Origin: Tenacibaculum adriaticum
Lineage (GTDB): Bacteria > Bacteroidota > Bacteroidia > Flavobacteriales > Flavobacteriaceae
NCBI RefSeq assembly: GCF_008124875.1
Contig: NZ_VNIA01000003.1
Span: 62,001-126,000 of the forward strand
Direction of reading: 5' to 3'
Length of the DNA stretch: 64,000 nucleotides
The translations under genes were made by a program, and so were the position numbers. Positions 1-64,000 of this stretch are shown piece after piece (the first letter of the stretch is position 1; each line of letters begins with the position of its first letter). Below the pieces are notes generated by a model. It had not been told where the DNA came from. It made no database searches and saw only the letters and a list, made by a program, of their open reading frames with translations.

Positions 1-97
1 TCGCTAATTCGATAGCTTCTTTAATTGCTGGTTTATAGTGCTCTTCCTTAATCTCTGAAAAAGGAGCGGTATTAAAATCTTGTAATAACGGATTCAT
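1..97 (-). CDS. M3 family metallopeptidase (peptidyl-dipeptidase type), N-terminus only
   Basis: Only the first 32 codons lie in the window; the gene runs off the left edge. The ATG is at 97-95 on the minus strand and the translation begins MNPLLQDFNTAPFSEIKEEH, followed by a YKPAIKEAIE stretch. This opening is typical of flavobacterial M3 zinc peptidases of the Dcp/oligopeptidase A type, which cut dipeptides or short oligopeptides. The HExxH site is outside the window, so the family call rests on the N-terminus alone. It lies 44 bp downstream of purE on the same strand and may be cotranscribed with purKE. Confidence 0.7.
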   Translation of the reverse strand, partial: MNPLLQDFNTAPFSEIKEEHYKPAIKEAIELA

Positions 98-141
98 ATT
101 CAATTTAAAAATTTGATAATGAGTTAATTTTTTGTTCGAGT

Positions 142-636
142 CTATCTGCTTCGAAAATTATTTTTCACACCCTCTGAAGCCTTTTCAACCTTCAGTTTTA
201 ACCCTTCTTTGTAGGCTATTATTTTATCTAACACGCATTTATCAGAAGCTCCAATAATTTGCGCTGCTAATATACCTGCATTTTTAGCTCCGTCTAAAGC
301 AACTGTGGCAACAGGAACACCACCTGGCATTTGTAAAATAGACAATACAGAATCCCAACCATCAATAGAATTTCTGCTCTTTACAGGAACCCCAATTACA
401 GGCAATGGACTCATAGAAGCTACCATTCCTGGTAAATGAGCTGCACCACCAGCACCGGCAATAATTACCTGAATGCCTCTTTTATGTGCGTTGTTAGCGT
501 AATCAAATAATTTTTCAGGAGTTCTGTGTGCTGAAACAATATCAACTTCGAGTTGAATATCAAAACTTTCTAAAATATCAATCGCTTCTTGCATGATTGG
601 AAGATCAGAGTCACTTCCCATTATTATTCCTACCAT
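142..636 (-). CDS. purE: PurE, N5-carboxyaminoimidazole ribonucleotide mutase (class I)
   Basis: This cytosolic purine-biosynthesis enzyme converts N5-CAIR, the product of PurK, to CAIR. At 164 residues it has the usual class I length. The N-terminal GSDSDLPIM motif (residues 8-16), the SAHRTPEKL motif (about residue 35) and the GAGGAAHLPG loop (about 61-70) are the substrate-binding signatures of bacterial PurE. The start is 3 bp after the purK stop on the same strand, so the two are almost certainly an operon and translationally coupled. The presence of PurK supports class I PurE rather than the CO2-using class II enzyme. There is nothing unusual in the sequence. Confidence 0.97.
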   Translation of the reverse strand: MVGIIMGSDSDLPIMQEAIDILESFDIQLEVDIVSAHRTPEKLFDYANNAHKRGIQVIIAGAGGAAHLPGMVASMSPLPVIGVPVKSRNSIDGWDSVLSILQMPGGVPVATVALDGAKNAGILAAQIIGASDKCVLDKIIAYKEGLKLKVEKASEGVKNNFRSR

Positions 637-639
637 AGT

Positions 640-1797
640 TTATTTACTAATTACTTTAACGGTTTCTTTTACTTTTTGCGCGATCTCTCTTGCTGTACTT
701 ATATTTTCGTGAACAATGGTTACATGACCCATTTTACGAAAAGGTTTTGTTTGTTTTTTTCCGTAGATGTGAGGGGTAACACCATCAATTTTCATTATTT
801 CTTCAATATTTTCATATACAACATCGCCAGTAAAACCTTCTTCTCCAACCAAATTTACCATAATTCCGGCAACTTTGCTTTCGGTTTTTCCTAATGGAAG
901 GTTTAAAATGCTGCGTAAGTGTTGTTCAAATTGACTGGTATAACTAGCTTCAATACTATAATGACCAGAATTATGCGTTCTCGGAGCTACTTCATTTACT
1001 AAGATTTTATCCTCTTGTGTTTGAAACATTTCTACAGCTAATAAACCGACGAAATCAAAAGCATCTGCAACTTTTAAAGCAATTTCTTGTGCTTTTTGAG
1101 CTACTTTTTGATCAATTCTGGCAGGGCAAATCACATATTCTACTTGATTTGCTTCTGGGTGAAATTCCATTTCTACTACTGGATAGGTTTTGGTTTCACC
1201 ACTCGCATTTCTCGCAACAATTACCGCTAATTCATTTTTAAATGGAATTAGTTTTTCGGTAATACATTCTCCTTCAGGTAGTGATTGTAAGTCTTCAAAA
1301 GTTCGAACGATTTTCACCCCTGTTCCGTCGTAACCAAAACGAGCAGATTTCCAAACAAAAGGAAAGTCGACAATATTGTTTTGGTAGGAATGTTTTAATT
1401 CTTCGAGATAAGCATAATGTAAAAAATCGGCTGTAGGAATAGTATTATCTACATAAAAGTTTTTTTGACGTGCTTTACTTTGAATGATTCTTAACGTAGC
1501 AGGTTTGGGATAAATAGTTAATCCTTCGTCTTCTAATTTATCTAAAGCATCAATGTTTACGTTTTCAATTTCAATGGTAAGTAAATCTACTTTTTTACCA
1601 AAATTGTATACATCATCAAAATTTAATAAATCGCCAATATGAAATTCGTTGCAAATTTGAGCACAAGGAGCATCTTTAGAACTATCTAGAATAGCAGTGT
1701 AAATATCGAATTTCTGAGTTTCGGCGAGGAGCATTCTTCCTAATTGTCCGCCACCTAAAACGCCTAGTTTAAAATCCGAAGAAAAATAATTTTTCAC
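640..1797 (-). CDS. purK: PurK, 5-(carboxyamino)imidazole ribonucleotide synthase
   Basis: This ATP-grasp enzyme carboxylates AIR with bicarbonate and ATP to give N5-CAIR, the substrate of PurE immediately downstream. It has 385 residues. The N-terminal pre-ATP-grasp fold opens with LGVLGGGQLGRMLL (glycine-rich, about residues 12-25). The ATP-grasp core includes KSARFGYDGTGVKIV (about residues 150-164), and the metal and substrate residues follow in LVNEVAPRTHNSGHYS (about 266-281), which is diagnostic for PurK. It is the first gene of the purKE pair. The upstream 59 bp separate it from the small lipoprotein gene on the same strand. Confidence 0.97.
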   Translation of the reverse strand: MKNYFSSDFKLGVLGGGQLGRMLLAETQKFDIYTAILDSSKDAPCAQICNEFHIGDLLNFDDVYNFGKKVDLLTIEIENVNIDALDKLEDEGLTIYPKPATLRIIQSKARQKNFYVDNTIPTADFLHYAYLEELKHSYQNNIVDFPFVWKSARFGYDGTGVKIVRTFEDLQSLPEGECITEKLIPFKNELAVIVARNASGETKTYPVVEMEFHPEANQVEYVICPARIDQKVAQKAQEIALKVADAFDFVGLLAVEMFQTQEDKILVNEVAPRTHNSGHYSIEASYTSQFEQHLRSILNLPLGKTESKVAGIMVNLVGEEGFTGDVVYENIEEIMKIDGVTPHIYGKKQTKPFRKMGHVTIVHENISTAREIAQKVKETVKVISK

Positions 1798-1856
1798 GTT
1801 GTATTGTTTGTGTTGTTAGCACAAAAATAACAATCTTATTGGTTGTAAATATGATT

Positions 1857-2264
1857 TTATCGAGTAATTTGAAGTGTACTTGAGCTTGTGTGTAATACAT
1901 TGTATTCTAACGCGAAACAACCTTCTCCATCAATTGGGGATCCGTTTAACGAATTATATTCTTTTTGATCACAAGAACATATTAATTTTAAACCATCAAA
2001 AGTCATTGGTGATGAACATTCTCCTTCTGGGCATTGTAAATCGAATACTTTATATTCTGATGAAGTTCTACGAATAATAATAATATTTCTTCCTTGTAAT
2101 ACAGTTGTAGCATGACTTCCAGGAACTTGTAAATCGATAAATTCAGGATTGCTCAAATTTATAGTTTCATTTATTGAGATCCCTAAAAAACAATTATTTA
2201 CTACAGTTTCACTTCCGCAGTTCATTAGTAAAAAACAACTAAAAATAAAAAGGATTTTTTTCAT
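1857..2264 (-). CDS. Small lipoprotein with a degenerate Rieske-like domain
   Basis: The protein has 135 residues. Residues 1-16 form a lipoprotein signal ending in LLMNC, so it is probably anchored in an envelope membrane through Cys16. The body resembles the small Rieske fold. A first loop QCPEGEC (Cys78, Cys83) and a second loop ICSCDQKEY (Cys96, Cys98) sit where Rieske ferredoxins have CxH and CxxH, but both histidine positions are replaced (Glu80 and Asp99). A canonical [2Fe-2S] cluster with two His ligands is therefore not expected. The four cysteines could form disulfides or bind another metal. The gene is divergent from greA. The function is unknown, and the Rieske relationship is inferred from loop spacing and the SPMTFDGLKLICSC core. 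Confidence 0.7.
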   Translation of the reverse strand: MKKILFIFSCFLLMNCGSETVVNNCFLGISINETINLSNPEFIDLQVPGSHATTVLQGRNIIIIRRTSSEYKVFDLQCPEGECSSPMTFDGLKLICSCDQKEYNSLNGSPIDGEGCFALEYNVLHTSSSTLQITR

Positions 2265-2315
2265 GGTTAAGAGTATCTTGTGTATAAGTAACGAAGCGAA
2301 TTTACAAATATTTTG

Positions 2316-2323
2316 TACATTTG
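2316..2323 (+). promoter_or_regulatory. Probable -7 element of greA
   Basis: TACATTTG fits the Bacteroidota -7 consensus TAnnTTTG. It lies 49 bp before the greA ATG. No convincing -33 TTTG is visible at the expected distance upstream. Confidence 0.5.
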
Positions 2324-2372
2324 TTATTCGATCTCATTCCGTATGGTTTGAGATTTTTAAATTTTAAAAGTT

Positions 2373-2846
2373 ATGAGTAACGTATCATATTACACAGAAG
2401 AAGGGTTAAAAAAACTAAAAGATGAGCTTGCGCAGTTAGAGCAAGTTGAAAGACCGCGTGTATCTCAAGAAATTGCAGACGCGCGAGATAAAGGAGATTT
2501 AAGTGAAAATGCTGAATACCATGCTGCTAAAGAAGAGCAATCATTATTGGAAACCAAAATTGCAAAATTAAAGAATGTAGTAGCCAATGCTCGTATTATT
2601 GATGAAAGCCAGTTAGATACATCAAAAATCTTAATTCATTCGATTGTAAAGTTGAAAAACATGACAAATGGAATGGATTTTACATATACATTAGTAGCTG
2701 ATAGTGAGAGTGATGTACGTAACGGTAAACTCTCAGTAAATTCTCCGATTGGTAAAGGTTTATTAGGTAAAAAAGTAGGAGAGATTGCAGAAATTCAAGT
2801 TCCTAATGGAATTATGAAGTTTGAGATTTTGGAGATTTCTAGATAA
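2373..2846 (+). CDS. greA: Transcription elongation factor GreA
   Basis: GreA enters the RNA polymerase secondary channel and stimulates cleavage of the backtracked 3' RNA end. At 157 residues it has the normal length. It has the N-terminal coiled coil (about residues 8-75) with the conserved acidic tip motif ARDKGDLSENAEYHAAKEEQ (about 37-56), and a C-terminal FKBP-like domain with the VNSPIGKGLLGKKVGE signature (about 122-137). It is followed by a palindromic repeat and a terminator, and a separate transcript for the HIT gene probably starts beyond them. Confidence 0.97.
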   Translation: MSNVSYYTEEGLKKLKDELAQLEQVERPRVSQEIADARDKGDLSENAEYHAAKEEQSLLETKIAKLKNVVANARIIDESQLDTSKILIHSIVKLKNMTNGMDFTYTLVADSESDVRNGKLSVNSPIGKGLLGKKVGEIAEIQVPNGIMKFEILEISR

Positions 2847-2852
2847 TGTTAT

Positions 2853-2917
2853 TAAGAGGAAGAATGACGAAGTAATCTTTTCGATTAACAGATTGCTTCA
2901 TTTTATTCGCAATGACA
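2853..2917 (+). repeat. Dispersed palindromic repeat, copy a
   Basis: AATGACGAAGTAATC at the left and GATTGCTTCATTTTATTCGC plus AATGACA at the right form an imperfect inverted repeat. It belongs to the same family as the repeats at 8517, 48255 and 49518, which share the ATTACGAACGAAGTGAAGTAATC and CTCGCAATGAC ends. It sits between the greA stop and its terminator and is probably a non-autonomous MITE/REP-like element. Confidence 0.75.
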
Positions 2918-2930
2918 GAATAACTTAACT

Positions 2931-2957
2931 CGCGTTGCTATAGCAACGCGTTTTTTA
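2931..2957 (+). terminator. greA terminator
   Basis: A perfect 10-bp palindrome, CGCGTTGCTA/TAGCAACGCG, is followed directly by TTTTTTATTT. This fits a factor-independent terminator reading rightward from greA. Confidence 0.85.
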
Positions 2958-2986
2958 TTTACTTTTACTCAATAAAACTCGAAACC

Positions 2987-3379
2987 ATGGCAAGTATTTT
3001 TACCAAAATAGTAAATGGAGAAATTCCGTCGTATAAAGTAGCGGAAGATGATAATTATTTAGCTTTTTTAGATGTAAACCCGAATGCAAAAGGACATACG
3101 TTGGTAATTCCCAAGCGCGAAGAAAACAAAATTTTTGATTTATCTAAAGAAGAGTATGATGGATTAATGTCTTTCTCTTACCGTGTGGCTAAAGCGATAG
3201 AAAAAACAATTGCTTGTAAGCGTGTAGGAATGAGTGTAATTGGGTTAGAAGTGCCACATGTACATGTGCATTTAATCCCTTTAAATAAAATGGCAGATAT
3301 TCAGTTTGTTGAGAAAGTAAAATTATCGAAGGAAGAGTTTGTAGCGTTGGCAGAGAAAATATCAGCTAATTTTATCTAG
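2987..3379 (+). CDS. HIT family nucleotide-binding protein (HinT-like)
   Basis: The protein has 130 residues and belongs to the histidine triad superfamily, whose members hydrolyse adenylated substrates such as AMP-lysine or dinucleoside polyphosphates. The triad HVHVHLIP is present near residues 91-98. The N-terminal SIFTKIVNGEIPSYKVAEDD and the DVNPNAKGHTLVIPK segments are typical of bacterial HIT proteins. It reads divergently in function from its neighbours. Its last 18 bp overlap convergently with the 3' end of the histidine kinase gene, so the stop codons lie inside one another. The physiological substrate cannot be read from the sequence. Confidence 0.93.
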   Translation: MASIFTKIVNGEIPSYKVAEDDNYLAFLDVNPNAKGHTLVIPKREENKIFDLSKEEYDGLMSFSYRVAKAIEKTIACKRVGMSVIGLEVPHVHVHLIPLNKMADIQFVEKVKLSKEEFVALAEKISANFI

Positions 3380-4516
3380 CAAAATCTCAAAACTAGTTCC
3401 TTTTCCAATTTCTGATTTTTGTACAAATATTTTTCCTTTGTGGTAATCTTTAATGATGCGCTTAGAGAGAGACAAACCCAATCCCCAACCGCGTTTTTTG
3501 GTGGTAAAACCAGGTTTAAATACTTGTTTGAATTGAGATTTTGGAATTCCTTTCCCAGTATCTGAAACGGTAATTTTTACTTTTTTATCAATTTCTTTTA
3601 TAGATAAACTTACCGATCCTTTTCCTTTCATGGCATCAATGGCATTTTTAATTAGATTCTCGATTACCCAACCAAATAATTCATTGTTTAAGTTCACGTT
3701 AATTTTATCTTTATTAGTTGAAAACGAAAAAGAAATTTGTTTCGAACTACGAGATTCTAAATAGTCAAAAGCAGTTTTTGTAATCGCTACAATATCTTGT
3801 TTTTTCAACTCGGGTAAGGAGCCAATTTTAGAAAAACGATTTGCTATAACATTTAATCGTTTAACATCTTTTTCAATTTCATCTACATAATTTTCACTTA
3901 CATTTTCTATACGTAAAATAGCAATCCAACCTAAAAGAGAAGATAATGGAGTTCCTATTTGATGTGCAGTTTCTTTAGCCATTCCTGTCCATAACTTATT
4001 TTGTTCGGCAACCTTATTGGTGTTAAAAAATAGGTAAACTACGGTTAAAAATAGACCTAAAATAAGTAGTAAAGCGAGTGGATAATAGGTGAGTTTGTAT
4101 AATAAGTCTGAGTTGCGATAGTAAATAAACTGCTTTTTGTTTTCTAAATAGTTGATTTCAATAGGAGGATTTTGATCCTTCATTAAAACCAATTGCTTTT
4201 TTAAATATTCTTTTTTTAAAGATTTGAGACTGTCTAAATTTTGAGCATCTAAAATATTTCCTTCAGCATCTGTTAAAATTAAAGGGATATTGGTAATGTT
4301 TTCAAAAACTTTGTTCTCTAAATTAAAGCTAGCGTTTAAATCTTTATTGGTTTCAAATTCTTTTAAAGCAGTAGCAAAGAGTTCCATTTTAGCACGTTCA
4401 TCTTGTTTAAAACGTTGAAAGAAAATGTAGGTATTCCATAAGATTAAGGATACAATAATGAAAGAAATCAAAATTGCAATTCGTTTGAACCAAAAAGTAT
4501 TACTCCAAAAACTCAT
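3362..4516 (-). CDS. Sensor histidine kinase, membrane bound, orphan
   Basis: The protein has 384 residues. One transmembrane segment lies at about residues 10-32 and a second at about 142-166, with a roughly 105-residue periplasmic sensor region between them. The cytosolic part starts with the H-box KETAHQIGTPLSSLLGW, whose His is the predicted phospho-acceptor. It is followed by the N-box NLIKNAIDAM and the G-boxes DTGKGIP and GWGLGLSLSKRI of the HATPase domain. No HAMP domain is obvious. No response regulator is adjacent, so it is an orphan kinase in this window. The signal it senses is unknown. The 3' end overlaps the HIT gene by 18 bp. Confidence 0.93.
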   Translation of the reverse strand: MSFWSNTFWFKRIAILISFIIVSLILWNTYIFFQRFKQDERAKMELFATALKEFETNKDLNASFNLENKVFENITNIPLILTDAEGNILDAQNLDSLKSLKKEYLKKQLVLMKDQNPPIEINYLENKKQFIYYRNSDLLYKLTYYPLALLLILGLFLTVVYLFFNTNKVAEQNKLWTGMAKETAHQIGTPLSSLLGWIAILRIENVSENYVDEIEKDVKRLNVIANRFSKIGSLPELKKQDIVAITKTAFDYLESRSSKQISFSFSTNKDKINVNLNNELFGWVIENLIKNAIDAMKGKGSVSLSIKEIDKKVKITVSDTGKGIPKSQFKQVFKPGFTTKKRGWGLGLSLSKRIIKDYHKGKIFVQKSEIGKGTSFEILLDKIS

Positions 4517-4595
4517 TTGTCAAATATAAACTATTCTGTACTATAACTTAATTTGCAAAAGCGTAGTATATTTACAATGCAAAAATCAAAATAGA

Positions 4596-5456
4596 ATGTT
4601 ATCAATTAATCCGAAAGAAATTTCAACAGGTAAATTACATGCATATTTATTAGGAGCTGTTGCTCCAAGACCAATCGCATTTGCGAGTACTATAGATGAA
4701 AATGGAAATCCAAATTTATCTCCATTTAGCTTTTTTAACGTGTTTGGAGCAAATCCGCCAATCATGATATTTTCTCCTGCACGAAGTGTACGAGATAATA
4801 CGACAAAGCATACATTAGATAATGCAGAGGCAACAAAAGAAGTGGTGATTAATGTGGTGAATTATAATATAGTACAACAAATGTCGTTAAGTAGTACGAT
4901 GTATCCGAAAGGAGTTAATGAGTTTGAAAAAGCTGGATTAACTATGCTACCTTCGGATGTTGTAAAACCATTTAGGGTTGCAGAATCGCCTGTGCAGTTT
5001 GAATGTAAAGTAATTAATGTAATTCATACAGGAGCAGAAGGCGGGGCAGGAAATTTAATTGTTTGCGAAGTGGTTAAATTACACATAAATGAAGATGTGT
5101 TAGACGCAGAGGGACATATTGACCAATATAAAATAGATTTAGTAGCAAGAGCTGGAGGGAGTTATTATTCTCGTGCTAGAGATGGTTTTTTTGAAATTCC
5201 GAAACCAATTTCTTCTCTCGGAATAGGAGTAGACCAAATTCCATCAGAAATTAGAAATAGTACAGTTTTAACAGGGAATAATTTAGGGATGTTAGGAAAC
5301 GTAGATCAGATTCCAACAAGAGAAAATGTTGATAACTTTGCGAAAGAACACCCCGAATTTGTGGGAGTTTCTGAAGAAAAAAAACATACATTTGCACAAG
5401 AATTTTTACAAAAAGAGGATGTAGAAAGCGCATGGAAAGTGCTTTTAATTAAATAG
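4596..5456 (+). CDS. Flavin reductase-like FMN-binding split-barrel protein
   Basis: The protein has 286 residues. Residues 12-190 match the flavin reductase-like fold: the entry strand with APRPIAFASTIDENGNPNLSPFSFFNVFGANPP is the FMN-contact region of this family, and QFECKVINVIHTG forms the later barrel strands. A further 90-residue C-terminal extension runs into DGFFEIPKPISSLGIG and beyond. This is the usual flavobacterial form. The reaction is probably FMN/FAD reduction or another flavin-dependent step, and the substrate is not evident. It is 7 bp upstream of the DUF3127 gene on the same strand, which suggests an operon. Confidence 0.88.
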   Translation: MLSINPKEISTGKLHAYLLGAVAPRPIAFASTIDENGNPNLSPFSFFNVFGANPPIMIFSPARSVRDNTTKHTLDNAEATKEVVINVVNYNIVQQMSLSSTMYPKGVNEFEKAGLTMLPSDVVKPFRVAESPVQFECKVINVIHTGAEGGAGNLIVCEVVKLHINEDVLDAEGHIDQYKIDLVARAGGSYYSRARDGFFEIPKPISSLGIGVDQIPSEIRNSTVLTGNNLGMLGNVDQIPTRENVDNFAKEHPEFVGVSEEKKHTFAQEFLQKEDVESAWKVLLIK

Positions 5457-5463
5457 ATACGAA

Positions 5464-5829
5464 ATGGAAGTAATAGGGAAAATTAAACTAATTAACGAAA
5501 CACAAACTTTTGGTAGTAACGGATTTAGAAAACGTGATATGGTAGTAACTACCGACGAACAATATCCGCAAATGATTTTAATTGAATTTATTCAAGATAA
5601 ATGTGATTTATTAAATACTTACCAAGTTGGCCAAGACGTAAAAGTATCGATCAATTTACGTGGTCGTGAGTGGATTAACCCACAGGGTGAAGCAAAATAC
5701 TTCAACTCTGTTCAAGGATGGAGAATTGAAAGTTTAGCACAAGGGGCACAAGGAAATGTTCCGCCAGCACAATCATTTGAACCAGCTCCAGATTTATCAG
5801 AAAATGAACCAGATGATTTACCTTTCTAA
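5464..5829 (+). CDS. DUF3127 OB-fold protein with an SSB-like acidic tail
   Basis: The protein has 121 residues. The first 90 match the DUF3127 family, small predicted OB-fold proteins of Bacteroidota; GKIKLINETQTFGSNGFRKR opens the fold and RGREWINPQGEAKYFNSVQGW is its most conserved part. After a disordered Pro/Gln/Ala-rich linker, the protein ends in ENEPDDLPF. This is very close to the acidic tip (DDDIPF type) by which single-stranded DNA-binding protein recruits RecQ, PriA and other partners. That points to a role in DNA metabolism, although nothing else in the operon shows it. A bidirectional terminator follows 25 bp later. Confidence 0.85.
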   Translation: MEVIGKIKLINETQTFGSNGFRKRDMVVTTDEQYPQMILIEFIQDKCDLLNTYQVGQDVKVSINLRGREWINPQGEAKYFNSVQGWRIESLAQGAQGNVPPAQSFEPAPDLSENEPDDLPF

Positions 5830-5854
5830 AACAGAGGAAAAATAGATATAAAAT

Positions 5855-5879
5855 AAAAGAGCGCAATTTGCGCTCTTTT
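5855..5879. terminator. Bidirectional terminator
   Basis: AAAAGAGCGCAA and TTGCGCTCTTTT form a perfect 12-bp inverted repeat with A- and T-runs at the ends. It lies between the convergent DUF3127 and DUF1456 genes and can serve both. Confidence 0.9.
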
Positions 5880-5880
5880 A

Positions 5881-6135
5881 TTATTTTTTAGGTTGTGGTT
5901 TCTTTTCAGGCATTGGTCCTCGCAGGTGAATAATTAATCCATTTAAGAAATTACGTAAAATTTGATCGCCACATTCCATATACTTCGGATGTTCTTCGTT
6001 TCTGAAGAAAGCTCCTAATTCTCCTTTAGTAACTTTAAAATCTACCAAAGCACAAATTTCAATAATATCTGTATCACGTAGTTTGTGTGCTACTCGTAAT
6101 TTTTTAAAAACATCGTTGTTAGTTAATCCTCCCAT
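5881..6135 (-). CDS. DUF1456 family protein (single YehS-type repeat)
   Basis: The protein has 84 residues from the ATG at 6135, which gives the family start MGGLTNNDVFKKLRVAHKLR; an in-frame upstream ATG at 6183 would overlap the preceding gene and adds unrelated residues. The domain includes IIEICALVDFKVTKGELGAFFR and HPKYMECGDQILRNFLNGL, conserved in DUF1456. E. coli YehS carries two such units, while this protein has one, as is usual in flavobacteria. A lysine/proline tail closes the protein. The function is unknown. It starts 20 bp after the stop of the VTT gene and is likely cotranscribed. Confidence 0.85.
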   Translation of the reverse strand: MGGLTNNDVFKKLRVAHKLRDTDIIEICALVDFKVTKGELGAFFRNEEHPKYMECGDQILRNFLNGLIIHLRGPMPEKKPQPKK

Positions 6136-6155
6136 AATATAAAGATAGTTGATTT

Positions 6156-6779
6156 TTAATTGACCATTGAAAATATAGCCCAAGCATAAATTGCAAAACG
6201 TAAAAAACGAAATAAACCGAAAGTTAACACACCTTTTAGTGGGTATTTAATCATACCAGCAGTCATACAACTGATTGCAAAAGGTAAAGGTAATAAAGCA
6301 CCTACTAAGATTAAAATACCACCCCATTTGCTAGTGTTTTTTAAATTTTTAGCCATTTTCACTTCTAAATATTCTCTAATAGCATTAATTTTTAGTGAAG
6401 CTCTTCCAATAAAATAAGCTGTTATTCCGCCCAAATAAGATAAGGTTGCTAAGATGGATAAGTTTACCAATGGTTCTGAAGTTTTTTTAGACCAGGCAAT
6501 AAAAATTTCTGGCGGAACCAATCCTAAGATTGTTTCAGAAATAAAAAAGCTTATTAAAATTCCAGCACGCGAAAACGTTTCTGTCATTTTATGCAATCCG
6601 TCATTAATATTGTAAACGTATTTATTAAAAAGAATAAGTCCTATAACAGCAAATACAATAGGTAAAAAAGCTTTCTTTAAGCTCTCCCAAATAAACATAT
6701 AAAAACCCGTACGATGATAGTAATTATGTAAACGCTCGTAGTGTGGCTTAACATTTTTCTTTTTTTTCTTCTTGCTCAT
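6156..6779 (-). CDS. VTT/DedA-like integral membrane protein
   Basis: The protein has 207 residues. A strongly basic N-terminus (MSKKKKKKNVK) precedes about five hydrophobic segments: residues 35-52, 70-88, 103-125, 150-172 and 183-203. The segment around GLVPPEIFIAW, the SYLGGITAYFIGR stretch and the last helices match the VTT (SNARE-associated, DedA-like) arrangement; family members act as lipid scramblases or flippases in some organisms. The exact substrate is unknown. The gene is downstream of the FAD oxidoreductase and upstream of DUF1456 on the same strand, with a hairpin just before its start codon. Confidence 0.8.
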   Translation of the reverse strand: MSKKKKKKNVKPHYERLHNYYHRTGFYMFIWESLKKAFLPIVFAVIGLILFNKYVYNINDGLHKMTETFSRAGILISFFISETILGLVPPEIFIAWSKKTSEPLVNLSILATLSYLGGITAYFIGRASLKINAIREYLEVKMAKNLKNTSKWGGILILVGALLPLPFAISCMTAGMIKYPLKGVLTFGLFRFLRFAIYAWAIFSMVN

Positions 6780-6785
6780 CTTCTA

Positions 6786-6807
6786 GCAGCTTCCTTTTTG
6801 AAGCTGC
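6786..6807 (-). other. Hairpin directly upstream of the VTT gene start
   Basis: An 8-bp perfect inverted repeat, GCAGCTTC/GAAGCTGC with a 6-base loop, ends seven bases before the ATG on the minus strand. It lacks a T-tract after it in the gene's direction, so it is not a typical terminator. It may influence ribosome access or mark an mRNA processing site. Confidence 0.5.
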
Positions 6808-6852
6808 AAAAATACGAGGTAATTAGAAAATAGACTAAGAAATATATGTTAA

Positions 6853-8409
6853 TTATAAAAGAGTTATGGCAGCTTCCGCACAACGTTCACCGTCCATAGC
6901 GGCAGAAATAATTCCGCCAGCATAACCACCACCTTCACCACAAGGGAATAAACCTTGTATTTGAGGATGTTCTAAATTTTCTTTTCTGGGAATATTTACA
7001 GGTGATGAAGTACGAGATTCTACTCCAATAATATTTGCTTCTGCCGTGTAATATCCGTGCATTTTTTTTCCGAAGGCGGCAAAACCTTTGCGTAAACTAC
7101 CTCCAATAAGTTTTGGAAGAATAGAGTGTAGCGGAGATGAATTTAACCCTGGTTGGTACGAGGTTTCATTCAAACTATTAGATAATCGCCCTTCCACAAA
7201 GTCGGTTAGCCGTTGCGCTGGTGCAACTTGACTTCTTCCGCCAGCATTAAACGCTAATACTTCTAAATCTTTTTGATACTGTAATCCTTTCAAGACTCCG
7301 TATTTCTCATATTTAGGTAAATCTTTATCAACATTGATTTCAACAACTATTCCTGAGTTGGCAAACTTGTTGTTTCTTCGAGAAGGAGACATTCCGTTCA
7401 CGACAACTTCTCCGTTAGCGGTTGCGGCAGGTACAATAAATCCACCAGGACACATACAGAAAGAATACACACCACGGTTATTTACCTGGTGCACTAAACT
7501 ATAGGCAGCAGCAGGTAATAACTCATCTCTTACACCTTCGCAACTGTATTGAATTTGATCTATAATTTCTTGTGGATGTTCAACTCGAACACCCATTGCA
7601 AATGATTTAGCTTTAAGTAGAATATCTTTTTTGTGTAACAACTGATAAATATCTCTAGAAGAATGTCCTGTCGCTAAAATCACACAATTCACGGTCATTT
7701 CACTGCCGTTTTGTAAATGAATAGCGTGTATTTTGTTGTTTTTAATCACAAAGTCTGTAACACGACTTTCAAAATGAATTTCTCCTCCATATTTTAAAAT
7801 CGTTTCGCGAATATTTTCAATAATCTTCGGTAATTTATTGGTTCCGATATGCGGATGTGCATCAATTAAAATTTGCTCAGTTGCCCCATGATAGACTAAG
7901 TTTTCAAAAATACGTCGTACGTCGCCACGTTTTAAACTACGGGTATATAGCTTTCCGTCAGAATAGGTTCCTGCACCACCTTCACCAAAACAATAATTAG
8001 AATCTTCATTCACATCATGAAATTGGTTAATAGCCCGTAGATCACGTCTACGATCTTGTACATTTTTTCCGCGTTCCAAAACCACAGGCTTGTAGCCTAA
8101 TTCAATACAACGAAGCGCTGCATACATACCAGCTGGACCAAAACCAATAATATGAATTTCTCTAGCAGATGAGACATCTTTGTATTCAAAAACATAATTG
8201 GGAGCAGTTGGTAATGACTCGTTAATGTACACGGCAACTTTATAGTTGAAAATAGTTTGTTTTTTACGAGCATCAATCGATTTTCTCAAAACTTTAACCG
8301 CAGTAATTTCAGAAAGATCAACACCTAATTGTTTCGCTGCTTTTCTTTCTAAGATTGAAGATTGACGTTCTTCAACCAAATTAACTCGGAGTTGTACTTC
8401 TTTTACCAT
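6853..8409 (-). CDS. NAD(P)/FAD-dependent oxidoreductase (COG2509 type)
   Basis: The protein has 518 residues. The FAD-binding Rossmann motif HIIGFGPAGMYAALRC is at about residues 86-101, after an N-terminal 80-residue domain typical of this group. CFGEGGAGTYSDGKLYTR (about 144-161) and the C-terminal GLFPCGEGGGYAGGIISAAMDG (FAD-closing motif, about 487-508) are hallmarks of the uncharacterised FAD-dependent dehydrogenase family. The substrate is unknown. The upstream region on the minus strand carries no partner. The VTT gene 73 bp downstream could be cotranscribed. Confidence 0.9.
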   Translation of the reverse strand: MVKEVQLRVNLVEERQSSILERKAAKQLGVDLSEITAVKVLRKSIDARKKQTIFNYKVAVYINESLPTAPNYVFEYKDVSSAREIHIIGFGPAGMYAALRCIELGYKPVVLERGKNVQDRRRDLRAINQFHDVNEDSNYCFGEGGAGTYSDGKLYTRSLKRGDVRRIFENLVYHGATEQILIDAHPHIGTNKLPKIIENIRETILKYGGEIHFESRVTDFVIKNNKIHAIHLQNGSEMTVNCVILATGHSSRDIYQLLHKKDILLKAKSFAMGVRVEHPQEIIDQIQYSCEGVRDELLPAAAYSLVHQVNNRGVYSFCMCPGGFIVPAATANGEVVVNGMSPSRRNNKFANSGIVVEINVDKDLPKYEKYGVLKGLQYQKDLEVLAFNAGGRSQVAPAQRLTDFVEGRLSNSLNETSYQPGLNSSPLHSILPKLIGGSLRKGFAAFGKKMHGYYTAEANIIGVESRTSSPVNIPRKENLEHPQIQGLFPCGEGGGYAGGIISAAMDGERCAEAAITLL

Positions 8410-8516
8410 GTTGCAAAATTATGCAAATTTCAATTGATACGGTTTCTTTATTTTAGCAAACAAATTAAATGCGATTTGTACTGTTGTTTATTTATTAGAA
8501 TTAATAATTTTCTAAA

Positions 8517-8600
8517 CGTCATTACGAACGAAGGGTGAGTGAAGTAATCTTTTTGTTTAGGATTATGATGTTACAGGCTGCTTCGTACCTCGCAGTGACG
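8517..8600 (+). repeat. Dispersed palindromic repeat, copy b
   Basis: It begins CGTCATTACGAACGAAG and ends CTTCGTACCTCGCAGTGACG, giving imperfectly inverted ends. It is the same family as copies a, d and e. It fills much of the gap between the divergent FAD oxidoreductase and aat genes. Confidence 0.8.
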
Positions 8601-8618
8601 ATTTTTATAATATATTAA

Positions 8619-9263
8619 ATGATTTGGTTAAGTAAAAAAATAGAATTCCCACCACACGAGACAGCAACAGATGATGGTATTTTAGCGTTAGGAGGAGATT
8701 TATCGGTAGAACGATTAACGTTTGCCTATAAAAACGGAATTTTCCCGTGGTTTAACGAAGGAGAGCCAATTGTTTGGTATTCTCCTTGGGAACGAATGGT
8801 GTTGTTTCCTGAAGAGTTGAGGATTTCTAAATCGATGAAGCAACTGATGCGAAAAAATCAGTTTGTTATTACTGAAAATAAAGCATTTGAAGAAGTTATT
8901 TTTAATTGCAAGCACACAGATAGAAAAGACCAATTAGGTACTTGGATTACTGATGATATGGAGCAAGCCTACATTAATCTACATAAAAGAGACATTGCAA
9001 AATCTATTGAAGTTTGGTTTGAAGATGAATTGGTTGGTGGACTCTACGGAATCGATTTACAAAACGGTGTTTTTTGTGGTGAAAGCATGTTTAGTAAAAT
9101 GAGTAATACCTCAAAATTAGCTTTTATACATTTAATCCAAAACTGTGGATACAAACTCATAGACTGTCAAGTATATAATGAACATTTAGCAAGTTTAGGA
9201 GCGAGAGAAATTGAGCGAAAAGAGTTTTTAAGCATATTACAAAAAAACACGAATAATAATTAA
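8619..9263 (+). CDS. aat: Leucyl/phenylalanyl-tRNA--protein transferase
   Basis: This cytosolic enzyme transfers Leu or Phe from aminoacyl-tRNA to proteins with N-terminal Lys or Arg, marking them for ClpAP-type degradation (N-degron pathway). At 214 residues it has the usual length. The N-terminal FPPHETATDDGILALGGDLS and the YKNGIFPWFNEGEPIVWYSPWER stretch are the family signatures. GGLYGIDLQNGVFCGESMFS (about 146-165) and the LIDCQVYNEHLASLGA near the C-terminus complete the acyl-transferase fold. The last codons (NTNNN and stop) lie inside the terminator stem. Confidence 0.97.
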   Translation: MIWLSKKIEFPPHETATDDGILALGGDLSVERLTFAYKNGIFPWFNEGEPIVWYSPWERMVLFPEELRISKSMKQLMRKNQFVITENKAFEEVIFNCKHTDRKDQLGTWITDDMEQAYINLHKRDIAKSIEVWFEDELVGGLYGIDLQNGVFCGESMFSKMSNTSKLAFIHLIQNCGYKLIDCQVYNEHLASLGAREIERKEFLSILQKNTNNN

Positions 9264-9277
9264 ATTATTCGTGTTTT
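9244..9277. terminator. Terminator overlapping the aat stop codon, bidirectional
   Basis: AAAACACGAATAAT (9244-9257) pairs with ATTATTCGTGTTTT (9264-9277). The left arm lies inside the coding sequence and the loop contains the aat stop codon. It can also terminate the convergent gene at 9303. Confidence 0.85.
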
Positions 9278-9302
9278 GTAAAGTGTTTTAAAAAGGAAGT
9301 TG

Positions 9303-10880
9303 TTAGATATTAATCTTAATAACCTGAGAATCTTTTTTTCTTTTTCCTAATAAAATCACTTCGTTTTTATGATCAGAAACAATACCATTATTTACTTTGT
9401 AGTAAACTTTAGAATCTTTCTTGTCAATTAGTTTTTTAATATCATAAGCCCCATCTCCGTCAATTGAAATAGCGTATAAATTTGAGTTTTTAGCAGAAGT
9501 TTGCTTAAACTGAATACGATCGTCTCTTAACTTTTTTAGTTTATCTGAACAGTTAATAAAAAAGTAAGTTTTTTCTCCAACAGAAATAGGAGTAAAAGAA
9601 CTGTTTTGGTAACCAGTTTGCGCTTTATTAATATTTCTAGCCCATTTTAAGTCTCCTTGGTTGTTAAGTCTCAACGAAATAATATCATCATAATGCTGAA
9701 CAGTAGTGGTGCTCGTTGTTCCATTAGGACCAAAAGTTGTATGAGTAGTAATGTAATCTTCTTCTGCATTGATTACTAGATCTCCATTCGGCATAGCCTC
9801 TATACTTCTAAATTTGATAGCTGTTAATCCTTTTTTCTTTTTACGTTTTTTCTTTCCTTCTCTATCTCCATACTTATCTGATAAAAAAGTTTCTGAAAAA
9901 GGATTGTATTTTTCAGCATCTAAAGCTAATGAAGTTGGGTTTAAGTTAAACAAACAAGCTCCATTGTATTTACCTTCGTCTTTATTACCGTAAAAGCCAA
10001 CACAAGAAATTTTACCGTTGTTTTTTACTAAAGATAATGAGCCAATAAACTTATCAGGGTTTTTAAAACTTGCTATTTTTTCACCATTTTTATTTATTTT
10101 ACTTAGTTCGAAATGATAATTTGCTTTTCCTTTCTTTTTCTTTTTCGTTGAATTGTTTTCGAATGATTTTCCTAAGAAATAAACAGACCCATCTTGGTCA
10201 TCGACATCAATACTATTATATTTAAATAAGCGGTCTTTAATGTCTTTAACGATTAGCTTGTCGTAAACCATTTCTAAATTGTCGTTAAACACAAAAATTT
10301 TATGAGTTTCTTTTTCTTTGTCTTTAAAGTCGAAATTAATAGCAAAGAATTTGTTGTTTTTAGACATGATAACTTCACCTAAATGGTCACCATCCATTTG
10401 ATCTACACCGTTATTAAAGAAAACGGTGAAAAGAGAAAAACCAAAATATGTTTTGATATTATCTTCTGAAATAGACAATAATTCTTTCGATTTAAAATTA
10501 AAGTTGTTAATATCTGTACTTAGCGCTCTGTAAACAATTTGATCTTCTTTGCTTAAATTTTCAAATTCAATTAAATGTAATTTTCCATCTTTAACAAAAG
10601 CATTTTCAATTCTGCTTTTATCAACTTCGTAGTCGAATTCATTTTTTAGTTTAAGATCTTTATCAAAATGCTCAATGTAATAACCTTTAATTTTTTTGAA
10701 AGGAAAGCCTCCTAAGTATCTTCTAACCGTAATTAAACCACCATCTTGGTCGTCTATAGCAAAAGATAAGAAACTATGTTTTTTTTTGTCTTTAAAGATT
10801 TCACTTTTGGTAATGTTGAAATCTTGAGCAATTGTTAGGGAGCTAATAAATAATAAAATAAGCAGGGTAGTTTTTTTCAT
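9303..10880 (-). CDS. Secreted protein of unknown function, 525 residues
   Basis: A clear signal peptide (MKKTTLLILLFISSLTIAQ, cut near residue 19) indicates export. The mature protein has repeated short segments of the kind seen in propellers: DQDGGLITVRR near residue 45, DQDGSVYFLGKSF near 232, MPNGDLVINAEEDY near 362. These suggest a beta-propeller-like or WD-like architecture, but no catalytic motif is visible. Two lysine-rich patches (KKKKKGK at about 247 and KKRKKKKG at about 344) are notable. I do not recognise the family. No operon partner is present: aat converges on one side and the accessory island lies upstream. Confidence 0.8.
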   Translation of the reverse strand: MKKTTLLILLFISSLTIAQDFNITKSEIFKDKKKHSFLSFAIDDQDGGLITVRRYLGGFPFKKIKGYYIEHFDKDLKLKNEFDYEVDKSRIENAFVKDGKLHLIEFENLSKEDQIVYRALSTDINNFNFKSKELLSISEDNIKTYFGFSLFTVFFNNGVDQMDGDHLGEVIMSKNNKFFAINFDFKDKEKETHKIFVFNDNLEMVYDKLIVKDIKDRLFKYNSIDVDDQDGSVYFLGKSFENNSTKKKKKGKANYHFELSKINKNGEKIASFKNPDKFIGSLSLVKNNGKISCVGFYGNKDEGKYNGACLFNLNPTSLALDAEKYNPFSETFLSDKYGDREGKKKRKKKKGLTAIKFRSIEAMPNGDLVINAEEDYITTHTTFGPNGTTSTTTVQHYDDIISLRLNNQGDLKWARNINKAQTGYQNSSFTPISVGEKTYFFINCSDKLKKLRDDRIQFKQTSAKNSNLYAISIDGDGAYDIKKLIDKKDSKVYYKVNNGIVSDHKNEVILLGKRKKDSQVIKINI

Positions 10881-11064
10881 TAGTTTTATTTTTTAATTAG
10901 CTTCAAATATATAATAATTGATATAAAGCAAAAATGAAGATTAAAATGTTTTGTTTTTAGATATAAAAACTCATCGATTGCTAAGGTTACACTAAGCATG
11001 TAGCTAGTTTACGAGTTAGAGAAATATAAAGAGAAGCGTTCTTAAAGTGATAGTGGTAGGAAGT

Positions 11065-11202
11065 TTCGCTATCGTTTATGTATAAGAATAGTTGCGGTTT
11101 TGTGTGCGAGGATTTTCCGCAGGAAAATCAGACGTAACAAAACAGCAACGACCTTTGGTTAAGCATTAATTTAGCAATTATTTTTATACGGTGTTAGCAA
11201 TT
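11065..11202 (+). repeat. Left flank of the HEPN cassette: inverted repeats and a long hairpin
   Basis: This holds three nested signals. TTCGCTATCGT at 11065-11075 is repeated inverted at 11951-11961. A long cruciform has arms GTTGCGGTTTTGT (11091-11103) and ACAAAACAGCAAC (11137-11149, 12 of 13 paired) and an inner hairpin GATTTTCC/GGAAAATC (11111-11129). GTTAGCAATT (11193-11202) is repeated inverted at 11904-11913. The rest of the 313-bp gap (10881-11064) shows nothing recognisable. Confidence 0.7.
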
Positions 11203-11901
11203 GTATTTTAATTCTTTTCCTAATAGTTTATTAAAAAAATCTTCTGTCACTTTTAATAAATCGTCAATTAGTAATCTGTTCTTAATTATCAATTTTGGTT
11301 CTTCTACTAATTCTCCTTTTGGACTGAAGTCAAAATATTTTAATTTATTATTAAAGTCATTAAACACTTTCCAATCCTTTTCTGTTTTCTTTACAAATCC
11401 TTGAGAATGGACTAATTTATTCCTAATTCGCTTTATTTTCAAAATAAATTGCCACTCTTTGTCCAAATTTCGGAAATTCACATTGCAAGATTTTTCCAGA
11501 AACTGTTTTGCTTTCTCAATATCATTAGTTCCTTTCAAGTCGTTAATAGAATATTTTGTTTGTTTTTCAATTTCGTAATGTTCACAAATTAATTTCAATT
11601 CGTGTTCAATAAAAGTTATTATTTGTATTAAAAAAGATGCTCTGAAATTATGAGGAAATAAGGTTGCAATATCTCCACTTCTATAATAATAATCTTGTGC
11701 GATTTGATTATATCTTTTATAATCATCTTGGTCTAATTCCGCCAGACTTTTATTATAAGATTCGTCCAATGACTTTTTCTCTTTGTCTAAAAAACTCTCA
11801 ATTTCAGTTTGGTATTTTTTAAAATCAACCAAAGAAAATTCAATTCCGAATAATAGAAATTCTGCATAATCAATAATCGGTATTTCTGTTGGTTTGGTCA
11901 T
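11194..11901 (-). CDS. HEPN-like protein, possible RNase or toxin
   Basis: The protein has 235 residues and no signal or membrane segment. A helical core contains NFRASFLIQIITFIEHELKL (about 85-104) followed by KIKRIRNKLVHSQG (about 155-168). The RNKLVH segment (Arg160, His165) fits the Rx4-6H catalytic motif of HEPN ribonucleases, which are common in toxin-antitoxin, Abi and other defence systems. The lysine/glutamate-rich N-terminus (about 28-70) is probably coiled coil. No antitoxin (for example MNT nucleotidyltransferase) is adjacent. The stop codon lies within the inner inverted repeat. The HEPN assignment is an inference from the motif and helical context. Confidence 0.55.
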   Translation of the reverse strand: MTKPTEIPIIDYAEFLLFGIEFSLVDFKKYQTEIESFLDKEKKSLDESYNKSLAELDQDDYKRYNQIAQDYYYRSGDIATLFPHNFRASFLIQIITFIEHELKLICEHYEIEKQTKYSINDLKGTNDIEKAKQFLEKSCNVNFRNLDKEWQFILKIKRIRNKLVHSQGFVKKTEKDWKVFNDFNNKLKYFDFSPKGELVEEPKLIIKNRLLIDDLLKVTEDFFNKLLGKELKYNC

Positions 11902-11903
11902 AT

Positions 11904-11961
11904 AATTGCTAACTTTAATGATATGAGTTCGTTTTAATGACTTATATCAGACGATAGCGAA
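11904..11961 (-). repeat. Right flank of the HEPN cassette
   Basis: AATTGCTAAC (11904-11913) and ACGATAGCGAA (11951-11961) are the exact reverse complements of the two repeats in the left flank. The DNA beyond them up to 12210 shows nothing I can assign. Confidence 0.65.
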
Positions 11962-12228
11962 GTTATTGAAAAACAAGTTAAGAATCAAACCAAATATGGG
12001 TACTCAAACTTCAACGTTTTATCTTTTACCGATTTTATTTATAAGTTAGTGAAATCAAAAAACAGTTTTGGTTTAATAATGGTATTCTATTCAATCCATC
12101 ATCAACTAATTTAGGGAGCAAGGTTTTGTTGCCTTTTAACTAGTAAAAACAACCGTTCATCTATACATTTAATTCAATTCATCGATTGTTGTAGTAATAA
12201 ACGTATTAAATATCTTTACTTTGTAACT

Positions 12229-12297
12229 ACTTAAGAGACGTCTTAAGTTCTTTTTCATAGCAATTTTCCCGCTCAATTTTTTTTGAGCGGGTTTTTT
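12229..12297 (+). ncRNA. Candidate small RNA, copy 1
   Basis: A possible -7 box (TTACTTTG at 12216-12223) precedes a perfect 8-bp hairpin ACTTAAGA-GACG-TCTTAAGT (12229-12248). A 24-base single-stranded block at 12250-12273 runs into the terminator CCCGCTCAA/TTGAGCGGG with T6 (12268-12297). The block recurs with 23 of 24 bases identical in the minus strand element at 32150-32070, also between a hairpin and a terminator. No ORF of note is inside. The remainder of the 502-bp gap (to 12403) shows nothing assignable. Confidence 0.55.
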
Positions 12298-12403
12298 ATT
12301 TAAATTTTGTTTCTAATACAACATAACTTTATATATCGCTTTATGTGGTAAATAATTTAAAATTTTAATAATTAAAACCTATCTAATTATCTTATAGTAG
12401 AGG

Positions 12404-14320
12404 TTATTTTAAGGTAGAAAACTCAATTGAACTATCGGTAAATATGGTGTGAGTTTGCGTTTTAAAATCTTTCTCATCTGCTTTGTAGATATTTTCTACA
12501 TAGGTTTGTGGATTTAAATCAATTAGAGGAAACCATGTACTTTGTATTTGAATTTGTAGTTTATGTCCTTTTTTAAAGGTGTGAAAAACGTCTTGTAACT
12601 TAATATTTACATCCGTTTTTTTGTTGGGTGTAAATGGTTCAGGGTTTGAAAAACTATTTCTGAAACGACCACGCATCACTTCGCTACGGACCATTAAATG
12701 ATAATTGCTCAGTTTTAAATGCGTTTGCATTTCTTTATTGTCATTTTTTAAATCTGCAGGATGCACATCAATCACTTTTACAATCCAATCGGCTGCCGTA
12801 CCTGTAGTAGCTACTTTTAGTTTTGCTAAAATATCACCTGCAAGTGTAAAATCTTCGGTTAATACATCGGTTTCAAAAACCAACACATCAGGTCTTCGAG
12901 CAGCAAAACGTTGATCGTCTGTCATGTATTTTCTTGGTGTAAATACGGTTTTAATATCTTCGGAATAAGGAACAGGGCGTTTTAAATTACTGATGAAATT
13001 AATTTTTGTTTCTGATTTTTTATCCGAAGTTAATTCTTGATTTTCTGATAAATAAAAAGATTGTTTTTGTGTATTTTGAGGAGGCCAAACATCGTATGAT
13101 TTCCATTCTTTTTTACCGGTATCAAAAACATAGGCTTCTGGTAATCCACTGTTTTTAGAACCGTCTCCTTTTAAAAAGTGATTGAAGAATTTAGTTTCTA
13201 CTTCTTTTTGGAATTTTAGTGAAATAGAATCTCCAAAATAATAATTACCTACAGTGTTTTTAACTTTGTTTCTCGACCATCCACCATGATCCCAAGGACC
13301 AAGGACCAATGTGTTATAATTTTCTGGTTGATGTTTTTCAATGCCCTTATAAGTCTCTAACGGACCGTATAAATCTTCTGCATCAAAAAAACCGCCAACA
13401 ATCATGGTTGCCACTGTTGAAGGAACTTTATTTAAATGCTGAATGATTCCTTTGCTTTGCCAAACAGAATCGTAATTAGGATGCTCTACAATTTCTTTCC
13501 AAAAGAAGTCATCAATCCTATTTTTACTTTCCGTAGTTTTTACATCCAATCTGTCGTACTGAAAATATTCGTTCAAGTTTTTTAGCGGACCTTTATCTAA
13601 GAAAAACTGATACTGATCTTGCGTCTTCATATCAGGAAAAGAATACCAAGCAGAATCTGTTGGTTGATCTTTGTATGTTCCGAATAGTGAAATTGCTTTG
13701 AAGTAGCTTAGTAAAAAAGCTCCGTTGTGATGAAAATCATCAAAGAAGAAATCGCCAATGCATGCTTGTGGTGAAGCTGCTTTTAAAGCAGGATGTGCAT
13801 CGATAGTAGAAACGGTTGCATAATGCCCCGGATAAGAAATTCCCCAAGTACCCACATTCCCGTTGTTGTTTTCTACATTTTTAACTAACCAATCTATGGT
13901 GTCATAAGTGTCTGAAACTTCATCAGATTCATTGGTTTTTTTATTCGGAATGTAGGCACGCATGTTGTCATAAACACCTTCACTCATCCAACGTCCGCGA
14001 ACATCTTGGTATACAATAATATTCCCTTCTTTCATTAAGTTTAAATTAGGTCCAATTTTTGTTCTGAATTCACTTTCACCGTAAGGCTTACAGCTATAAG
14101 GGGTTCGTTGTAATAAAATAGGGTAGGTTTTACTTACGTCTTTTGGGGAGTAGATAGTGGTGTGTAGTTTTACACCATCTCTCATGGTAATTGTTACTTC
14201 TTTTTTATTGTAATTATCTTGTGTGTACGTGTCTTTTTTTTCAACTTCTTTTTTTGTTGTTTTGGTACAACTTATAATGAAAAAAAGAGCAATAAATGTT
14301 AGTTTATAAAATGACTTCAT
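12404..14320 (-). CDS. CocE/NonD family serine hydrolase, lipoprotein
   Basis: The start is set at the ATG at 14320, which gives a lipoprotein signal ending FFIISC; an ATG 25 codons upstream adds a non-signal stretch that crosses the terminator. The protein has 638 residues. The N-terminal alpha/beta-hydrolase (S15/X-Pro dipeptidyl-peptidase type) contains TWGISYPGHYA, whose Ser is the nucleophile, then GGFFDAEDLYGP with the acid and LGPWDHGGWSR with the His. The C-terminal half is the jelly-roll domain of the family. It probably hydrolyses peptides or acyl esters in the periplasm or at the surface, and the substrate is not known. Confidence 0.92.
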   Translation of the reverse strand: MKSFYKLTFIALFFIISCTKTTKKEVEKKDTYTQDNYNKKEVTITMRDGVKLHTTIYSPKDVSKTYPILLQRTPYSCKPYGESEFRTKIGPNLNLMKEGNIIVYQDVRGRWMSEGVYDNMRAYIPNKKTNESDEVSDTYDTIDWLVKNVENNNGNVGTWGISYPGHYATVSTIDAHPALKAASPQACIGDFFFDDFHHNGAFLLSYFKAISLFGTYKDQPTDSAWYSFPDMKTQDQYQFFLDKGPLKNLNEYFQYDRLDVKTTESKNRIDDFFWKEIVEHPNYDSVWQSKGIIQHLNKVPSTVATMIVGGFFDAEDLYGPLETYKGIEKHQPENYNTLVLGPWDHGGWSRNKVKNTVGNYYFGDSISLKFQKEVETKFFNHFLKGDGSKNSGLPEAYVFDTGKKEWKSYDVWPPQNTQKQSFYLSENQELTSDKKSETKINFISNLKRPVPYSEDIKTVFTPRKYMTDDQRFAARRPDVLVFETDVLTEDFTLAGDILAKLKVATTGTAADWIVKVIDVHPADLKNDNKEMQTHLKLSNYHLMVRSEVMRGRFRNSFSNPEPFTPNKKTDVNIKLQDVFHTFKKGHKLQIQIQSTWFPLIDLNPQTYVENIYKADEKDFKTQTHTIFTDSSIEFSTLK

Positions 14321-14384
14321 ATTTGGTTTGGTAAAATTGAAGCATAAATATAAGCTATTGAATTTTAAAATTATAATAATAAAA

Positions 14385-14406
14385 AAAGCTGCCATTTGGC
14401 AGCTTT
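14385..14406 (-). terminator. Terminator between the M61 peptidase and CocE genes
   Basis: AAAGCTGCC/GGCAGCTTT forms a 9-bp stem with an ATTT loop; on the minus strand it is followed by a run of seven Ts. It ends the M61 transcript. Confidence 0.85.
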
Positions 14407-14427
14407 ATGTTTGTTAAAAAGGTTGTT

Positions 14428-16287
14428 TTAGTTTTTTAACCAAGCGTTTCTTAATATTGTTTTTGGATTGTTAGCAGGAAGCTCCTCAATAACTAGATTT
14501 GTACTCTTAGCTTTAGGTTGTATATATTTTCCTTCTAATTTTATTAATTTCTGATCTCTTGTTACTTCCATAGAAATTGTATCTCCTTCTTTCCATTGCA
14601 TCGTTTTCCCTATAACAGGACGAATATTTTGGATTGTAACTTTTTCACCATTCACAGATTCTAAAATATCTCCAGCTTTAACACCTAAAGTTTCTAATCC
14701 TGTATTTGTTTTTGGCGTAAAGAATATTTTTCGATCGTCATTTACAGAAATAAACGGACGTCCTTTTTTATTTACAAAGTAAGTAGCGTCTTCAACAACA
14801 GTCTCATTTTTGACACCTACTTTTTCAAAATATGTATTGTAATCGATAGGAGTAGCTCCTTCTACATGTGTAGTAAAGAATTCACCAATTTTGGGGTTGG
14901 TCATTTTAACAATTTCCGCAATAATTTCATCATCTTTAAATGGTTTATGCTTTCCGTATTTGTTAGATAAGTCTTTCATTAGGTTTCTTAAACCGTATTT
15001 CCCCTCAGTTTCTTCTTTTAAAATAATATCTAAACACATTCCTATTAATGCACCTTTCATATACACATTAGAATAGTTTGAAGCATATTCTTTATCTAAA
15101 ATATTTTTACTCATTTCAGTAAAAGACATATCGTCTTTAAAACGCTTTGAAGTCGCAATTTTACCCTCTATGTTTGTGATGAATTCTTGTTCAGAAATTA
15201 AACCTTGATTTACTTGAAATAAATGAGCAAAATATTCTGTAATACCTTCATACATCCATAAATGTTTAGACATATTAGGTTCGTTAAAGTTGAAGTTATG
15301 AATTTCTTCAGAATGAACAGATAACGGAGTTACAATATGGAAAAACTCATGGGAAACCACATGATTGATCATATTGTCGATCAATTCTTCTTTTTTAAAT
15401 GCTTCAGGGTATACAACTGTTGTTGAGGTGTTGTGTTCTAATGCTCCAAATATTTGAAAATCATGTATTTCACGATCAAATAAATAGATTAAAATGTTGT
15501 ACTCTTTAGTTGTATTAAAACCTTTTAAGAAGTTAGATTGCGCTTGCATCATTTTTTGTAAAGGCTCTTTTAAATCTGCTGCAGAATGTACGTTATTTGG
15601 TGAGTAAATTGAAAGGGAAACTGCGATTCCGTCCACATTAAAATTAATGGTATTTTCTGGTGCATACATAATCGGGTTATCAGAAATCTCATCGTAACGA
15701 GCTGCATAAAAAACATCTTCCGTTTTATTCTCTTTTATTACATTTTTGTTGATTAAAGAAGTAGTTTCAACTAAGTTTTCTGGGTGTTTAACAGTAATTG
15801 TGTATGGAGTTTCTTTTTTACCTTTAAAATACCCAACAAATCCAGGTAAGTTTAGTAAAAAGTTTTTGTTTTTTTCAATATTAGTACCAGCCATCACATA
15901 AATACCATGGTTAATTTCAGAGTCAAATGTATCATCAACCAAATAAGAGAGTTTGTCCATTTTGGCAGCGTGATTAATTTGCCATGAATTGGTGTCAAGT
16001 TTTTCAACAGTTAACTCGTTTCCATCATAATCATAGGCTTTAAAGTTTGTAACAAACTGACCGAAATTACTGATTGCATACGTTCCAGGAACTATTGCAG
16101 GAATATTATATACAATAGTATTTTCTGTAATTTTTTGAGGGTTAATGCTAACTTGAACCTTATCATCAACAACATTTGTAAGGTCTATGGTTGTTTCAAT
16201 TAGAGCTTTGTTTTTAACAGTGTTTTTTACAGAAGAACAACTAGCAAGTATTGCGATAGCTGATACAGCGACAAATATTTTTCTCAT
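14428..16287 (-). CDS. M61 family metallopeptidase with PDZ domain, lipoprotein
   Basis: The protein has 619 residues. A lipobox (AILASCSS, Cys16) predicts membrane anchoring. The N-terminal M61 beta domain is followed by a catalytic domain with the zinc motif HEFFH in VVSHEFFHIVTPLSVHSEEI, and a downstream glutamate in LWMYEGITEYFAHLF serves as third ligand. The C-terminal 100 residues form a PDZ domain (LGVKAGDILESVNGEKVT). M61 peptidases are glycyl aminopeptidase-like, and the family is common in Bacteroidota envelopes. The gene is monocistronic, with a terminator behind it. Confidence 0.94.
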   Translation of the reverse strand: MRKIFVAVSAIAILASCSSVKNTVKNKALIETTIDLTNVVDDKVQVSINPQKITENTIVYNIPAIVPGTYAISNFGQFVTNFKAYDYDGNELTVEKLDTNSWQINHAAKMDKLSYLVDDTFDSEINHGIYVMAGTNIEKNKNFLLNLPGFVGYFKGKKETPYTITVKHPENLVETTSLINKNVIKENKTEDVFYAARYDEISDNPIMYAPENTINFNVDGIAVSLSIYSPNNVHSAADLKEPLQKMMQAQSNFLKGFNTTKEYNILIYLFDREIHDFQIFGALEHNTSTTVVYPEAFKKEELIDNMINHVVSHEFFHIVTPLSVHSEEIHNFNFNEPNMSKHLWMYEGITEYFAHLFQVNQGLISEQEFITNIEGKIATSKRFKDDMSFTEMSKNILDKEYASNYSNVYMKGALIGMCLDIILKEETEGKYGLRNLMKDLSNKYGKHKPFKDDEIIAEIVKMTNPKIGEFFTTHVEGATPIDYNTYFEKVGVKNETVVEDATYFVNKKGRPFISVNDDRKIFFTPKTNTGLETLGVKAGDILESVNGEKVTIQNIRPVIGKTMQWKEGDTISMEVTRDQKLIKLEGKYIQPKAKSTNLVIEELPANNPKTILRNAWLKN

Positions 16288-16418
16288 GATAAATTTTTAA
16301 TAGTTATGATATAAGTATAATTAGTAAACGAAATGTTACAGTTTTTGTAACGAGTTTAACAAAATTTTAGGACAATTAAGCAAGTATTAATTTTTGATTG
16401 GATTTACTTAAAACGTTG

Positions 16419-16426
16419 TACCTTTG
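16419..16426 (+). promoter_or_regulatory. Promoter -7 of the YgiQ gene, leaderless transcript
   Basis: TACCTTTG matches TAnnTTTG. A TTTG at 16393-16396 or ATTG at 16397-16400 could be the -33 element. Transcription should begin near 16433, the A of the ATG itself, so the mRNA is probably leaderless. Confidence 0.65.
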
Positions 16427-16432
16427 CAAAAT

Positions 16433-18385
16433 ATGAGAATTAGAAGACTTTCAGACTGGTTACCCACTACAAATAAAGAAGTTAAGCTTCGCGGATGGGA
16501 AGAACTAGATGTAATTTTGTTTAGTGGAGATGCCTATGTAGATCATCCTGCATTTGGACCTGCTGTAATCGGTCGTATCCTTGAAAGTTATGGCTTACGA
16601 GTAGCGATTGTTCCACAACCTAGTGTGAACGATAATTTACAAGACTTTGAAAAGTTAGGAAAGCCACGTATGTTTTTTGGAGTTACAGGCGGATGTATGG
16701 ATCCAATGGTTAGTAATTATACGGCAAGTAAACGTCGAAGAGATAAAGATGCCTATACGCCAAACGGAGATAAAGGTTTTAGACCCGATTATGCAACCTC
16801 TGTATATTCAAAAATATTAAAAGAAAAGTTTCCAGACGTTCCTGTTTTAATTGGGGGTATTGAAGCTTCGCTTCGTAGAGTTACACACTACGATTATTGG
16901 TCGGATAAATTATTGCCAACAATTTTAGAAACCTCTAAGGCAGATATGTTGGTTTACGGAATGGGAGAACAACCTCTTAGAGAAATTGTAGAATTGTTGC
17001 AAAAAGGGATTCCTTTTTCGAGTTTACGTACAATAAAACAAACAGCAGTTTTATTACCAAAAGAAGAAGAACTTCCAAAGAATAAAAACTGGGAAGATGT
17101 AGAGATTAATTCTCATGAAGCCTGTTTAAAAGATAAGAAAACATTTGCATCAAACTTTAAAGTGATTGAGCAAGAGTCTAATAAATTACAAGCACGACGA
17201 ATTTTTCAAAAAGTAGGTCAGAAGCAGTTGGTAATCAATCCACCGTTTCCTACAATGACAGAAAAAGAAATTGACGGTTCTTTCGATTTACCATATACGC
17301 GTTTACCACATCCAAAATATAATAAACGGGGTCCAATTCCTGCGTTTGAAATGATTAAGTTTTCTATAAATGTGCATCGTGGTTGTTTTGGAGGATGTAG
17401 TTTTTGTACGATTTCAGCACATCAAGGTAAATTTATTGCCAGTAGAAGTCAAGAATCTGTTTTGAAAGAAGTAGATGCTGTTACAAAAATGGACGATTTT
17501 AAAGGATATTTATCCGATATCGGTGGTCCGTCAGCAAACATGTACAAAATGAAAGGTAAAGTACAATCGATTTGCGACAAGTGTGTTGCTCCGAGTTGTA
17601 TTTCACCAGTAATTTGTAGTAATTTAGATACCTCGCATAAACCATTAACGGAATTGTATAAAGCAGTTGATGCGCATCCGAAGGTTAAAAAATCATTTAT
17701 TGGAAGTGGAATTCGTCATGATATGTTGGTGCCAGAATTTAACAAAAATGCAGATCCGAAAGAATTAGATGCTTATACGGAAGAAGTGATGACCAATCAT
17801 GTTTCTGGTCGATTAAAAGTAGCACCAGAGCATACTTCAGACCCAGTATTAAAATTGATGCGCAAGCCGTCGTTTAAATATTTTCATATGTTCAAAGACC
17901 GCTTTGATCGTATTAATATGAAGAAGCGACTAAACTTACAGTTGATTCCGTATTTTATTTCGAGTCATCCAGCTTGTGAAGCGGAAGATATGGCAAATTT
18001 AGCGGCAGAAACGAAAGATATGGGTTTTCAATTAGAGCAAGTACAAGGATTTACACCAACACCGATGACAGTAGCTACGGTAATTTATTACAGTGGTTAT
18101 CACCCATATACATTAAAGCCCACAAAAACGCCAAAAACGGCAAAAGAGAAAGAGGATCAACATCGTTTTTTCTTTTGGTATAAAAAAGAAAACCGCCAGT
18201 GGATTAAAGATAAATTGACTTCTGTAGGTCGAACAGATTTATTGGTGAAGTTATTACCAAATGATACTTCTTGGCGAAAAAATAAACCACAAAAAGCAAA
18301 GCATACTTTTGATGATACTGTGGTTGCTCCAAAAAAAGAATCGAGAAGAAAAAACAAAGGTTTCAAGAAAAAGAGGAGAAGGTAA
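16433..18385 (+). CDS. YgiQ family radical SAM protein
   Basis: The protein has 650 residues from the ATG at 16433; the in-frame ATG at 16424 lies inside the -7 element and is rejected. The N-terminal UPF0313 domain (RRLSDWLPTTNKEV, LRGWEELDVILFSGDAYVDHPAFG) is followed by the radical SAM core with the [4Fe-4S] cysteines in HRGCFGGCSFC (CxxxCxxC, about residue 310). A cysteine pair in CDKCVAPSC lies further on. The C-terminus is a basic tail (RRKNKGFKKKRRR) that may bind nucleic acid. The biochemical role of YgiQ is not established. The gene stands alone. Confidence 0.94.
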   Translation: MRIRRLSDWLPTTNKEVKLRGWEELDVILFSGDAYVDHPAFGPAVIGRILESYGLRVAIVPQPSVNDNLQDFEKLGKPRMFFGVTGGCMDPMVSNYTASKRRRDKDAYTPNGDKGFRPDYATSVYSKILKEKFPDVPVLIGGIEASLRRVTHYDYWSDKLLPTILETSKADMLVYGMGEQPLREIVELLQKGIPFSSLRTIKQTAVLLPKEEELPKNKNWEDVEINSHEACLKDKKTFASNFKVIEQESNKLQARRIFQKVGQKQLVINPPFPTMTEKEIDGSFDLPYTRLPHPKYNKRGPIPAFEMIKFSINVHRGCFGGCSFCTISAHQGKFIASRSQESVLKEVDAVTKMDDFKGYLSDIGGPSANMYKMKGKVQSICDKCVAPSCISPVICSNLDTSHKPLTELYKAVDAHPKVKKSFIGSGIRHDMLVPEFNKNADPKELDAYTEEVMTNHVSGRLKVAPEHTSDPVLKLMRKPSFKYFHMFKDRFDRINMKKRLNLQLIPYFISSHPACEAEDMANLAAETKDMGFQLEQVQGFTPTPMTVATVIYYSGYHPYTLKPTKTPKTAKEKEDQHRFFFWYKKENRQWIKDKLTSVGRTDLLVKLLPNDTSWRKNKPQKAKHTFDDTVVAPKKESRRKNKGFKKKRRR

Positions 18386-18485
18386 TATTACGTAAATCGT
18401 TGTTATTTTATATTTCAGTATTTTAAATGGAAAAATTAGACATATATAAAACAACAACGGTATTTTTTATCTGGAGTAAAAAAGA

Positions 18486-19553
18486 TTATTTATAAACAGT
18501 TTTATCGTTTATGATTATTTGTTTTTGAGTTTCGTTATAAGGTTCGACATTTCGTAGATACTTATTAAACCAGTCTAATATTATTTTTACGGATTCTTTG
18601 CGATTATTATTTAAAACATGATCATCACCTTCAAAAGATACAAATTTATATGGGAATTCTAGGCTATCGAGTTTTGTAACCAATTGTTTCGCTTCTTCAT
18701 AATTAACGTTTTTGTCTTTTGTTCCATGTAAAAGCAACAATGGCATTTTATTTAGTTTCTCAGGCCAATAAACAACGGATCTGTCTTTTAAATTTTCGTC
18801 ACGATTTTCATAGTAGTTAGGTATCACTTCAGAATAAACAAATTGTTCCATTTCAGGTCTATCTCTAATGCTAATAAATTCGTTAGCAGATCCAGCCATT
18901 ACAACAGCTGTTTTAAAAATGTTTTTATTTTTAATAGCCTTGTATGTCATTAAGCCTCCTCTACTATGACCAAATATTCCGATTTTAGAAATATCTGCCA
19001 TTGATGTTTTAGATAAAACAGGAATTAAGTTCATAACATCATTAACATCTGCTCCTCCAAATTCTTCTTTCCCTTCACTACCACTATTTCCTCTATAATT
19101 AGAAGCAATTACGACGTATCCTTGATTTGCATAAGGGAGCATATACTTGTCAATTTGCCTAAAATTGAGTCTGCCAGCATCTCTATTACCTCCTCGATTG
19201 TATATAATACATGGGTAAATACCTTCTTTTTTTGGAGTTAACATAATCCCTGTTATAATTAACCCATCGCTTTTATAAGCAATAGAGTAAATATCTACAT
19301 TTTGTAAAAGTTTAAATTTCGGAAAAATAATTCCAGAAGATTCTAAAACCCAGTATTTAAAGCCGTTTAGTTTTTCTTTTTTAATTATTTCTGAATCTTT
19401 AAAAGATCCAAATTTTGCTTTTGTTTCAGTAATTGTGTTGGTTTGAATTTCTTTATCTATATATATATAACTATAGATTACAGTACCAGTAATTAAACCA
19501 ATGAACAAAAATAAAACACCTATAAACTTTGCAATTTGTTTAAATAATTTCAT
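18486..19553 (-). CDS. Alpha/beta hydrolase, S9-type, membrane anchored
   Basis: The protein has 355 residues. A single hydrophobic segment at residues 9-31 with few charges suggests an uncleaved anchor or signal peptide. The hydrolase domain has the oxyanion region IIYNRGGNRDAGRL, the nucleophile elbow GHSRGGLMTY (Ser), the acid in LHGTKDKNVNYEEA and the His in GDDHVLNNNRKESV, ordered as in prolyl-oligopeptidase-like (S9) hydrolases. No propeller domain is present. The substrate is unknown. It is followed upstream by 158 bp of gene-free DNA before the sigma factor gene. Confidence 0.88.
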   Translation of the reverse strand: MKLFKQIAKFIGVLFLFIGLITGTVIYSYIYIDKEIQTNTITETKAKFGSFKDSEIIKKEKLNGFKYWVLESSGIIFPKFKLLQNVDIYSIAYKSDGLIITGIMLTPKKEGIYPCIIYNRGGNRDAGRLNFRQIDKYMLPYANQGYVVIASNYRGNSGSEGKEEFGGADVNDVMNLIPVLSKTSMADISKIGIFGHSRGGLMTYKAIKNKNIFKTAVVMAGSANEFISIRDRPEMEQFVYSEVIPNYYENRDENLKDRSVVYWPEKLNKMPLLLLHGTKDKNVNYEEAKQLVTKLDSLEFPYKFVSFEGDDHVLNNNRKESVKIILDWFNKYLRNVEPYNETQKQIIINDKTVYK

Positions 19554-19711
19554 AAAATATTAGTTTATTTATAGTAAGACTTGTTTAATAACTATTTGTT
19601 ACAAAATGTATTTGGTATTGTGGTTCACAAAATATTATTATGCTTTTGATTATAGGAAATTTTATAAAAAGGTTTGGATAAGAATAGTAAGAAATGATTA
19701 TGGTGTAAGTT

Positions 19712-20251
19712 TTAGTTACAAACCTTGCAATTTTCCTTTTCCTGAATTTCACCAATGAGTTTTCCGTTTTCGTTAAGAGTGAATCCACAGCAGTTCATAA
19801 AACCTTCTGTTATAAGCTTTCGACCACGTTGTATTTGCGATTTTACAGTAGGTAAGGGCAGGTTTAGTTGTTTGGCAACTTGTTCTTGCTTTAATCCTTT
19901 AATATCTGATAAAAAAATAGGGGTACGGTATTTTTCGGGTAAATTTTGTAAAATACCACGCAAGCAATCTTTTTGAGTATGTGTATTTTCTAAAAGTTGA
20001 ATTTCATTTTTAAAATTAGTAATTTCAAAAGTTTGATTCGTTGTTTTGAAATAATCAAGAATAGAATTTCTTGCAATAGTAAACGCCCAAGGTTTTAATT
20101 TGGTAATATCTTTTAAAGTATGGAGTTTCATGTGTATTTTAATGAAAGATTCTTGCAAAATGTCATCAGCAATAGTGGTGTCTTTCACTTTGCTGATGAT
20201 AAATTGTTTTAGGTCTTTAGCATATTTTATCCAAACTTTCTGTGTAGTCAT
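19712..20251 (-). CDS. ECF sigma factor, SigZ-like, with C-terminal cysteines
   Basis: The protein has 179 residues. Region 2 includes ADDILQESFIKIHMKL and KPWAFTIARNSILDYFK; region 4 includes PEKYRTPIFLSDIKGLKQEQVAKQLNLPLPTVKSQIQRGRK, a clear helix-turn-helix. Beyond region 4 lies a 27-residue tail with four cysteines (CC at 154-155 and CxxC at 175-178), which is the SigZ pattern and suggests thiol or metal sensing in place of a membrane anti-sigma factor. No anti-sigma gene is adjacent. It starts 3 bp after the cysteine-rich peptide gene, so both are in one operon. Confidence 0.85.
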   Translation of the reverse strand: MTTQKVWIKYAKDLKQFIISKVKDTTIADDILQESFIKIHMKLHTLKDITKLKPWAFTIARNSILDYFKTTNQTFEITNFKNEIQLLENTHTQKDCLRGILQNLPEKYRTPIFLSDIKGLKQEQVAKQLNLPLPTVKSQIQRGRKLITEGFMNCCGFTLNENGKLIGEIQEKENCKVCN

Positions 20252-20254
20252 TGT

Positions 20255-20359
20255 TTAGCAATTACAGTTATTACAGGTGCAGTTTTCGCATGTACAATTG
20301 TTACAACTTCCTGTTTTACATCCTTCACAATTACAAGTACATTCATTTTTAAATTTCAT
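20255..20359 (-). CDS. Cysteine-rich metallothionein-like peptide, 34 residues
   Basis: This short gene reads ATG at 20359 to TAA at 20255. Eleven of 34 residues are cysteine, arranged mainly as CxC and CxxC: ECTCNCEGCKTG, then SCNNCTCENCTC, then NNCNC. Such spacing fits metal-thiolate binding. It lies 3 bp upstream of the sigma factor gene, whose own tail has CC and CxxC. A metal buffer or redox-active partner of the sigma factor is the simplest reading, but this is an inference. It is too short for most ORF callers. Confidence 0.75.
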   Translation of the reverse strand: MKFKNECTCNCEGCKTGSCNNCTCENCTCNNCNC

Positions 20360-20458
20360 TATATTACGTTTTATGGTTTATTAATTAGACGTAAATTATT
20401 TGAAAAAGATGCATAGAATAAATAATAATTTATGATAAAGTTTTACAGGCGAAAAACT

Positions 20459-20713
20459 TTATGATTCATTTTCAAGACGATTGCGTTTCATTTCAAATGC
20501 TTCTGTGGCTTGTTTAATAATATCTAATGTTCCGGAAGCTCTTTGCATTACTTTATCTAATTCTTTGTCTAAATCTTTAGATTGAATATCAAATAATTGA
20601 ACTTCAACTACCCCAATTTTTTGAATTAAACTTTTTTGAGAGTTTTTAATATCTTCCATTTTTACTAAAACGGAATTCATTATTTTAATTCTTTTTTGCG
20701 TTTTTTCATCCAT
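20459..20713 (-). CDS. Small coiled-coil protein of unknown function
   Basis: The protein has 84 residues from the ATG at 20713 (MDEKTQKRIKIMNSVLVKME); the longer frame from 20770 adds a hydrophobic unrelated stretch and is not preferred. The sequence is a long amphipathic helix rich in Lys, Glu, Ile and Leu with heptad spacing. There is no signal peptide, membrane segment or recognisable domain. It precedes the Cys-rich/sigma pair on the same strand with a 99-bp gap, so it may or may not share a transcript. The family is not recognised. Confidence 0.6.
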   Translation of the reverse strand: MDEKTQKRIKIMNSVLVKMEDIKNSQKSLIQKIGVVEVQLFDIQSKDLDKELDKVMQRASGTLDIIKQATEAFEMKRNRLENES

Positions 20714-20799
20714 AATTTTATCGTTTTTAACTGTAAAACAATAATATAATGAAAAACAATCCAAAAACAAAATAAGTTTTGAGGGTTAGTATTTTGTGG

Positions 20800-22410
20800 T
20801 TAGTTTACTTTTTCACCATTAACATAGGTAGCTATAACTTTTGTTTTTGGAATTTTGTTTTCTTCAATAGTTATGATGTCGTTTTCAAGTATAATAAAAT
20901 CAGCCAGTTTACCTACTTCAATACTACCTTTTTCATTTTCTTCAAAATTTGCATAGGCATTCCAAATAGTCATTCCTTTTAAAGTATTTTCTCTTGATAA
21001 TGCATTATTAGTTTGGTAGCCATTTTCTGGATATCCTTTTAAATCTTTTCTAATACTAGCCGCATAAAAAGTGTATAATGGACTTACGTTTTCTATCGGA
21101 AAATCTGTACCTAAAGCTATTTTACCGTATTGGTTCAGCAAATCATTGTAGGCATAAGCTCCTTTTATTCGCTCAGAACCTACTCGGTTTTCAGCCCAAT
21201 ACATATCGGATGTAGCATGGGTTGGTTGTACAGAAGGTAAAATATTTTTAAAAAAATCAAAATCTTTTAAATCAATAATCTGAGCGTGTTCAATTCGCCA
21301 ACGACGGTTTGTATCATTTTGTAAAACTTTATTATAGGTTTTTAGCATTACGTAATTAGCAGAATCTCCAATAGCATGTGTATTCATTTGATACTCAGAA
21401 TCAGCAATTCTTTTAGCTAAATCTTGAAGATTACTATACGAATTAACTAAAGCTCCAAAATGCCCTTTTTTATCAGAATACTCTTCTTTTAAAACAGCAC
21501 CTCTAGAGCCTAAGGCTCCATCTGCATATACTTTTACAGAACGAACATTTAACCTGTTTGTTTTAATAATTCCTTTGTTTAGATAATAATCTAAATTTTC
21601 TGGGTTGTTACTAATCATAGCATACATGCGCATTTTTAATTCTCCTGTTTTTTGTAAGCTATCAATTAATTCAATCACATTTTTATCTAAACCAGCATCA
21701 TCGACGGTTGTTAGTCCTAAATCAAAACAAATTTTTTCAGCATCTTTTAAAGCTTGAATTTGTTCTTTTCGAGTAGGTTCAGGTATTTTGACATACCTCA
21801 TAGCATTATCAATTAAAACCCCGGTTAATTTTCCGTTTTCTTTAATGAATTCACCACCATTAACTTTACAGGTTGCATTGATGTTAGTTAAATTAATAGC
21901 AGCTTGATTTATAAGCATAGCATGACCATCAATTCTAGTTATTGCTACAGGTGTTTTTGGGAATAATTCATCTAATTTTTCTTTAGTAGGAAATTGTTTT
22001 ACTTCCCAGTCATTTTGATCCCAACCTCGACCTGTAATAAAATTTACTTTTTTTTCTTTTTTAAAGTCTAATAAACGTTCTAAAACTTCATCAAAACTCT
22101 TAGTACCAACCAAATCTACTTTTTGTTGTTGTAAGCCTAATCCGTAAAAATGGCAATGTGCATCTATAAATCCTGGGTAAATAGCTTGGTTTTTAGCATC
22201 TATTATTTCAGAAGAAATATAGTTTTTTTTAATTTCTTTATTACTTCCAACGGCCATAAATTTTCCGTCACGAACAGCAAAGGCTTCTGCTTTTGAAAAA
22301 CTACTGTCAATTGTGTAGATGTTAGCATTTACAATTATTAAGTCTGCTTTTAGTTTTTTACATTTTGTAAATAGACTTACTAAAAAGAAGAAAAGTAGTA
22401 ATTTTTTCAT
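20800..22410 (-). CDS. YtcJ-like amidohydrolase, lipoprotein
   Basis: The protein has 536 residues. A signal ending LFTKC (Cys17) suggests a lipoprotein. The amidohydrolase 3 (TIM-barrel) fold shows the metal-binding DAHCHF near residue 84, then HAIGDS, EHAQIIDL and TDFPIENVSPLYTF. These match the YtcJ/LAF3 type of metal-dependent hydrolases. The reaction is hydrolysis of an amide or carbamate, with unknown substrate. Its ATG overlaps the stop of the DoxX gene by one base (TGATG), so translation is coupled in an M28-DoxX-amidohydrolase operon. Confidence 0.9.
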   Translation of the reverse strand: MKKLLLFFFLVSLFTKCKKLKADLIIVNANIYTIDSSFSKAEAFAVRDGKFMAVGSNKEIKKNYISSEIIDAKNQAIYPGFIDAHCHFYGLGLQQQKVDLVGTKSFDEVLERLLDFKKEKKVNFITGRGWDQNDWEVKQFPTKEKLDELFPKTPVAITRIDGHAMLINQAAINLTNINATCKVNGGEFIKENGKLTGVLIDNAMRYVKIPEPTRKEQIQALKDAEKICFDLGLTTVDDAGLDKNVIELIDSLQKTGELKMRMYAMISNNPENLDYYLNKGIIKTNRLNVRSVKVYADGALGSRGAVLKEEYSDKKGHFGALVNSYSNLQDLAKRIADSEYQMNTHAIGDSANYVMLKTYNKVLQNDTNRRWRIEHAQIIDLKDFDFFKNILPSVQPTHATSDMYWAENRVGSERIKGAYAYNDLLNQYGKIALGTDFPIENVSPLYTFYAASIRKDLKGYPENGYQTNNALSRENTLKGMTIWNAYANFEENEKGSIEVGKLADFIILENDIITIEENKIPKTKVIATYVNGEKVN

Positions 22411-22769
22411 CAGAATGTGTATATTAAATAGGCAATAAATAGGAGTAAAAACTGAAGAGGAATTCTTAAAAGAGCTATTTTTTTCGAGCCAATAGCTGGT
22501 TTTTCTCTAAAGACATCCCAAACGTGAATGGGTAAAAAAACAAGCATAAGAATAAACATTGCTAAAGCGGCTTTTTTCGATGTTTGATTAAAAACTAAAC
22601 CAATACCAATGGCTAACTCAAAAAAACCTGCCACAAAATTTATAGCAAGCTTTGGAAGAAAATTAGGTATAAATCGATTAAAAATTTTAGGCTTTATAAA
22701 ATGCATTATCCCAGCAAAAGCAAAAAACACTCCAAACACGATGCGTAAAATTAACGCTATTTTTTCCAT
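22410..22769 (-). CDS. DoxX family membrane protein
   Basis: The protein has 119 residues with four hydrophobic helices (about 3-22, 44-60, 69-85 and 100-118). The opening IALILRIVFGVFFAFAGIMHFIKP and AINFVAGFFELAIGIGLVF match the DoxX/MauE-like family of small inner-membrane proteins, some of which act in redox-linked processes. It is 4 bp behind the M28 peptidase gene and overlaps the amidohydrolase start by one base. The function in this operon is unknown. Confidence 0.85.
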   Translation of the reverse strand: MEKIALILRIVFGVFFAFAGIMHFIKPKIFNRFIPNFLPKLAINFVAGFFELAIGIGLVFNQTSKKAALAMFILMLVFLPIHVWDVFREKPAIGSKKIALLRIPLQFLLLFIAYLIYTF

Positions 22770-22773
22770 AGGT

Positions 22774-24210
22774 TTATGGTTTTACTTTGTCTTGTGTGTA
22801 TAAATATTTATCCATTAAATAAATTAGGCTAGTCATCGATGCACTTCCTAATTCTAATTCTCGTTTGTTTACTTTATCAAAAGTATCGGTTGAGGTATGA
22901 TGGTAATCAAAATAACGTTGGCTATCCGGACGATAACCTACCAAAGTTACATGTTCATTTTTTAACGGACCAACATCTGCGCCGCTTCCACCTTTAACTA
23001 AATCGTGTAAGCCATACGGAGCCAATAATTTGTTCCAGCTTTTAATTAGTTTAGTATTTTCAGGATTAGCATCAATAGAAAAACCTCTTGGAGTATGCCC
23101 TCCAGCATCACTTTCTAAACCACCAATATGAAGTTCGTTGTTTAGTTTAGCAAGTCTTGAGTATTCGGTAGCTCCACGTAATCCATTCTCTTCATTCATA
23201 AAAAAGACTACACGAAGTGTATTTTTAGGCTTGATATTGTTCTTTTTAAATAAATAAGCAACTTCTAAAGATTGTACAATTCCTGCTCCATCATCGTGAG
23301 CACCTTCACCTAAATCCCAAGAATCTAAATGTCCACCTACAACCATTATTTTATCAGGATTTTCAGTTCCTGTTATTTGCCCGACCACATTAAAAGAAGG
23401 ACTGTCTGGTAAGGTTTCACAATTTTGTTTAAAAAAGAATTTTAAGTTAGGATTCGTTTTTAAATCGTTACTTAAATTTTCTGCAGCTCTAGAACTTATT
23501 GCTGCAGCAGGGATATATTGTTCCTGTGAAATTTCACCGTAACCCATAGATCCTGTATGTGGATAATCGTCAATTCCATTGGTCATAGAACGTACAATTA
23601 CACCTTTAGCACCAAGTACGCCAACGGTTGCGGCACCTGAAAAACGTTGCCCAACACAACCTCCATAAGCTTGAAAGGTATTGATAAGTGTATTGTCGAA
23701 AGCACCATTAAAAAAGACAATTTTACCGCTGGCTTTGTTTCCTAACTTTTTTGCTTCCTCTATACTTTTTACCTCAATAACTTCAGCAGTAATCCCGTTT
23801 TTTGGTGTTGCAATTGAAAAGCCTAAAGCACAAACAGGAACATTTTTGGTTACACCGTTTATGGTATAGTTTGCAACTTCTTTTTCACCACGAACCCAAT
23901 GTGGTACCATCACAGGTTGTAGCCAAACACTATCTAAACCAACTTCTTTCATCAGTTTTTCTCCCCAAACAACTGCTTTTTCGGCTTCATGAGATCCAGA
24001 TAAACGCCCACCAATATTTTGAGTTAAATCTCGTAGCCATTCGTACGATTTTCCTTCAGTTAGTACAGTGTTAAAAAAATGTTTAACATGTGTGCTGTCT
24101 ATTTTTTCTTCGGATGAAAGTCCGTTATTAACAATCGTAGTTTTTTCTTTCTGTTCATTGCATGAAATTAAAAATGTGGCAACAGAAAGTAGGGTAATTA
24201 GTTTTTTCAT
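22774..24210 (-). CDS. M28 family zinc peptidase, lipoprotein
   Basis: The protein has 478 residues. The signal ends TFLISC (Cys17), so it is a probable lipoprotein. The protease-associated (PA) insert lies at about 130-250. The M28 catalytic domain then follows: GGHLDSWDLGEGAHDDGAGI supplies zinc ligands His and Asp, MNEENGLRGA the general base and zinc glutamate, GLESDAGGHTPRG a further ligand, and YHHTSTDTFDKV the last His. Members are aminopeptidases or carboxypeptidase Q-like enzymes. It is first in the operon with DoxX and YtcJ-like genes, which hints at peptide or conjugate breakdown in the envelope. Confidence 0.92.
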   Translation of the reverse strand: MKKLITLLSVATFLISCNEQKEKTTIVNNGLSSEEKIDSTHVKHFFNTVLTEGKSYEWLRDLTQNIGGRLSGSHEAEKAVVWGEKLMKEVGLDSVWLQPVMVPHWVRGEKEVANYTINGVTKNVPVCALGFSIATPKNGITAEVIEVKSIEEAKKLGNKASGKIVFFNGAFDNTLINTFQAYGGCVGQRFSGAATVGVLGAKGVIVRSMTNGIDDYPHTGSMGYGEISQEQYIPAAAISSRAAENLSNDLKTNPNLKFFFKQNCETLPDSPSFNVVGQITGTENPDKIMVVGGHLDSWDLGEGAHDDGAGIVQSLEVAYLFKKNNIKPKNTLRVVFFMNEENGLRGATEYSRLAKLNNELHIGGLESDAGGHTPRGFSIDANPENTKLIKSWNKLLAPYGLHDLVKGGSGADVGPLKNEHVTLVGYRPDSQRYFDYHHTSTDTFDKVNKRELELGSASMTSLIYLMDKYLYTQDKVKP

Positions 24211-24249
24211 TGTAGTTGGATTAAGCCTTAAATCTACGAAAAAACTTTT

Positions 24250-26031
24250 TTAAAATAATGTATCAAACTTCCAAATAATACCTCCTAGTACTTGAAAACC
24301 TTGTGTGTTAAAGTTGGTAAACTTCTGATAGCTGTTATTAGTGATGTTATTCGCTTTTAAAAACACTGAAAAAATATCGCTAAAATGGTAACCTCCATTA
24401 AGGTTTACATCAACATAACTTTCTAAATCAACAGGAATAATAGTGTCATTATCGTAGTCATATAAAACTCCTTTTCTGCTACCTACAAAATATATATTAG
24501 CTCCAGCGTACCATTTTTCAGTTTTATATTTTCCGAAGATGTCTCCTTTTATTTTAGGTAAATTCCATGCTTCTTGTTGATTTTCTAATGAGTATGTGTT
24601 AAACTCTCCGTTTAAACCTAGAGATATTTGTTTGCTAAAATCGTAATTAATTTCCCCTATAAACGAAACTGTTTTTACATTATCATACACAACATTAAAA
24701 GAATTTCCGTACTCATAACCTTTAAACAAAAAACCATTTGTTTCTGCTGTTTTTATTCCGTCATCAGATTTTGAGTAGTTAAGAATATATAAAGGTTTTG
24801 CTTCTTCATTTTTATAACCTCCTTTTACATTGTAATTTACATTGTCAGCTAAAACCCCTTTCAATCCACCAAATAAATTATACGTTTCACTAGTTTGAGT
24901 GATGTTAATTGTCGGTGAAATATATGGATTTCTCTCTGATAAGCTTTTGAAAGAATTGTTATGTAAATCCCCTGATGCACCTACGTATAAATTTGCAAAT
25001 TTAGGAATGATAGGGTAGCTTACCTTTATATCTGGATACACAAAAAACTGGTTTTTACTATTTTCTGTATCCATAGAAAAATAGGCTTTTGCTCCAATTT
25101 TTATATCAAAATTATAAAAAACATAATCATACGAAGGATGTATACCAGCCGTAATAAAACTATGATTTATTTCTTCATTCACATCGTTATAAGATTTTGC
25201 AAAACTACCAGACAAATAATTAAGAGAAGCGCCTATTTGAAGATCTTCTAAGTTTAGACCAAACCTTCCCAGTGGAAAAGCAAAGGAAGAATTGAGATCT
25301 ACGTTAATTTCACTGCTATCTAAAATATCAGAAAAATACCCAATGCTAGCAGATCCTTTTTTTATGTAAGAATCATCAAATTCAATTTCTCCGTATACTT
25401 TATAATTTTTATAAGTTTGTTCTTCTTCAATAGCATTAATGGCTTGTTCGGTATAATTAATGTTCGTTGGCAAGCCATACCAATTGTATTTGTTTCTTTG
25501 TAAATTAAAGCCCATTTTCCAATCGAAATAACGTTCTTCTTGTTTGTAAAACATATCTAAATCGATATTGTAAAAACTACTGCTTAGTTCTGTGTTTTCT
25601 ACAGGATCGGAAGTGGAGGTGAATTTTAAACTGATACCATATTCACTATCAAAAGGGGTATTTTGATGCACAAACCCTTCAAAGAAAGGAGTAGTATTAT
25701 TACCAAAACCTACGGATAAATAATTATCGAATAAAAGTTCTTTTTTACCAACATCAATTCCTTTTAAGGTACCACTTGCAGGAATAAATGTAGAAGCAAC
25801 AGGAACCGAAATAATTTGGTAGTTTAATGCCTTTTTTTCTACATCTTTTGAAAGTGTAATTACAGGTTTTCTTTTTATTTTAAAAGCATCGGTAACTTTT
25901 GGGGCGTAGGAGGTTATTACTTCTACAACTTCAGTTTTTATACTATCTTTTGCTTTTTCTGATGATGGGTCTTGTGCCAGTAAAACAGTACTAACAAACA
26001 TCAATAACAATAGGATTATATACTTTTTCAT
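24250..26031 (-). CDS. Outer-membrane beta-barrel, TonB-receptor-like without plug
   Basis: The protein has 593 residues. The signal peptide is cut after LLAQ (residue 19-20). Amphipathic strands with alternating aromatic and polar residues run from about residue 95 to the end, and the sequence closes on WKFDTLF with a terminal Phe as in outer-membrane barrels. The plug domain and TonB box of true TonB-dependent receptors are not apparent; a short N-terminal region (VVEVITSYAPKVTDAFKIKRKP) precedes the barrel. It starts 4 bp after the 1006-residue TPR gene, so the pair probably works together in the envelope. The transported ligand is unknown. Confidence 0.8.
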   Translation of the reverse strand: MKKYIILLLLMFVSTVLLAQDPSSEKAKDSIKTEVVEVITSYAPKVTDAFKIKRKPVITLSKDVEKKALNYQIISVPVASTFIPASGTLKGIDVGKKELLFDNYLSVGFGNNTTPFFEGFVHQNTPFDSEYGISLKFTSTSDPVENTELSSSFYNIDLDMFYKQEERYFDWKMGFNLQRNKYNWYGLPTNINYTEQAINAIEEEQTYKNYKVYGEIEFDDSYIKKGSASIGYFSDILDSSEINVDLNSSFAFPLGRFGLNLEDLQIGASLNYLSGSFAKSYNDVNEEINHSFITAGIHPSYDYVFYNFDIKIGAKAYFSMDTENSKNQFFVYPDIKVSYPIIPKFANLYVGASGDLHNNSFKSLSERNPYISPTINITQTSETYNLFGGLKGVLADNVNYNVKGGYKNEEAKPLYILNYSKSDDGIKTAETNGFLFKGYEYGNSFNVVYDNVKTVSFIGEINYDFSKQISLGLNGEFNTYSLENQQEAWNLPKIKGDIFGKYKTEKWYAGANIYFVGSRKGVLYDYDNDTIIPVDLESYVDVNLNGGYHFSDIFSVFLKANNITNNSYQKFTNFNTQGFQVLGGIIWKFDTLF

Positions 26032-26035
26032 TAAT

Positions 26036-29000
26036 TTACTTTTGAGTAGTGTTTACCGATTCGTTTGTTTTGGCTTCTTTATTTTTTATGGTGCTCAATT
26101 CATTTTTAGCTTCTTCTATCAAGTCTTTAAATTGTGAGAAGTTTTTAATAATATTTTCTAAAATATAAGTTGCTTGGTATGCATCTTTTAAGGCATAATA
26201 ATTTTTTGCCATAACGATGTAACTCTTAACTCCCCAATACTTATAAGTGGAATAATTTGCTATTAAGTTTTGAACTTCCTTATTAGAATCTTCGTAAGCT
26301 TTGGCTTCGTTCAAGAAAAACGCTTTATAATACAAAGTTTCTGCTTTAAGTTCACCTGTTGCAGTTTGATCTACTGCATTATAATATTCTTCGGCAGTAA
26401 GAAAATCATTTGTTTTAATAGCAGAGCGAGCAATAATTATCTTAGCATCTTCTTCTACTACTTGTCCTATTTTATCGCTTGCTAAAACCTTTTCAGCATA
26501 CTCAACAGCTTTTGAATATTCTTTGTTTAGGTAATACCCTTTCATTAAATTACTTTGAGCAAAAATGATGTTCTGCGGATAGTTAGCTTCTTTTTCTAAA
26601 CGCTCTAACAAAATCATTCCTTTGTTCCAATCATCTATTTCTAAATAGATCTGAGATAATTTAGATAAAGATTCTTCACTAAATTCATTTTTTTCCTGAC
26701 TAACTACATAGCTATAATGCGGAATAGATTTTTCTTTCTCATTATTTTTAATGAAGGATTGTGCTAAGTAAAAATGAGCCTTTAAAGCATTTAACCCATT
26801 AGAAAAATTATTTAGGTAAGTATTAAAACCTTCTATAGCTTTAGGGGTATTGTTTTCTAAAAACTTATTTTCTGCAGCTTCATAAGTGGTATTGTCAATA
26901 TCGCTATTGGTAACATTCACGAATTTGATGTCTTTTACCCAATTTGCGTATTCATCAACTTTACCTATATCAACATACACATTTCTTGCATTAGTAACGG
27001 CTTGTTTTGCTTCGTTAGAATTAGGATATTTAGTTACAATATCTTTAAAATTCGTCAAAGCTTTTTGATTATTTCCTCCTTTGTAATACAATAGTCCCCG
27101 ACGTAATAAAACACTAGGAATATAATTGCTTTTTGAATGCTCTTCTAAGAGACGGTTATAAGCATTATTAGCTTTTGTAGTTCTACCTAAAGAAGTGTAT
27201 GTATTTGCTAGCTCAAAAAGCGCATCATCTTTTAATTTTGAAGTTCCATAATTATTAACGACTGCTAATAAATCGTTTATTTTATCTTCATTTTTACCCG
27301 AAAGGCCGTTGCTCATTGCTTTTTGATACTGTGCATAATCAGATCCTACACCTCCTTGATTAATTACGTTTTCGTAAGCGGTAATTGCACTTGCATAATT
27401 TTTAGTAGCGTAAAAAGAATCGCCTAATCGGTTGGAAGCATCATCATTTAAATCATTATCTTCTAAATTTTGTTCTAAGAATTTTTGAAAATATAAAGCA
27501 GAATTTTCATAGTCTTTTAGTTTAAAATAAGAGTAAGCAATGTTGTAGTTAATGTTTTTAATTTCTTCTATGTCGAAGTTGTTTACAGATAAAAATTCGT
27601 TTAATGAGTTTTTATATTTACCCAATAAATAGTCTGTTTCTGCCATCCAATAACGCGCTTTGTTCTTAATAGTTTCATTCACAGCGTCTGAAGCGATTAA
27701 AAAATGCGAATTTGCTTCTTTTAATTTTTGTTGATTAAATAATTGAATTCCTCGGTATAAAGAAATTTCATTAGCTAAAATATCATTTGTAGGATTTTTA
27801 TTTGCTCTTAAATAATTAATGGCTCCTTGGTAATCTTGTTGATGTAAATATGAAGTAACTAGTAATTCACTTATTTCTTGTTTATGAGGCGATTCAGGAT
27901 ACTTTATTAGATATTCTGTTAATACTTCAGGAACACTTTTATATGGGTTTCCTTCCTCGTAACTTAATTTAGCATAATTAAAATCAGCATCGGCAGTAAT
28001 GGTTTCATCAAAGTTCATTTCAGAAGCATTTCTAAAAGCATTTAAAGCTTCTACTTTTTTATTGGTTTGTAAGTAACACTCGGCTAAATGATAATAGGCA
28101 TTTTGTGCAATTTTATTATTACCTCCAATAATTTTATTGAAGTTTTGCACGGCACTTCCATAGTCTTTTTGTTTGTAAAAAGCATAACCTAGGTAATAAT
28201 AATCAGTATTATTCCAACGCCCTTTTTTACCTTTATATTGTTGCAAATAGGGAATTGCTTTTTCGTATTCTCCAATGTTAAAGTAACTTTCTCCAATAAC
28301 TTTTGAAATATCAGAAACTTGTTTTTTTTCTGCTGTTGGTAATATTTTTTCACCAATTTGAATAGCTTTTTCAAATTTACCTCCTTTAAAAGCAATGTCT
28401 AACAAATAATAATTAGCTTTCGATTTGTAAGTGGCATCATCAGCTAACTGACTTAAGTTATCTTCCGCCTCTCCAAAATTTTCTTGTTTGTAAGAAATAT
28501 AACCGTAGTAATAACGAGCATCGTTTCCGTAAAGAGGATTTCCTAAAAGTGTTTCAAATTTTTCTTTGGCACCAGTAAAATAATTAGAAACCAAAAGAGC
28601 ATATCCCATTTTATAATTTAACTCATCTTTATCAGCAACACTTAATAACTTCGGATTTACTTTTTGATACCATTTCAACGCATGGGAAGCTTTTCTGTTA
28701 GCAAAATAATAATTACCAACATTCATGTATGCTTTTTCTTTTTTGCTGTTATACGGATGGTTTTTTACAAATGCTAAAACTTTATCATCTGCATTAGACT
28801 GATTTAATTTAATAGCACACATAGCATCATAATAATCAGCGTCTGTTTTTATGTTTTGATAGTTATCTGTATTGTTTGAAACTTCAGTAAATAATTTCTG
28901 AGCTCCTGCATAGGCTTTATTGTTGTATAAAGTGATTGCATTATGGAATTTTGAATCAAAATTACTTTGCATCTCGGTTTTTTGTGCCCAAGAACTCACT

Positions 29001-29056
29001 AGCCAAAAGCAGCAAAAAAGGATTAAAACACTTTTAATAAAAGCGGTTTTTTTCAT
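26036..29056 (-). CDS. Large periplasmic tetratricopeptide-repeat protein
   Basis: The protein has 1006 residues. A signal peptide ends at VSSWAQ (about residue 25). Most of the chain is TPR-type helix pairs, such as ARYYYGYISYKQENFGEAEDNL, KARYWMAETDYLLGKYKNSLNEF and AHFYLAQSFIKNNEKEKSIPHY. About 20 units can be seen. The C-terminus is charged (KNKEAKTNESVNTTQK). Such long TPR arrays act as scaffolds. The immediate downstream gene encodes the plugless barrel, which suggests a periplasmic protein that binds the barrel and its cargo. The function is not known. Confidence 0.88.
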   Translation of the reverse strand: MKKTAFIKSVLILFCCFWLVSSWAQKTEMQSNFDSKFHNAITLYNNKAYAGAQKLFTEVSNNTDNYQNIKTDADYYDAMCAIKLNQSNADDKVLAFVKNHPYNSKKEKAYMNVGNYYFANRKASHALKWYQKVNPKLLSVADKDELNYKMGYALLVSNYFTGAKEKFETLLGNPLYGNDARYYYGYISYKQENFGEAEDNLSQLADDATYKSKANYYLLDIAFKGGKFEKAIQIGEKILPTAEKKQVSDISKVIGESYFNIGEYEKAIPYLQQYKGKKGRWNNTDYYYLGYAFYKQKDYGSAVQNFNKIIGGNNKIAQNAYYHLAECYLQTNKKVEALNAFRNASEMNFDETITADADFNYAKLSYEEGNPYKSVPEVLTEYLIKYPESPHKQEISELLVTSYLHQQDYQGAINYLRANKNPTNDILANEISLYRGIQLFNQQKLKEANSHFLIASDAVNETIKNKARYWMAETDYLLGKYKNSLNEFLSVNNFDIEEIKNINYNIAYSYFKLKDYENSALYFQKFLEQNLEDNDLNDDASNRLGDSFYATKNYASAITAYENVINQGGVGSDYAQYQKAMSNGLSGKNEDKINDLLAVVNNYGTSKLKDDALFELANTYTSLGRTTKANNAYNRLLEEHSKSNYIPSVLLRRGLLYYKGGNNQKALTNFKDIVTKYPNSNEAKQAVTNARNVYVDIGKVDEYANWVKDIKFVNVTNSDIDNTTYEAAENKFLENNTPKAIEGFNTYLNNFSNGLNALKAHFYLAQSFIKNNEKEKSIPHYSYVVSQEKNEFSEESLSKLSQIYLEIDDWNKGMILLERLEKEANYPQNIIFAQSNLMKGYYLNKEYSKAVEYAEKVLASDKIGQVVEEDAKIIIARSAIKTNDFLTAEEYYNAVDQTATGELKAETLYYKAFFLNEAKAYEDSNKEVQNLIANYSTYKYWGVKSYIVMAKNYYALKDAYQATYILENIIKNFSQFKDLIEEAKNELSTIKNKEAKTNESVNTTQK

Positions 29057-29157
29057 AGTAGTAGTCGTTATAATGTTTAAATAACGTGGTTTTTTTTGAT
29101 TTGTTGGATTAACCGCTTCAAAAATAAAAAATGTAGTGGATAATCAATAATAAATAA

Positions 29158-29165
29158 TAGATTTG
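29158..29165 (+). promoter_or_regulatory. Probable ftsE -7 element
   Basis: TAGATTTG matches TAnnTTTG and lies 15 bp before the ftsE ATG. The 5' leader would be about 8 bases long. Confidence 0.5.
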
Positions 29166-29180
29166 TAGAAATCTACTTTT

Positions 29181-29867
29181 ATGGAAAACGCAGTACTACA
29201 TCTAGACAATGCAGATATTTATCAACGAGATAATTTGGTGTTATCAAAAGTGAATTTCACTCTTAATAAAGGTGATTTTTATTATTTGATAGGAAAAACA
29301 GGAAGTGGTAAAAGTAGTTTATTGAAAACTTTGTATGGAGATTTACGTTTACAACGTGGATTGGGGTCTATTGTTGGGTTCGATTTAAAGAAAATGAAGG
29401 AAAAAGACATTCCTTTTTTGCGTAGAAAACTTGGAATTGTTTTTCAAGATTTTAAATTGTTGAATGATAGAAATGTGTTTGATAATTTAGAGTTTGTTTT
29501 AAAAGCAACAGGTTGGAAAGACAAAAACGAACGTAAAGAAAAAATACACGAAGTTTTAGATAAAGTGGGGATGAAAGAGAAGTACTACAAACAAACTTTC
29601 GAACTTTCTGGCGGGGAGCAGCAACGTGTAGCAATTGCAAGAGCGCTTTTAAATGATCCTGAATTAATTTTAGCAGATGAGCCAACGGGTAATTTAGACC
29701 CGAGAACATCTTTAGAAGTGATGGAATTATTAAATGAAATTCACCAAAGTGGTAAAACGATTTTAATGGCTACTCACGATTATCAATTAATCGTAAAATT
29801 CAAACAAAAAACAGTAAAGTGTGAAGATGGTAAGTTGTTTGAAGTAATGCAGCAATCTAAAGTGTAA
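29181..29867 (+). CDS. ftsE: FtsE-type ABC ATPase
   Basis: The protein has 228 residues, the usual FtsE length. Walker A is [14 protein letters not shown] (about residues 38-51), the Q-loop is FQDFKLL, the ABC signature is [15 protein letters not shown] (about 143-157), and Walker B with the D-loop is [12 protein letters not shown]. With FtsX this ATPase controls peptidoglycan hydrolases at the division site. No ftsX is adjacent here; in many flavobacteria the two are unlinked. It overlaps the 3' end of the convergent glycosyltransferase by 11 bp. A different member of the FtsE/LolD/MacB group cannot be excluded. Confidence 0.85.
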
Positions 29868-30966
29868 AAATTGTTTCTATAATTTTTTTTGCTGAATTTT
29901 TAGGGTCGAAATCAGTCAACACTAATTTTCTTTTTCCAATAATATTGGAGGTGAAATTATGATCAAAAAGCTCTTTGGTTTTAATTAATATTTCGTCTTT
30001 AGTATTGGCTAATTCACATAATTTTTCTAAGCCTGTATCTTCTATCATATTACTATTAGCTATAATAAATTTTCCTTTGTATAGTGAGTTTAAAAGCTTG
30101 AGTTTTATTCCGGTTTTTTGATAAGTTAATAAAACATTTACATGAGCATTTTCAAATAAATTACCTAAATCACGATCACTTTTTAAGTTAACAAAATCAA
30201 TATTTTTAGTTTTTTTTATTTTATTTATAATAGATGTATTTTCTTTACTACTAGCAATTTTTAGACTAAAATTTGATTTTTTGAAGACATTAATTAAAAA
30301 TAGGGCTGCTTTAATATTGTCAGATACACGTAAATCTCCATGCCATAACACATATTTACCTTTTATTGTTTTATGTTTTTTAAAGGAAGCATCATGAAAA
30401 GCAGGTACATATATAGATTTGTTTCCGTATTTTTTTTTAAAATAGACTTGTTCGTTTTTAGAGATTGAAAAAACACCATCAACTTTTTTTAAGATTTTTT
30501 CGTAAGGGTCTAATTTTTTTGTTTCAGAATAAAAAAATATTTTTTTTAAAAAATTCGTTTCACTTTTTGCTAGCCCATAATAAAAATTGTGCTCAATATT
30601 ATGGGTTCTAACATATGTTTTGTTTATTACTTTTTTTTGATAAAAAGTAGTATGTAAACCTTCAAAAAGGATTGGGAAATTACTTTTTTGTATGTTTTGT
30701 AGAAGTTTTTTGTTTTTTCTACTTAGAACAATGAAAGGTGTTTTTGAGAAAAAAAGAAAAGGAGACATGTTTCGTTTGTAATAGGTTACAGATTCGCAAA
30801 TATTTTCTAATTCTTTATGTTTTCCACGTCCATATTCAAAAGTGTGAAGATGAATTTTTACACCAAAGTTGTGTAACTCTTTTAATTTGTAAAAAACATC
30901 AATCACTCCACCGTAATTTGGCGGATAAGGAACATCAAACGAAACTATATTTAAGTTTTTATCCAA
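29857..30966 (-). CDS. Glycosyltransferase (GT-B type, family 1/4-like)
   Basis: The protein has 369 residues and no signal peptide. The opening NIVSFDVPYPPNYGGVIDVFYKL is the glycine-rich acceptor loop seen in GT-B enzymes. RTHNIEHNFY and YVLWHGDLRVSDNIKAALFL mark the interdomain region. The C-terminal donor-binding side (NVLLTYQKTGIKLKLLNSLYKGKFIIANS) resembles the E-x7-E region but with substitutions. The A+T content is high and lysine is abundant, as in surface-polysaccharide genes. It overlaps the upstream glycosyltransferase gene by 8 bp and both probably build a glycan or lipid-linked sugar. Donor and acceptor are unknown. Confidence 0.82.
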   Translation of the reverse strand: MDKNLNIVSFDVPYPPNYGGVIDVFYKLKELHNFGVKIHLHTFEYGRGKHKELENICESVTYYKRNMSPFLFFSKTPFIVLSRKNKKLLQNIQKSNFPILFEGLHTTFYQKKVINKTYVRTHNIEHNFYYGLAKSETNFLKKIFFYSETKKLDPYEKILKKVDGVFSISKNEQVYFKKKYGNKSIYVPAFHDASFKKHKTIKGKYVLWHGDLRVSDNIKAALFLINVFKKSNFSLKIASSKENTSIINKIKKTKNIDFVNLKSDRDLGNLFENAHVNVLLTYQKTGIKLKLLNSLYKGKFIIANSNMIEDTGLEKLCELANTKDEILIKTKELFDHNFTSNIIGKRKLVLTDFDPKNSAKKIIETIFTL

Positions 30967-32047
30967 AATTTTTAAAAATTGAAATTAATTTTTCTTCATC
31001 TGTTTTCCAAATCAATTCATTTTTCGCTAATTGTAATGCTTTTGAAAAATCTTTTTCCAGTAAGTTTTCAATTTGATTTGCTAACATTTCAGGATTCCTG
31101 TCTAAAACTATTTCACCTACGCTATAATTAGTGACAACTTTTCTCATTTCTGGTAAATTGGAAACTAAAACAGGAACATTAGCTTGTATGTAATCGAAAA
31201 TTTTATTGGGTAAAGCATATCTGTAATTCAACCCTAAATCTTCTTCTAAGGAAATTCCTAAAATAGCGTTAGGAGTAATTTTTTGTAATTCATCGGGAGT
31301 TACTTTTCCATAAAAATAAACTTTACCTTCTAGTTTATCTCGTTCTACTTTTTTTTGTAAATCATCTATAATATCTCCAGAACCAACAATTAAAAATAAA
31401 TGATTATCCAAATATTTCATGGTGTTTATCATTAACTCTAATCCGCGTCCAAGATTTATGGCACCTTGGTAAATAATAATTTTTTTATTGGTTTTAAAAG
31501 GAAGTTTTAAAATTATAACATCATTTTTTACGGGTAAATTTCTAATAACTTCAAAGTTTGTATTGTATTTTTCTTTGTAATAATTAGCAATACTTAGACA
31601 AACAGTATAGTTGTTTTGTAATTTAGGAATTAAAGACTTTTCTAATTGAACCCAAACACTTTTTATAAATTTTTTATTGACTAATTCAGGAACTTCAGAA
31701 AATAGCTCATGACTATCAAAAACCAATTTTTTCCGTTGAATTCTACTTGCTAAAAAGTTAGGTAAAAGCGTATCTAGATCGTTAGCAAGTAAAATGTCTT
31801 TTTTTGTAAATAATAAGATGAAAAATAAACGAATGTTGTATTCAGCATAAAAGAGAAAACCTTTGTTAAAGAGTAAACGAATTCTTTTTGTTTTATAAGT
31901 TCTGTTTAGCATTTCGGATAATTTTCTCGGATAATTACGTCCAATTAATAGAACATCAAACCCATTTAGAAAAAGAGTATTGCAAACTTTGTCAACTCGT
32001 TGGTCGGTGACTAAATTATTAGAAACTGAAATAACAACTTTTTTCAA
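30959..32047 (-). CDS. Glycosyltransferase family 4 protein
   Basis: The start is placed at a TTG at 32047, which gives LKKVVISVSNNLVTDQRVDKVC as in relatives; a second in-frame TTG at 32089 lies inside the terminator stem of the upstream small RNA and is unlikely. From 32047 it has 362 residues. The N-terminal domain carries SNNLVTDQRVDKVCNTL and FDSHELFSEVPEL; the GT1 donor domain has IIYQGAINLGRGLELM, GSGDIIDDL, YFYGKVTPDEL and GISLEEDLGLNYRYALPNKIFDYIQ. It forms an operon with the next glycosyltransferase. Sugar specificity is not evident. Confidence 0.85.
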   Translation of the reverse strand: MKKVVISVSNNLVTDQRVDKVCNTLFLNGFDVLLIGRNYPRKLSEMLNRTYKTKRIRLLFNKGFLFYAEYNIRLFFILLFTKKDILLANDLDTLLPNFLASRIQRKKLVFDSHELFSEVPELVNKKFIKSVWVQLEKSLIPKLQNNYTVCLSIANYYKEKYNTNFEVIRNLPVKNDVIILKLPFKTNKKIIIYQGAINLGRGLELMINTMKYLDNHLFLIVGSGDIIDDLQKKVERDKLEGKVYFYGKVTPDELQKITPNAILGISLEEDLGLNYRYALPNKIFDYIQANVPVLVSNLPEMRKVVTNYSVGEIVLDRNPEMLANQIENLLEKDFSKALQLAKNELIWKTDEEKLISIFKNFG

Positions 32048-32069
32048 AAAATATTTTTTTTCGAAGATA

Positions 32070-32150
32070 AAAAAGAAAACCCGCTTCAAGAATTGAAGCG
32101 GGAAAATTGCTATGAAAAACTATGAAAAAGAAACACAAGAAGTGTTTCTC
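32070..32150 (-). ncRNA. Candidate small RNA, copy 2
   Basis: On the minus strand a 7-bp hairpin GAAACAC-TTCTT-GTGTTTC (32148-32130) is followed by TTTTTCATAG repeated twice, then the 23-base block shared with copy 1 (32119-32097), and the terminator CCCGCTTCAA/TTGAAGCGGG (32102-32080) with a T-rich tail. The 5' end is uncertain: -7 candidates lie at 32183-32176 (TAAGTTTA) and 32241-32234 (TAAATTTG). The latter would include an 18-codon ORF, MLKFNSLCKFTDFQSSTK, at 32206-32150. It is upstream of two glycosyltransferase genes and could act as their leader or be independent. Confidence 0.55.
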
Positions 32151-32267
32151 TATTTTGTAGACGATTGAAAATCAGTAAACTTACATAGTGAGTTGAATTT
32201 TAACATTTTTTACATAAATTTATTATTTATTAACAAATTTATGTAAGCTTTAAAGGTTAAAAGTAAT

Positions 32268-32750
32268 TTAAATTTCTTTTAGCATCCAGATATTACAAGT
32301 TGTATGGCCAGATTCACCTAAAGGTTTTACTAACCTTTCAAAGCCTAATTTTTCATACATCCCGACTGCTTTTGAAAAAACGGGTAAACTTTCTAGGTAA
32401 ATTTGATTATAACCGAGTTCTTTAGCAGATTCTACACTTTTTTGCATTAACTGTTTTCCAATTCCTTTTCCTCGAGCATCTTCCGATAAATAAAACTTTA
32501 CCAATTCCACACAATCTTTTTCTAAACCAATAGTAGGGTAAATTCCGCAACAACCAATAGCTTTACTATTTACTTCTGCTACCCATAAAATTGATTTAGG
32601 AGTTCTAAATAATTCGTATAAATTATTAGTGGTTGGATCTGTGTAAACTGTACCTTCTTTAGGAGCGTTGTGTTGCTCAAAAACAGTGCGTATCATATTA
32701 GCTAATGAAGCATTGTCTTTTTGTTCTATTTGTCGAATCGTTACTTTCAA
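32268..32750 (-). CDS. GNAT family N-acetyltransferase
   Basis: The protein has 160 residues with the GNAT fold. The core shows VELVKFYLSEDARGKGIGKQLMQKSVESAKELG, where ARGKGIGKQLM is the acetyl-CoA pyrophosphate-binding motif A, followed by YLESLPVFSKAVGMYEKLGFERL typical of motif B. It acetylates an amine of unknown identity in the cytosol. The gene is alone between the small RNA locus and mdh on the same strand. Confidence 0.9.
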   Translation of the reverse strand: MKVTIRQIEQKDNASLANMIRTVFEQHNAPKEGTVYTDPTTNNLYELFRTPKSILWVAEVNSKAIGCCGIYPTIGLEKDCVELVKFYLSEDARGKGIGKQLMQKSVESAKELGYNQIYLESLPVFSKAVGMYEKLGFERLVKPLGESGHTTCNIWMLKEI

Positions 32751-32805
32751 AATATATAAATTGGATTAAGGTTAAATTTAAATGAATTAGGCTTATGTTC
32801 AAAAT

Positions 32806-32835
32806 AAAAAGCAACCTCTTTCGAGATTGCTTTTT
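32806..32835 (-). terminator. mdh terminator
   Basis: AAAAAGCAATCTC/GAGGTTGCTTTTT (minus strand), one G-T pair, is followed by TATTTT. It ends the mdh transcript. Confidence 0.85.
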
Positions 32836-32858
32836 GTAAAGTAATATAAGTTGTTATA

Positions 32859-33785
32859 TTATAATTCTAATGCTTTATTGTTGTTTTTAACAGCTTCAGC
32901 AGATGCTTGTAAATGTTCTTTTTCAGCATCATTTAAATTAATTTTTACAATGCTCTCAATTCCTTTTTTGCCTAATACAACAGGAACACCTATACATAAG
33001 TCTGATAAGCCATATTCACTGTCTAATAAAGCAGAACAAGGAAATATTTTTTTGGTATCACAAGCAATTGCTTGAACCATACCAGAAACAGCTGCACCTG
33101 GTGCGTACCAAGCAGAAGTACCTAATAAACCAGTTAAGGTTGCCCCACCAACTTTGGTGTCTTCTTTTACTTGGTTTAATCTTTCTTCTGATATAAACTC
33201 AGAAACAGGAACCGAATTGCGAGTTGCTAAACGAGTTAATGGCACCATGCCTTTATCAGAGTGACCTCCAATAACCATTCCATCAACATCAGAAATAGGA
33301 GCTCCTAGCGCTTCAGCTAAACGATATTTGAAACGAGCAGAATCTAATGCACCACCCATTCCGATAATTCTATTTTTTGGTAATCCAGTTGCTTTGTGTA
33401 CTAAGTATGTCATCGTATCCATTGGGTTAGATACAACAATGATAATTGTGTTAGGAGAATTTTCTACTAAACTTTTAGCTACCATTTTAACGATACCTGC
33501 GTTTATTCCTAATAACTCATCACGAGACATTCCTGGTTTACGAGCAATACCAGAAGTAATTACACAAATATCAGAGCCTGCAGTTTTACTATAATCTCCA
33601 GTAGTACCTGTAATTTTAGTATCAAAACCATTTAATGAAGCGGTTTGCATTAAATCCATTGCTTTACCTTCGGCAAAACCTTCTTTAATATCGACTAAAA
33701 CAACTTCTGAGGCGAAATTTTTAATAGCAATGTACTCAGCACAACTTGCGCCCACAGCACCTGCTCCTACAACTGTTACTTTCAT
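32859..33785 (-). CDS. mdh: Malate dehydrogenase
   Basis: This TCA-cycle enzyme oxidises malate to oxaloacetate with NAD. It has 308 residues, of the LDH-like (MDH type 3) group common in Bacteroidota. The N-terminal Rossmann glycine motif is VVGAGAVGASCAEYIA. IVVSNPMDTMTYL and the catalytic HSDKGMVPL (His) in VIGGHSDKGMVPLTRLA are present, with substrate Arg in RKPGMSRDELLGINA. It is monocistronic: terminators lie on both sides. Confidence 0.96.
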   Translation of the reverse strand: MKVTVVGAGAVGASCAEYIAIKNFASEVVLVDIKEGFAEGKAMDLMQTASLNGFDTKITGTTGDYSKTAGSDICVITSGIARKPGMSRDELLGINAGIVKMVAKSLVENSPNTIIIVVSNPMDTMTYLVHKATGLPKNRIIGMGGALDSARFKYRLAEALGAPISDVDGMVIGGHSDKGMVPLTRLATRNSVPVSEFISEERLNQVKEDTKVGGATLTGLLGTSAWYAPGAAVSGMVQAIACDTKKIFPCSALLDSEYGLSDLCIGVPVVLGKKGIESIVKINLNDAEKEHLQASAEAVKNNNKALEL

Positions 33786-33857
33786 TTTATATATTTTTTA
33801 TTGAAAATTATTAATAAGATACACAAAAATAGGGATTTGGGTATGGATAAAAAAGTA

Positions 33858-33885
33858 AAACCTCATTGAAATTTCAATGAGGTTT
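33858..33885 (-). terminator. Terminator of the PQQ-propeller gene
   Basis: AAACCTCATTGAAA and TTTCAATGAGGTTT form a perfect 14-bp palindrome, followed on the minus strand by TTACTTTTTT. Confidence 0.85.
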
Positions 33886-33937
33886 ATATACTAATTATAA
33901 TGATTATTTTTAACTCTTTTATTTTGTAAAATAGGAG

Positions 33938-35794
33938 TTAGAATTTATGAGCTGAAATCATATGGTTTTTTTCATTTAAGAAAACCACATTGTCTATTTC
34001 ATCTATAACATAATTTGGTATTTTGTCTAACAATTCTATTTGAGTGTCAACATTTCCCGTTTTTTTGTTAATCATTAATATTTTATGAATAGATGGCAAG
34101 TCTTGTCTTTTTATTTTGGTTACAATGAATTGATTATTTTTTATTCTTTTTGAGTTGAAAAACCTTTTTGAAGTAACACTAAAAACTTCCTTCATGTTTT
34201 GTTCGTCAGGACCAACATATAAACCTACAATTTCTGAACTTTCTGACGTTCCATCAGTTTGATCTTTAGAGGTTCTATATGCGCCGTTAGATAAACTGCT
34301 TAGCATCGTTATATTGTCCATAGATCCTTTTATATCTAAATCTACACCAGCAAAAGCTAACCCGAGTTGTGCTACGCCAACTAAACCTTCAACTGATGAA
34401 GCAGGTTTGTAGTAACTTGTGTATTTTACTTTTCCATTCGGACTAAGTAAAGACATGTGTTGATCTGTATATAGTAAATAACCTTCATCTTTGATGTACT
34501 CTGCAACTAAAGGTGTTTTTCTTTTCACCTCTTTTAACTCAATGTCTTCTGCAAAAAGATCAATAACTCCAGTTTCTAAATCAAACTTATATCCTTTTTC
34601 ATTTTCAAATAATACAACTTTGTTTTCTTTTTCATCAAAAGTAACAGCAGGTATTGACTTAAATTTTACATCTCTTTTCCAAACATCTTTTCCTTTTTCA
34701 TAATCAAGAATATTTGATCTTTCTGTAGAAATATATAATACTCCTTTTGAGGTTGGAGTTATGTAGTAGGCGTATCCATCTACATTAGTATCCCATATTT
34801 TTTCACCTTCATTTGAAACCAAAGCTATAGATCCTTTTTTTTCATCTTTACCAATTGCGATCATTCCTTTTTCATGAGGAATAACTTGGTCTAAAAAATC
34901 TATCTTAAAGCTTTTTTTCCATTTAAATAGGTTTGTTTTCGGATCTATAATGTTAAACCCTTCTGTTTCGACTAAAATAAGGTCGCCAGTTTCATCTGGC
35001 ATAACATCTATTAATGTACCTCTTAATTTTAATTTGCCAGGAGTAATATCTTCTCCACTGTTAGGGTTTAATACTAATAGTTTATTAGATTTTTTTATCC
35101 CTACATATAAACTATTATTATTATTTGAATACACTAAAGCTTTTATTTTCTTTTTAGTTTCGTGTTTCCATATTATTTTTCCGTCGCTAAAATTAATAGC
35201 ATAAATTTCGTCTTTCAGACCAATTATATAATTGTTTTCTCCAATAAAGAAAGGTCCGTGATTGATAAATGATGATCCAAGTAGTTTTGTTAACAAACCT
35301 CCAACTTCACCTAAATCAATAATCCAATTGGTTTTGTTTGTTTTAAGATCAAAACTCATTAATTTACGATTTTTGTTTTGTAAAAGTTGAAATAGTACTA
35401 TACCTCTATCATGTAAAACGGTATAGTTTTTAATTCTATAGCCTTCATCTTTTGTGTCAAAAACAATATCTCCATTGTTTGAATTCATAATCAAACCTCT
35501 TGTTTTTCCTGCTAGAGGGCTATATTCTATATAAATGAAGGGAAGGCCTTCAATGCTTAAAAAGGTATTTTTATCAACAGCTTTTAATTCTTTATTGTGC
35601 CATATAATATCACCATTTGTACTATTTATAGCTAATAAACCTTTTGCTCCTGAAGCAATAATGTTTCCTTCGTTGGATTGTTTAATCCAACCGACTTGAT
35701 ATAATTCACTTTTCAAATCTCGTTCCCAAAGCTTGTTTTGCGCATGGCCTAAAAAAGTAGTTAAAATAAATAATAAGAGGATTTTTGTTTTCAT
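33938..35794 (-). CDS. Exported PQQ-like beta-propeller protein
   Basis: The start is placed at the ATG at 35794 (MKTKILLLFILTTFLGHAQ, a good signal peptide); the longer frame begins inside the preceding intergenic hairpin. The protein has 618 residues. Repeated blades follow the PQQ-like pattern: GLLAINSTNGDIIWHNKEL, YAINFSDGKIIWKHETKKK, NIIDPKTNLFKWKKSF, GKDVWKRDVKF. There are about seven to eight blades, then a 200-residue C-terminal part with less regularity. Enzymatic quinoprotein residues are not evident; an assembly or binding role in the periplasm is more likely. The neighbouring DUF6588 barrel is in the same orientation. Confidence 0.82.
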   Translation of the reverse strand: MKTKILLLFILTTFLGHAQNKLWERDLKSELYQVGWIKQSNEGNIIASGAKGLLAINSTNGDIIWHNKELKAVDKNTFLSIEGLPFIYIEYSPLAGKTRGLIMNSNNGDIVFDTKDEGYRIKNYTVLHDRGIVLFQLLQNKNRKLMSFDLKTNKTNWIIDLGEVGGLLTKLLGSSFINHGPFFIGENNYIIGLKDEIYAINFSDGKIIWKHETKKKIKALVYSNNNNSLYVGIKKSNKLLVLNPNSGEDITPGKLKLRGTLIDVMPDETGDLILVETEGFNIIDPKTNLFKWKKSFKIDFLDQVIPHEKGMIAIGKDEKKGSIALVSNEGEKIWDTNVDGYAYYITPTSKGVLYISTERSNILDYEKGKDVWKRDVKFKSIPAVTFDEKENKVVLFENEKGYKFDLETGVIDLFAEDIELKEVKRKTPLVAEYIKDEGYLLYTDQHMSLLSPNGKVKYTSYYKPASSVEGLVGVAQLGLAFAGVDLDIKGSMDNITMLSSLSNGAYRTSKDQTDGTSESSEIVGLYVGPDEQNMKEVFSVTSKRFFNSKRIKNNQFIVTKIKRQDLPSIHKILMINKKTGNVDTQIELLDKIPNYVIDEIDNVVFLNEKNHMISAHKF

Positions 35795-35882
35795 TTGAAT
35801 TTTTTTGTGGATTATAAAATTGTTTAAAGGAGCTAAAAATAGGAAAAATATATTTAGTGATTTATAAGTGTTATAACTAGAA

Positions 35883-35905
35883 AACCCAACGAATTTCGTT
35901 GGGTT
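35883..35905 (-). terminator. Terminator of the DUF6588 gene
   Basis: AACCCAACGAA/TTCGTTGGGTT forms an 11-bp inverted repeat; on the minus strand a short T-run follows. Confidence 0.75.
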
Positions 35906-35930
35906 CTTAATATTATATTTTTTTATAATA

Positions 35931-36968
35931 TTATCTAAAGCTAAAAGCGATACCTGCATTTACACTATTGTATTCTTGAAGTGTATAATCGGCAAAAATT
36001 TTAAAGAAACCTAAGCTTAATCTTGCTCCAAGAGTAGTTCTAAAACCGCTTGCATCAAAATCTAAATTTAGTGGATCTACTAATTCTCTCTGTGATACTG
36101 ATAAGTTGTAATCAACGGTATATGTTCCTAACATTTTTAATGATGAGTTGCCGCCAGTGTAACCAAGACCTCCATAAAGGTTTATAATAGGGAAATTAAG
36201 TGACGCAATAGCTTGTACAGTATATGCGTTTAAATTGAAATCTACAAAACCATCTTGTATATCAAAATTGTCATTAGGGTTTTCGTCAACTATAGTATAG
36301 TCTACCCCCATAGTAGTATAAGTAGCTAACAGCGATACGTGAAGTGGAGTTTTGCCTAAAGGACCAAACCAATCAGTAATTTCCTTTTTAAGACCAATTC
36401 CAAACAATCCGCCTTTAACATCATCACTTCCTACTTTGGGTACATAACGTAATATTATATCAGACTTAAAAGGGAGTCCCATACTTGCTTGTATAACAGG
36501 GGTAGGAACAGCGTTTAATGGAAGGTCTTCTTTGATACCTCCAGGCATTTCGAAGGTTCCTGAGTAATTATATGTTACTCCGTTTATGTCTTCATCAAAA
36601 TTAACAGTTGCTAAAGCGCCATCATTTTCTGATCCTGCAATTGTTGCAGATGTAATGCTTCCTCCTGTAGTATTTTGATTAACTGAAGTTAAATTAGAAA
36701 GTGAAAACATTTCATCTTTAGACGGTATTAAAGATGCGTTTAAGTTTATTGAAAAATCAAATCCAAATTTCTTATGAACTTTTGCGGTATGATACCATCC
36801 GTTGTTCATTCCATAAATTAATCCTTTCATAGCAGGGTTCATATAAGCTTGAGTTAATCTATTTGCATCTTGAGTGCTAGCAAATAAAATCCCTTCAGGT
36901 CCATTTTGAGCATTTAGGTTAATTGCTAAAACGACTGAAAATAAAAATAATAATAAGTTGTTTTTCAT
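35931..36968 (-). CDS. DUF6588 family outer-membrane protein
   Basis: The start is placed at the ATG at 36968, which gives the signal peptide MKNNLLLFLFSVVLAINLNAQ. The protein has 345 residues. MNPAMKGLIYGMNNGWYHTAKVHKKFGFDF is characteristic of DUF6588, a predicted outer-membrane barrel family of Bacteroidota. Later strands such as LGARLSLGFFKIFADYTLQEYNSVNAGIAFSF and the terminal aromatic residue are typical of barrels. The function is unknown. A terminator separates it from gyrB upstream. Confidence 0.82.
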   Translation of the reverse strand: MKNNLLLFLFSVVLAINLNAQNGPEGILFASTQDANRLTQAYMNPAMKGLIYGMNNGWYHTAKVHKKFGFDFSINLNASLIPSKDEMFSLSNLTSVNQNTTGGSITSATIAGSENDGALATVNFDEDINGVTYNYSGTFEMPGGIKEDLPLNAVPTPVIQASMGLPFKSDIILRYVPKVGSDDVKGGLFGIGLKKEITDWFGPLGKTPLHVSLLATYTTMGVDYTIVDENPNDNFDIQDGFVDFNLNAYTVQAIASLNFPIINLYGGLGYTGGNSSLKMLGTYTVDYNLSVSQRELVDPLNLDFDASGFRTTLGARLSLGFFKIFADYTLQEYNSVNAGIAFSFR

Positions 36969-37002
36969 AATATGAGGATTGTTTGTTAAATGGCTAAAAT
37001 AA

Positions 37003-37031
37003 AAAAGTCTTACCAATTTGGTAAGACTTTT
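37003..37031 (-). terminator. gyrB terminator
   Basis: AAAAGTCTTACCAA and TTGGTAAGACTTTT form a perfect 14-bp inverted repeat 22 bp after the gyrB stop on the minus strand. Confidence 0.85.
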
Positions 37032-37052
37032 AAATATATTATTCAATTTGGC

Positions 37053-39002
<1,950 letters not shown>

Positions 39003-39019
39003 TTAATAGTTTCATTTAG

Positions 39020-39048
39020 AAAAAACAATCACCTTTGAGGTGATTGTT
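39020..39048 (-). promoter_or_regulatory. Terminator-like hairpin in the gyrB leader
   Basis: On the minus strand AACAATCACCT (39048-39038) pairs with AGGTGATTGTT (39034-39024), loop CAA, followed by TTTTTTCT. A -7 box TAAATTTG lies at 39063-39056. Transcription from it would start about one base before the hairpin. The hairpin may stop most of this transcription. Confidence 0.55.
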
Positions 39049-39280
39049 GTCTTTACAAATTTACGATTTTAAAGCCTTAAATAAAAGTTTTTAAGGAATT
39101 GTGGTCGAAAATTATCAACATTTGTTGATTTAAAAAAAGTGTCTTAAAACGCTTAAAAATCATTTTAAAGATAAAAACATATAGTTTTTAGTTGGTTAAT
39201 AAGAACACAAAAGCAAAAATTGGCTTAGAAACGATAAAATAAAGACTTTTATTTTTGCAATTTTTGTAAAAAAGGGTTTA

Positions 39281-39307
39281 TTGGGACTTAAAAACGTTTT
39301 ATATTTG
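39281..39307 (+). promoter_or_regulatory. Promoter of the cys leader/cysE operon
   Basis: -33 TTG at 39281-39283 and -7 TATATTTG (TAnnTTTG) at 39300-39307, spacing 16. The predicted start is near 39314, the A of the leader ATG. The upstream 39064-39280 shows nothing further. Confidence 0.6.
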
Positions 39308-39313
39308 TAATAA

Positions 39314-39391
39314 ATGTTTAGTAAGCAAATCAATAAAAAAATTACTTGTCAGTGTTGTTTCTTTAATAAGAAGCAGTTGTTGGCTATTTAG
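39314..39391 (+). CDS. Cysteine-codon leader peptide of cysE-cysK
   Basis: A 25-codon ORF runs from ATG at 39314 to TAG at 39391. Its middle reads TCQCCFF, with three Cys codons (TGT at 39347, 39353 and 39356) in four. Cysteine is normally rare, so three in four codons directly upstream of cysteine-biosynthesis genes fits a translating-ribosome sensor of Cys-tRNA supply. The ATG is 6 bases after the -7 box, so the message is probably leaderless. A strong terminator follows 27 bases after the stop, then cysE. Confidence 0.7.
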   Translation: MFSKQINKKITCQCCFFNKKQLLAI

Positions 39392-39418
39392 TATATTATA
39401 AATTCAAAAAAATATATA

Positions 39419-39452
39419 AAAACCACTTCTGTAACTATAGAGGTGGTTTTTT
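39419..39452 (+). terminator. Attenuator terminator of the cysE-cysK operon
   Basis: AAAACCACTTCT pairs with AGAGGTGGTTTT over 12 positions (one G-T), loop of 8, then a run of Ts. It lies between the leader ORF and cysE, so read-through must be controlled. AGAAG at 39369-39373 with GTT at 39376-39378 could pair with the left arm (positions of CTTCT and AAC) as an antiterminator, but the pairing is interrupted. Confidence 0.75.
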
Positions 39453-39468
39453 AGTATAAAAAAATCGA

Positions 39469-40299
39469 ATGAAAGAAAATAATTTTAAAACTCAGTTTTT
39501 ATCTTCAATAATTGAAAATAAATGTTTTATAGTAAAAAATAAAGCAGAGCAATTTATACAGAAGTTGTATGATGTCTTGTTTCAAATAGGAGATGTAAGA
39601 ATAACTTCAGAAAAAGATTTTGAAAATGTTTTTTCAGCTTTAAAAGCTCATTTAAAGGAAGTTTTGTGTGATGTTTCTATTCCTAATGATGAAATTTTAA
39701 AAATTCAAGAAGCGTTTTTTAAAGCTTTACCATTAATATATGCAACATTAAAGGAGGATGCGGAATTTATGCTTGAGTACGATCCAGCAGCCAAATCAGT
39801 AAGAGAAATACAAATAGCATATCCAGGTTTTTTTGCAATTGCTATTTATCGTTTTTCTCACGAATTACACAAGTTATATATTCCAATTATACCAAGAGTT
39901 TTATCGGAATATGCACATAGTAAAACAGGAATTGATATTCACCCGGGAGCAAAAATCGGAAATCGTTTTGTAATTGATCATGGAACAGGTGTAGTAATCG
40001 GGGAAACAACAATAATAGGAAATAATGTAAAGATTTTTCAAGGGGTAACTCTAGGGGCAATTTCAGTGTCAAGAGATGTAAAAGGGCAAAAAAGACATCC
40101 TACTATAGAAGATAATGTGGTGGTTTATTCAGGAACAACCATTTTGGGAGGAGATACAATAATTGGAGAGAATAGTGTGATAGGAGGGAATGTATGGTTA
40201 ACTGAAAGCGTTGAGCCAGAATCGAGGGTATTTCATAAAAGTCAAATTATTGTAAAAGGAAAAAAAATAAAACACCAACCTATAAATTTTGTTATATAA
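39469..40299 (+). CDS. cysE: Serine O-acetyltransferase
   Basis: This enzyme makes O-acetylserine from serine and acetyl-CoA, the first committed step of cysteine synthesis. It has 276 residues. The helical N-terminal domain precedes the left-handed beta-helix of hexapeptide repeats: [43 protein letters not shown]. The DHGTG and the [12 protein letters not shown] stretches are the active-site and trimer signatures. The cysteine-feedback loop near the C-terminus is present. The stop is followed after one base by the cysK ATG. It is controlled by the leader attenuator upstream. Confidence 0.95.
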
Positions 40300-40300
40300 C

Positions 40301-41218
40301 ATGAAAAGTTACAACATTTTAGAAACCATTGGAAATACTCCAGAAGTGAGAATTAACCATCTTTTTAATAAAAATATAAATGTATGGGTGAAATTAGAAA
40401 GAGCAAACCCTGGCGGCAGTATTAAAGACAGAATAGCCTTAGCTATGATTGAAGATGCTGAAGAAAAAGGTTTATTAAATAAAGAAACTTTAATTATTGA
40501 GCCTACCTCTGGAAATACTGGGGTAGGTTTGGCTATGGTAGCGGCAGTTAAAGGATATAAATTGAAGTTGGTAATGCCAGAATCAATGAGTATCGAAAGA
40601 CGTAAAATAATGACGGCTTATGGAGCGGAATTAGTTTTAACATCAAAAGAGGAAGGAATGAAAGGAGCTATTTCTAAAGCAGCAGCGCTTAATGAAGAGA
40701 TCGTTAATTCATGGATGCCTCAGCAATTTAATAATATGGCAAATCCTGAAATTCATAAAAAAACAACAGCTCAAGAAATTTTAAAATCTTTTCCTGATGG
40801 GGTGGATTATTTTGTAACAGGTGTTGGAACTGGAGGGCACATTTCTGGAGTTTCAGAAATATTGAAACAACATTTCCCTAATATAAAAACCTATGCGGTA
40901 GAGCCTGCTTTATCTCCAGTATTAAGTGGAGGTGAACCAGGAGGGCATCCGTTACAAGGAATAGGTGCTGGGTTTATACCAGATACTTATAATGCTAAAT
41001 TTGTAGATAGTGTAATTACAGTTGAAAAAGAAGAAGCTTTTCAGTTTGCGAAAGAACTTGCAAGAAAAGAAGGGATTTTAGCAGGTATTTCTACTGGAGC
41101 TTCATTAGCGGCTTTGGCTAAAATTGAAAAAGAGATACCGAAAGGATCTACAGTTTTAACCTTTAACTACGATACAGGAGAGCGTTATTGGTCGGTAGAT
41201 GGGTTGTTTTCAGAATAA
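40301..41218 (+). CDS. cysK: Cysteine synthase (O-acetylserine sulfhydrylase)
   Basis: This PLP enzyme replaces the acetyl group of O-acetylserine with sulfide to give cysteine. It has 305 residues. The ATG at 40301 is chosen because [16 protein letters not shown] is the family start; an upstream in-frame ATG overlaps cysE. The PLP lysine lies in [11 protein letters not shown], the substrate loop is [13 protein letters not shown], and the phosphate-cradle motif is [13 protein letters not shown]. CysK and CysM subtypes are not separable here; lineage practice favours either. A terminator follows. Confidence 0.92.
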
Positions 41219-41230
41219 AGAGTAAAATCA

Positions 41231-41257
41231 AAAATCCCGCTTTATGCGGGATTTTTT
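41231..41257 (+). terminator. cysE-cysK operon terminator
   Basis: AAATCCCGC/GCGGGATTT with a TTTAT loop and a seven-T tail, 13 bp after the cysK stop. Confidence 0.9.
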
Positions 41258-41293
41258 TACAACTAAAAATTTAAAAAAAAACAAAGATCCTTC

Positions 41294-42955
41294 TTAATAA
41301 GCATCTTCGTGTACTGCTTTAATCGCTCTTCCGCTTGGTTCGTTTACATTTTGAAAACTTGCATCCCAAGCTAAAGCGGTTGGTGAACTACAGGCAATCG
41401 ATGGAACCGAAGGGACTGTTAAGGCTGCTGTATCACTTGGAAAGTGCTCTTCAAAAATTGAGCGATAATAATATTCTTCTTTTGCTCTTGGAGTTTGAAT
41501 AGGAAAACGGTGTTCTGCGTTGGCTAACATTTCGTCGGTAACTTCCGATTCTACCACTTCTTTTAATGTGTCTATCCAGCTATAACCAACTCCGTCAGAA
41601 AATTGTTCTTTTTGTCTCCAGGCAACACTTTCTGGTAAATAACTTTCAAATGCTTTACGTAATACCCATTTCTCCATTCGCTCACCGTTAATCATTTTGT
41701 CTTGTGGGTTGATGCGCATAGCCACATCCATAAATTCTTTATCTAAAAACGGAACACGACCTTCAATTCCCCAAGCCATTAAGCTTTTGTTGGCGCGTAA
41801 ACAATCGTATTGATATAGTTTATCTAGCTTACGAACATTCTCTTTGTGAAACTCTTCAGCGTTGGGAGCTTTATGGAAATATAAATAGCCTCCAAAAAGT
41901 TCGTCAGCACCTTCACCAGATAAAACCATTTTAATTCCCATAGACTTAATAACGCGTGCTAATAAGTACATTGGAGTAGAGGCTCTAATTGTCGTGATAT
42001 CGTAGGTTTCTAGGTTGTAAATTACATCTCTAATAGCGTCTAATCCTTCTTGAATAGTAAATACAACTTCATGATGTATGGTTCCGATGTGTTCAGAAAC
42101 TTTTTTAGCTGCTTCTAAATCTGGAGAGCCTTCTAGTCCGATAGAGAAAGAGTGTAACTGTGGGTACCAAGCTTCATCTTTATCTCCAGACTCTACACGT
42201 TTTGCTGCATATTTTTTAGCAATTGCAGAGGTTATTGATGAGTCTAATCCACCAGAAAGTAAAACCCCGTAAGGAACATCGCTCATCAATTGACGATGAA
42301 CAGCTGCTTCTAAAGCGTCATGTAATTCGTCAATATTTGTTTGGTTTTCTTTAACAGCTTCATATTCCATCCAGTCTCGAGAATACCATTTTTGTAATCC
42401 GCCCTCACGAGTATAGTAGTGTCCCGGAGGAAATACTTCAATTTTATTACAATAACCTTCCAGAGCTTTTAATTCTGAAGCCACATAAAAAGTTCCTTTT
42501 TTATCCCATCCCATATATAGTGGTATGATTCCCATATGATCTCGGGCAACTAAGTATTCATTTGTTTTGGCATCGTATACAGCAAAACCAAAAATTCCAT
42601 TTAAATCATCTAAAAATTCCGTTCCTTTTTCTTGGTATAAAGCTAAAATTACTTCACAATCAGATTTTGTTTGAAACTCATATTTACCTTCAAATTGTTT
42701 GCGCAGTTCTTGGTGGTTGTATATTTCTCCATTAGCAGCTAAGACAAAACGTTTGTCTTTACTTAATAAAGGTTGTTGCCCAGAAGTGGGATCTACAATC
42801 GCTAAACGCTCGTGCGCTAAAATAGCTTTGTCATCACTATAAATACCACTCCAGTCTGGACCACGATGTCTTATTTTTTTTGACATCTCTAATATTTGAG
42901 GTCTTAAAGCTTCAGATTCTTCTTTTAAGTCAAACGCACATACAATTCCACACAT
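41294..42955 (-). CDS. asnB: Asparagine synthase (glutamine-hydrolysing), AsnB
   Basis: This enzyme makes asparagine from aspartate, ATP and glutamine. It has 553 residues. Cys2 (MCGIVCAFD) is the N-terminal nucleophile of the glutamine amidotransferase domain, followed by RHRGPDWSG and the CEVILALYQEKG region. The synthetase domain has the PP-loop SGGLDSSI (about 230), GEGADELFGGY and GRVPFLDKEFMDVA. The C-terminal region ends in a typical extension. It reads divergently from the trp operon. Confidence 0.96.
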   Translation of the reverse strand: MCGIVCAFDLKEESEALRPQILEMSKKIRHRGPDWSGIYSDDKAILAHERLAIVDPTSGQQPLLSKDKRFVLAANGEIYNHQELRKQFEGKYEFQTKSDCEVILALYQEKGTEFLDDLNGIFGFAVYDAKTNEYLVARDHMGIIPLYMGWDKKGTFYVASELKALEGYCNKIEVFPPGHYYTREGGLQKWYSRDWMEYEAVKENQTNIDELHDALEAAVHRQLMSDVPYGVLLSGGLDSSITSAIAKKYAAKRVESGDKDEAWYPQLHSFSIGLEGSPDLEAAKKVSEHIGTIHHEVVFTIQEGLDAIRDVIYNLETYDITTIRASTPMYLLARVIKSMGIKMVLSGEGADELFGGYLYFHKAPNAEEFHKENVRKLDKLYQYDCLRANKSLMAWGIEGRVPFLDKEFMDVAMRINPQDKMINGERMEKWVLRKAFESYLPESVAWRQKEQFSDGVGYSWIDTLKEVVESEVTDEMLANAEHRFPIQTPRAKEEYYYRSIFEEHFPSDTAALTVPSVPSIACSSPTALAWDASFQNVNEPSGRAIKAVHEDAY

Positions 42956-43158
42956 AATATTTTATTTAAATTCTTAGTTTTTGTTTTAATTATTTTACAA
43001 ATAACCGAATTATGTTTATTTTTGAAAACAAAAAATCAATTATTGGTTATTAAATTTATATTTTAAGTTCATTTTGATTTTAAATTGTAATTATTCTTTA
43101 TGTGAATTGACTATAAAACCTATGTTTTGTTAATTCTTTTTAAAATTTGTAATAAAAG

Positions 43159-43190
43159 TTTGCTCAATATAAAATCACTTTATACATTTG
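43159..43190 (+). promoter_or_regulatory. trp operon promoter
   Basis: -33 TTTG at 43159-43162, spacer 20, -7 TACATTTG at 43183-43190. The start point is expected near 43197, so the leader ORF ATG at 43198 is at the extreme 5' end of the transcript. Confidence 0.75.
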
Positions 43191-43197
43191 TTGCATA

Positions 43198-43248
43198 ATG
43201 ATGAACAAACAAAATAACTGGTGGTGGAAAACTCTTAACTTACGTTAG
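43198..43248 (+). CDS. trpL: trp leader peptide with three consecutive Trp codons
   Basis: The 17-codon frame (16 residues plus TAG) is MMNKQNNWWWKTLNLR. The TGG TGG TGG run at 43219-43227 would stall ribosomes when charged tRNA-Trp is scarce. Trp codons can pair with ACCATC at 43253-43258, and GTGAGA at 43248-43253 can pair with TCTCAT (43290-43295) in the terminator, giving the 1:2/2:3/3:4 logic of attenuation, though the pairings are short. The rest of the 378-bp gap between asnB and trpE holds this leader, its promoter and the terminator. Confidence 0.85.
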   Translation: MMNKQNNWWWKTLNLR

Positions 43249-43280
43249 TGAGACCATCTTGTTATGTATATAATAAACGA

Positions 43281-43310
43281 AAAGGCTTATCTCATGATAA
43301 GCCTTTTTTT
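43281..43310 (+). terminator. trp attenuator terminator
   Basis: AAAGGCTTATC/GATAAGCCTTT, a perfect 11-bp stem with a TCAT loop and a seven-T tail, 24 bp before the trpE start. Confidence 0.9.
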
Positions 43311-43333
43311 ATTGTCCATATTTAAGGAATAGA

Positions 43334-44725
43334 ATGAAAAAGTTACAATTTACAACGATTAGCAAACAAAAAATTTCAGACACGGTTACTCCTGTAGGTT
43401 TGTATTTGCGTTTGCGCGACAAATATTCGAATACATTATTATTGGAAAGTTCAGATTATCATAGTAAAGAAGAGAGTTATTCATTTATCTGTATTGAGCC
43501 TATTGTTTCTATGAAAGCAGATAAGAATGAATTTTCCGTTTCGTTGAGAGGAGAGAAAATTAGTTCTCAAGCAATTGATCGAAATTTTAATCAATTATTT
43601 AATGATTTTACGCAAACGATCGATTTAGATTGTGGTGCAAGCATTAAACCTTTTAACGGACTGTACGGTTACACAACTTACGATAGTGTTCAGTATTTTG
43701 AAACGATTAAATTCAATGTAAAAGAAGCTCCGTCTGCGATACCGATGATGCAGTATAGTTTTTATAAGTTCATTATTGCAATTAATCATTTTAATGATGA
43801 AATGCAGTTGGTAGAAAATATTGAAAACGGAGAAACTTCTAGAATTCACGAGATAGAAACAATTATAGAAGCACAGGCTTTTAATACGCAAAAGTTTGAA
43901 ATTACTGGAGAAGAAACTTCTAATTGTACAGATGAAGATTTTAAAGAATATGTGCAAAAAGCGAAAGCACATTGTAAACGAGGAGATGTTTTTCAGTTAG
44001 TGCTATCACGTCAATTTCAACAAAAATTTAAAGGAGATGAGTTTAACGTGTATCGCGCGTTACGTTCAATTAATCCATCACCGTATTTGTTTTATTTTGA
44101 TTACGGAAGTTTTAAGTTAATGGGATCTTCACCTGAAGCGCAAATCAAAATCAATAACGGAAAAGCGATTATTAATCCAATTGCAGGAACGTTCAGAAGA
44201 ACGGGAGATATGGCAGAAGATATTAAACTGGGTAAAAAGCTTTCCGAAGATAAAAAGGAAACAGCTGAGCATGTAATGTTGGTTGATTTGGCGCGTAACG
44301 ATTTAAGTAAACATGCCGAAAATGTAACGGTTGAGGTGTTTAAGGAAATCCAGTATTTTAGTCATGTAATACATTTAGTTTCAACCGTGCAAGGACACAT
44401 AAAAGGAGATCCTATTAAAATTGTTGGAGATACTTTTCCTGCAGGAACCTTAAGTGGTGCGCCTAAATACAAAGCAATGCAATTGATTGATAAATATGAA
44501 AATCAATCTCGTGGATTTTACGGTGGAGCTGTAGGAATTATTGGTCTTGATGGTTCGGTAAATTTAGCCATCGCAATTCGCTCGTTTGTGAGTAAAAACA
44601 ATGTGTTATATTATCAAGCAGGAGCAGGAATTGTAATTCATTCTAACGAAGAAAACGAATTACAAGAAGTAAATAACAAGTTAGCAGCTTTGAAAAAAGC
44701 ATTAATCTTAGCAGAAAATATTTAA
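43334..44725 (+). CDS. trpE: Anthranilate synthase component I
   Basis: TrpE converts chorismate and ammonia to anthranilate in complex with TrpG. It has 463 residues. The feedback-site residues LLESSDYHSKEESYSF lie near the N-terminus. The catalytic half has the GDVFQLVLSRQF, SPSPYLFYFDYGSFKLMGSSPE-like and PIAGTFRRTG motifs, then the LVDLARNDL and AGAGIV signatures of the chorismate-binding enzymes. It is first after the attenuator, with an AAGGA-type site upstream of the ATG. It is followed by trpG after a single base. Confidence 0.97.
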   Translation: MKKLQFTTISKQKISDTVTPVGLYLRLRDKYSNTLLLESSDYHSKEESYSFICIEPIVSMKADKNEFSVSLRGEKISSQAIDRNFNQLFNDFTQTIDLDCGASIKPFNGLYGYTTYDSVQYFETIKFNVKEAPSAIPMMQYSFYKFIIAINHFNDEMQLVENIENGETSRIHEIETIIEAQAFNTQKFEITGEETSNCTDEDFKEYVQKAKAHCKRGDVFQLVLSRQFQQKFKGDEFNVYRALRSINPSPYLFYFDYGSFKLMGSSPEAQIKINNGKAIINPIAGTFRRTGDMAEDIKLGKKLSEDKKETAEHVMLVDLARNDLSKHAENVTVEVFKEIQYFSHVIHLVSTVQGHIKGDPIKIVGDTFPAGTLSGAPKYKAMQLIDKYENQSRGFYGGAVGIIGLDGSVNLAIAIRSFVSKNNVLYYQAGAGIVIHSNEENELQEVNNKLAALKKALILAENI

Positions 44726-44726
44726 G

Positions 44727-45302
44727 ATGAAGATATTAATTTTAGATAATTACGATTCGTTCACTTACAATCTGGTGCACATGGTAGAAAAAATTACCGA
44801 TAAGATGCCAGATGTTTATCGTAACGATGAGATTTCGATAGAAGAAGTAGGAGGATATGATTTATTAATTCTATCTCCTGGTCCGGGAATTCCAGAAGAA
44901 GCAGGAATTTTAAAAGATGTCATTAAAAGGTATGCGGGCAAGATTCCGATTTTTGGTGTGTGTTTAGGTTTGCAGGCAATTACCGAGGTTTTCGGCGGGA
45001 AAATCATTAATATGAATGAAGTTTTTCATGGTGTTGCTACGGATATGAAAGTAACCCAAAAAGAGGCTAAAATATTTCAAAATATTCCTGAAGTATTTGA
45101 AGCAGCACGTTATCATTCTTGGATTGCTTCTAACGAAGATTTTCCTGAGGAATTAGAAGTAACAGCAATTGATGAAGATGGTGGAATTATGGCACTTCGT
45201 CATAAAATGTATAATATAAGTGCGGTTCAGTTTCATCCTGAAAGTATTTTAACGGAAGTAGGAGAGCAAATTGTGAAGAATTTCATTCATAATATGAAGT
45301 AA
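44727..45302 (+). CDS. trpG: Anthranilate synthase component II (glutamine amidotransferase)
   Basis: It supplies ammonia from glutamine to TrpE. It has 191 residues. The class I amidotransferase triad is visible: FGVCLGLQAI (nucleophile Cys) and QFHPES (His, Glu). ILDNYDSFTYNLVH opens the protein and LSPGPGIP is the oxyanion loop. It lies 1 bp after trpE and 2 bp before trpD, so translation is coupled. A role shared with PabA in folate synthesis is possible, since flavobacteria often have one amidotransferase for both, but this is an inference. Confidence 0.96.
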   Translation: MKILILDNYDSFTYNLVHMVEKITDKMPDVYRNDEISIEEVGGYDLLILSPGPGIPEEAGILKDVIKRYAGKIPIFGVCLGLQAITEVFGGKIINMNEVFHGVATDMKVTQKEAKIFQNIPEVFEAARYHSWIASNEDFPEELEVTAIDEDGGIMALRHKMYNISAVQFHPESILTEVGEQIVKNFIHNMK

Positions 45303-45304
45303 TA

Positions 45305-46291
45305 ATGAAAGATATTTTAAACGAATTATATCAACATAAACGCTTATCACAAGAACAGGCGAAAGAAATTTTGATGTCAATTGCTCGTGAAAAATATAAC
45401 GAAGCGCATTTGGCTTCTTTTCTCACCGTTTTTATGATGCGCCCAATTACAGTTGATGAACTTTCAGGATTTAGAGAAGCCTTAAAAGAATTGGCAATTA
45501 AAGTCGATTTGTCTGATTACAATACGATTGATATTGTCGGTACAGGAGGGGATGGAAAAGACACCTTTAATATTTCAACGTTAACCTCTATTGTGGTTGC
45601 AGGAACTGGACAAAAAGTAGCAAAACACGGTAATTATAGTGTTTCGTCAAAATCGGGTTCGTCGGATATGTTAGAAAGCTTTGGATATGAATTTACGAAT
45701 GATGAAGCAACGTTAAAATCACAGTTAGAGAAAGCCAATATTTGTTTTTTACATGCGCCAAAATTTCATCCAGCGATGAAAGCAGTTGGACCAACTCGAA
45801 AAGAATTGAAGTTAAAAACATTTTTTAATATGTTGGGGCCGCTGGTGAATCCGAGTTCGCCTCAAAATCAATTGTTAGGAACTTACAATTTAGAAGTGGC
45901 GCGTCTATATAATTATATTTTACAAGAAGAAAACTCGAATTACGGAATTGTTCATGCACTTGATGGTTATGATGAAATTTCATTAACTGGTGGATTTAAA
46001 TTGTTCAGTAAAAATGGAGAGCAATTAATTACTCCACAAGATTTAGGGCAAAAAACGTTGTTACAATCAGATATTTACGGAGGGAACTCAGTTGAGGAAG
46101 CAGCAAAAATATTCCAAACCATTTTAAATGGTGAAGGAACCCAAGCGCAAAATAATGTGGTATTAACCAATGCAGCTTTTGCGTTAACAATTATTGATGA
46201 AAAAAAATCTTTTGAAGACGCTTTTGATGAAGCAAAATCTTCTTTATTAGGATTAAAAGCAAAAGAATGTTTACAGAAATTAATTAAATAA
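45305..46291 (+). CDS. trpD: Anthranilate phosphoribosyltransferase
   Basis: This enzyme transfers the phosphoribosyl group of PRPP to anthranilate. It has 328 residues. The PRPP-binding GTGGDGKDTFNIST (about residues 80-93) and KHGNYSVSSKSGSSDMLE (about 106-123) are conserved, with HPAMKAVGPTRKELKLKTFFNMLGPLVNP forming the anthranilate site. It begins 2 bp after trpG and ends 2 bp before a palindromic repeat that separates it from trpC. Confidence 0.96.
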   Translation: MKDILNELYQHKRLSQEQAKEILMSIAREKYNEAHLASFLTVFMMRPITVDELSGFREALKELAIKVDLSDYNTIDIVGTGGDGKDTFNISTLTSIVVAGTGQKVAKHGNYSVSSKSGSSDMLESFGYEFTNDEATLKSQLEKANICFLHAPKFHPAMKAVGPTRKELKLKTFFNMLGPLVNPSSPQNQLLGTYNLEVARLYNYILQEENSNYGIVHALDGYDEISLTGGFKLFSKNGEQLITPQDLGQKTLLQSDIYGGNSVEEAAKIFQTILNGEGTQAQNNVVLTNAAFALTIIDEKKSFEDAFDEAKSSLLGLKAKECLQKLIK

Positions 46292-46293
46292 AC

Positions 46294-46351
46294 TGTCACC
46301 TCGAGCGCAGTCGAGAGATTTTAATAGATCTCCACTGCGCTCGATCAGACA
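46294..46351 (+). repeat. Palindromic repeat c between trpD and trpC
   Basis: TGTCACCTCGAGCGCAGTCG and CCACTGCGCTCGATCAGACA form an imperfect inverted repeat of about 58 bp. It belongs to a different family (CTCGAGCGCAGTCGAGAG type) from the other copies here, and is a common dispersed element of flavobacteria. It may influence trp mRNA stability. Confidence 0.75.
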
Positions 46352-46364
46352 AAATAGAATATAA

Positions 46365-47153
46365 ATGACAATACTAGATAAAATCGTAGCTTTTAAAAAG
46401 CAAGAAATAGCAAAAATAAAAGCAGAAGTACCAATTAAGAGATTGGTAGAAAGTCCGAATTTTAAAAGAACACCCATTTCATTAAAAGAATCCTTAACAG
46501 ATAAATATTCAACAGGGATTATTGCTGAGTTTAAACGACAATCTCCATCTAAAGGAATTATCAACGATAAAGCCTCAATTTCTGATGTAACTACGGGTTA
46601 TTTAGAGGCTAATGTTGCGGCGCAATCCATTTTAACAGATATTTCTTTTTTTGGAGGGTCGATGGCCGATTTAATGGAAGCAAGAACGATTAATTCAACG
46701 AAACCAATTCTTAGAAAAGATTTTATTGTTGACGGATTTCAAATTGTGGAAGCCAAAGCGATTGGAGCAGATGTTGTGCTTTTAATCGCTGCTTATTTAA
46801 CAAAAGAACAGCTTAAAAATTATGGTCAACTAGCAAAAGATTTAGGATTGGAAGTTTTATATGAAGTTCACACACAGGAAGATTTAGATAAGGTTTCTGA
46901 TTTAGACAATAAGATTATCGGAATTAACAATCGAGATTTAAAAACGTTTAAAGTTGATTTAGAATATTCTATAGAATTAGCAAGTCAAATTCCTGATACA
47001 GCAATCAAAGTTTCAGAAAGCGGAATTAGTAATCCGAGAATTGTAACTGGATTAAAAGAGTATGGGTTTCAAGGATTTTTAATTGGTGAGACTTTTATGA
47101 GTCAGGAAAATCCTGGATTAGCGTGTCAAGAATTTATCAGTCAGATCAGATAA
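46365..47153 (+). CDS. trpC: Indole-3-glycerol phosphate synthase
   Basis: It closes the indole ring from CdRP to give indole-3-glycerol phosphate. It has 262 residues. The catalytic motifs IIAEFKRQSPSKG (Glu, Lys), RKDFIVDGFQ, GINNRDLKTF and VSESGISNPR, all of the TIM-barrel family, are present. It is 13 bp downstream of repeat c. A glycosylase gene, not trpF, follows after 9 bp. Confidence 0.96.
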   Translation: MTILDKIVAFKKQEIAKIKAEVPIKRLVESPNFKRTPISLKESLTDKYSTGIIAEFKRQSPSKGIINDKASISDVTTGYLEANVAAQSILTDISFFGGSMADLMEARTINSTKPILRKDFIVDGFQIVEAKAIGADVVLLIAAYLTKEQLKNYGQLAKDLGLEVLYEVHTQEDLDKVSDLDNKIIGINNRDLKTFKVDLEYSIELASQIPDTAIKVSESGISNPRIVTGLKEYGFQGFLIGETFMSQENPGLACQEFISQIR

Positions 47154-47162
47154 TTTGTTACG

Positions 47163-47639
47163 ATGGAAAAGTCATTTGATCCAATTTTAGGAGTGCAGCC
47201 CAAAGTTTTAATTTTAGGATCACTACCAGGAAAAGAATCGTTACGAATACAACAATATTATGGTAATGTAAGGAATGCTTTTTGGAAGATTCTTTTTTCG
47301 TTGTTTGATGAGGAATTAGAAGGGAATTACACAGCTAAAAAGGAATTTTTAATCAAGAATAAAATAGCGTTATGGGATGTGTGCAGGCTTGCAGAGAGAA
47401 AATCAAGTTTAGATTCTGATATAAAAAATGAGTTGCCAAATAGTATTGAAAATTTGATTAAATCTAATCCAAGTATTAAAATAATTGGGTTTAATGGTAG
47501 AAAAACAGAACAGCTTTATGATAAGTATTTTAACAGATTTGAAGAAGTAAGTTATTATACCTTGTTATCTACTAGTCCTGCAAATGCGAGGTATTCATTT
47601 GAAGAAAAATTAAATAATTGGAAATCAATTTTAAAATAA
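47163..47639 (+). CDS. UDG-superfamily DNA glycosylase (deoxyinosine/mismatch type), inside the trp operon
   Basis: The protein has 158 residues. LILGSLPGKESLRIQQYYGNVRNAFWKIL matches the start of the uracil-DNA-glycosylase superfamily, family 6 (hypoxanthine-DNA glycosylase) or the G/U mismatch type, and IALWDVCRLAERKSSLD and STSPANARYSFEEK are the other conserved parts, including the Ser/Pro loop. It removes deaminated bases from DNA. It has no role in tryptophan synthesis, yet it is 9 bp after trpC and 1 bp before trpF, so it is cotranscribed. Its presence is common in this lineage or a local insertion; the sequence cannot decide. Confidence 0.82.
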   Translation: MEKSFDPILGVQPKVLILGSLPGKESLRIQQYYGNVRNAFWKILFSLFDEELEGNYTAKKEFLIKNKIALWDVCRLAERKSSLDSDIKNELPNSIENLIKSNPSIKIIGFNGRKTEQLYDKYFNRFEEVSYYTLLSTSPANARYSFEEKLNNWKSILK

Positions 47640-47640
47640 T

Positions 47641-48279
47641 ATGAAGCTGAAAGTTTGCGGAATGAAATACCCGGATAATATCCTCAAAATAGCAGAGTTA
47701 CAACCTGACTATTTAGGATTTATTTTCTACGAAAAATCGAAAAGAAATTTTGAAGGAATTATTCCTGAGTTGCCAAAATCAATTAAAAAAGTTGGAGTTT
47801 TTGTTAATGAGTATATAGAAATTTTAGTGTCGTTAGTAGAAGAATATAAACTCAATGTAGTTCAGTTACATGGTGATGAATCTGTTGAATACGTTGAAAA
47901 ACTAAAAGAGTATTTACCGAAAGTTGAAATTATCAAAGTTTTCGGAATTAAAGATGAGTTTAATTTTGAGATTTTAAAGCCATATGAAGAATTGGTTGAC
48001 TTTTTTTTGTTCGATACCAAAGGAGAAGAACGAGGAGGTAACGGAGTAACTTTTAACTGGAAGGTTTTAGAAAATTACAAATCAACAAAACCATTTTTTT
48101 TAAGTGGTGGAATTGGTTTGGAGCAAGCTAAAGAGTTAATGTCGTTCCTGCGTAGGCAAGAATCAAAATTTTGTTACGCTTTGGATGTGAATAGCAAGTT
48201 TGAAACTAAACCAGGATTAAAATCCGTAGAAAAAATACAACAGTTTAAAAAACTCGTCATTACGAACGAAGTGAAGTAA
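47641..48279 (+). CDS. trpF: Phosphoribosylanthranilate isomerase, with repeat-derived segments
   Basis: It isomerises PRA to CdRP. It has 212 residues. The active-site Cys lies in KVCGMKYPDNI, then YLGFIFYEKSKRNF, VQLHGDES, FFLFDTKGEERGGNGVTFNWK and LSGGIGLEQAKEL. After this the residues MSFLRRQESK (48139-48168) match the translation of a dispersed repeat, and the last residues VITNEVK lie in another copy (48255 onward) that supplies the stop codon. The canonical ALDVNSKFETKPGLK follows the first insert, so the barrel is probably intact and slightly longer. It is separated from trpB by the repeat. Confidence 0.94.
   Translation: MKLKVCGMKYPDNILKIAELQPDYLGFIFYEKSKRNFEGIIPELPKSIKKVGVFVNEYIEILVSLVEEYKLNVVQLHGDESVEYVEKLKEYLPKVEIIKVFGIKDEFNFEILKPYEELVDFFLFDTKGEERGGNGVTFNWKVLENYKSTKPFFLSGGIGLEQAKELMSFLRRQESKFCYALDVNSKFETKPGLKSVEKIQQFKKLVITNEVK
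48141..48164 (+). repeat. Repeat fragment g inside trpF
   Basis: GTCGTTCCTGCGTAGGCAAG plus AATC is a half of the CCTGCGAAAGCAGGAATC palindrome seen at 49599. It is in frame and codes for SFLRRQES in TrpF. Confidence 0.7.
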
Positions 48280-48327
48280 TCTTTTCTTAGAGAAGATTGC
48301 CACGTCATTTCATCTCTCGCAATGACA
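48255..48327 (+). repeat. Dispersed palindromic repeat d, overlapping the trpF 3' end
   Basis: CGTCATTACGAACGAAGTG at the left and CATCTCTCGCAATGACA at the right, with AGATTGCCACGTC in the middle. It is a full copy of the family found at 8517 and 49518. The TAA stop of trpF lies inside it. Confidence 0.85.
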
Positions 48328-48340
48328 TAATGTAATAAAA

Positions 48341-49516
48341 ATGAAATATAATCCAGATAAAAACGGTTATTATGGACAATTCGGAGGAGCTTTTATTCCA
48401 GAGTTGTTACATCCAAACGTGCAAGAATTAGAAGATAATTACACTGATATTATAGAGTCTGAATCGTTTCAAAAAGAATATAAAAACCTTTTAAAAGACT
48501 ATGTTGGGCGTCCTAGCCCGTTGTATTTTGCAAAGAGGTTATCAAATAAGTACGGTGTAAATATCTACTTAAAGCGAGAGGATTTAAACCATACAGGGGC
48601 TCATAAAGTGAATAATACCATTGGTCAAATTTTAATAGCAAAACGTTTAGGAAAGACTAAAATTATTGCAGAAACTGGGGCAGGACAACATGGTGTGGCT
48701 ACGGCAACCGTTTGTGCGTTGATGGATTTAGAGTGTGTTGTTTTTATGGGCGAAAAAGATATTCAACGTCAGGCACCTAATGTAGCTCGTATGAAAATGT
48801 TAGGAGCTAAAGTAGTTCCAGCAACTAGTGGAAGCAAAACGTTAAAAGATGCAACCAACGAAGCAATTCGTTATTGGATTCAAAATCCAGATACTTATTA
48901 TTTAATTGGTTCTGTGGTGGGGCCGCATCCGTATCCAGATATGGTGGCACGTTTACAAGCGATTATTTCAGAAGAAATGAAATGGCAATTAAAAGAACAT
49001 ACAGGTAAAGAAAATCCTGACACCATTATAGCCTGTGTTGGTGGAGGAAGTAATGCAGCGGGTGCTTTTTATCATTATTTAGACGATGAAGAAGTGGAGC
49101 TAATTGCTGTGGAAGCTGCCGGTTTAGGAGTAGATTCTGGAGAAAGTGCTGCCACCTCTCAGTTAGGAGAAGTTGGTGTAATTCATGGAAGTAAAACTAT
49201 TTTAATGCAAGATGAATACGGACAAATTGTGGAGCCATATTCAATTTCTGCCGGATTAGATTATCCAGGTGTTGGACCATTACACGCGTTTTTATTCGAT
49301 GAAAAACGAGCAAAGTTTATGAATGCTACAGATAAAGAAGCATTAAATGCTGCCTATGAATTAACACGTTTAGAAGGGATAATTCCCGCTTTAGAAAGTG
49401 CACATGCCTTGGCTGTTTTACCGAAAATGAAATTTGAGAAAGACCAAACAATAGTTATTAATTTATCCGGTAGAGGAGATAAAGATTTGGAAACGTATAT
49501 AAAACATTTGAAATAA
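48341..49516 (+). CDS. trpB: Tryptophan synthase beta subunit
   Basis: The PLP subunit condenses indole with serine to tryptophan. It has 391 residues, the normal TrpB1 length. [16 protein letters not shown] opens it, [15 protein letters not shown] carries the PLP lysine, [14 protein letters not shown] is the catalytic glutamate loop, and [14 protein letters not shown] is the phosphate loop. [13 protein letters not shown] and [12 protein letters not shown] are also typical. The gene lies between two intergenic repeats. The TrpA partner is downstream. Confidence 0.98.
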
Positions 49517-49517
49517 G

Positions 49518-49589
49518 CGTCATTCCGAACGAAGTGAAAGAAAATCTCTTGATAGAGATTGCCACGTCATTTCATTCCTCGCAATGACA
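49518..49589 (+). repeat. Dispersed palindromic repeat e between trpB and trpA
   Basis: It begins CGTCATTCCGAACGAAGTG and ends TTCATTCCTCGCAATGACA. It is nearly identical to copy d over the right half, including GAGATTGCCACGTCATTTCAT. Confidence 0.85.
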
Positions 49590-49598
49590 ACTCATGAA

Positions 49599-49664
49599 TG
49601 TCATTCTCGCGAAGGCGGGAATCTCATCAAAATTTAACAGATTCCTGCTTTCGCAGGAATGACA
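49599..49664 (+). repeat. Palindromic repeat f between trpB and trpA
   Basis: TGTCATTCTCGCGAAGGCGG followed by GAATC at the left, and GATTCCTGCTTTCGCAGGAA with TGACA at the right. Only 9 bp separate it from copy e. An open frame through it into trpA is spurious. Confidence 0.85.
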
Positions 49665-49675
49665 ACAAAGAAATT

Positions 49676-50443
49676 ATGAATTCAATTCAACAATTATTTC
49701 AGCAAAAAGATAAAAATCTATTATCTATATTTTTTACAGCAGGTTTTCCTAAACTGGAAGATACCACTGCTATTATTTCAGAATTAAGTGCTAATGGAGT
49801 AGATTTTATTGAGGTAGGCTTACCATATTCTGATCCGTTGGCAGACGGACCAACCATTCAACATAGCAGTTCGGTAGCGTTACAAAACGGAATGAATCTC
49901 GATGTGGTTTTTGAGCAGTTACAATCAATAAAAGAAACCAATAAAACACCTTTGGTATTGATGGGCTATGTAAATCAGCTAATTAAATATGGTGAAGATA
50001 AATTTTGTCAACAAGTAAAAGACTGTGGAATTGATACGGTTATTATTCCAGATTTACCCATGGTAGAGTATGAGAATCATTATCAAGCATTATTTAAAAA
50101 ATACGGAATTACCAATGTGTTTTTAATCACGCCACATACTTCAGAAGAACGCATTCGAAAAATTGATAGTTTAACCGAAGCTTTTATTTATGTAGTGGCT
50201 TCTTCATCTATTACAGGGATAAAAGGAGAAATTTCTCAACAGCAAATCGATTATTTTGAACGAATTAATACTATGAACTTACAAAGTAAATTGATTGTTG
50301 GTTTTGGTATTTCTGACCAAAAAACATTTGCCACAGCCTGTCAATATGCTAACGGAGCTATTATTGGTTCAGCATTTATTAAGGCTTTAGATAAAGAAGG
50401 TGTTGGAGGTATTGGTGATTTTGTCAACTTCGTTAAAAGTTAG
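49676..50443 (+). CDS. trpA: Tryptophan synthase alpha subunit
   Basis: It cleaves indole-3-glycerol phosphate to indole, channelled to TrpB. It has 255 residues from the ATG at 49676, giving MNSIQQLFQQKDKNLLSIFF; the frame open from 49598 adds residues (MSFSRRRESH type) encoded by repeat f and is rejected. The catalytic Glu and Asp lie in FIEVGLPYSDPLADGPTIQ, VIIPDLPMVEY follows, and the phosphate loop is SSSITGIKGE and GFGISDQKTF. It is last in the trp operon. Confidence 0.96.
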   Translation: MNSIQQLFQQKDKNLLSIFFTAGFPKLEDTTAIISELSANGVDFIEVGLPYSDPLADGPTIQHSSSVALQNGMNLDVVFEQLQSIKETNKTPLVLMGYVNQLIKYGEDKFCQQVKDCGIDTVIIPDLPMVEYENHYQALFKKYGITNVFLITPHTSEERIRKIDSLTEAFIYVVASSSITGIKGEISQQQIDYFERINTMNLQSKLIVGFGISDQKTFATACQYANGAIIGSAFIKALDKEGVGGIGDFVNFVKS

Positions 50444-50494
50444 TTTCTATTATAATTTTTATGCACTTTCGTGGTCTTAAATTTTAAAAAGACT

Positions 50495-51151
50495 ATGAAA
50501 AGAACAAAAATGCTATTGTTTATAGCTGGACTAATTTTCTCAAATTTTATAATAGCTCAAGGAAAATTGAAATTAGGAATAAATGCTGGAGTAAATTATT
50601 CTTCTATAAGAGAAAGTGATAATATATTCGGTGAAACAGATTCAGATTTTGCTCATTTAACAGGTGTTAAATTTGAATATATTCTTAATGAGAATATTTC
50701 GATAATTACAGATATTAATTATGAAGTTAAAAAAACTAGTTACGATGTAACAATTGCTAGTAGTCAAGATGACCTTTGGTTTCCGTATACAAATTTAAAG
50801 ATAAAAACAAACCAAAATTATTTAACTTTACCATTAATGTTAAAATTTAAATTTGGTAATTCAAAATCTTTCTTTTTTAATGGAGGCCCTTTTTTAAGTT
50901 ATTTATTAAGTGTAAAAAGTTATGCAAAAGGTTCTGCATCAGTAGATGAAACCCCTAAATTCAAAAAAATGGATTTTGGTGTTTCATTTGGAATTGGAAA
51001 AATAATTGCACTTGATGAAAAAAATGAACTAATAATTGAGTTGAGGGATAATTTTGGTTTAATTGATATTAATAGTAATTTATACAATGATTTCAATAAA
51101 ATAAAAACTAACTCATTAAATCTAACAGTTGGTTGGAGATTTGATTTATAA
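50495..51151 (+). CDS. Porin-family outer-membrane barrel (PorT-like)
   Basis: The start is the ATG at 50495 (MKRTKMLLFIAGLIFSNFIIAQ, signal peptide). The protein has 218 residues. GKLKLGINAGVNYSSIRESD and TGVKFEYILNENISIITDINYE are the first strands of the outer-membrane beta-barrel family, followed by LTLPLMLKFKFGNSKSFFFNGGPFLSYLLSV, and the protein ends in VGWRFDL with a near-terminal aromatic. It is an 8-10 stranded barrel of unknown role. It is 11 bp upstream of the TlpA-like gene on the same strand. Confidence 0.8.
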   Translation: MKRTKMLLFIAGLIFSNFIIAQGKLKLGINAGVNYSSIRESDNIFGETDSDFAHLTGVKFEYILNENISIITDINYEVKKTSYDVTIASSQDDLWFPYTNLKIKTNQNYLTLPLMLKFKFGNSKSFFFNGGPFLSYLLSVKSYAKGSASVDETPKFKKMDFGVSFGIGKIIALDEKNELIIELRDNFGLIDINSNLYNDFNKIKTNSLNLTVGWRFDL

Positions 51152-51162
51152 AACTTAGTTGC

Positions 51163-51717
51163 ATGAACCTAAAAAAACACTTCACTTGGTCTAATCTAAT
51201 TTTTGTTATAGTTGTAGCGTTAATGTTATATAAACCTACAAGAGTTTGGTTTATTCGTCAAGTATCTTTTTCTCCATCAGTTTCATCGGTAGAGAAAAGT
51301 CAAAAAATAACCGATTATAATTGGCCTTTGTATGGTTTAAATACCGAAAGTGTTAACTTTTCACAGTTTGAAAATAAAGTAGTTTTCTTAAATTTTTGGG
51401 CTACTTGGTGTCCGCCTTGTATTGCGGAGTTTCCTTTTATTCAGGAACTTTATAAAGATTACAAAGACAACGTGGCTTTTGTATTTGTAACCAATGAAAA
51501 TTGGCAAGAGGTTGAGGCTTTCTTTCAGAAAAATAACTATGATTTTCCAACATATCAGTCATCTGCAAGTTATCCAAAAGGATTACCATCGGTAAGTTCA
51601 ATTCCTACAACCTTTATCATCGATAAAAAAGGAAATATCAGAGTTAAAAAAACAGGTTCTGCTGATTGGAATAGTGAAAGTTTTAGAAAAGCTGTAGATG
51701 AAATGTTGAGAGAGTAA
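51163..51717 (+). CDS. TlpA-type membrane-anchored thioredoxin
   Basis: The protein has 184 residues. A single hydrophobic segment at residues 9-24 anchors it, with the C-terminal domain outside the cytosol. The thioredoxin fold shows FLNFWATWCPPCIAEFPFIQELY, the WCPPC redox motif (about 84-88), and the cis-proline in SSIPTTFIIDKKGNIR. It reduces disulfides in the periplasm, for example in cytochrome maturation, but no cytochrome genes are adjacent. The target is unknown. Confidence 0.92.
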   Translation: MNLKKHFTWSNLIFVIVVALMLYKPTRVWFIRQVSFSPSVSSVEKSQKITDYNWPLYGLNTESVNFSQFENKVVFLNFWATWCPPCIAEFPFIQELYKDYKDNVAFVFVTNENWQEVEAFFQKNNYDFPTYQSSASYPKGLPSVSSIPTTFIIDKKGNIRVKKTGSADWNSESFRKAVDEMLRE

Positions 51718-51791
51718 GTGTTAAAAAATCTTAAAAAATTTAGCAACTTTCTTTAAAGGGTTAACTTCGTTTGTTAGTAAAATCAAACGAA

Positions 51792-54700
51792 ATGTATTTA
51801 AAAAAGCTCCTTACGGTTGCAACACTTTGTATTGTTGGTGTTGCGGTTTCTCAAAACACACTTATTCGTAAACCTGCTATTAGTCCGGATGCTTCTCAAA
51901 TGGCGTTTAGCTATGACGGAGATATTTGGATGTATAATTTCAATACACAACAAACCAGGAGATTAACTATTCATGAGGCTTATGAAAGTGATCCGGTTTG
52001 GAAGAGTGACGGAAAAACCTTGGCATTTTCATCTAATAGAAAAAGAAATACAAATGTATTTATAACTTCGGAAGATGGAGGTTTACCAAAGCAATTAACC
52101 TATTATCCAACGGCTAATACACCAACAAGTTGGGATGCAAACGGAAATGTTATTTTTTCAACTAAAAGAGTGATAGCAGGACCAGAGTGGGACGCTCAAA
52201 TATACTCTGTGAATGAAAATGGAGGAACACCTGAGCGATTACTTACTGCTTATGGTTCAATGGCATCGGTTTCTCCAAACGGTAAGTTTGTTGCTTATGT
52301 AAAAGGAGCGTGTAGAACTGCGCGTGAAGATTATTCGGGGTCTGCGCAACGTGATGTTTGGATCTATAACACGCAAACCAAACAATATCATCAAATAACA
52401 ACGAGTAATAAAAATGATCATTCTCCGGTTTGGGATGCTCAAAACAATCTGTATTATATAGGTGCTGAAAGTGGTCGATATAATATTTATAAGCAAGCAA
52501 TTTCTGACAACGGAATAGCTTCCGGAACAGCTCAAAAATTAACTAATCAAAAGGTTGATGGAGTGCTTTCATTCTCGGTAAGTAACAACGGAACAATTGT
52601 ATATACCGCTGGAATAGATACTTATAAATTAGAAAATGGTTCAACAAAAAAACTAGATTTCAATCTAGCTTCAGATAATCGTTTCAATTTAGAAGAAACA
52701 AAAACGGTAAGTAACGGAATTAGCGAATTTGCTATTTCACCTAACGGAAAGAGTGTTGCTTTTGCTGTTAACGGAGAAATCTTTGTAAAAGAAAACGACA
52801 AAGAGAAAAAACGCTCAAACAATGTAAGTAAAGATTTCTTTAGAGATAAAAATCCGGGATGGATCAATGATAAAGCAGTTGTGTTCTTATCAGATAGAGA
52901 AGGAAAGTTTCAGTTATACAGCGTAACTTCTGCAGATGATAAGGTTGGCTTACACAGAACCTTAAAAACAAAAATAACCAAGTTAACTAATGAGAAGGAA
53001 GATGTTGATTTATTTATCATTTCTCCAGACAATAAAAAAATAGCATATCAAGTTGGAAGAGGAAAATTGATGGTTGCTGATATTGACGAAGGAAAGTTAA
53101 AAAATGAGCAAGTTTTTTCTGATTCTTGGGCAGCAGCAGAAGATGTGTCTTGGAGTCCGGACAGTAAATGGATTGCTTATTCACAAGAAGATTTGAATTT
53201 TGACAGCGAGATTTTCATTCAATCTGTACAAGATAAAAACAAAAAGATGAACATCAGTATGCATCCAAGAAGTGATATGAGTCCGGTTTGGAGCGAAGAT
53301 GGAAAAAAGTTAGCGTTTTTATCAAACAGAAGCGGAATTAACTACGACGTTTGGATGCTTTGGTTACAAAAAGAAGATTGGGAAAAGTCAAAAGCCGATC
53401 ATGAAGAAGGTGATTATTACCAAAAAGAAGAGAAGAAAGACAAAGAGGAAGACAAGGATAAGAAAGATAAAAAGCCAAAGAAGAAAAAAGTTGTTGTAAA
53501 GATTGATGAAGATAAAATTTACGATCGTTTAGTACAGGTAACTTCGTTACAAGATGATGAGTACAGTTTAGCGTTTAGTAAAGACAATGATTTTATTTAT
53601 TATTCAGCTACCGATCCATCAACTAAAAAAAGAAGTTTGTTTAAAATTAAATGGGATGGTTCAAAGCCAAAAGCAGTAAAAGGAACTGATGGAGCAAGAG
53701 GAGTTTCTTTACAAAACGGAAAAATTTATTTCCTTGCAAAAGGTGGTTTAAAAGAATTAGATACGAAGTCTGATAAAATTACAGGGTTACCACATTCGGC
53801 AACCTATACCAAGAATGTTCAAAAAGAGCGTGAGCAAATTTTTGAAGAAGGAATTAGAGCTCTGTCAGCTGGTTTTTATGATCCAGAATTCCATGGTTAC
53901 AACTGGAAAAAGTTGATAGAAAAATATAAGCCTTGGGCGTTGAATGCGAGTACGCATCAAGATTTTACCTATATGTTTAACTTGTTATTAGGTCAGTTAA
54001 ATGCAAGTCACATGGGGTACAGACCATCTAACAGTCCGGGCAAAACAACCAATGAAAAAATAGGATTGATAGGATTAGAGGTTACCAATACTAACAACGG
54101 AGCAAGAATCAATTATGTGTTGCCAAATTCACCTGCAGATAAGTCGAAAAGCAAATTAAATGTGGGTGATATAATTACGTCTGTAAACGGTACTCCGATT
54201 AAAAAAGGCACAAACTTTTTCAGTCTGTTTAAAAATACCGAAGATGATGAAGTGTTGTTAACTTTACAATCGGGTAAAGATGTAGTATTAAGAGCACAAA
54301 AAAGCTTAAGAAACTTACAATATGATGAGTGGGTAAATTCTCGTAAAAAACTGGTGGATGAATTTTCAAACGGACAATTAGGGTACATTCATATTCAAGG
54401 AATGAATATGCCAAGTTTTGAGCGTTTTGAACGCGAACTAAAAGCTAGTGGATATGGTAAAAGAGGAATTGTTATTGATGTGCGTTACAATGGTGGTGGT
54501 TGGACTACTGACCGATTAATGGCGGTATTGAATGTAGATCAGCATGCATATACCATTCCGAGAGGAGCTACAAAATCGTTGAAAAACAACAAACAATTTA
54601 CAGGGAACTATCCGTTTAATGAACGTGCTATTTTATCAGTAAACACAAAACCTGTAGTAGCGTTGTGTAATGAAAACAGTTATTCAAATGCAGAAATTTT

Positions 54701-54971
54701 TTCACATGCATTTAAGAGTTTAGAGTTAGGTAAATTAGTTGGGCAACCTACTTTTGGGGCGGTAATTTCTACTGGAGGTAGACGTTTACAAAACGGATAT
54801 ATTCGTATGCCTTTTAGAGCTTGGTATGTAAAAAATACTGGAAAAAATATGGAAAATGAAGCTCCGGCAGTTCCAGATTATTTAGTTGAAAACAAACCAG
54901 GATGGAAAGATAGAGGAGAGGATGCTCAACTAAAAAAAGCTGTTGAGGTGTTATTGCAAGAGATTAAGTAA
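51792..54971 (+). CDS. Tricorn-like S41 protease with propeller and PDZ
   Basis: The start is the ATG at 51792 (MYLKKLLTVATLCIVGVAVSQ, signal peptide); a start 7 codons upstream is less fitting. The protein has 1059 residues. The first 500 form propeller blades of the WD40/TolB type (SPDASQMAFSYDGDIWMYN, WSEDGKKLAFLSNRSG). A charged linker rich in Lys/Glu/Asp is at about 530-560. A tricorn C1 segment, a PDZ domain (LPNSPADKSKSKLNVGDIITSVNGTPIKKG) and the S41 catalytic domain with GIVIDVRYNGGGWTTD and ENSYSNAEIFSHAFK (Ser) follow. It probably degrades peptides in the periplasm. Confidence 0.93.
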   Translation: MYLKKLLTVATLCIVGVAVSQNTLIRKPAISPDASQMAFSYDGDIWMYNFNTQQTRRLTIHEAYESDPVWKSDGKTLAFSSNRKRNTNVFITSEDGGLPKQLTYYPTANTPTSWDANGNVIFSTKRVIAGPEWDAQIYSVNENGGTPERLLTAYGSMASVSPNGKFVAYVKGACRTAREDYSGSAQRDVWIYNTQTKQYHQITTSNKNDHSPVWDAQNNLYYIGAESGRYNIYKQAISDNGIASGTAQKLTNQKVDGVLSFSVSNNGTIVYTAGIDTYKLENGSTKKLDFNLASDNRFNLEETKTVSNGISEFAISPNGKSVAFAVNGEIFVKENDKEKKRSNNVSKDFFRDKNPGWINDKAVVFLSDREGKFQLYSVTSADDKVGLHRTLKTKITKLTNEKEDVDLFIISPDNKKIAYQVGRGKLMVADIDEGKLKNEQVFSDSWAAAEDVSWSPDSKWIAYSQEDLNFDSEIFIQSVQDKNKKMNISMHPRSDMSPVWSEDGKKLAFLSNRSGINYDVWMLWLQKEDWEKSKADHEEGDYYQKEEKKDKEEDKDKKDKKPKKKKVVVKIDEDKIYDRLVQVTSLQDDEYSLAFSKDNDFIYYSATDPSTKKRSLFKIKWDGSKPKAVKGTDGARGVSLQNGKIYFLAKGGLKELDTKSDKITGLPHSATYTKNVQKEREQIFEEGIRALSAGFYDPEFHGYNWKKLIEKYKPWALNASTHQDFTYMFNLLLGQLNASHMGYRPSNSPGKTTNEKIGLIGLEVTNTNNGARINYVLPNSPADKSKSKLNVGDIITSVNGTPIKKGTNFFSLFKNTEDDEVLLTLQSGKDVVLRAQKSLRNLQYDEWVNSRKKLVDEFSNGQLGYIHIQGMNMPSFERFERELKASGYGKRGIVIDVRYNGGGWTTDRLMAVLNVDQHAYTIPRGATKSLKNNKQFTGNYPFNERAILSVNTKPVVALCNENSYSNAEIFSHAFKSLELGKLVGQPTFGAVISTGGRRLQNGYIRMPFRAWYVKNTGKNMENEAPAVPDYLVENKPGWKDRGEDAQLKKAVEVLLQEIK

Positions 54972-54992
54972 GTTTTTATAAACTATAAATTG

Positions 54993-55022
54993 AAGCGTAG
55001 AATTTATATTCTACGCTTTTTT
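54993..55022 (+). terminator. Terminator of the S41 protease gene
   Basis: AAGCGTAGAAT/ATTCTACGCTT, 11-bp stem with TTAT loop and a run of Ts, 21 bp after the stop. Confidence 0.9.
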
Positions 55023-55028
55023 TATTTC

Positions 55029-55036
55029 TACTTTTG
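55029..55036 (+). promoter_or_regulatory. Promoter -7 of recQ
   Basis: TACTTTTG matches TAnnTTTG. It lies 4 bp before the ATGATG of recQ, so transcription should start at or near 55043 and the message is effectively leaderless. No -33 TTG is seen in the terminator region upstream. Confidence 0.55.
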
Positions 55037-55040
55037 CCGT

Positions 55041-57152
55041 ATGATGCAGATTCAAGAAAAAGATTTACTTTCTAAGTTAAAAACAAATTTCGGTTATGAT
55101 AGTTTTAGGCTACAACAACAAGAAATTATTGAAAATATTTTAGCAAAAAAAGATACGTTGGTAATTATGCCAACAGGTGGAGGTAAATCGATCTGCTATC
55201 AATTACCGGCACTTTTTTTTGAAGGAATTACTTTGGTTATTTCTCCGTTAATCGCGTTGATGAAAGATCAGGTAGATAGCTTAAAAGCCAACGGAATTTC
55301 AGCAGCGTATTTTAATAGTAGTCAAACACCCGAAGAGCATCAAAAAGTGTTCGATGGAGTAGCAGATAAAACGGTGAGATTACTTTACGTAGCGCCAGAG
55401 AGTTTGTCTTTACTTCAACATGTTTTAAATCAAAACTATATTAGTTGTATTGCGGTTGATGAAGCGCACTGTATTTCTGCATGGGGACATGATTTTCGAC
55501 CATCATATAAACAACTTGCTTTTTTAAAAAAATCATTACCAGAAACACCAATTGTAGCCTTAACGGCAACAGCGGATAAAGCCACACAAGAAGATATATT
55601 ACAACAATTAGCAATTCCGAATGCTACAAAATATGTAAGTTCTTTTAATCGTGAAAATATTGCTTTAGAAGTAAGACCTGCGAATGATCGTATAAAGCAA
55701 ATTATTCGTTTTATTAAAGGTAAACCGAAAGAGGCAGGAATTATTTATTGTTTAAGTAGAAAAACAACAGAGCAACTCGCTAAAAAATTAAAAGACAACA
55801 ATATTAATGCAAAATCGTATCATGCAGGTTTGTCTTTTGAAGAACGCTCTAAAACGCAAGAAGATTTTATTAAAGATGATGTTGATGTTATTTGTGCAAC
55901 CATTGCTTTCGGGATGGGAATTGATAAATCGAATGTACGTTGGGTGATTCATTATAACATGCCTAAAAATATTGAAGGATATTACCAAGAGATCGGACGT
56001 TCTGGTAGAGATGGTTTAGAAGCACACGCGTTACTTTTTCATAGTTATGCAGATGTAATTCAGTTGCGTCAATTCATTGCAAATACTACGAATAAAGACG
56101 TTCAGGAAGCCAAGTTAGATAGAATGAAGCAGTTTGCAGAAGCTACTGTTTGTAGGCGTAAAATTTTGTTGAGTTATTTTGGAGAGCTGATTGAAGAAAA
56201 TTGTGGTAATTGCGATGTTTGTAAAAATCCACCAAAGTTTTTTGACGGAACATTAATTGCACAAAAAGCATTGTCTGCTATTTATAGATTAGAAGGTAAA
56301 GAAGCCATGGGAACTGTAATAGATGTGTTGAGAGGGGCTCAAAATGCAACGATTTTAGAGAAAGGATATCAGCAAATAAAAACTTACGGAGTAGGAAAAG
56401 ATATTTCATGGAGAGATTGGCAACATTATATTATTCAATTAATAAATCAAGGATTTTGTCAAATAGCTTTTCATTTACATAATGCTTTGCAGCTTACAGA
56501 ATTCTCTAATAAAATACTGTTTAATGGTGAAAAAGTATTTTTAACCACTCCTGTTGAAATTGAAAAAATTAAAAAAGAAACTGAGGTTAAGTCAAAAACA
56601 AAAAAGAAAGTTGTAAAAGACACCTTATTTGAACGTTTGCGAAAATTGCGCTACAGAATTGCGCAGGAAGAAGATATTGCTGCCTATTTAGTTTTTAACG
56701 ATGCTACATTAAGAGAATTGGAAAATGAGCGTCCGCAAACAGAAGAGGAGTTTTTGGCAATAAGTGGAGTAGGGCAACGAAAATTAGAAGTGTATGGAGG
56801 AGAGTTTATGGAAGAGATTAAAACGTTTCTCAATGAAAAAAAGAAGAGTAGAAAAGACACCACGTTAGAAACTTTTAATTTATACAAAGAAGGTTTTACT
56901 ATTGATGAAATTGCTGATAAAAGAGGACTGAAACCTCAAACGATCTTTTCGCATTTATCAAAATTATACCTAGAAGGAAAAGATGTGAGTTTAGATGAAT
57001 TTATCTCCGCAGACATTTTGAATTTGGTTAGAAACGCAAAAAAAGTGTTGAAAAATGAAACTGCTTTAAAACCGTATTTTGAGTTTTTAGGTGAAAAAGT
57101 TCCGTATGAGCAAATTAGAATAGGATTGACTATTTTACAGAAGAAACGATAA
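55041..57152 (+). CDS. recQ: RecQ family ATP-dependent DNA helicase
   Basis: This 3'-5' helicase unwinds DNA for recombination and replication repair. The start is one of the two adjacent ATGs at 55041/55044 (MMQIQEKDLLSKL); frames from 54990 run through the terminator. It has 703 residues. The helicase core has MPTGGGKSICYQLPAL (Walker A), VISPLIALMKDQV, DEAHCISAWGHDFRPSYKQL and GRSGRDG (motif VI). The zinc-binding Cys4 is CRRKILLSYFGE...CGNCDVC. A winged-helix and HRDC-type segment follows (GVGQRKLEVYGGEF). The DUF6-like C-terminal helix-turn-helix (TIDEIADKRGL) is typical for flavobacterial RecQ. Confidence 0.95.
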   Translation: MMQIQEKDLLSKLKTNFGYDSFRLQQQEIIENILAKKDTLVIMPTGGGKSICYQLPALFFEGITLVISPLIALMKDQVDSLKANGISAAYFNSSQTPEEHQKVFDGVADKTVRLLYVAPESLSLLQHVLNQNYISCIAVDEAHCISAWGHDFRPSYKQLAFLKKSLPETPIVALTATADKATQEDILQQLAIPNATKYVSSFNRENIALEVRPANDRIKQIIRFIKGKPKEAGIIYCLSRKTTEQLAKKLKDNNINAKSYHAGLSFEERSKTQEDFIKDDVDVICATIAFGMGIDKSNVRWVIHYNMPKNIEGYYQEIGRSGRDGLEAHALLFHSYADVIQLRQFIANTTNKDVQEAKLDRMKQFAEATVCRRKILLSYFGELIEENCGNCDVCKNPPKFFDGTLIAQKALSAIYRLEGKEAMGTVIDVLRGAQNATILEKGYQQIKTYGVGKDISWRDWQHYIIQLINQGFCQIAFHLHNALQLTEFSNKILFNGEKVFLTTPVEIEKIKKETEVKSKTKKKVVKDTLFERLRKLRYRIAQEEDIAAYLVFNDATLRELENERPQTEEEFLAISGVGQRKLEVYGGEFMEEIKTFLNEKKKSRKDTTLETFNLYKEGFTIDEIADKRGLKPQTIFSHLSKLYLEGKDVSLDEFISADILNLVRNAKKVLKNETALKPYFEFLGEKVPYEQIRIGLTILQKKR

Positions 57153-57168
57153 GAAGAACGTCTTAACG

Positions 57169-57888
57169 ATGAGTAAAGAAAAATTACCTGCTACTAATAA
57201 ATTTGATGAAAATGTTTCTGATTTAGAATCCAGAATTGATGATTTAAAAAATCAAATAAAAGCTATTGAAGTTCAATTAAATCCGTTTGAGCAATCGTTA
57301 AGAAATGCCATTGTGGATTTGTTGATTGAAGAAAAAGAGCTTACAATTCTTTATAAGCAGCAAAAAATAGCGAAAAAACAAAAACGTTTAGAGCAGAAGA
57401 AGAGAGGTAAAAACTACAAAGAACCTGTTGGATTAAAAATCGTAAAAAAAGAAACATCTGTTTTTGATAGTACTGATCAAAAAGAAAAAAAGCGTTTGTA
57501 CAGAGAAGCTATGTTGTATGTGCATCCTGATCGGTTTTCTTTAAAAGAGGATAATGAAGATTTAGCAACTGAAATAACGACAAAACTTATTCAAATTTAT
57601 CAAGCCGGAACGTTAGAAGAATTGCAAGCATATCACGCACATATTTTTGGGGGAAATACTCAAATGAAACTAGAAAATATTGATATTAAAATCAATACTA
57701 CTATTGATAAAAACGTTTATTTAAAAAAGGAAATAAAACGTTTAGAAAAAGAATTGAAAGAGCTTTTAGAAAGATATACCTATAAGGTTTTAATTGAATA
57801 TGAAAACCCGATGTTGTTTGTTGATGAGTTAAAAGAATACTATAACGATCGAATTTTTAAATTAAAAAAGAGAACACGGACTAAATAA
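57169..57888 (+). CDS. Coiled-coil protein with a J-domain-like segment
   Basis: The protein has 239 residues. Residues 12-78 form a long coiled coil rich in Lys/Glu. EKKRLYREAMLYVHPDRFSLKEDNEDLATEITTKLIQIYQAG (about 106-147) matches the helix II-HPD-helix III core of J-domains, with HPD at 119-121; helix I is less clear. A second coiled coil (about 180-239) ends the chain. It lies 16 bp behind recQ on the same strand, so it may be a DnaK co-chaperone acting with replication or repair proteins; that is an inference. The family beyond the J motif is not recognised. Confidence 0.7.
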   Translation: MSKEKLPATNKFDENVSDLESRIDDLKNQIKAIEVQLNPFEQSLRNAIVDLLIEEKELTILYKQQKIAKKQKRLEQKKRGKNYKEPVGLKIVKKETSVFDSTDQKEKKRLYREAMLYVHPDRFSLKEDNEDLATEITTKLIQIYQAGTLEELQAYHAHIFGGNTQMKLENIDIKINTTIDKNVYLKKEIKRLEKELKELLERYTYKVLIEYENPMLFVDELKEYYNDRIFKLKKRTRTK

Positions 57889-57915
57889 AAAACCTCACAA
57901 ATTTGTGAGGTTTTT
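57888..57915. terminator. Terminator between recQ-J-protein and icmF, bidirectional
   Basis: AAAAACCTCACAAA and TTTGTGAGGTTTTT form a 14-bp perfect palindrome. The left arm follows the J-protein stop; the right arm serves the convergent icmF gene. Confidence 0.9.
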
Positions 57916-57939
57916 ATAATCATCTGCAAACATTGTTTG

Positions 57940-60900
57940 CTACATATTTCTTCTGTATTGTCCACCAACTTTAAATAAAGCTTCTGTAATTTGGCCTAAA
58001 GAACAGAACTTAGTAGCTTCCATTAATTTTTCAAAAAGATTCTCATTTTGAATAGCTGCTTCTTGTAAAATAGCTAATTGTTCTTGAACTTTACCATCAT
58101 TGGCTTTGTTTAGTAACTCTTTTGTTTGAATTTGGAATTGCTTTTCTTCTTCCGTAGCTCTAATCACTTCCGCTGGTTGTACCGTTGGAGAACCTTTAGA
58201 ACTTAAGAACGTATTTACTCCAATAATAGGGAACTCACCAGTATGTTTTAAGGTTTCATAGTATAAACTTTCTTCTTGAATTTTAGAACGCTGATACATA
58301 GTTTCCATTGCTCCTAAAACGCCTCCGCGCTCTGTAATTCGATCAAATTCAGCTAAAACCGCTTCTTCTACTAAATCGGTTAACTCTTCAATAATAAAAG
58401 CTCCTTGAATTGGATTTTCATTTTTAGTTAATCCTAATTCTTTGTTAATAATCAATTGAATTGCCATCGCTCTACGTACTGATTCTTCTGTAGGTGTTGT
58501 AATAGCCTCGTCATACGCATTGGTATGTAGTGAGTTACAGTTATCGTTAATGGCATATAAAGCTTGTAATGTTGTACGAATGTCGTTAAAATCAATTTCT
58601 TGCGCGTGCAAAGAACGACCAGAAGTTTGAATATGGTATTTCAACATTTGTGCTCTTGGATTAGCACCATATTTATATTTTAATGCTTTTGCCCAAATTT
58701 TACGAGCCACACGACCAATTACTGAGTATTCTGGATCAATTCCGTTTGAGAAAAAGAACGATAAGTTAGGTCCGAATTTATTAATGTCCATACCACGAGA
58801 TAAGTAGTATTCAACATAGGTAAACCCGTTAGATAATGTTAAGGCTAATTGCGTAATTGGGTTGGCACCAGCTTCAGCGATATGATATCCAGAAATAGAA
58901 ACCGAATAAAAATTACGTACTTGCTTTTCAATAAAATATTCTTGAACATCACCCATTAAACGTAAAGCGAATTCGGTAGAGAAAATACACGTATTTTGAG
59001 CTTGATCTTCTTTTAAAATATCAGCTTGAACCGTTCCACGAACTTGTGCTAAGGTATTTGCTTTTATTTCAGCATATACATCCGCAGGCAAGATCATATC
59101 ACCGGTTAAACCTAACAACAGTAACCCTAAACCATCATTACCTTCTGGTAAATCACCTTGATAAGTTGGTCTTTCTAAGCCTTTTGAATCGTAAACTTCT
59201 TTAAATTTAGCTTCAACTTGTTTTTCTAACTTATGTTCTTTGATGTATTTCTCACAATTTTGATCGATAGCTGCATTCATAAAGAAGCCTAACAACATTG
59301 GAGCAGGTCCATTAATTGTCATAGAAACTGAAGTCATAGCGTGACTTAAATCAAAACCAGAATATAATTTTTTAGCATCGTCTAAACAACAAATTGAAAC
59401 TCCGGCATTACCAATTTTTCCATAAATATCGGGTCTAATACCAGGGTCATTACCATATAAAGTAACCGAATCGAATGCCGTTGATAAACGTTTAGCGTCC
59501 ATTCCTAAACTTACGTAATGGAATCTGCGATTTGTTCTTTCAGGCCCACCTTCACCAGCAAACATACGAGTTGGATCTTCACCTGTTCTTTTAAACGGAT
59601 ATAATCCTGCTGTATACGGGAATTCTCCAGGAACGTTTTCTTGTAAATTCCAACGCAATAAATCTCCCCAAGCTTTATATTTTGGTAAAGCTACTTTCGG
59701 AATTTGCGTATGCGATAACGACTCACTATGTGTTTTAATATTAATTTCTTTATCTCGAACCTTGAATGAATAAATTGGGTTTTTATACTTCGCAACTGTT
59801 TCTTGCCAGTTTAAAATAACCTCCCAGTTATAGGGATCCAAATTCATTTTTACACGATCAAACTCAGCAACTAATAATTTTAAAAAGTCTTTGTTGTTAC
59901 CTGTTTTATTGATTGAATCTTCATCAATTCCAGACTTATCTAATACAATTTCGCTTTCTGAAACACTTTCAATTGTTTGATAGATACCGTATAATTTCTG
60001 AGCAACTTTTTCTTGATCGTCTACTTTTTTATCGTAAGCTCTGTTATTTTCCGCGATTTCTGATAAATAACGCGTTCTTGCTGGTGGAATCACAAAGATT
60101 TTTTCAGACATTTCTTTGGTAATTTCCATGTTTGATTTTAAATCAGCTCCAGTTTTTTCAACTAATTTATCCATAATACGCTTATACAACGTATTCATTC
60201 CAGGGTCGTTAAATTGAGAAGCAATCGTACCGAACACAGGCATGTCATCCATATGAACATCCCACAAATTATTGTTGCGCATGTATTGTTTTTTTACATC
60301 GCGTAACGCGTCTAAAGCTCCCCTTTTATCAAATTTGTTGATAGCAACTAAATCAGCAAAATCTAACATGTCGATTTTTTCTAATTGAGTTGCTGCACCA
60401 AATTCTGGAGTCATTACATACAAAGAAGTATCAGAATGTTCAATAATTTCAGTATCTGACTGACCAATTCCTGAAGTTTCTAAAATGATTAAATCAAACT
60501 CAGCAGCTTTTAAAACTTCTACGGCTTCATTTACATATTTTGATAACGCTAAATTAGATTGACGTGTTGCTAACGAACGCATATATACACGTTCATTATT
60601 AATTGCATTCATACGAATTCGGTCACCTAATAAAGCACCGCCAGTTTTACGTTTAGAAGGATCTACAGAAATTAACCCGATAGTTTTTTCTGGAAAATCA
60701 ATTAAAAAACGACGAACTAATTCGTCTACCAAGCTCGATTTCCCAGCCCCACCAGTTCCTGTAATTCCTAAAACCGGCGTTTTTGAGTTTTTATTTTTTT
60801 CATGGATAATATCCATTGATTCTTTGGCAACTTCAGGGAAATTTTCAGCAGAAGAAATCAAACGAGCAATACTTCCAACGTTTTTATTTTCAATATGGTC

Positions 60901-61365
60901 TACCTCTCCGTTTAATTTATCTCCTATAGCAAAGTCAGATTGTTTGACTAAATCGTTAATCATGCCTTGCAATCCCATTTCACGGCCGTCATCAGGAGAA
61001 TAGATACGTGTAATTCCGTAATCCATCAGTTCTTTGATTTCTTCAGGGAGAATTACCCCGCCACCGCCACCAAAAATTTTAATATGACCAGCTCCTTTTT
61101 CTTGTAACAAGTCGTACATATACTTAAAGTATTCGTTATGTCCGCCTTGGTAAGAGGTCATGGCAATTGCATTAGCATCTTCTTGAATTGCACAGTTTAC
61201 CACTTCTTCTACGCTTCTATCATGACCTAGGTGAATTACTTCAACTCCAGTTGATTGAATAATTCTACGCATAATATTTATAGCTGCGTCGTGTCCGTCA
61301 AATAACGATGCTGCAGTTACAATTCTTACTTTATGTTTGGGTTTGTAAATGTCTATTTGTGTCAT
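57940..61365 (-). CDS. icmF: Fused isobutyryl-CoA mutase IcmF (B12-binding, G-protein, mutase)
   Basis: It interconverts isobutyryl-CoA and n-butyryl-CoA with adenosylcobalamin, using its own GTPase chaperone. It has 1141 residues in the IcmF order. The cobalamin domain has [14 protein letters not shown] (His25) and [13 protein letters not shown]. The MeaI-like GTPase has the P-loop GTGGAGKSS (about 203-211) and [14 protein letters not shown]. The mutase barrel includes the substrate region [41 protein letters not shown] and [14 protein letters not shown]. Some annotations give it as methylmalonyl-CoA mutase; the fusion order favours IcmF. It is monocistronic. Confidence 0.93.
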
Positions 61366-61480
61366 TCGTAATAAAAGTGAATATTTAAAGCTGCAATTTA
61401 TATATTTTTCAATAAATAGTAATGATTATTAAAAAATATATAAGGCTATTTTTTAGAACTTGTAATGTTTAATTTTTAGT

Positions 61481-61488
61481 TAATTTTG
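61481..61488 (+). promoter_or_regulatory. Promoter of purU
   Basis: TAATTTTG matches TAnnTTTG, with CTTG at 61459-61462 as -33 (spacer 18). The start is expected near 61495, giving a leader of about 12 bases. Confidence 0.6.
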
Positions 61489-61506
61489 TTAGCTTAATTG
61501 AAAAAA

Positions 61507-62361
61507 ATGAAAAAAAGTATACTTCTTATTAATTGTAAAGATAATAAAGGAATCATTGCTTCTGTAACTAATTTTGTGCATCAACAAAAAGGGAATATTG
61601 TATATATAGATCAGCATGTCGATAGAGAGGATACTATGTTTTTTATGCGTTTAGAATGCGAATTTTCTAAAGATTCTTTTTCTAAAGAACAATTCGAAAA
61701 TGATTTTGAAAATTCTATTGCCAATAAATTTGACATGAATTGGCAATTACATGATGCGGACGTAAAACCTAAAATGGCAATTTTTGTATCTAAGTATTCT
61801 CATTGTTTGTATGATATTTTAAGTAGATTTAGCTCTGGTGAGATGGGTGTTGAAATTCCGTTAATTATTAGTAATCATCCAGATTTAGAAAAAATTGCAA
61901 GATCTTTTAACATTCCTTATTACTGCATTAAGGTTACAAAGGAAACAAAAGTAGCAGCAGAAAGAGAGCAACTTGAATTGTTAAGAAAATATAAAATAGA
62001 TTTTATTGTTTTAGCAAGATATATGCAAATAATCTCTTCTCGATTAATAGGCGAATTTCCGGATAAAATAATTAATATCCATCATTCTTTTTTGCCTGCT
62101 TTTCCAGGAGCAAAACCATATCATTCAGCATTTAAAAGAGGGGTTAAGATAATTGGAGCAACAAGTCATTATGTTACAGAAGAGTTAGATGAAGGTCCAA
62201 TTATAGAGCAAGACATAACCAGAGTTTCACACATTCATACTATAAAAGATTTTATATTAAAAGGAAGAGATTTAGAGAAAATTGTTTTGTCTAGAGCTTT
62301 GCAATTACATACAAAACATAAGGTGATGGTTTACAATAATAAAACCGTTGTTTTTAATTAA
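61507..62361 (+). CDS. purU: Formyltetrahydrofolate deformylase
   Basis: It hydrolyses 10-formyl-THF to formate and THF, balancing the one-carbon pool and feeding formate to purine synthesis. It has 284 residues from the ATG at 61507; a TTG at 61498 is less likely. The N-terminal ACT domain (LINCKDNKGIIASVTNFVHQQKGN) is followed by the formyltransferase domain with ARYMQIIS, NIHHSFLPAFPGAKPYHSAF (catalytic His) and GATSHYVTEELDEGPII (Asp). The 3' end overlaps the convergent hypothetical gene by 4 bp. Confidence 0.96.
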   Translation: MKKSILLINCKDNKGIIASVTNFVHQQKGNIVYIDQHVDREDTMFFMRLECEFSKDSFSKEQFENDFENSIANKFDMNWQLHDADVKPKMAIFVSKYSHCLYDILSRFSSGEMGVEIPLIISNHPDLEKIARSFNIPYYCIKVTKETKVAAEREQLELLRKYKIDFIVLARYMQIISSRLIGEFPDKIINIHHSFLPAFPGAKPYHSAFKRGVKIIGATSHYVTEELDEGPIIEQDITRVSHIHTIKDFILKGRDLEKIVLSRALQLHTKHKVMVYNNKTVVFN

Positions 62362-62681
62362 AAATAATTAATAAAGTTCCAAAATTTTCTTTTTTGTAAA
62401 TAGTTGAAGTTGTTTTCATTTTGATAGGCTTCACGCTCAAAACTCAAATTCCGATAGGCTATATACCCATTTCTGTATTTAAAGTATTTAACAACCCATT
62501 CTAATCCGTAAAAAATGTAAAAGAAGATGATTAGCAGTTCTAATTGTTGTTTTAAATGTATTTTCTCGTGATTAATGAGTGTTGAATTTTGCTGAGAATC
62601 TTTTTGTTTTAAAAAAATAAAAGGGAATAAGGTGATTCCAACAAACCCTCTAGGAACTATATATTTTGAAATAAAAATCAT
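62358..62681 (-). CDS. Small membrane protein with an HExxH motif
   Basis: The protein has 107 residues. A short hydrophobic stretch (residues 11-24) precedes LINHEKIHLKQQLELL, in which HEKIH is an HExxH motif. A second hydrophobic segment (about 49-66) is followed by YRNGYIAYRNLSFEREAYQNENN, where a Glu in FEREA could be the third zinc ligand. It is typical of small flavobacterial proteins related to M56/M48-like zinc peptidases, but its size is minimal. It could be a truncated or stand-alone metalloprotease. The function is not established. Confidence 0.65.
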   Translation of the reverse strand: MIFISKYIVPRGFVGITLFPFIFLKQKDSQQNSTLINHEKIHLKQQLELLIIFFYIFYGLEWVVKYFKYRNGYIAYRNLSFEREAYQNENNFNYLQKRKFWNFINYF

Positions 62682-62716
62682 CTAATAAAGAAAAACAATA
62701 ATCGCACCAAATTAAA

Positions 62717-62724
62717 TATATTTG
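62717..62724 (+). promoter_or_regulatory. Promoter -7 of hutU
   Basis: TATATTTG matches TAnnTTTG and lies 20 bp before the hutU ATG. No -33 TTG is obvious. Confidence 0.5.
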
Positions 62725-62744
62725 TTGGCACAGACAAACTAAAG

Positions 62745-64000
62745 ATGACTTTTAAAGAACAAATACAACAAGGAATTCCTAGTGAATTACCTTTAAAAAA
62801 AGAATATGATCTAAATATTAATCACGCACCAAAGCGAAAGGAGATTTTATCTGCGGAAGAAAAAAAATTAGCTTTAAAAAACGCGTTGCGATATTTTGAT
62901 AAAAAGCATCACGAAACGTTATTGCCAGAATTTGCTGAGGAATTAGAAAAATACGGTAGAATTTATATGTATCGTTTTCGTCCAGATTATAAAATGCAGG
63001 CTCGTGATATAAAAGAGTATCCAGGAAGATCTAAGCAAGCAAAATCTATTATGTTGATGATTCAAAATAATTTAGATTATGCTGTAGCACAACACCCACA
63101 CGAGTTAATTACCTATGGTGGTAACGGAGCGGTTTTTCAAAATTGGGCACAGTATTTATTAACGATGCAGTATTTGTCTCAAATGACAGATGAACAAACC
63201 TTAACCATGTATTCTGGTCACCCAATGGGATTGTTTCCGTCAAGTAAAAATGCTCCAAGAGTTGTGGTGACCAATGGTATGATGATCCCAAATTATTCTC
63301 AACCCGACGATTGGGAAAAATTTAATGCATTAGGTGTTACACAATACGGACAAATGACAGCAGGAAGTTATATGTATATTGGTCCTCAAGGAATTGTTCA
63401 CGGAACCACAATTACCGTTTTAAACGGATTTAGAAAGATAAATAAATCACCTAAAGGAAACTTATTTGTTACAGCAGGTTTAGGCGGTATGAGTGGAGCA
63501 CAACCAAAAGCAGGAAATATTGCAGGTTGTATTACGGTTTGTGCAGAGGTTAATGAAAAAGCGGTTCATACGCGTCATTCGCAAAATTGGGTAGATGAGG
63601 TATTTTCAGATTTAGAAGAGTTGGTAACCCGTGTAAATAAGGCAAAAGAAAGTAATGAAACGGTTTCAATTGCTTATTTAGGAAATGTGGTTGATGTTTG
63701 GGAAAAATTTGATGAAGCGAATGTTCATGTCGATTTAGGTTCAGATCAAACGTCGTTGCACAATCCATGGGCAGGAGGCTATTATCCCGTGGGTATTTCG
63801 TTTGAAGAGGCTAATGTGATGATGGCTGAGCAACCAGAATTATTCAAGGAAAAAGTACAAGAAACATTACGTCGTCATGCAGCGGCAATAAATAAACACA
63901 CCGCAAAAGGGACGTATTTTTTCGATTACGGAAATGCTTTTTTATTAGAAGCGAGTAGAGCAGGGGCAGAAGTAATGGCTGAGAATCCAAGCATAGGGAG
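62745..64000 (+). CDS. hutU: Urocanate hydratase, 3' part cut by the window end
   Basis: It converts urocanate to imidazolone propionate in histidine breakdown. Only the first 418 codons are here. The reading frame opens MTFKEQIQQGIPSELPLKKE. RPDYKMQARDIKEYPG, ITYGGNGAVFQNWAQYLLTM, YSGHPMGLFPSSKNAPRVVVTNGMMIPNYS, GQMTAGSYMYIGPQGIVHGTT and LFVTAGLGGMSGAQPKAGNIAG are urocanase motifs, including the NAD contacts. An N-terminal extension places it in the longer urocanase group of Bacteroidota. The catalytic Cys region lies outside the window. Confidence 0.95.
   Translation, partial: MTFKEQIQQGIPSELPLKKEYDLNINHAPKRKEILSAEEKKLALKNALRYFDKKHHETLLPEFAEELEKYGRIYMYRFRPDYKMQARDIKEYPGRSKQAKSIMLMIQNNLDYAVAQHPHELITYGGNGAVFQNWAQYLLTMQYLSQMTDEQTLTMYSGHPMGLFPSSKNAPRVVVTNGMMIPNYSQPDDWEKFNALGVTQYGQMTAGSYMYIGPQGIVHGTTITVLNGFRKINKSPKGNLFVTAGLGGMSGAQPKAGNIAGCITVCAEVNEKAVHTRHSQNWVDEVFSDLEELVTRVNKAKESNETVSIAYLGNVVDVWEKFDEANVHVDLGSDQTSLHNPWAGGYYPVGISFEEANVMMAEQPELFKEKVQETLRRHAAAINKHTAKGTYFFDYGNAFLLEASRAGAEVMAENPSIG

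Follow-up and report, generated by a model that had tools for sequence, protein, structure and literature searches.

A SigZ-like ECF sigma factor and a metallothionein-like peptide as a probable autoregulated metal(loid)-defence pair in Tenacibaculum adriaticum

The closest described regulators are CorE and CorE2 of Myxococcus xanthus, members of the CorE-like ECF sigma factors (ECF238, former ECF44). In the parts of the sources consulted, CorE has no linked anti-sigma factor and its control by copper is set by C-terminal Cys residues (PMC3107203; PMC8999054). Its Cys-rich domain carries six Cys in 38 residues, four of which (positions 181, 184, 192, and 194) are invariant (PMC3107203), and a CXC motif in the linker is described for CorE-like sigma factors in a review (PMC8999054). 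The targets named in these excerpts are copper oxidase and ATPase genes, no metallothionein being among them (PMC3107203; PMC8999054). Bacterial metallothioneins, such as SmtA/BmtA and MymT of Mycobacterium tuberculosis, are very small proteins of which about one third is Cys, arranged in CxC and CxxC motifs; SmtA is controlled by SmtB. For MymT, the excerpt consulted names RicR, a CsoR-type regulator (PMC10141476). The pair presented here would join these two known kinds, a metallothionein and a CorE-like cysteine-sensing sigma factor, and neither this pair nor any other connection of a metallothionein-like peptide with a sigma factor of this kind was found in the literature searched for SigZ, for metallothionein, for sigma factors, and for arsenic, a set that leaves many subscription papers outside.

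The locus lies in a window of 64 kb, the whole stretch of DNA that was analysed, and its features are collected in Table 1. The initial annotation described a 34-residue peptide with 11 Cys encoded 3 bp from a sigma factor gene whose product ends with CC and CxxC motifs; coordinates and translation agree with this description, and both motifs are present (C154-C155 and C175-x-x-C178). The absence of an anti-sigma factor was also borne out, none being recognised with NCBIfam and Pfam when three neighbours were scanned, namely an S9-type peptidase, an unassigned ORF of 103 aa, and a DoxX/MauE-like protein. We consider it likely that both genes constitute an autoregulated metal(loid)-defence operon, in which a self-sensing SigZ-like ECF sigma factor is combined with a metallothionein-like buffer peptide.

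Table 1. Features of the peptide-sigma locus (positions in the window)
Feature	Position	Strand	Basis
Gene of the 34-residue, 11-Cys metallothionein-like peptide	20255..20359	(-)	11 Cys unchanged across 29 homologues; signature of coding sequence
Gene of the SigZ-like ECF sigma factor, 179 aa	19712..20251	(-)	sigma2 and sigma4 above Pfam cut-offs
ECF-type promoter (predicted)	20386..20413	(-)	-35 TGCATC(TTTT), 20404-20413; -10 CGTCTA, 20386-20391
Cys96 codon in the sigma2-sigma4 linker, part of the proposed sensing site	19964..19966	(-)	invariant in 29/29; putative role
Cys-containing sigma tail after sigma4 (C154-C155, C175-x-x-C178), proposed sensing site	19712..19792	(-)	conservation; putative role

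Judged by the way in which its sequence varies, the Cys-rich peptide is the product of a real, conserved gene. All 11 Cys are invariant in the 29 genes of the 11-Cys type compared, with TGT and TGC both used at 11/11 of these columns, and the CxC/CxxC spacing is fixed across the homologues. Pairwise differences at codon positions 1, 2, and 3 amount to 2379, 2559, and 5777, respectively, and the median dN/dS is about 0.16, a value obtained from 161/406 usable pairs with dS near saturation. The conserved Cys region covers nearly the entire ORF. The pattern used for detecting Cys-rich ORFs gave no second match in the window and none at 10 other ECF-like loci of the same genome, while in 391 kb of loci it gave 13 matches, every one beside a SigZ gene; this pattern is not exhaustive, since some peptides (such as that of locus L047) were missed.

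With respect to its nature, the peptide has the size and motifs of a metallothionein (34 aa, 11 Cys, CxC/CxxC, 11 invariant columns), as SmtA/BmtA and MymT do. A sequence match to a metallothionein family was not found: no Pfam family was hit at E up to 1, no NCBIfam family at 0.1, and no PDB chain at E up to 1 in a profile search with the peptide alignment, profile models this short and Cys-rich being insensitive. The peptide differs from the bacterial metallothioneins mentioned above in having an ECF sigma factor as its neighbouring regulator, and its metal binding is putative. Its candidacy as a zinc-binding anti-sigma (ZAS) factor was rejected. ZAS factors carry the motif HxxxCxxC, which is not found in the peptide, a molecule containing no His.

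The sigma factor combines sigma2 and sigma4 regions (PF04542, 39.7 bits, cut-off 24; PF08281, 54.2 bits, cut-off 25.7) in a short protein, as ECF sigma factors do. Its best NCBIfam models, which cover nearly its full length, are both SigZ models, and it is called SigZ-like because the scores stay below the curated cut-offs (TIGR02959, 152.2 vs. 168.65 bits; NF007215, 166.2 vs. 212 bits). In an alignment of 29 sigma factors, C154, C155, and C175 are invariant and C178 is at least 90% conserved, the tail arrangement being CC-x19-CxxC. The linker residue C96, absent from the initial annotation, is likewise invariant. This degree of conservation is what a sensing site would show. An AlphaFold model of the sigma factor (two sequences) reached a mean pLDDT of 66.2, with tail blocks at 42-56, and was therefore too poor to be used for Cys geometry.

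As far as CorE and CorE2 are described in the sources consulted, the sigma factor resembles them in that no anti-sigma factor was recognised among the neighbours scanned and in carrying Cys residues in both the C-terminal extension and the sigma2-sigma4 linker. However, it possesses CC-x19-CxxC and a single linker Cys instead of a six-Cys extension of 38 residues and a CXC linker. Both the arrangement of the Cys-rich domain and the linker motif thus depart from those given there for the CorE-like group, and the protein is therefore not a member of this family. By analogy with CorE, the SigZ-like sigma factor most likely uses its own cysteines for sensing a thiophilic metal(loid).

The sigma factor was matched at E<=1e-20 in 47 of the 199 genomes of the family. 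The loci first read were 30 from the family search and L032, the sole relative obtained from a sigma scan of genome contigs, and a Cys-rich ORF is present on the same strand, at most 330 bp upstream of the sigma gene, in all of them (31/31). Both genes are separated by 3 nt in two loci, the window and L024 (which is cut at a contig end), by 249 nt in L021, and by 40-130 nt in the other 28 loci, so that the 3-bp distance to which the initial annotation drew attention exists in the window but is not a conserved trait. A phylum-wide search with a sigma profile gave matches in 43/395 genomes. The resulting set of 89 sigma loci comprises 51/53 family matches (L022 and L024 were dropped), 37 new ones from the phylum-wide search, and L032. 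A Cys-rich peptide is encoded beside 49 of these 89 SigZ-like sigma factors, 48 of them detected by the pattern and that of L047 by eye: 28 are window-like 11-Cys peptides, 13 are longer and contain 12-14 Cys, and eight look different. The latter are located upstream of the sigma gene in L191, L193, and L198 and downstream of it in L043, L045, L047, L048, and L182, in these five cases behind a promoter copy of their own. The initial annotation had proposed a search for tiny Cys-rich ORFs upstream of sigZ in Bacteroidota, lack of conservation being the result that would count against the pair; both sets of loci point to a conserved unit. In L022 (genome G188), the sigma gene is broken by in-frame stops and the peptide ORF is likewise disrupted, while a promoter match remains, which fits a joint loss of function.

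Within the set of 89, the sigma factors with a linked peptide all possess the linker Cys (49; peptide without linker Cys, 0/89), 16 have the linker Cys without a detected peptide, and 24 have neither. In a tree built without these columns, no more than 3-4 changes of the two traits are seen, and the well-supported branches leave 1-2 independent pairs; the association is therefore suggestive, not significant. The linker Cys and the CC motif are also present in SigZ proteins of a Priestia and a Vibrio plasmid.

The strongest evidence comes from a promoter sequence that the initial annotation does not mention. The window promoter consists of TGCATCTTTT and CGTCTA with 12 nt between them, the ATG of the peptide gene following 26 nt further on. 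This layout of -35 and -10 elements is that of an ECF promoter. Both elements, or close variants, are found exactly 12 nt apart upstream of the peptide gene in 38/38 loci, and the distance from the -10 element to the ATG is 24-33 nt in 37 of them and 65 nt in the other. In the 38 loci the match score averages 16.3, vs. 11.5 for shuffled sequences (a single shuffle at each locus), and the minimum observed, 13.2, is the same as the maximum among the shuffles. When the 150-nt stretches preceding the 49 peptides were scanned with the pattern TGHRTCYTTTT-N-GTCT, a site was found in every case: 45 peptides have a 12-nt gap (35 sites without mismatch, nine with one, and one with two) and four an 11-nt gap (three without mismatch and one with one). 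In L043, L045, and L048 (sigma at 1501 onwards), the sigma gene and the downstream 8-Cys peptide gene each have their own 11-nt-gap promoter. As another minor observation, an inverted repeat detected by eye (AAAGTTTT / AAAACTTT; window positions 20437-20461) is located between the window promoter and the gene preceding it, of which it is probably the terminator.

The same sequence was used to delimit a possible regulon. Exact matches in the genome of origin are two, the window site and another at the locus of a SigZ paralogue; with one mismatch, 19 sites were counted vs. 23 for the reversed control, and no wider regulon is therefore claimed. The 199 family genomes contain 89 exact sites, of which 37 are within 1 kb of a SigZ match. 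The other 52 (14 in the 47 genomes with the sigma factor and 38 in the 152 without it) are not denser where the sigma factor is present, and no Cys-rich ORF was found near seven sites away from SigZ genes (L204-L210). Since the sites are concentrated beside SigZ genes and unenriched elsewhere, the regulon recognisable from exact sites, a count that weaker sites would escape, is the sigma factor's own neighbourhood. Taken together, the promoters of the peptide genes, the occurrence of the same class beside SigZ genes, and the lack of enrichment elsewhere suggest that the sigma factor most likely drives its own two-gene operon, the peptide being the effector.

The 11-Cys peptide profile matches 34/199 family genomes, and in seven of these (G052, G059, G062, G081, G088, G136, and G139), six of which are 66-90% complete and one (G059) 99%, there is no match to the sigma factor. 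In six of the seven the best upstream promoter score is at background level (9.6-11.2), and in the seventh, G088, the peptide has lost Cys residues. Its occurrence without the sigma gene indicates that the peptide does not need the sigma factor and is more than an element for controlling the sigma gene.

Other SigZ loci provide information about the kind of targets behind this promoter. When the 41 loci with either main peptide type are set apart from the 89, there remain 48, of which 28 show a 12-nt-gap site with at most one mismatch within 700 bp; no such site was found in the other 20, four of which have 11-nt-gap sites. Behind these sites, ArsI/CadI genes above the cut-off are found in L049, L051, L052, L053, and L188, and ArsM genes above the cut-off in L046, L059, and L054 (the same as L112), the sigma factors of all these loci being devoid of the linker Cys. 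L056, L057, and L058, outside the HMM-scanned set, resemble ArsI/ArsM-type loci on inspection. The window pair is thus similar to Bacteroidota SigZ sigma factors beside arsI/cadI or arsM, since a related sigma factor is accompanied by the same promoter class next to a presumed target. However, the HMM-checked relatives have no linker Cys, their target is an enzyme, and the promoter commonly follows the sigma gene. The genes behind the promoter are more diverse in other loci: an ArsE-like (thioredoxin-type) protein, below cut-off, in L192; a phosphatase-like protein, far below cut-off, in L189; a 78-aa ORF with an ArsP-type permease behind it in L113; and a PhzF isomerase in L060. PhzF is not a metal gene, and a metal role does not fit every relative. 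On plasmids, a SigZ-like sigma factor precedes a thioredoxin-family gene and a permease in Arenibacter, and arsC and an ACR3 pump are located within 3 kb of a SigZ-like sigma gene in Hymenobacter; no promoter match is reported at the four plasmid SigZ loci examined. The second exact site of the genome of origin belongs to L110 (G000:C3:200307-200877), outside the window. The SigZ-like paralogue encoded there has no linker Cys, and behind it come a nearly identical promoter and the gene of an ArsI/CadI-like VOC protein (115 bits, cut-off 116); cross-talk between both SigZ systems of the genome is conceivable.

In the operon proposed here, the SigZ-like sigma factor would work without an anti-sigma factor. 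Binding of a thiophilic metal or metalloid to its cysteines (C96 of the linker and the CC and CxxC motifs of the tail) would switch it on, and the active protein would drive essentially one promoter, TGCATCTTTT-N12-CGTCTA, located before the peptide gene and the gene of the sigma factor itself. The metallothionein-like peptide would then buffer the metal and remove the signal of the sigma factor, which constitutes a negative feedback. The initial annotation left open whether the peptide is a metal donor or a sink. The second role, as a regulated product of the sigma factor, is favoured over the first because the peptide gene has its own ECF-type promoter, because the peptide occurs without the sigma factor in 7/34 genomes having it, because five loci encode a Cys-rich peptide of another kind downstream of the sigma gene, behind its own promoter copy, and because the 3-bp spacing is not conserved. 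The main points against the operon include the 16/89 linker-Cys sigma factors without a detected peptide, along with an association of linker Cys and peptide that is not statistically independent in the tree; the SigZ proteins of the Priestia and Vibrio plasmid with linker Cys and CC, together with the four plasmid loci for which no promoter match is reported; the 20/48 other SigZ loci without a 12-nt-gap site at one mismatch or less; and, finally, targets such as PhzF in some relatives and the seven peptide genes without a sigma match.

The cysteines of the sigma factor could instead form disulfides upon peroxide, electrophile, or disulfide stress, the peptide being a thiol reservoir and not a metal buffer. 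Cys-only sites can sense redox, and the ArsE-like thioredoxin-type genes that follow the promoter in some relatives (L192, with a similar short ORF in L113) are in line with such a switch. However, the HMM-checked targets of related SigZ proteins are mostly arsenic or heavy-metal genes (ArsI/CadI, ArsM) and the fixed CxC/CxxC spacing is that expected for metal clusters, so we regard this explanation as unlikely, although it is the best of the alternatives.

Most relatives possess an additional element between both genes. In the 35 of the 41 main-type loci in which the peptide-sigma gap is 35-140 nt, all gaps (35/35) fold more stably than their dinucleotide shuffles (z below -2, mean -4.9), as compared with 17/64 ordinary same-strand gaps and 14/27 convergent gaps with z below -2. 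The stem sequences differ between loci; 21/36 stems begin 3-9 nt after the stop codon, and 14/36 are followed by at least five T in the next 8 nt. In the window no stem-loop is present between the peptide and sigma genes, the gap being 3 nt. The stem-loop may serve either as a leaky terminator or as a stabiliser favouring the peptide over the sigma factor and, in those relatives that have it, probably holds the sigma factor low relative to the peptide. The succession of a Cys-rich short ORF, a stem-loop, and the sigma gene in all testable relatives also recalls attenuation, the ORF being a leader peptide that senses cysteine supply, the hairpin setting the read-through into the sigma gene, and the product being inert. 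This is improbable, given that the window gap is too small for a stem-loop, that peptides occur without the sigma factor, that the Cys-rich ORF is downstream of the sigma gene in five loci, and that 29 genes share all 11 Cys at an unvarying spacing. At a marginally lower level of probability, the close and conserved linkage of the two genes might reflect a direct contact of their products, with the peptide acting as metal donor or as small inhibitor at the Cys site of the sigma factor; however, sigma lineages differ widely in the length, position, and Cys pattern of their linked peptides, and some peptides are found where the sigma factor is not. A sigma-controlled RiPP, a modified natural product whose precursor would be encoded by this very short ORF without family match, is very improbable, since nearly the whole ORF is conserved Cys region and a comparison of 21 loci showed no gene cluster, other than the sigma gene, common to more than nine of them, which leaves no dedicated modifying enzyme evident.

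If the two-gene metal(loid)-defence operon exists as proposed, it would add a new peptide family and a sigma factor with essentially one target, its readable promoter would predict metal(loid) regulons across a phylum, and the combination of a sensor sigma factor and a buffer peptide would be a minimal circuit for the study of metal feedback and for biosensors. The conserved pair suggests an unusual bacterial way to control a metal buffer. A wider and more tentative proposal, to which we give somewhat less than even chances, is that the SigZ-like sigma factors of Bacteroidota form a family in which a single protein senses thiophilic metal(loid)s, one promoter code is common to all, and the Cys set matches the neighbouring target: CC and tail Cys without linker Cys would go with arsenic genes, and the addition of the linker Cys with metallothionein-like peptides. 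The peptide would close a negative feedback on a single-operon sigma factor, and the intercistronic stem-loop would set the peptide-to-sigma ratio. A three-thiolate site formed by CC and a tail Cys would suit As(III).

Two further observations concern other SigZ loci. A third SigZ-like sigma factor of the genome of origin (L111; G000:C2:460402-460899) has the linker Cys and a single tail Cys and is encoded before a PhzF family gene, with no promoter match within 700 bp; similar tails are found in L177, L179, L181, and L183. Very short Ser/Lys-rich ORFs are located directly behind a SigZ-type promoter in two loci, L054:2120-2260 (46 aa) and L114:9575-9703 (42 aa).
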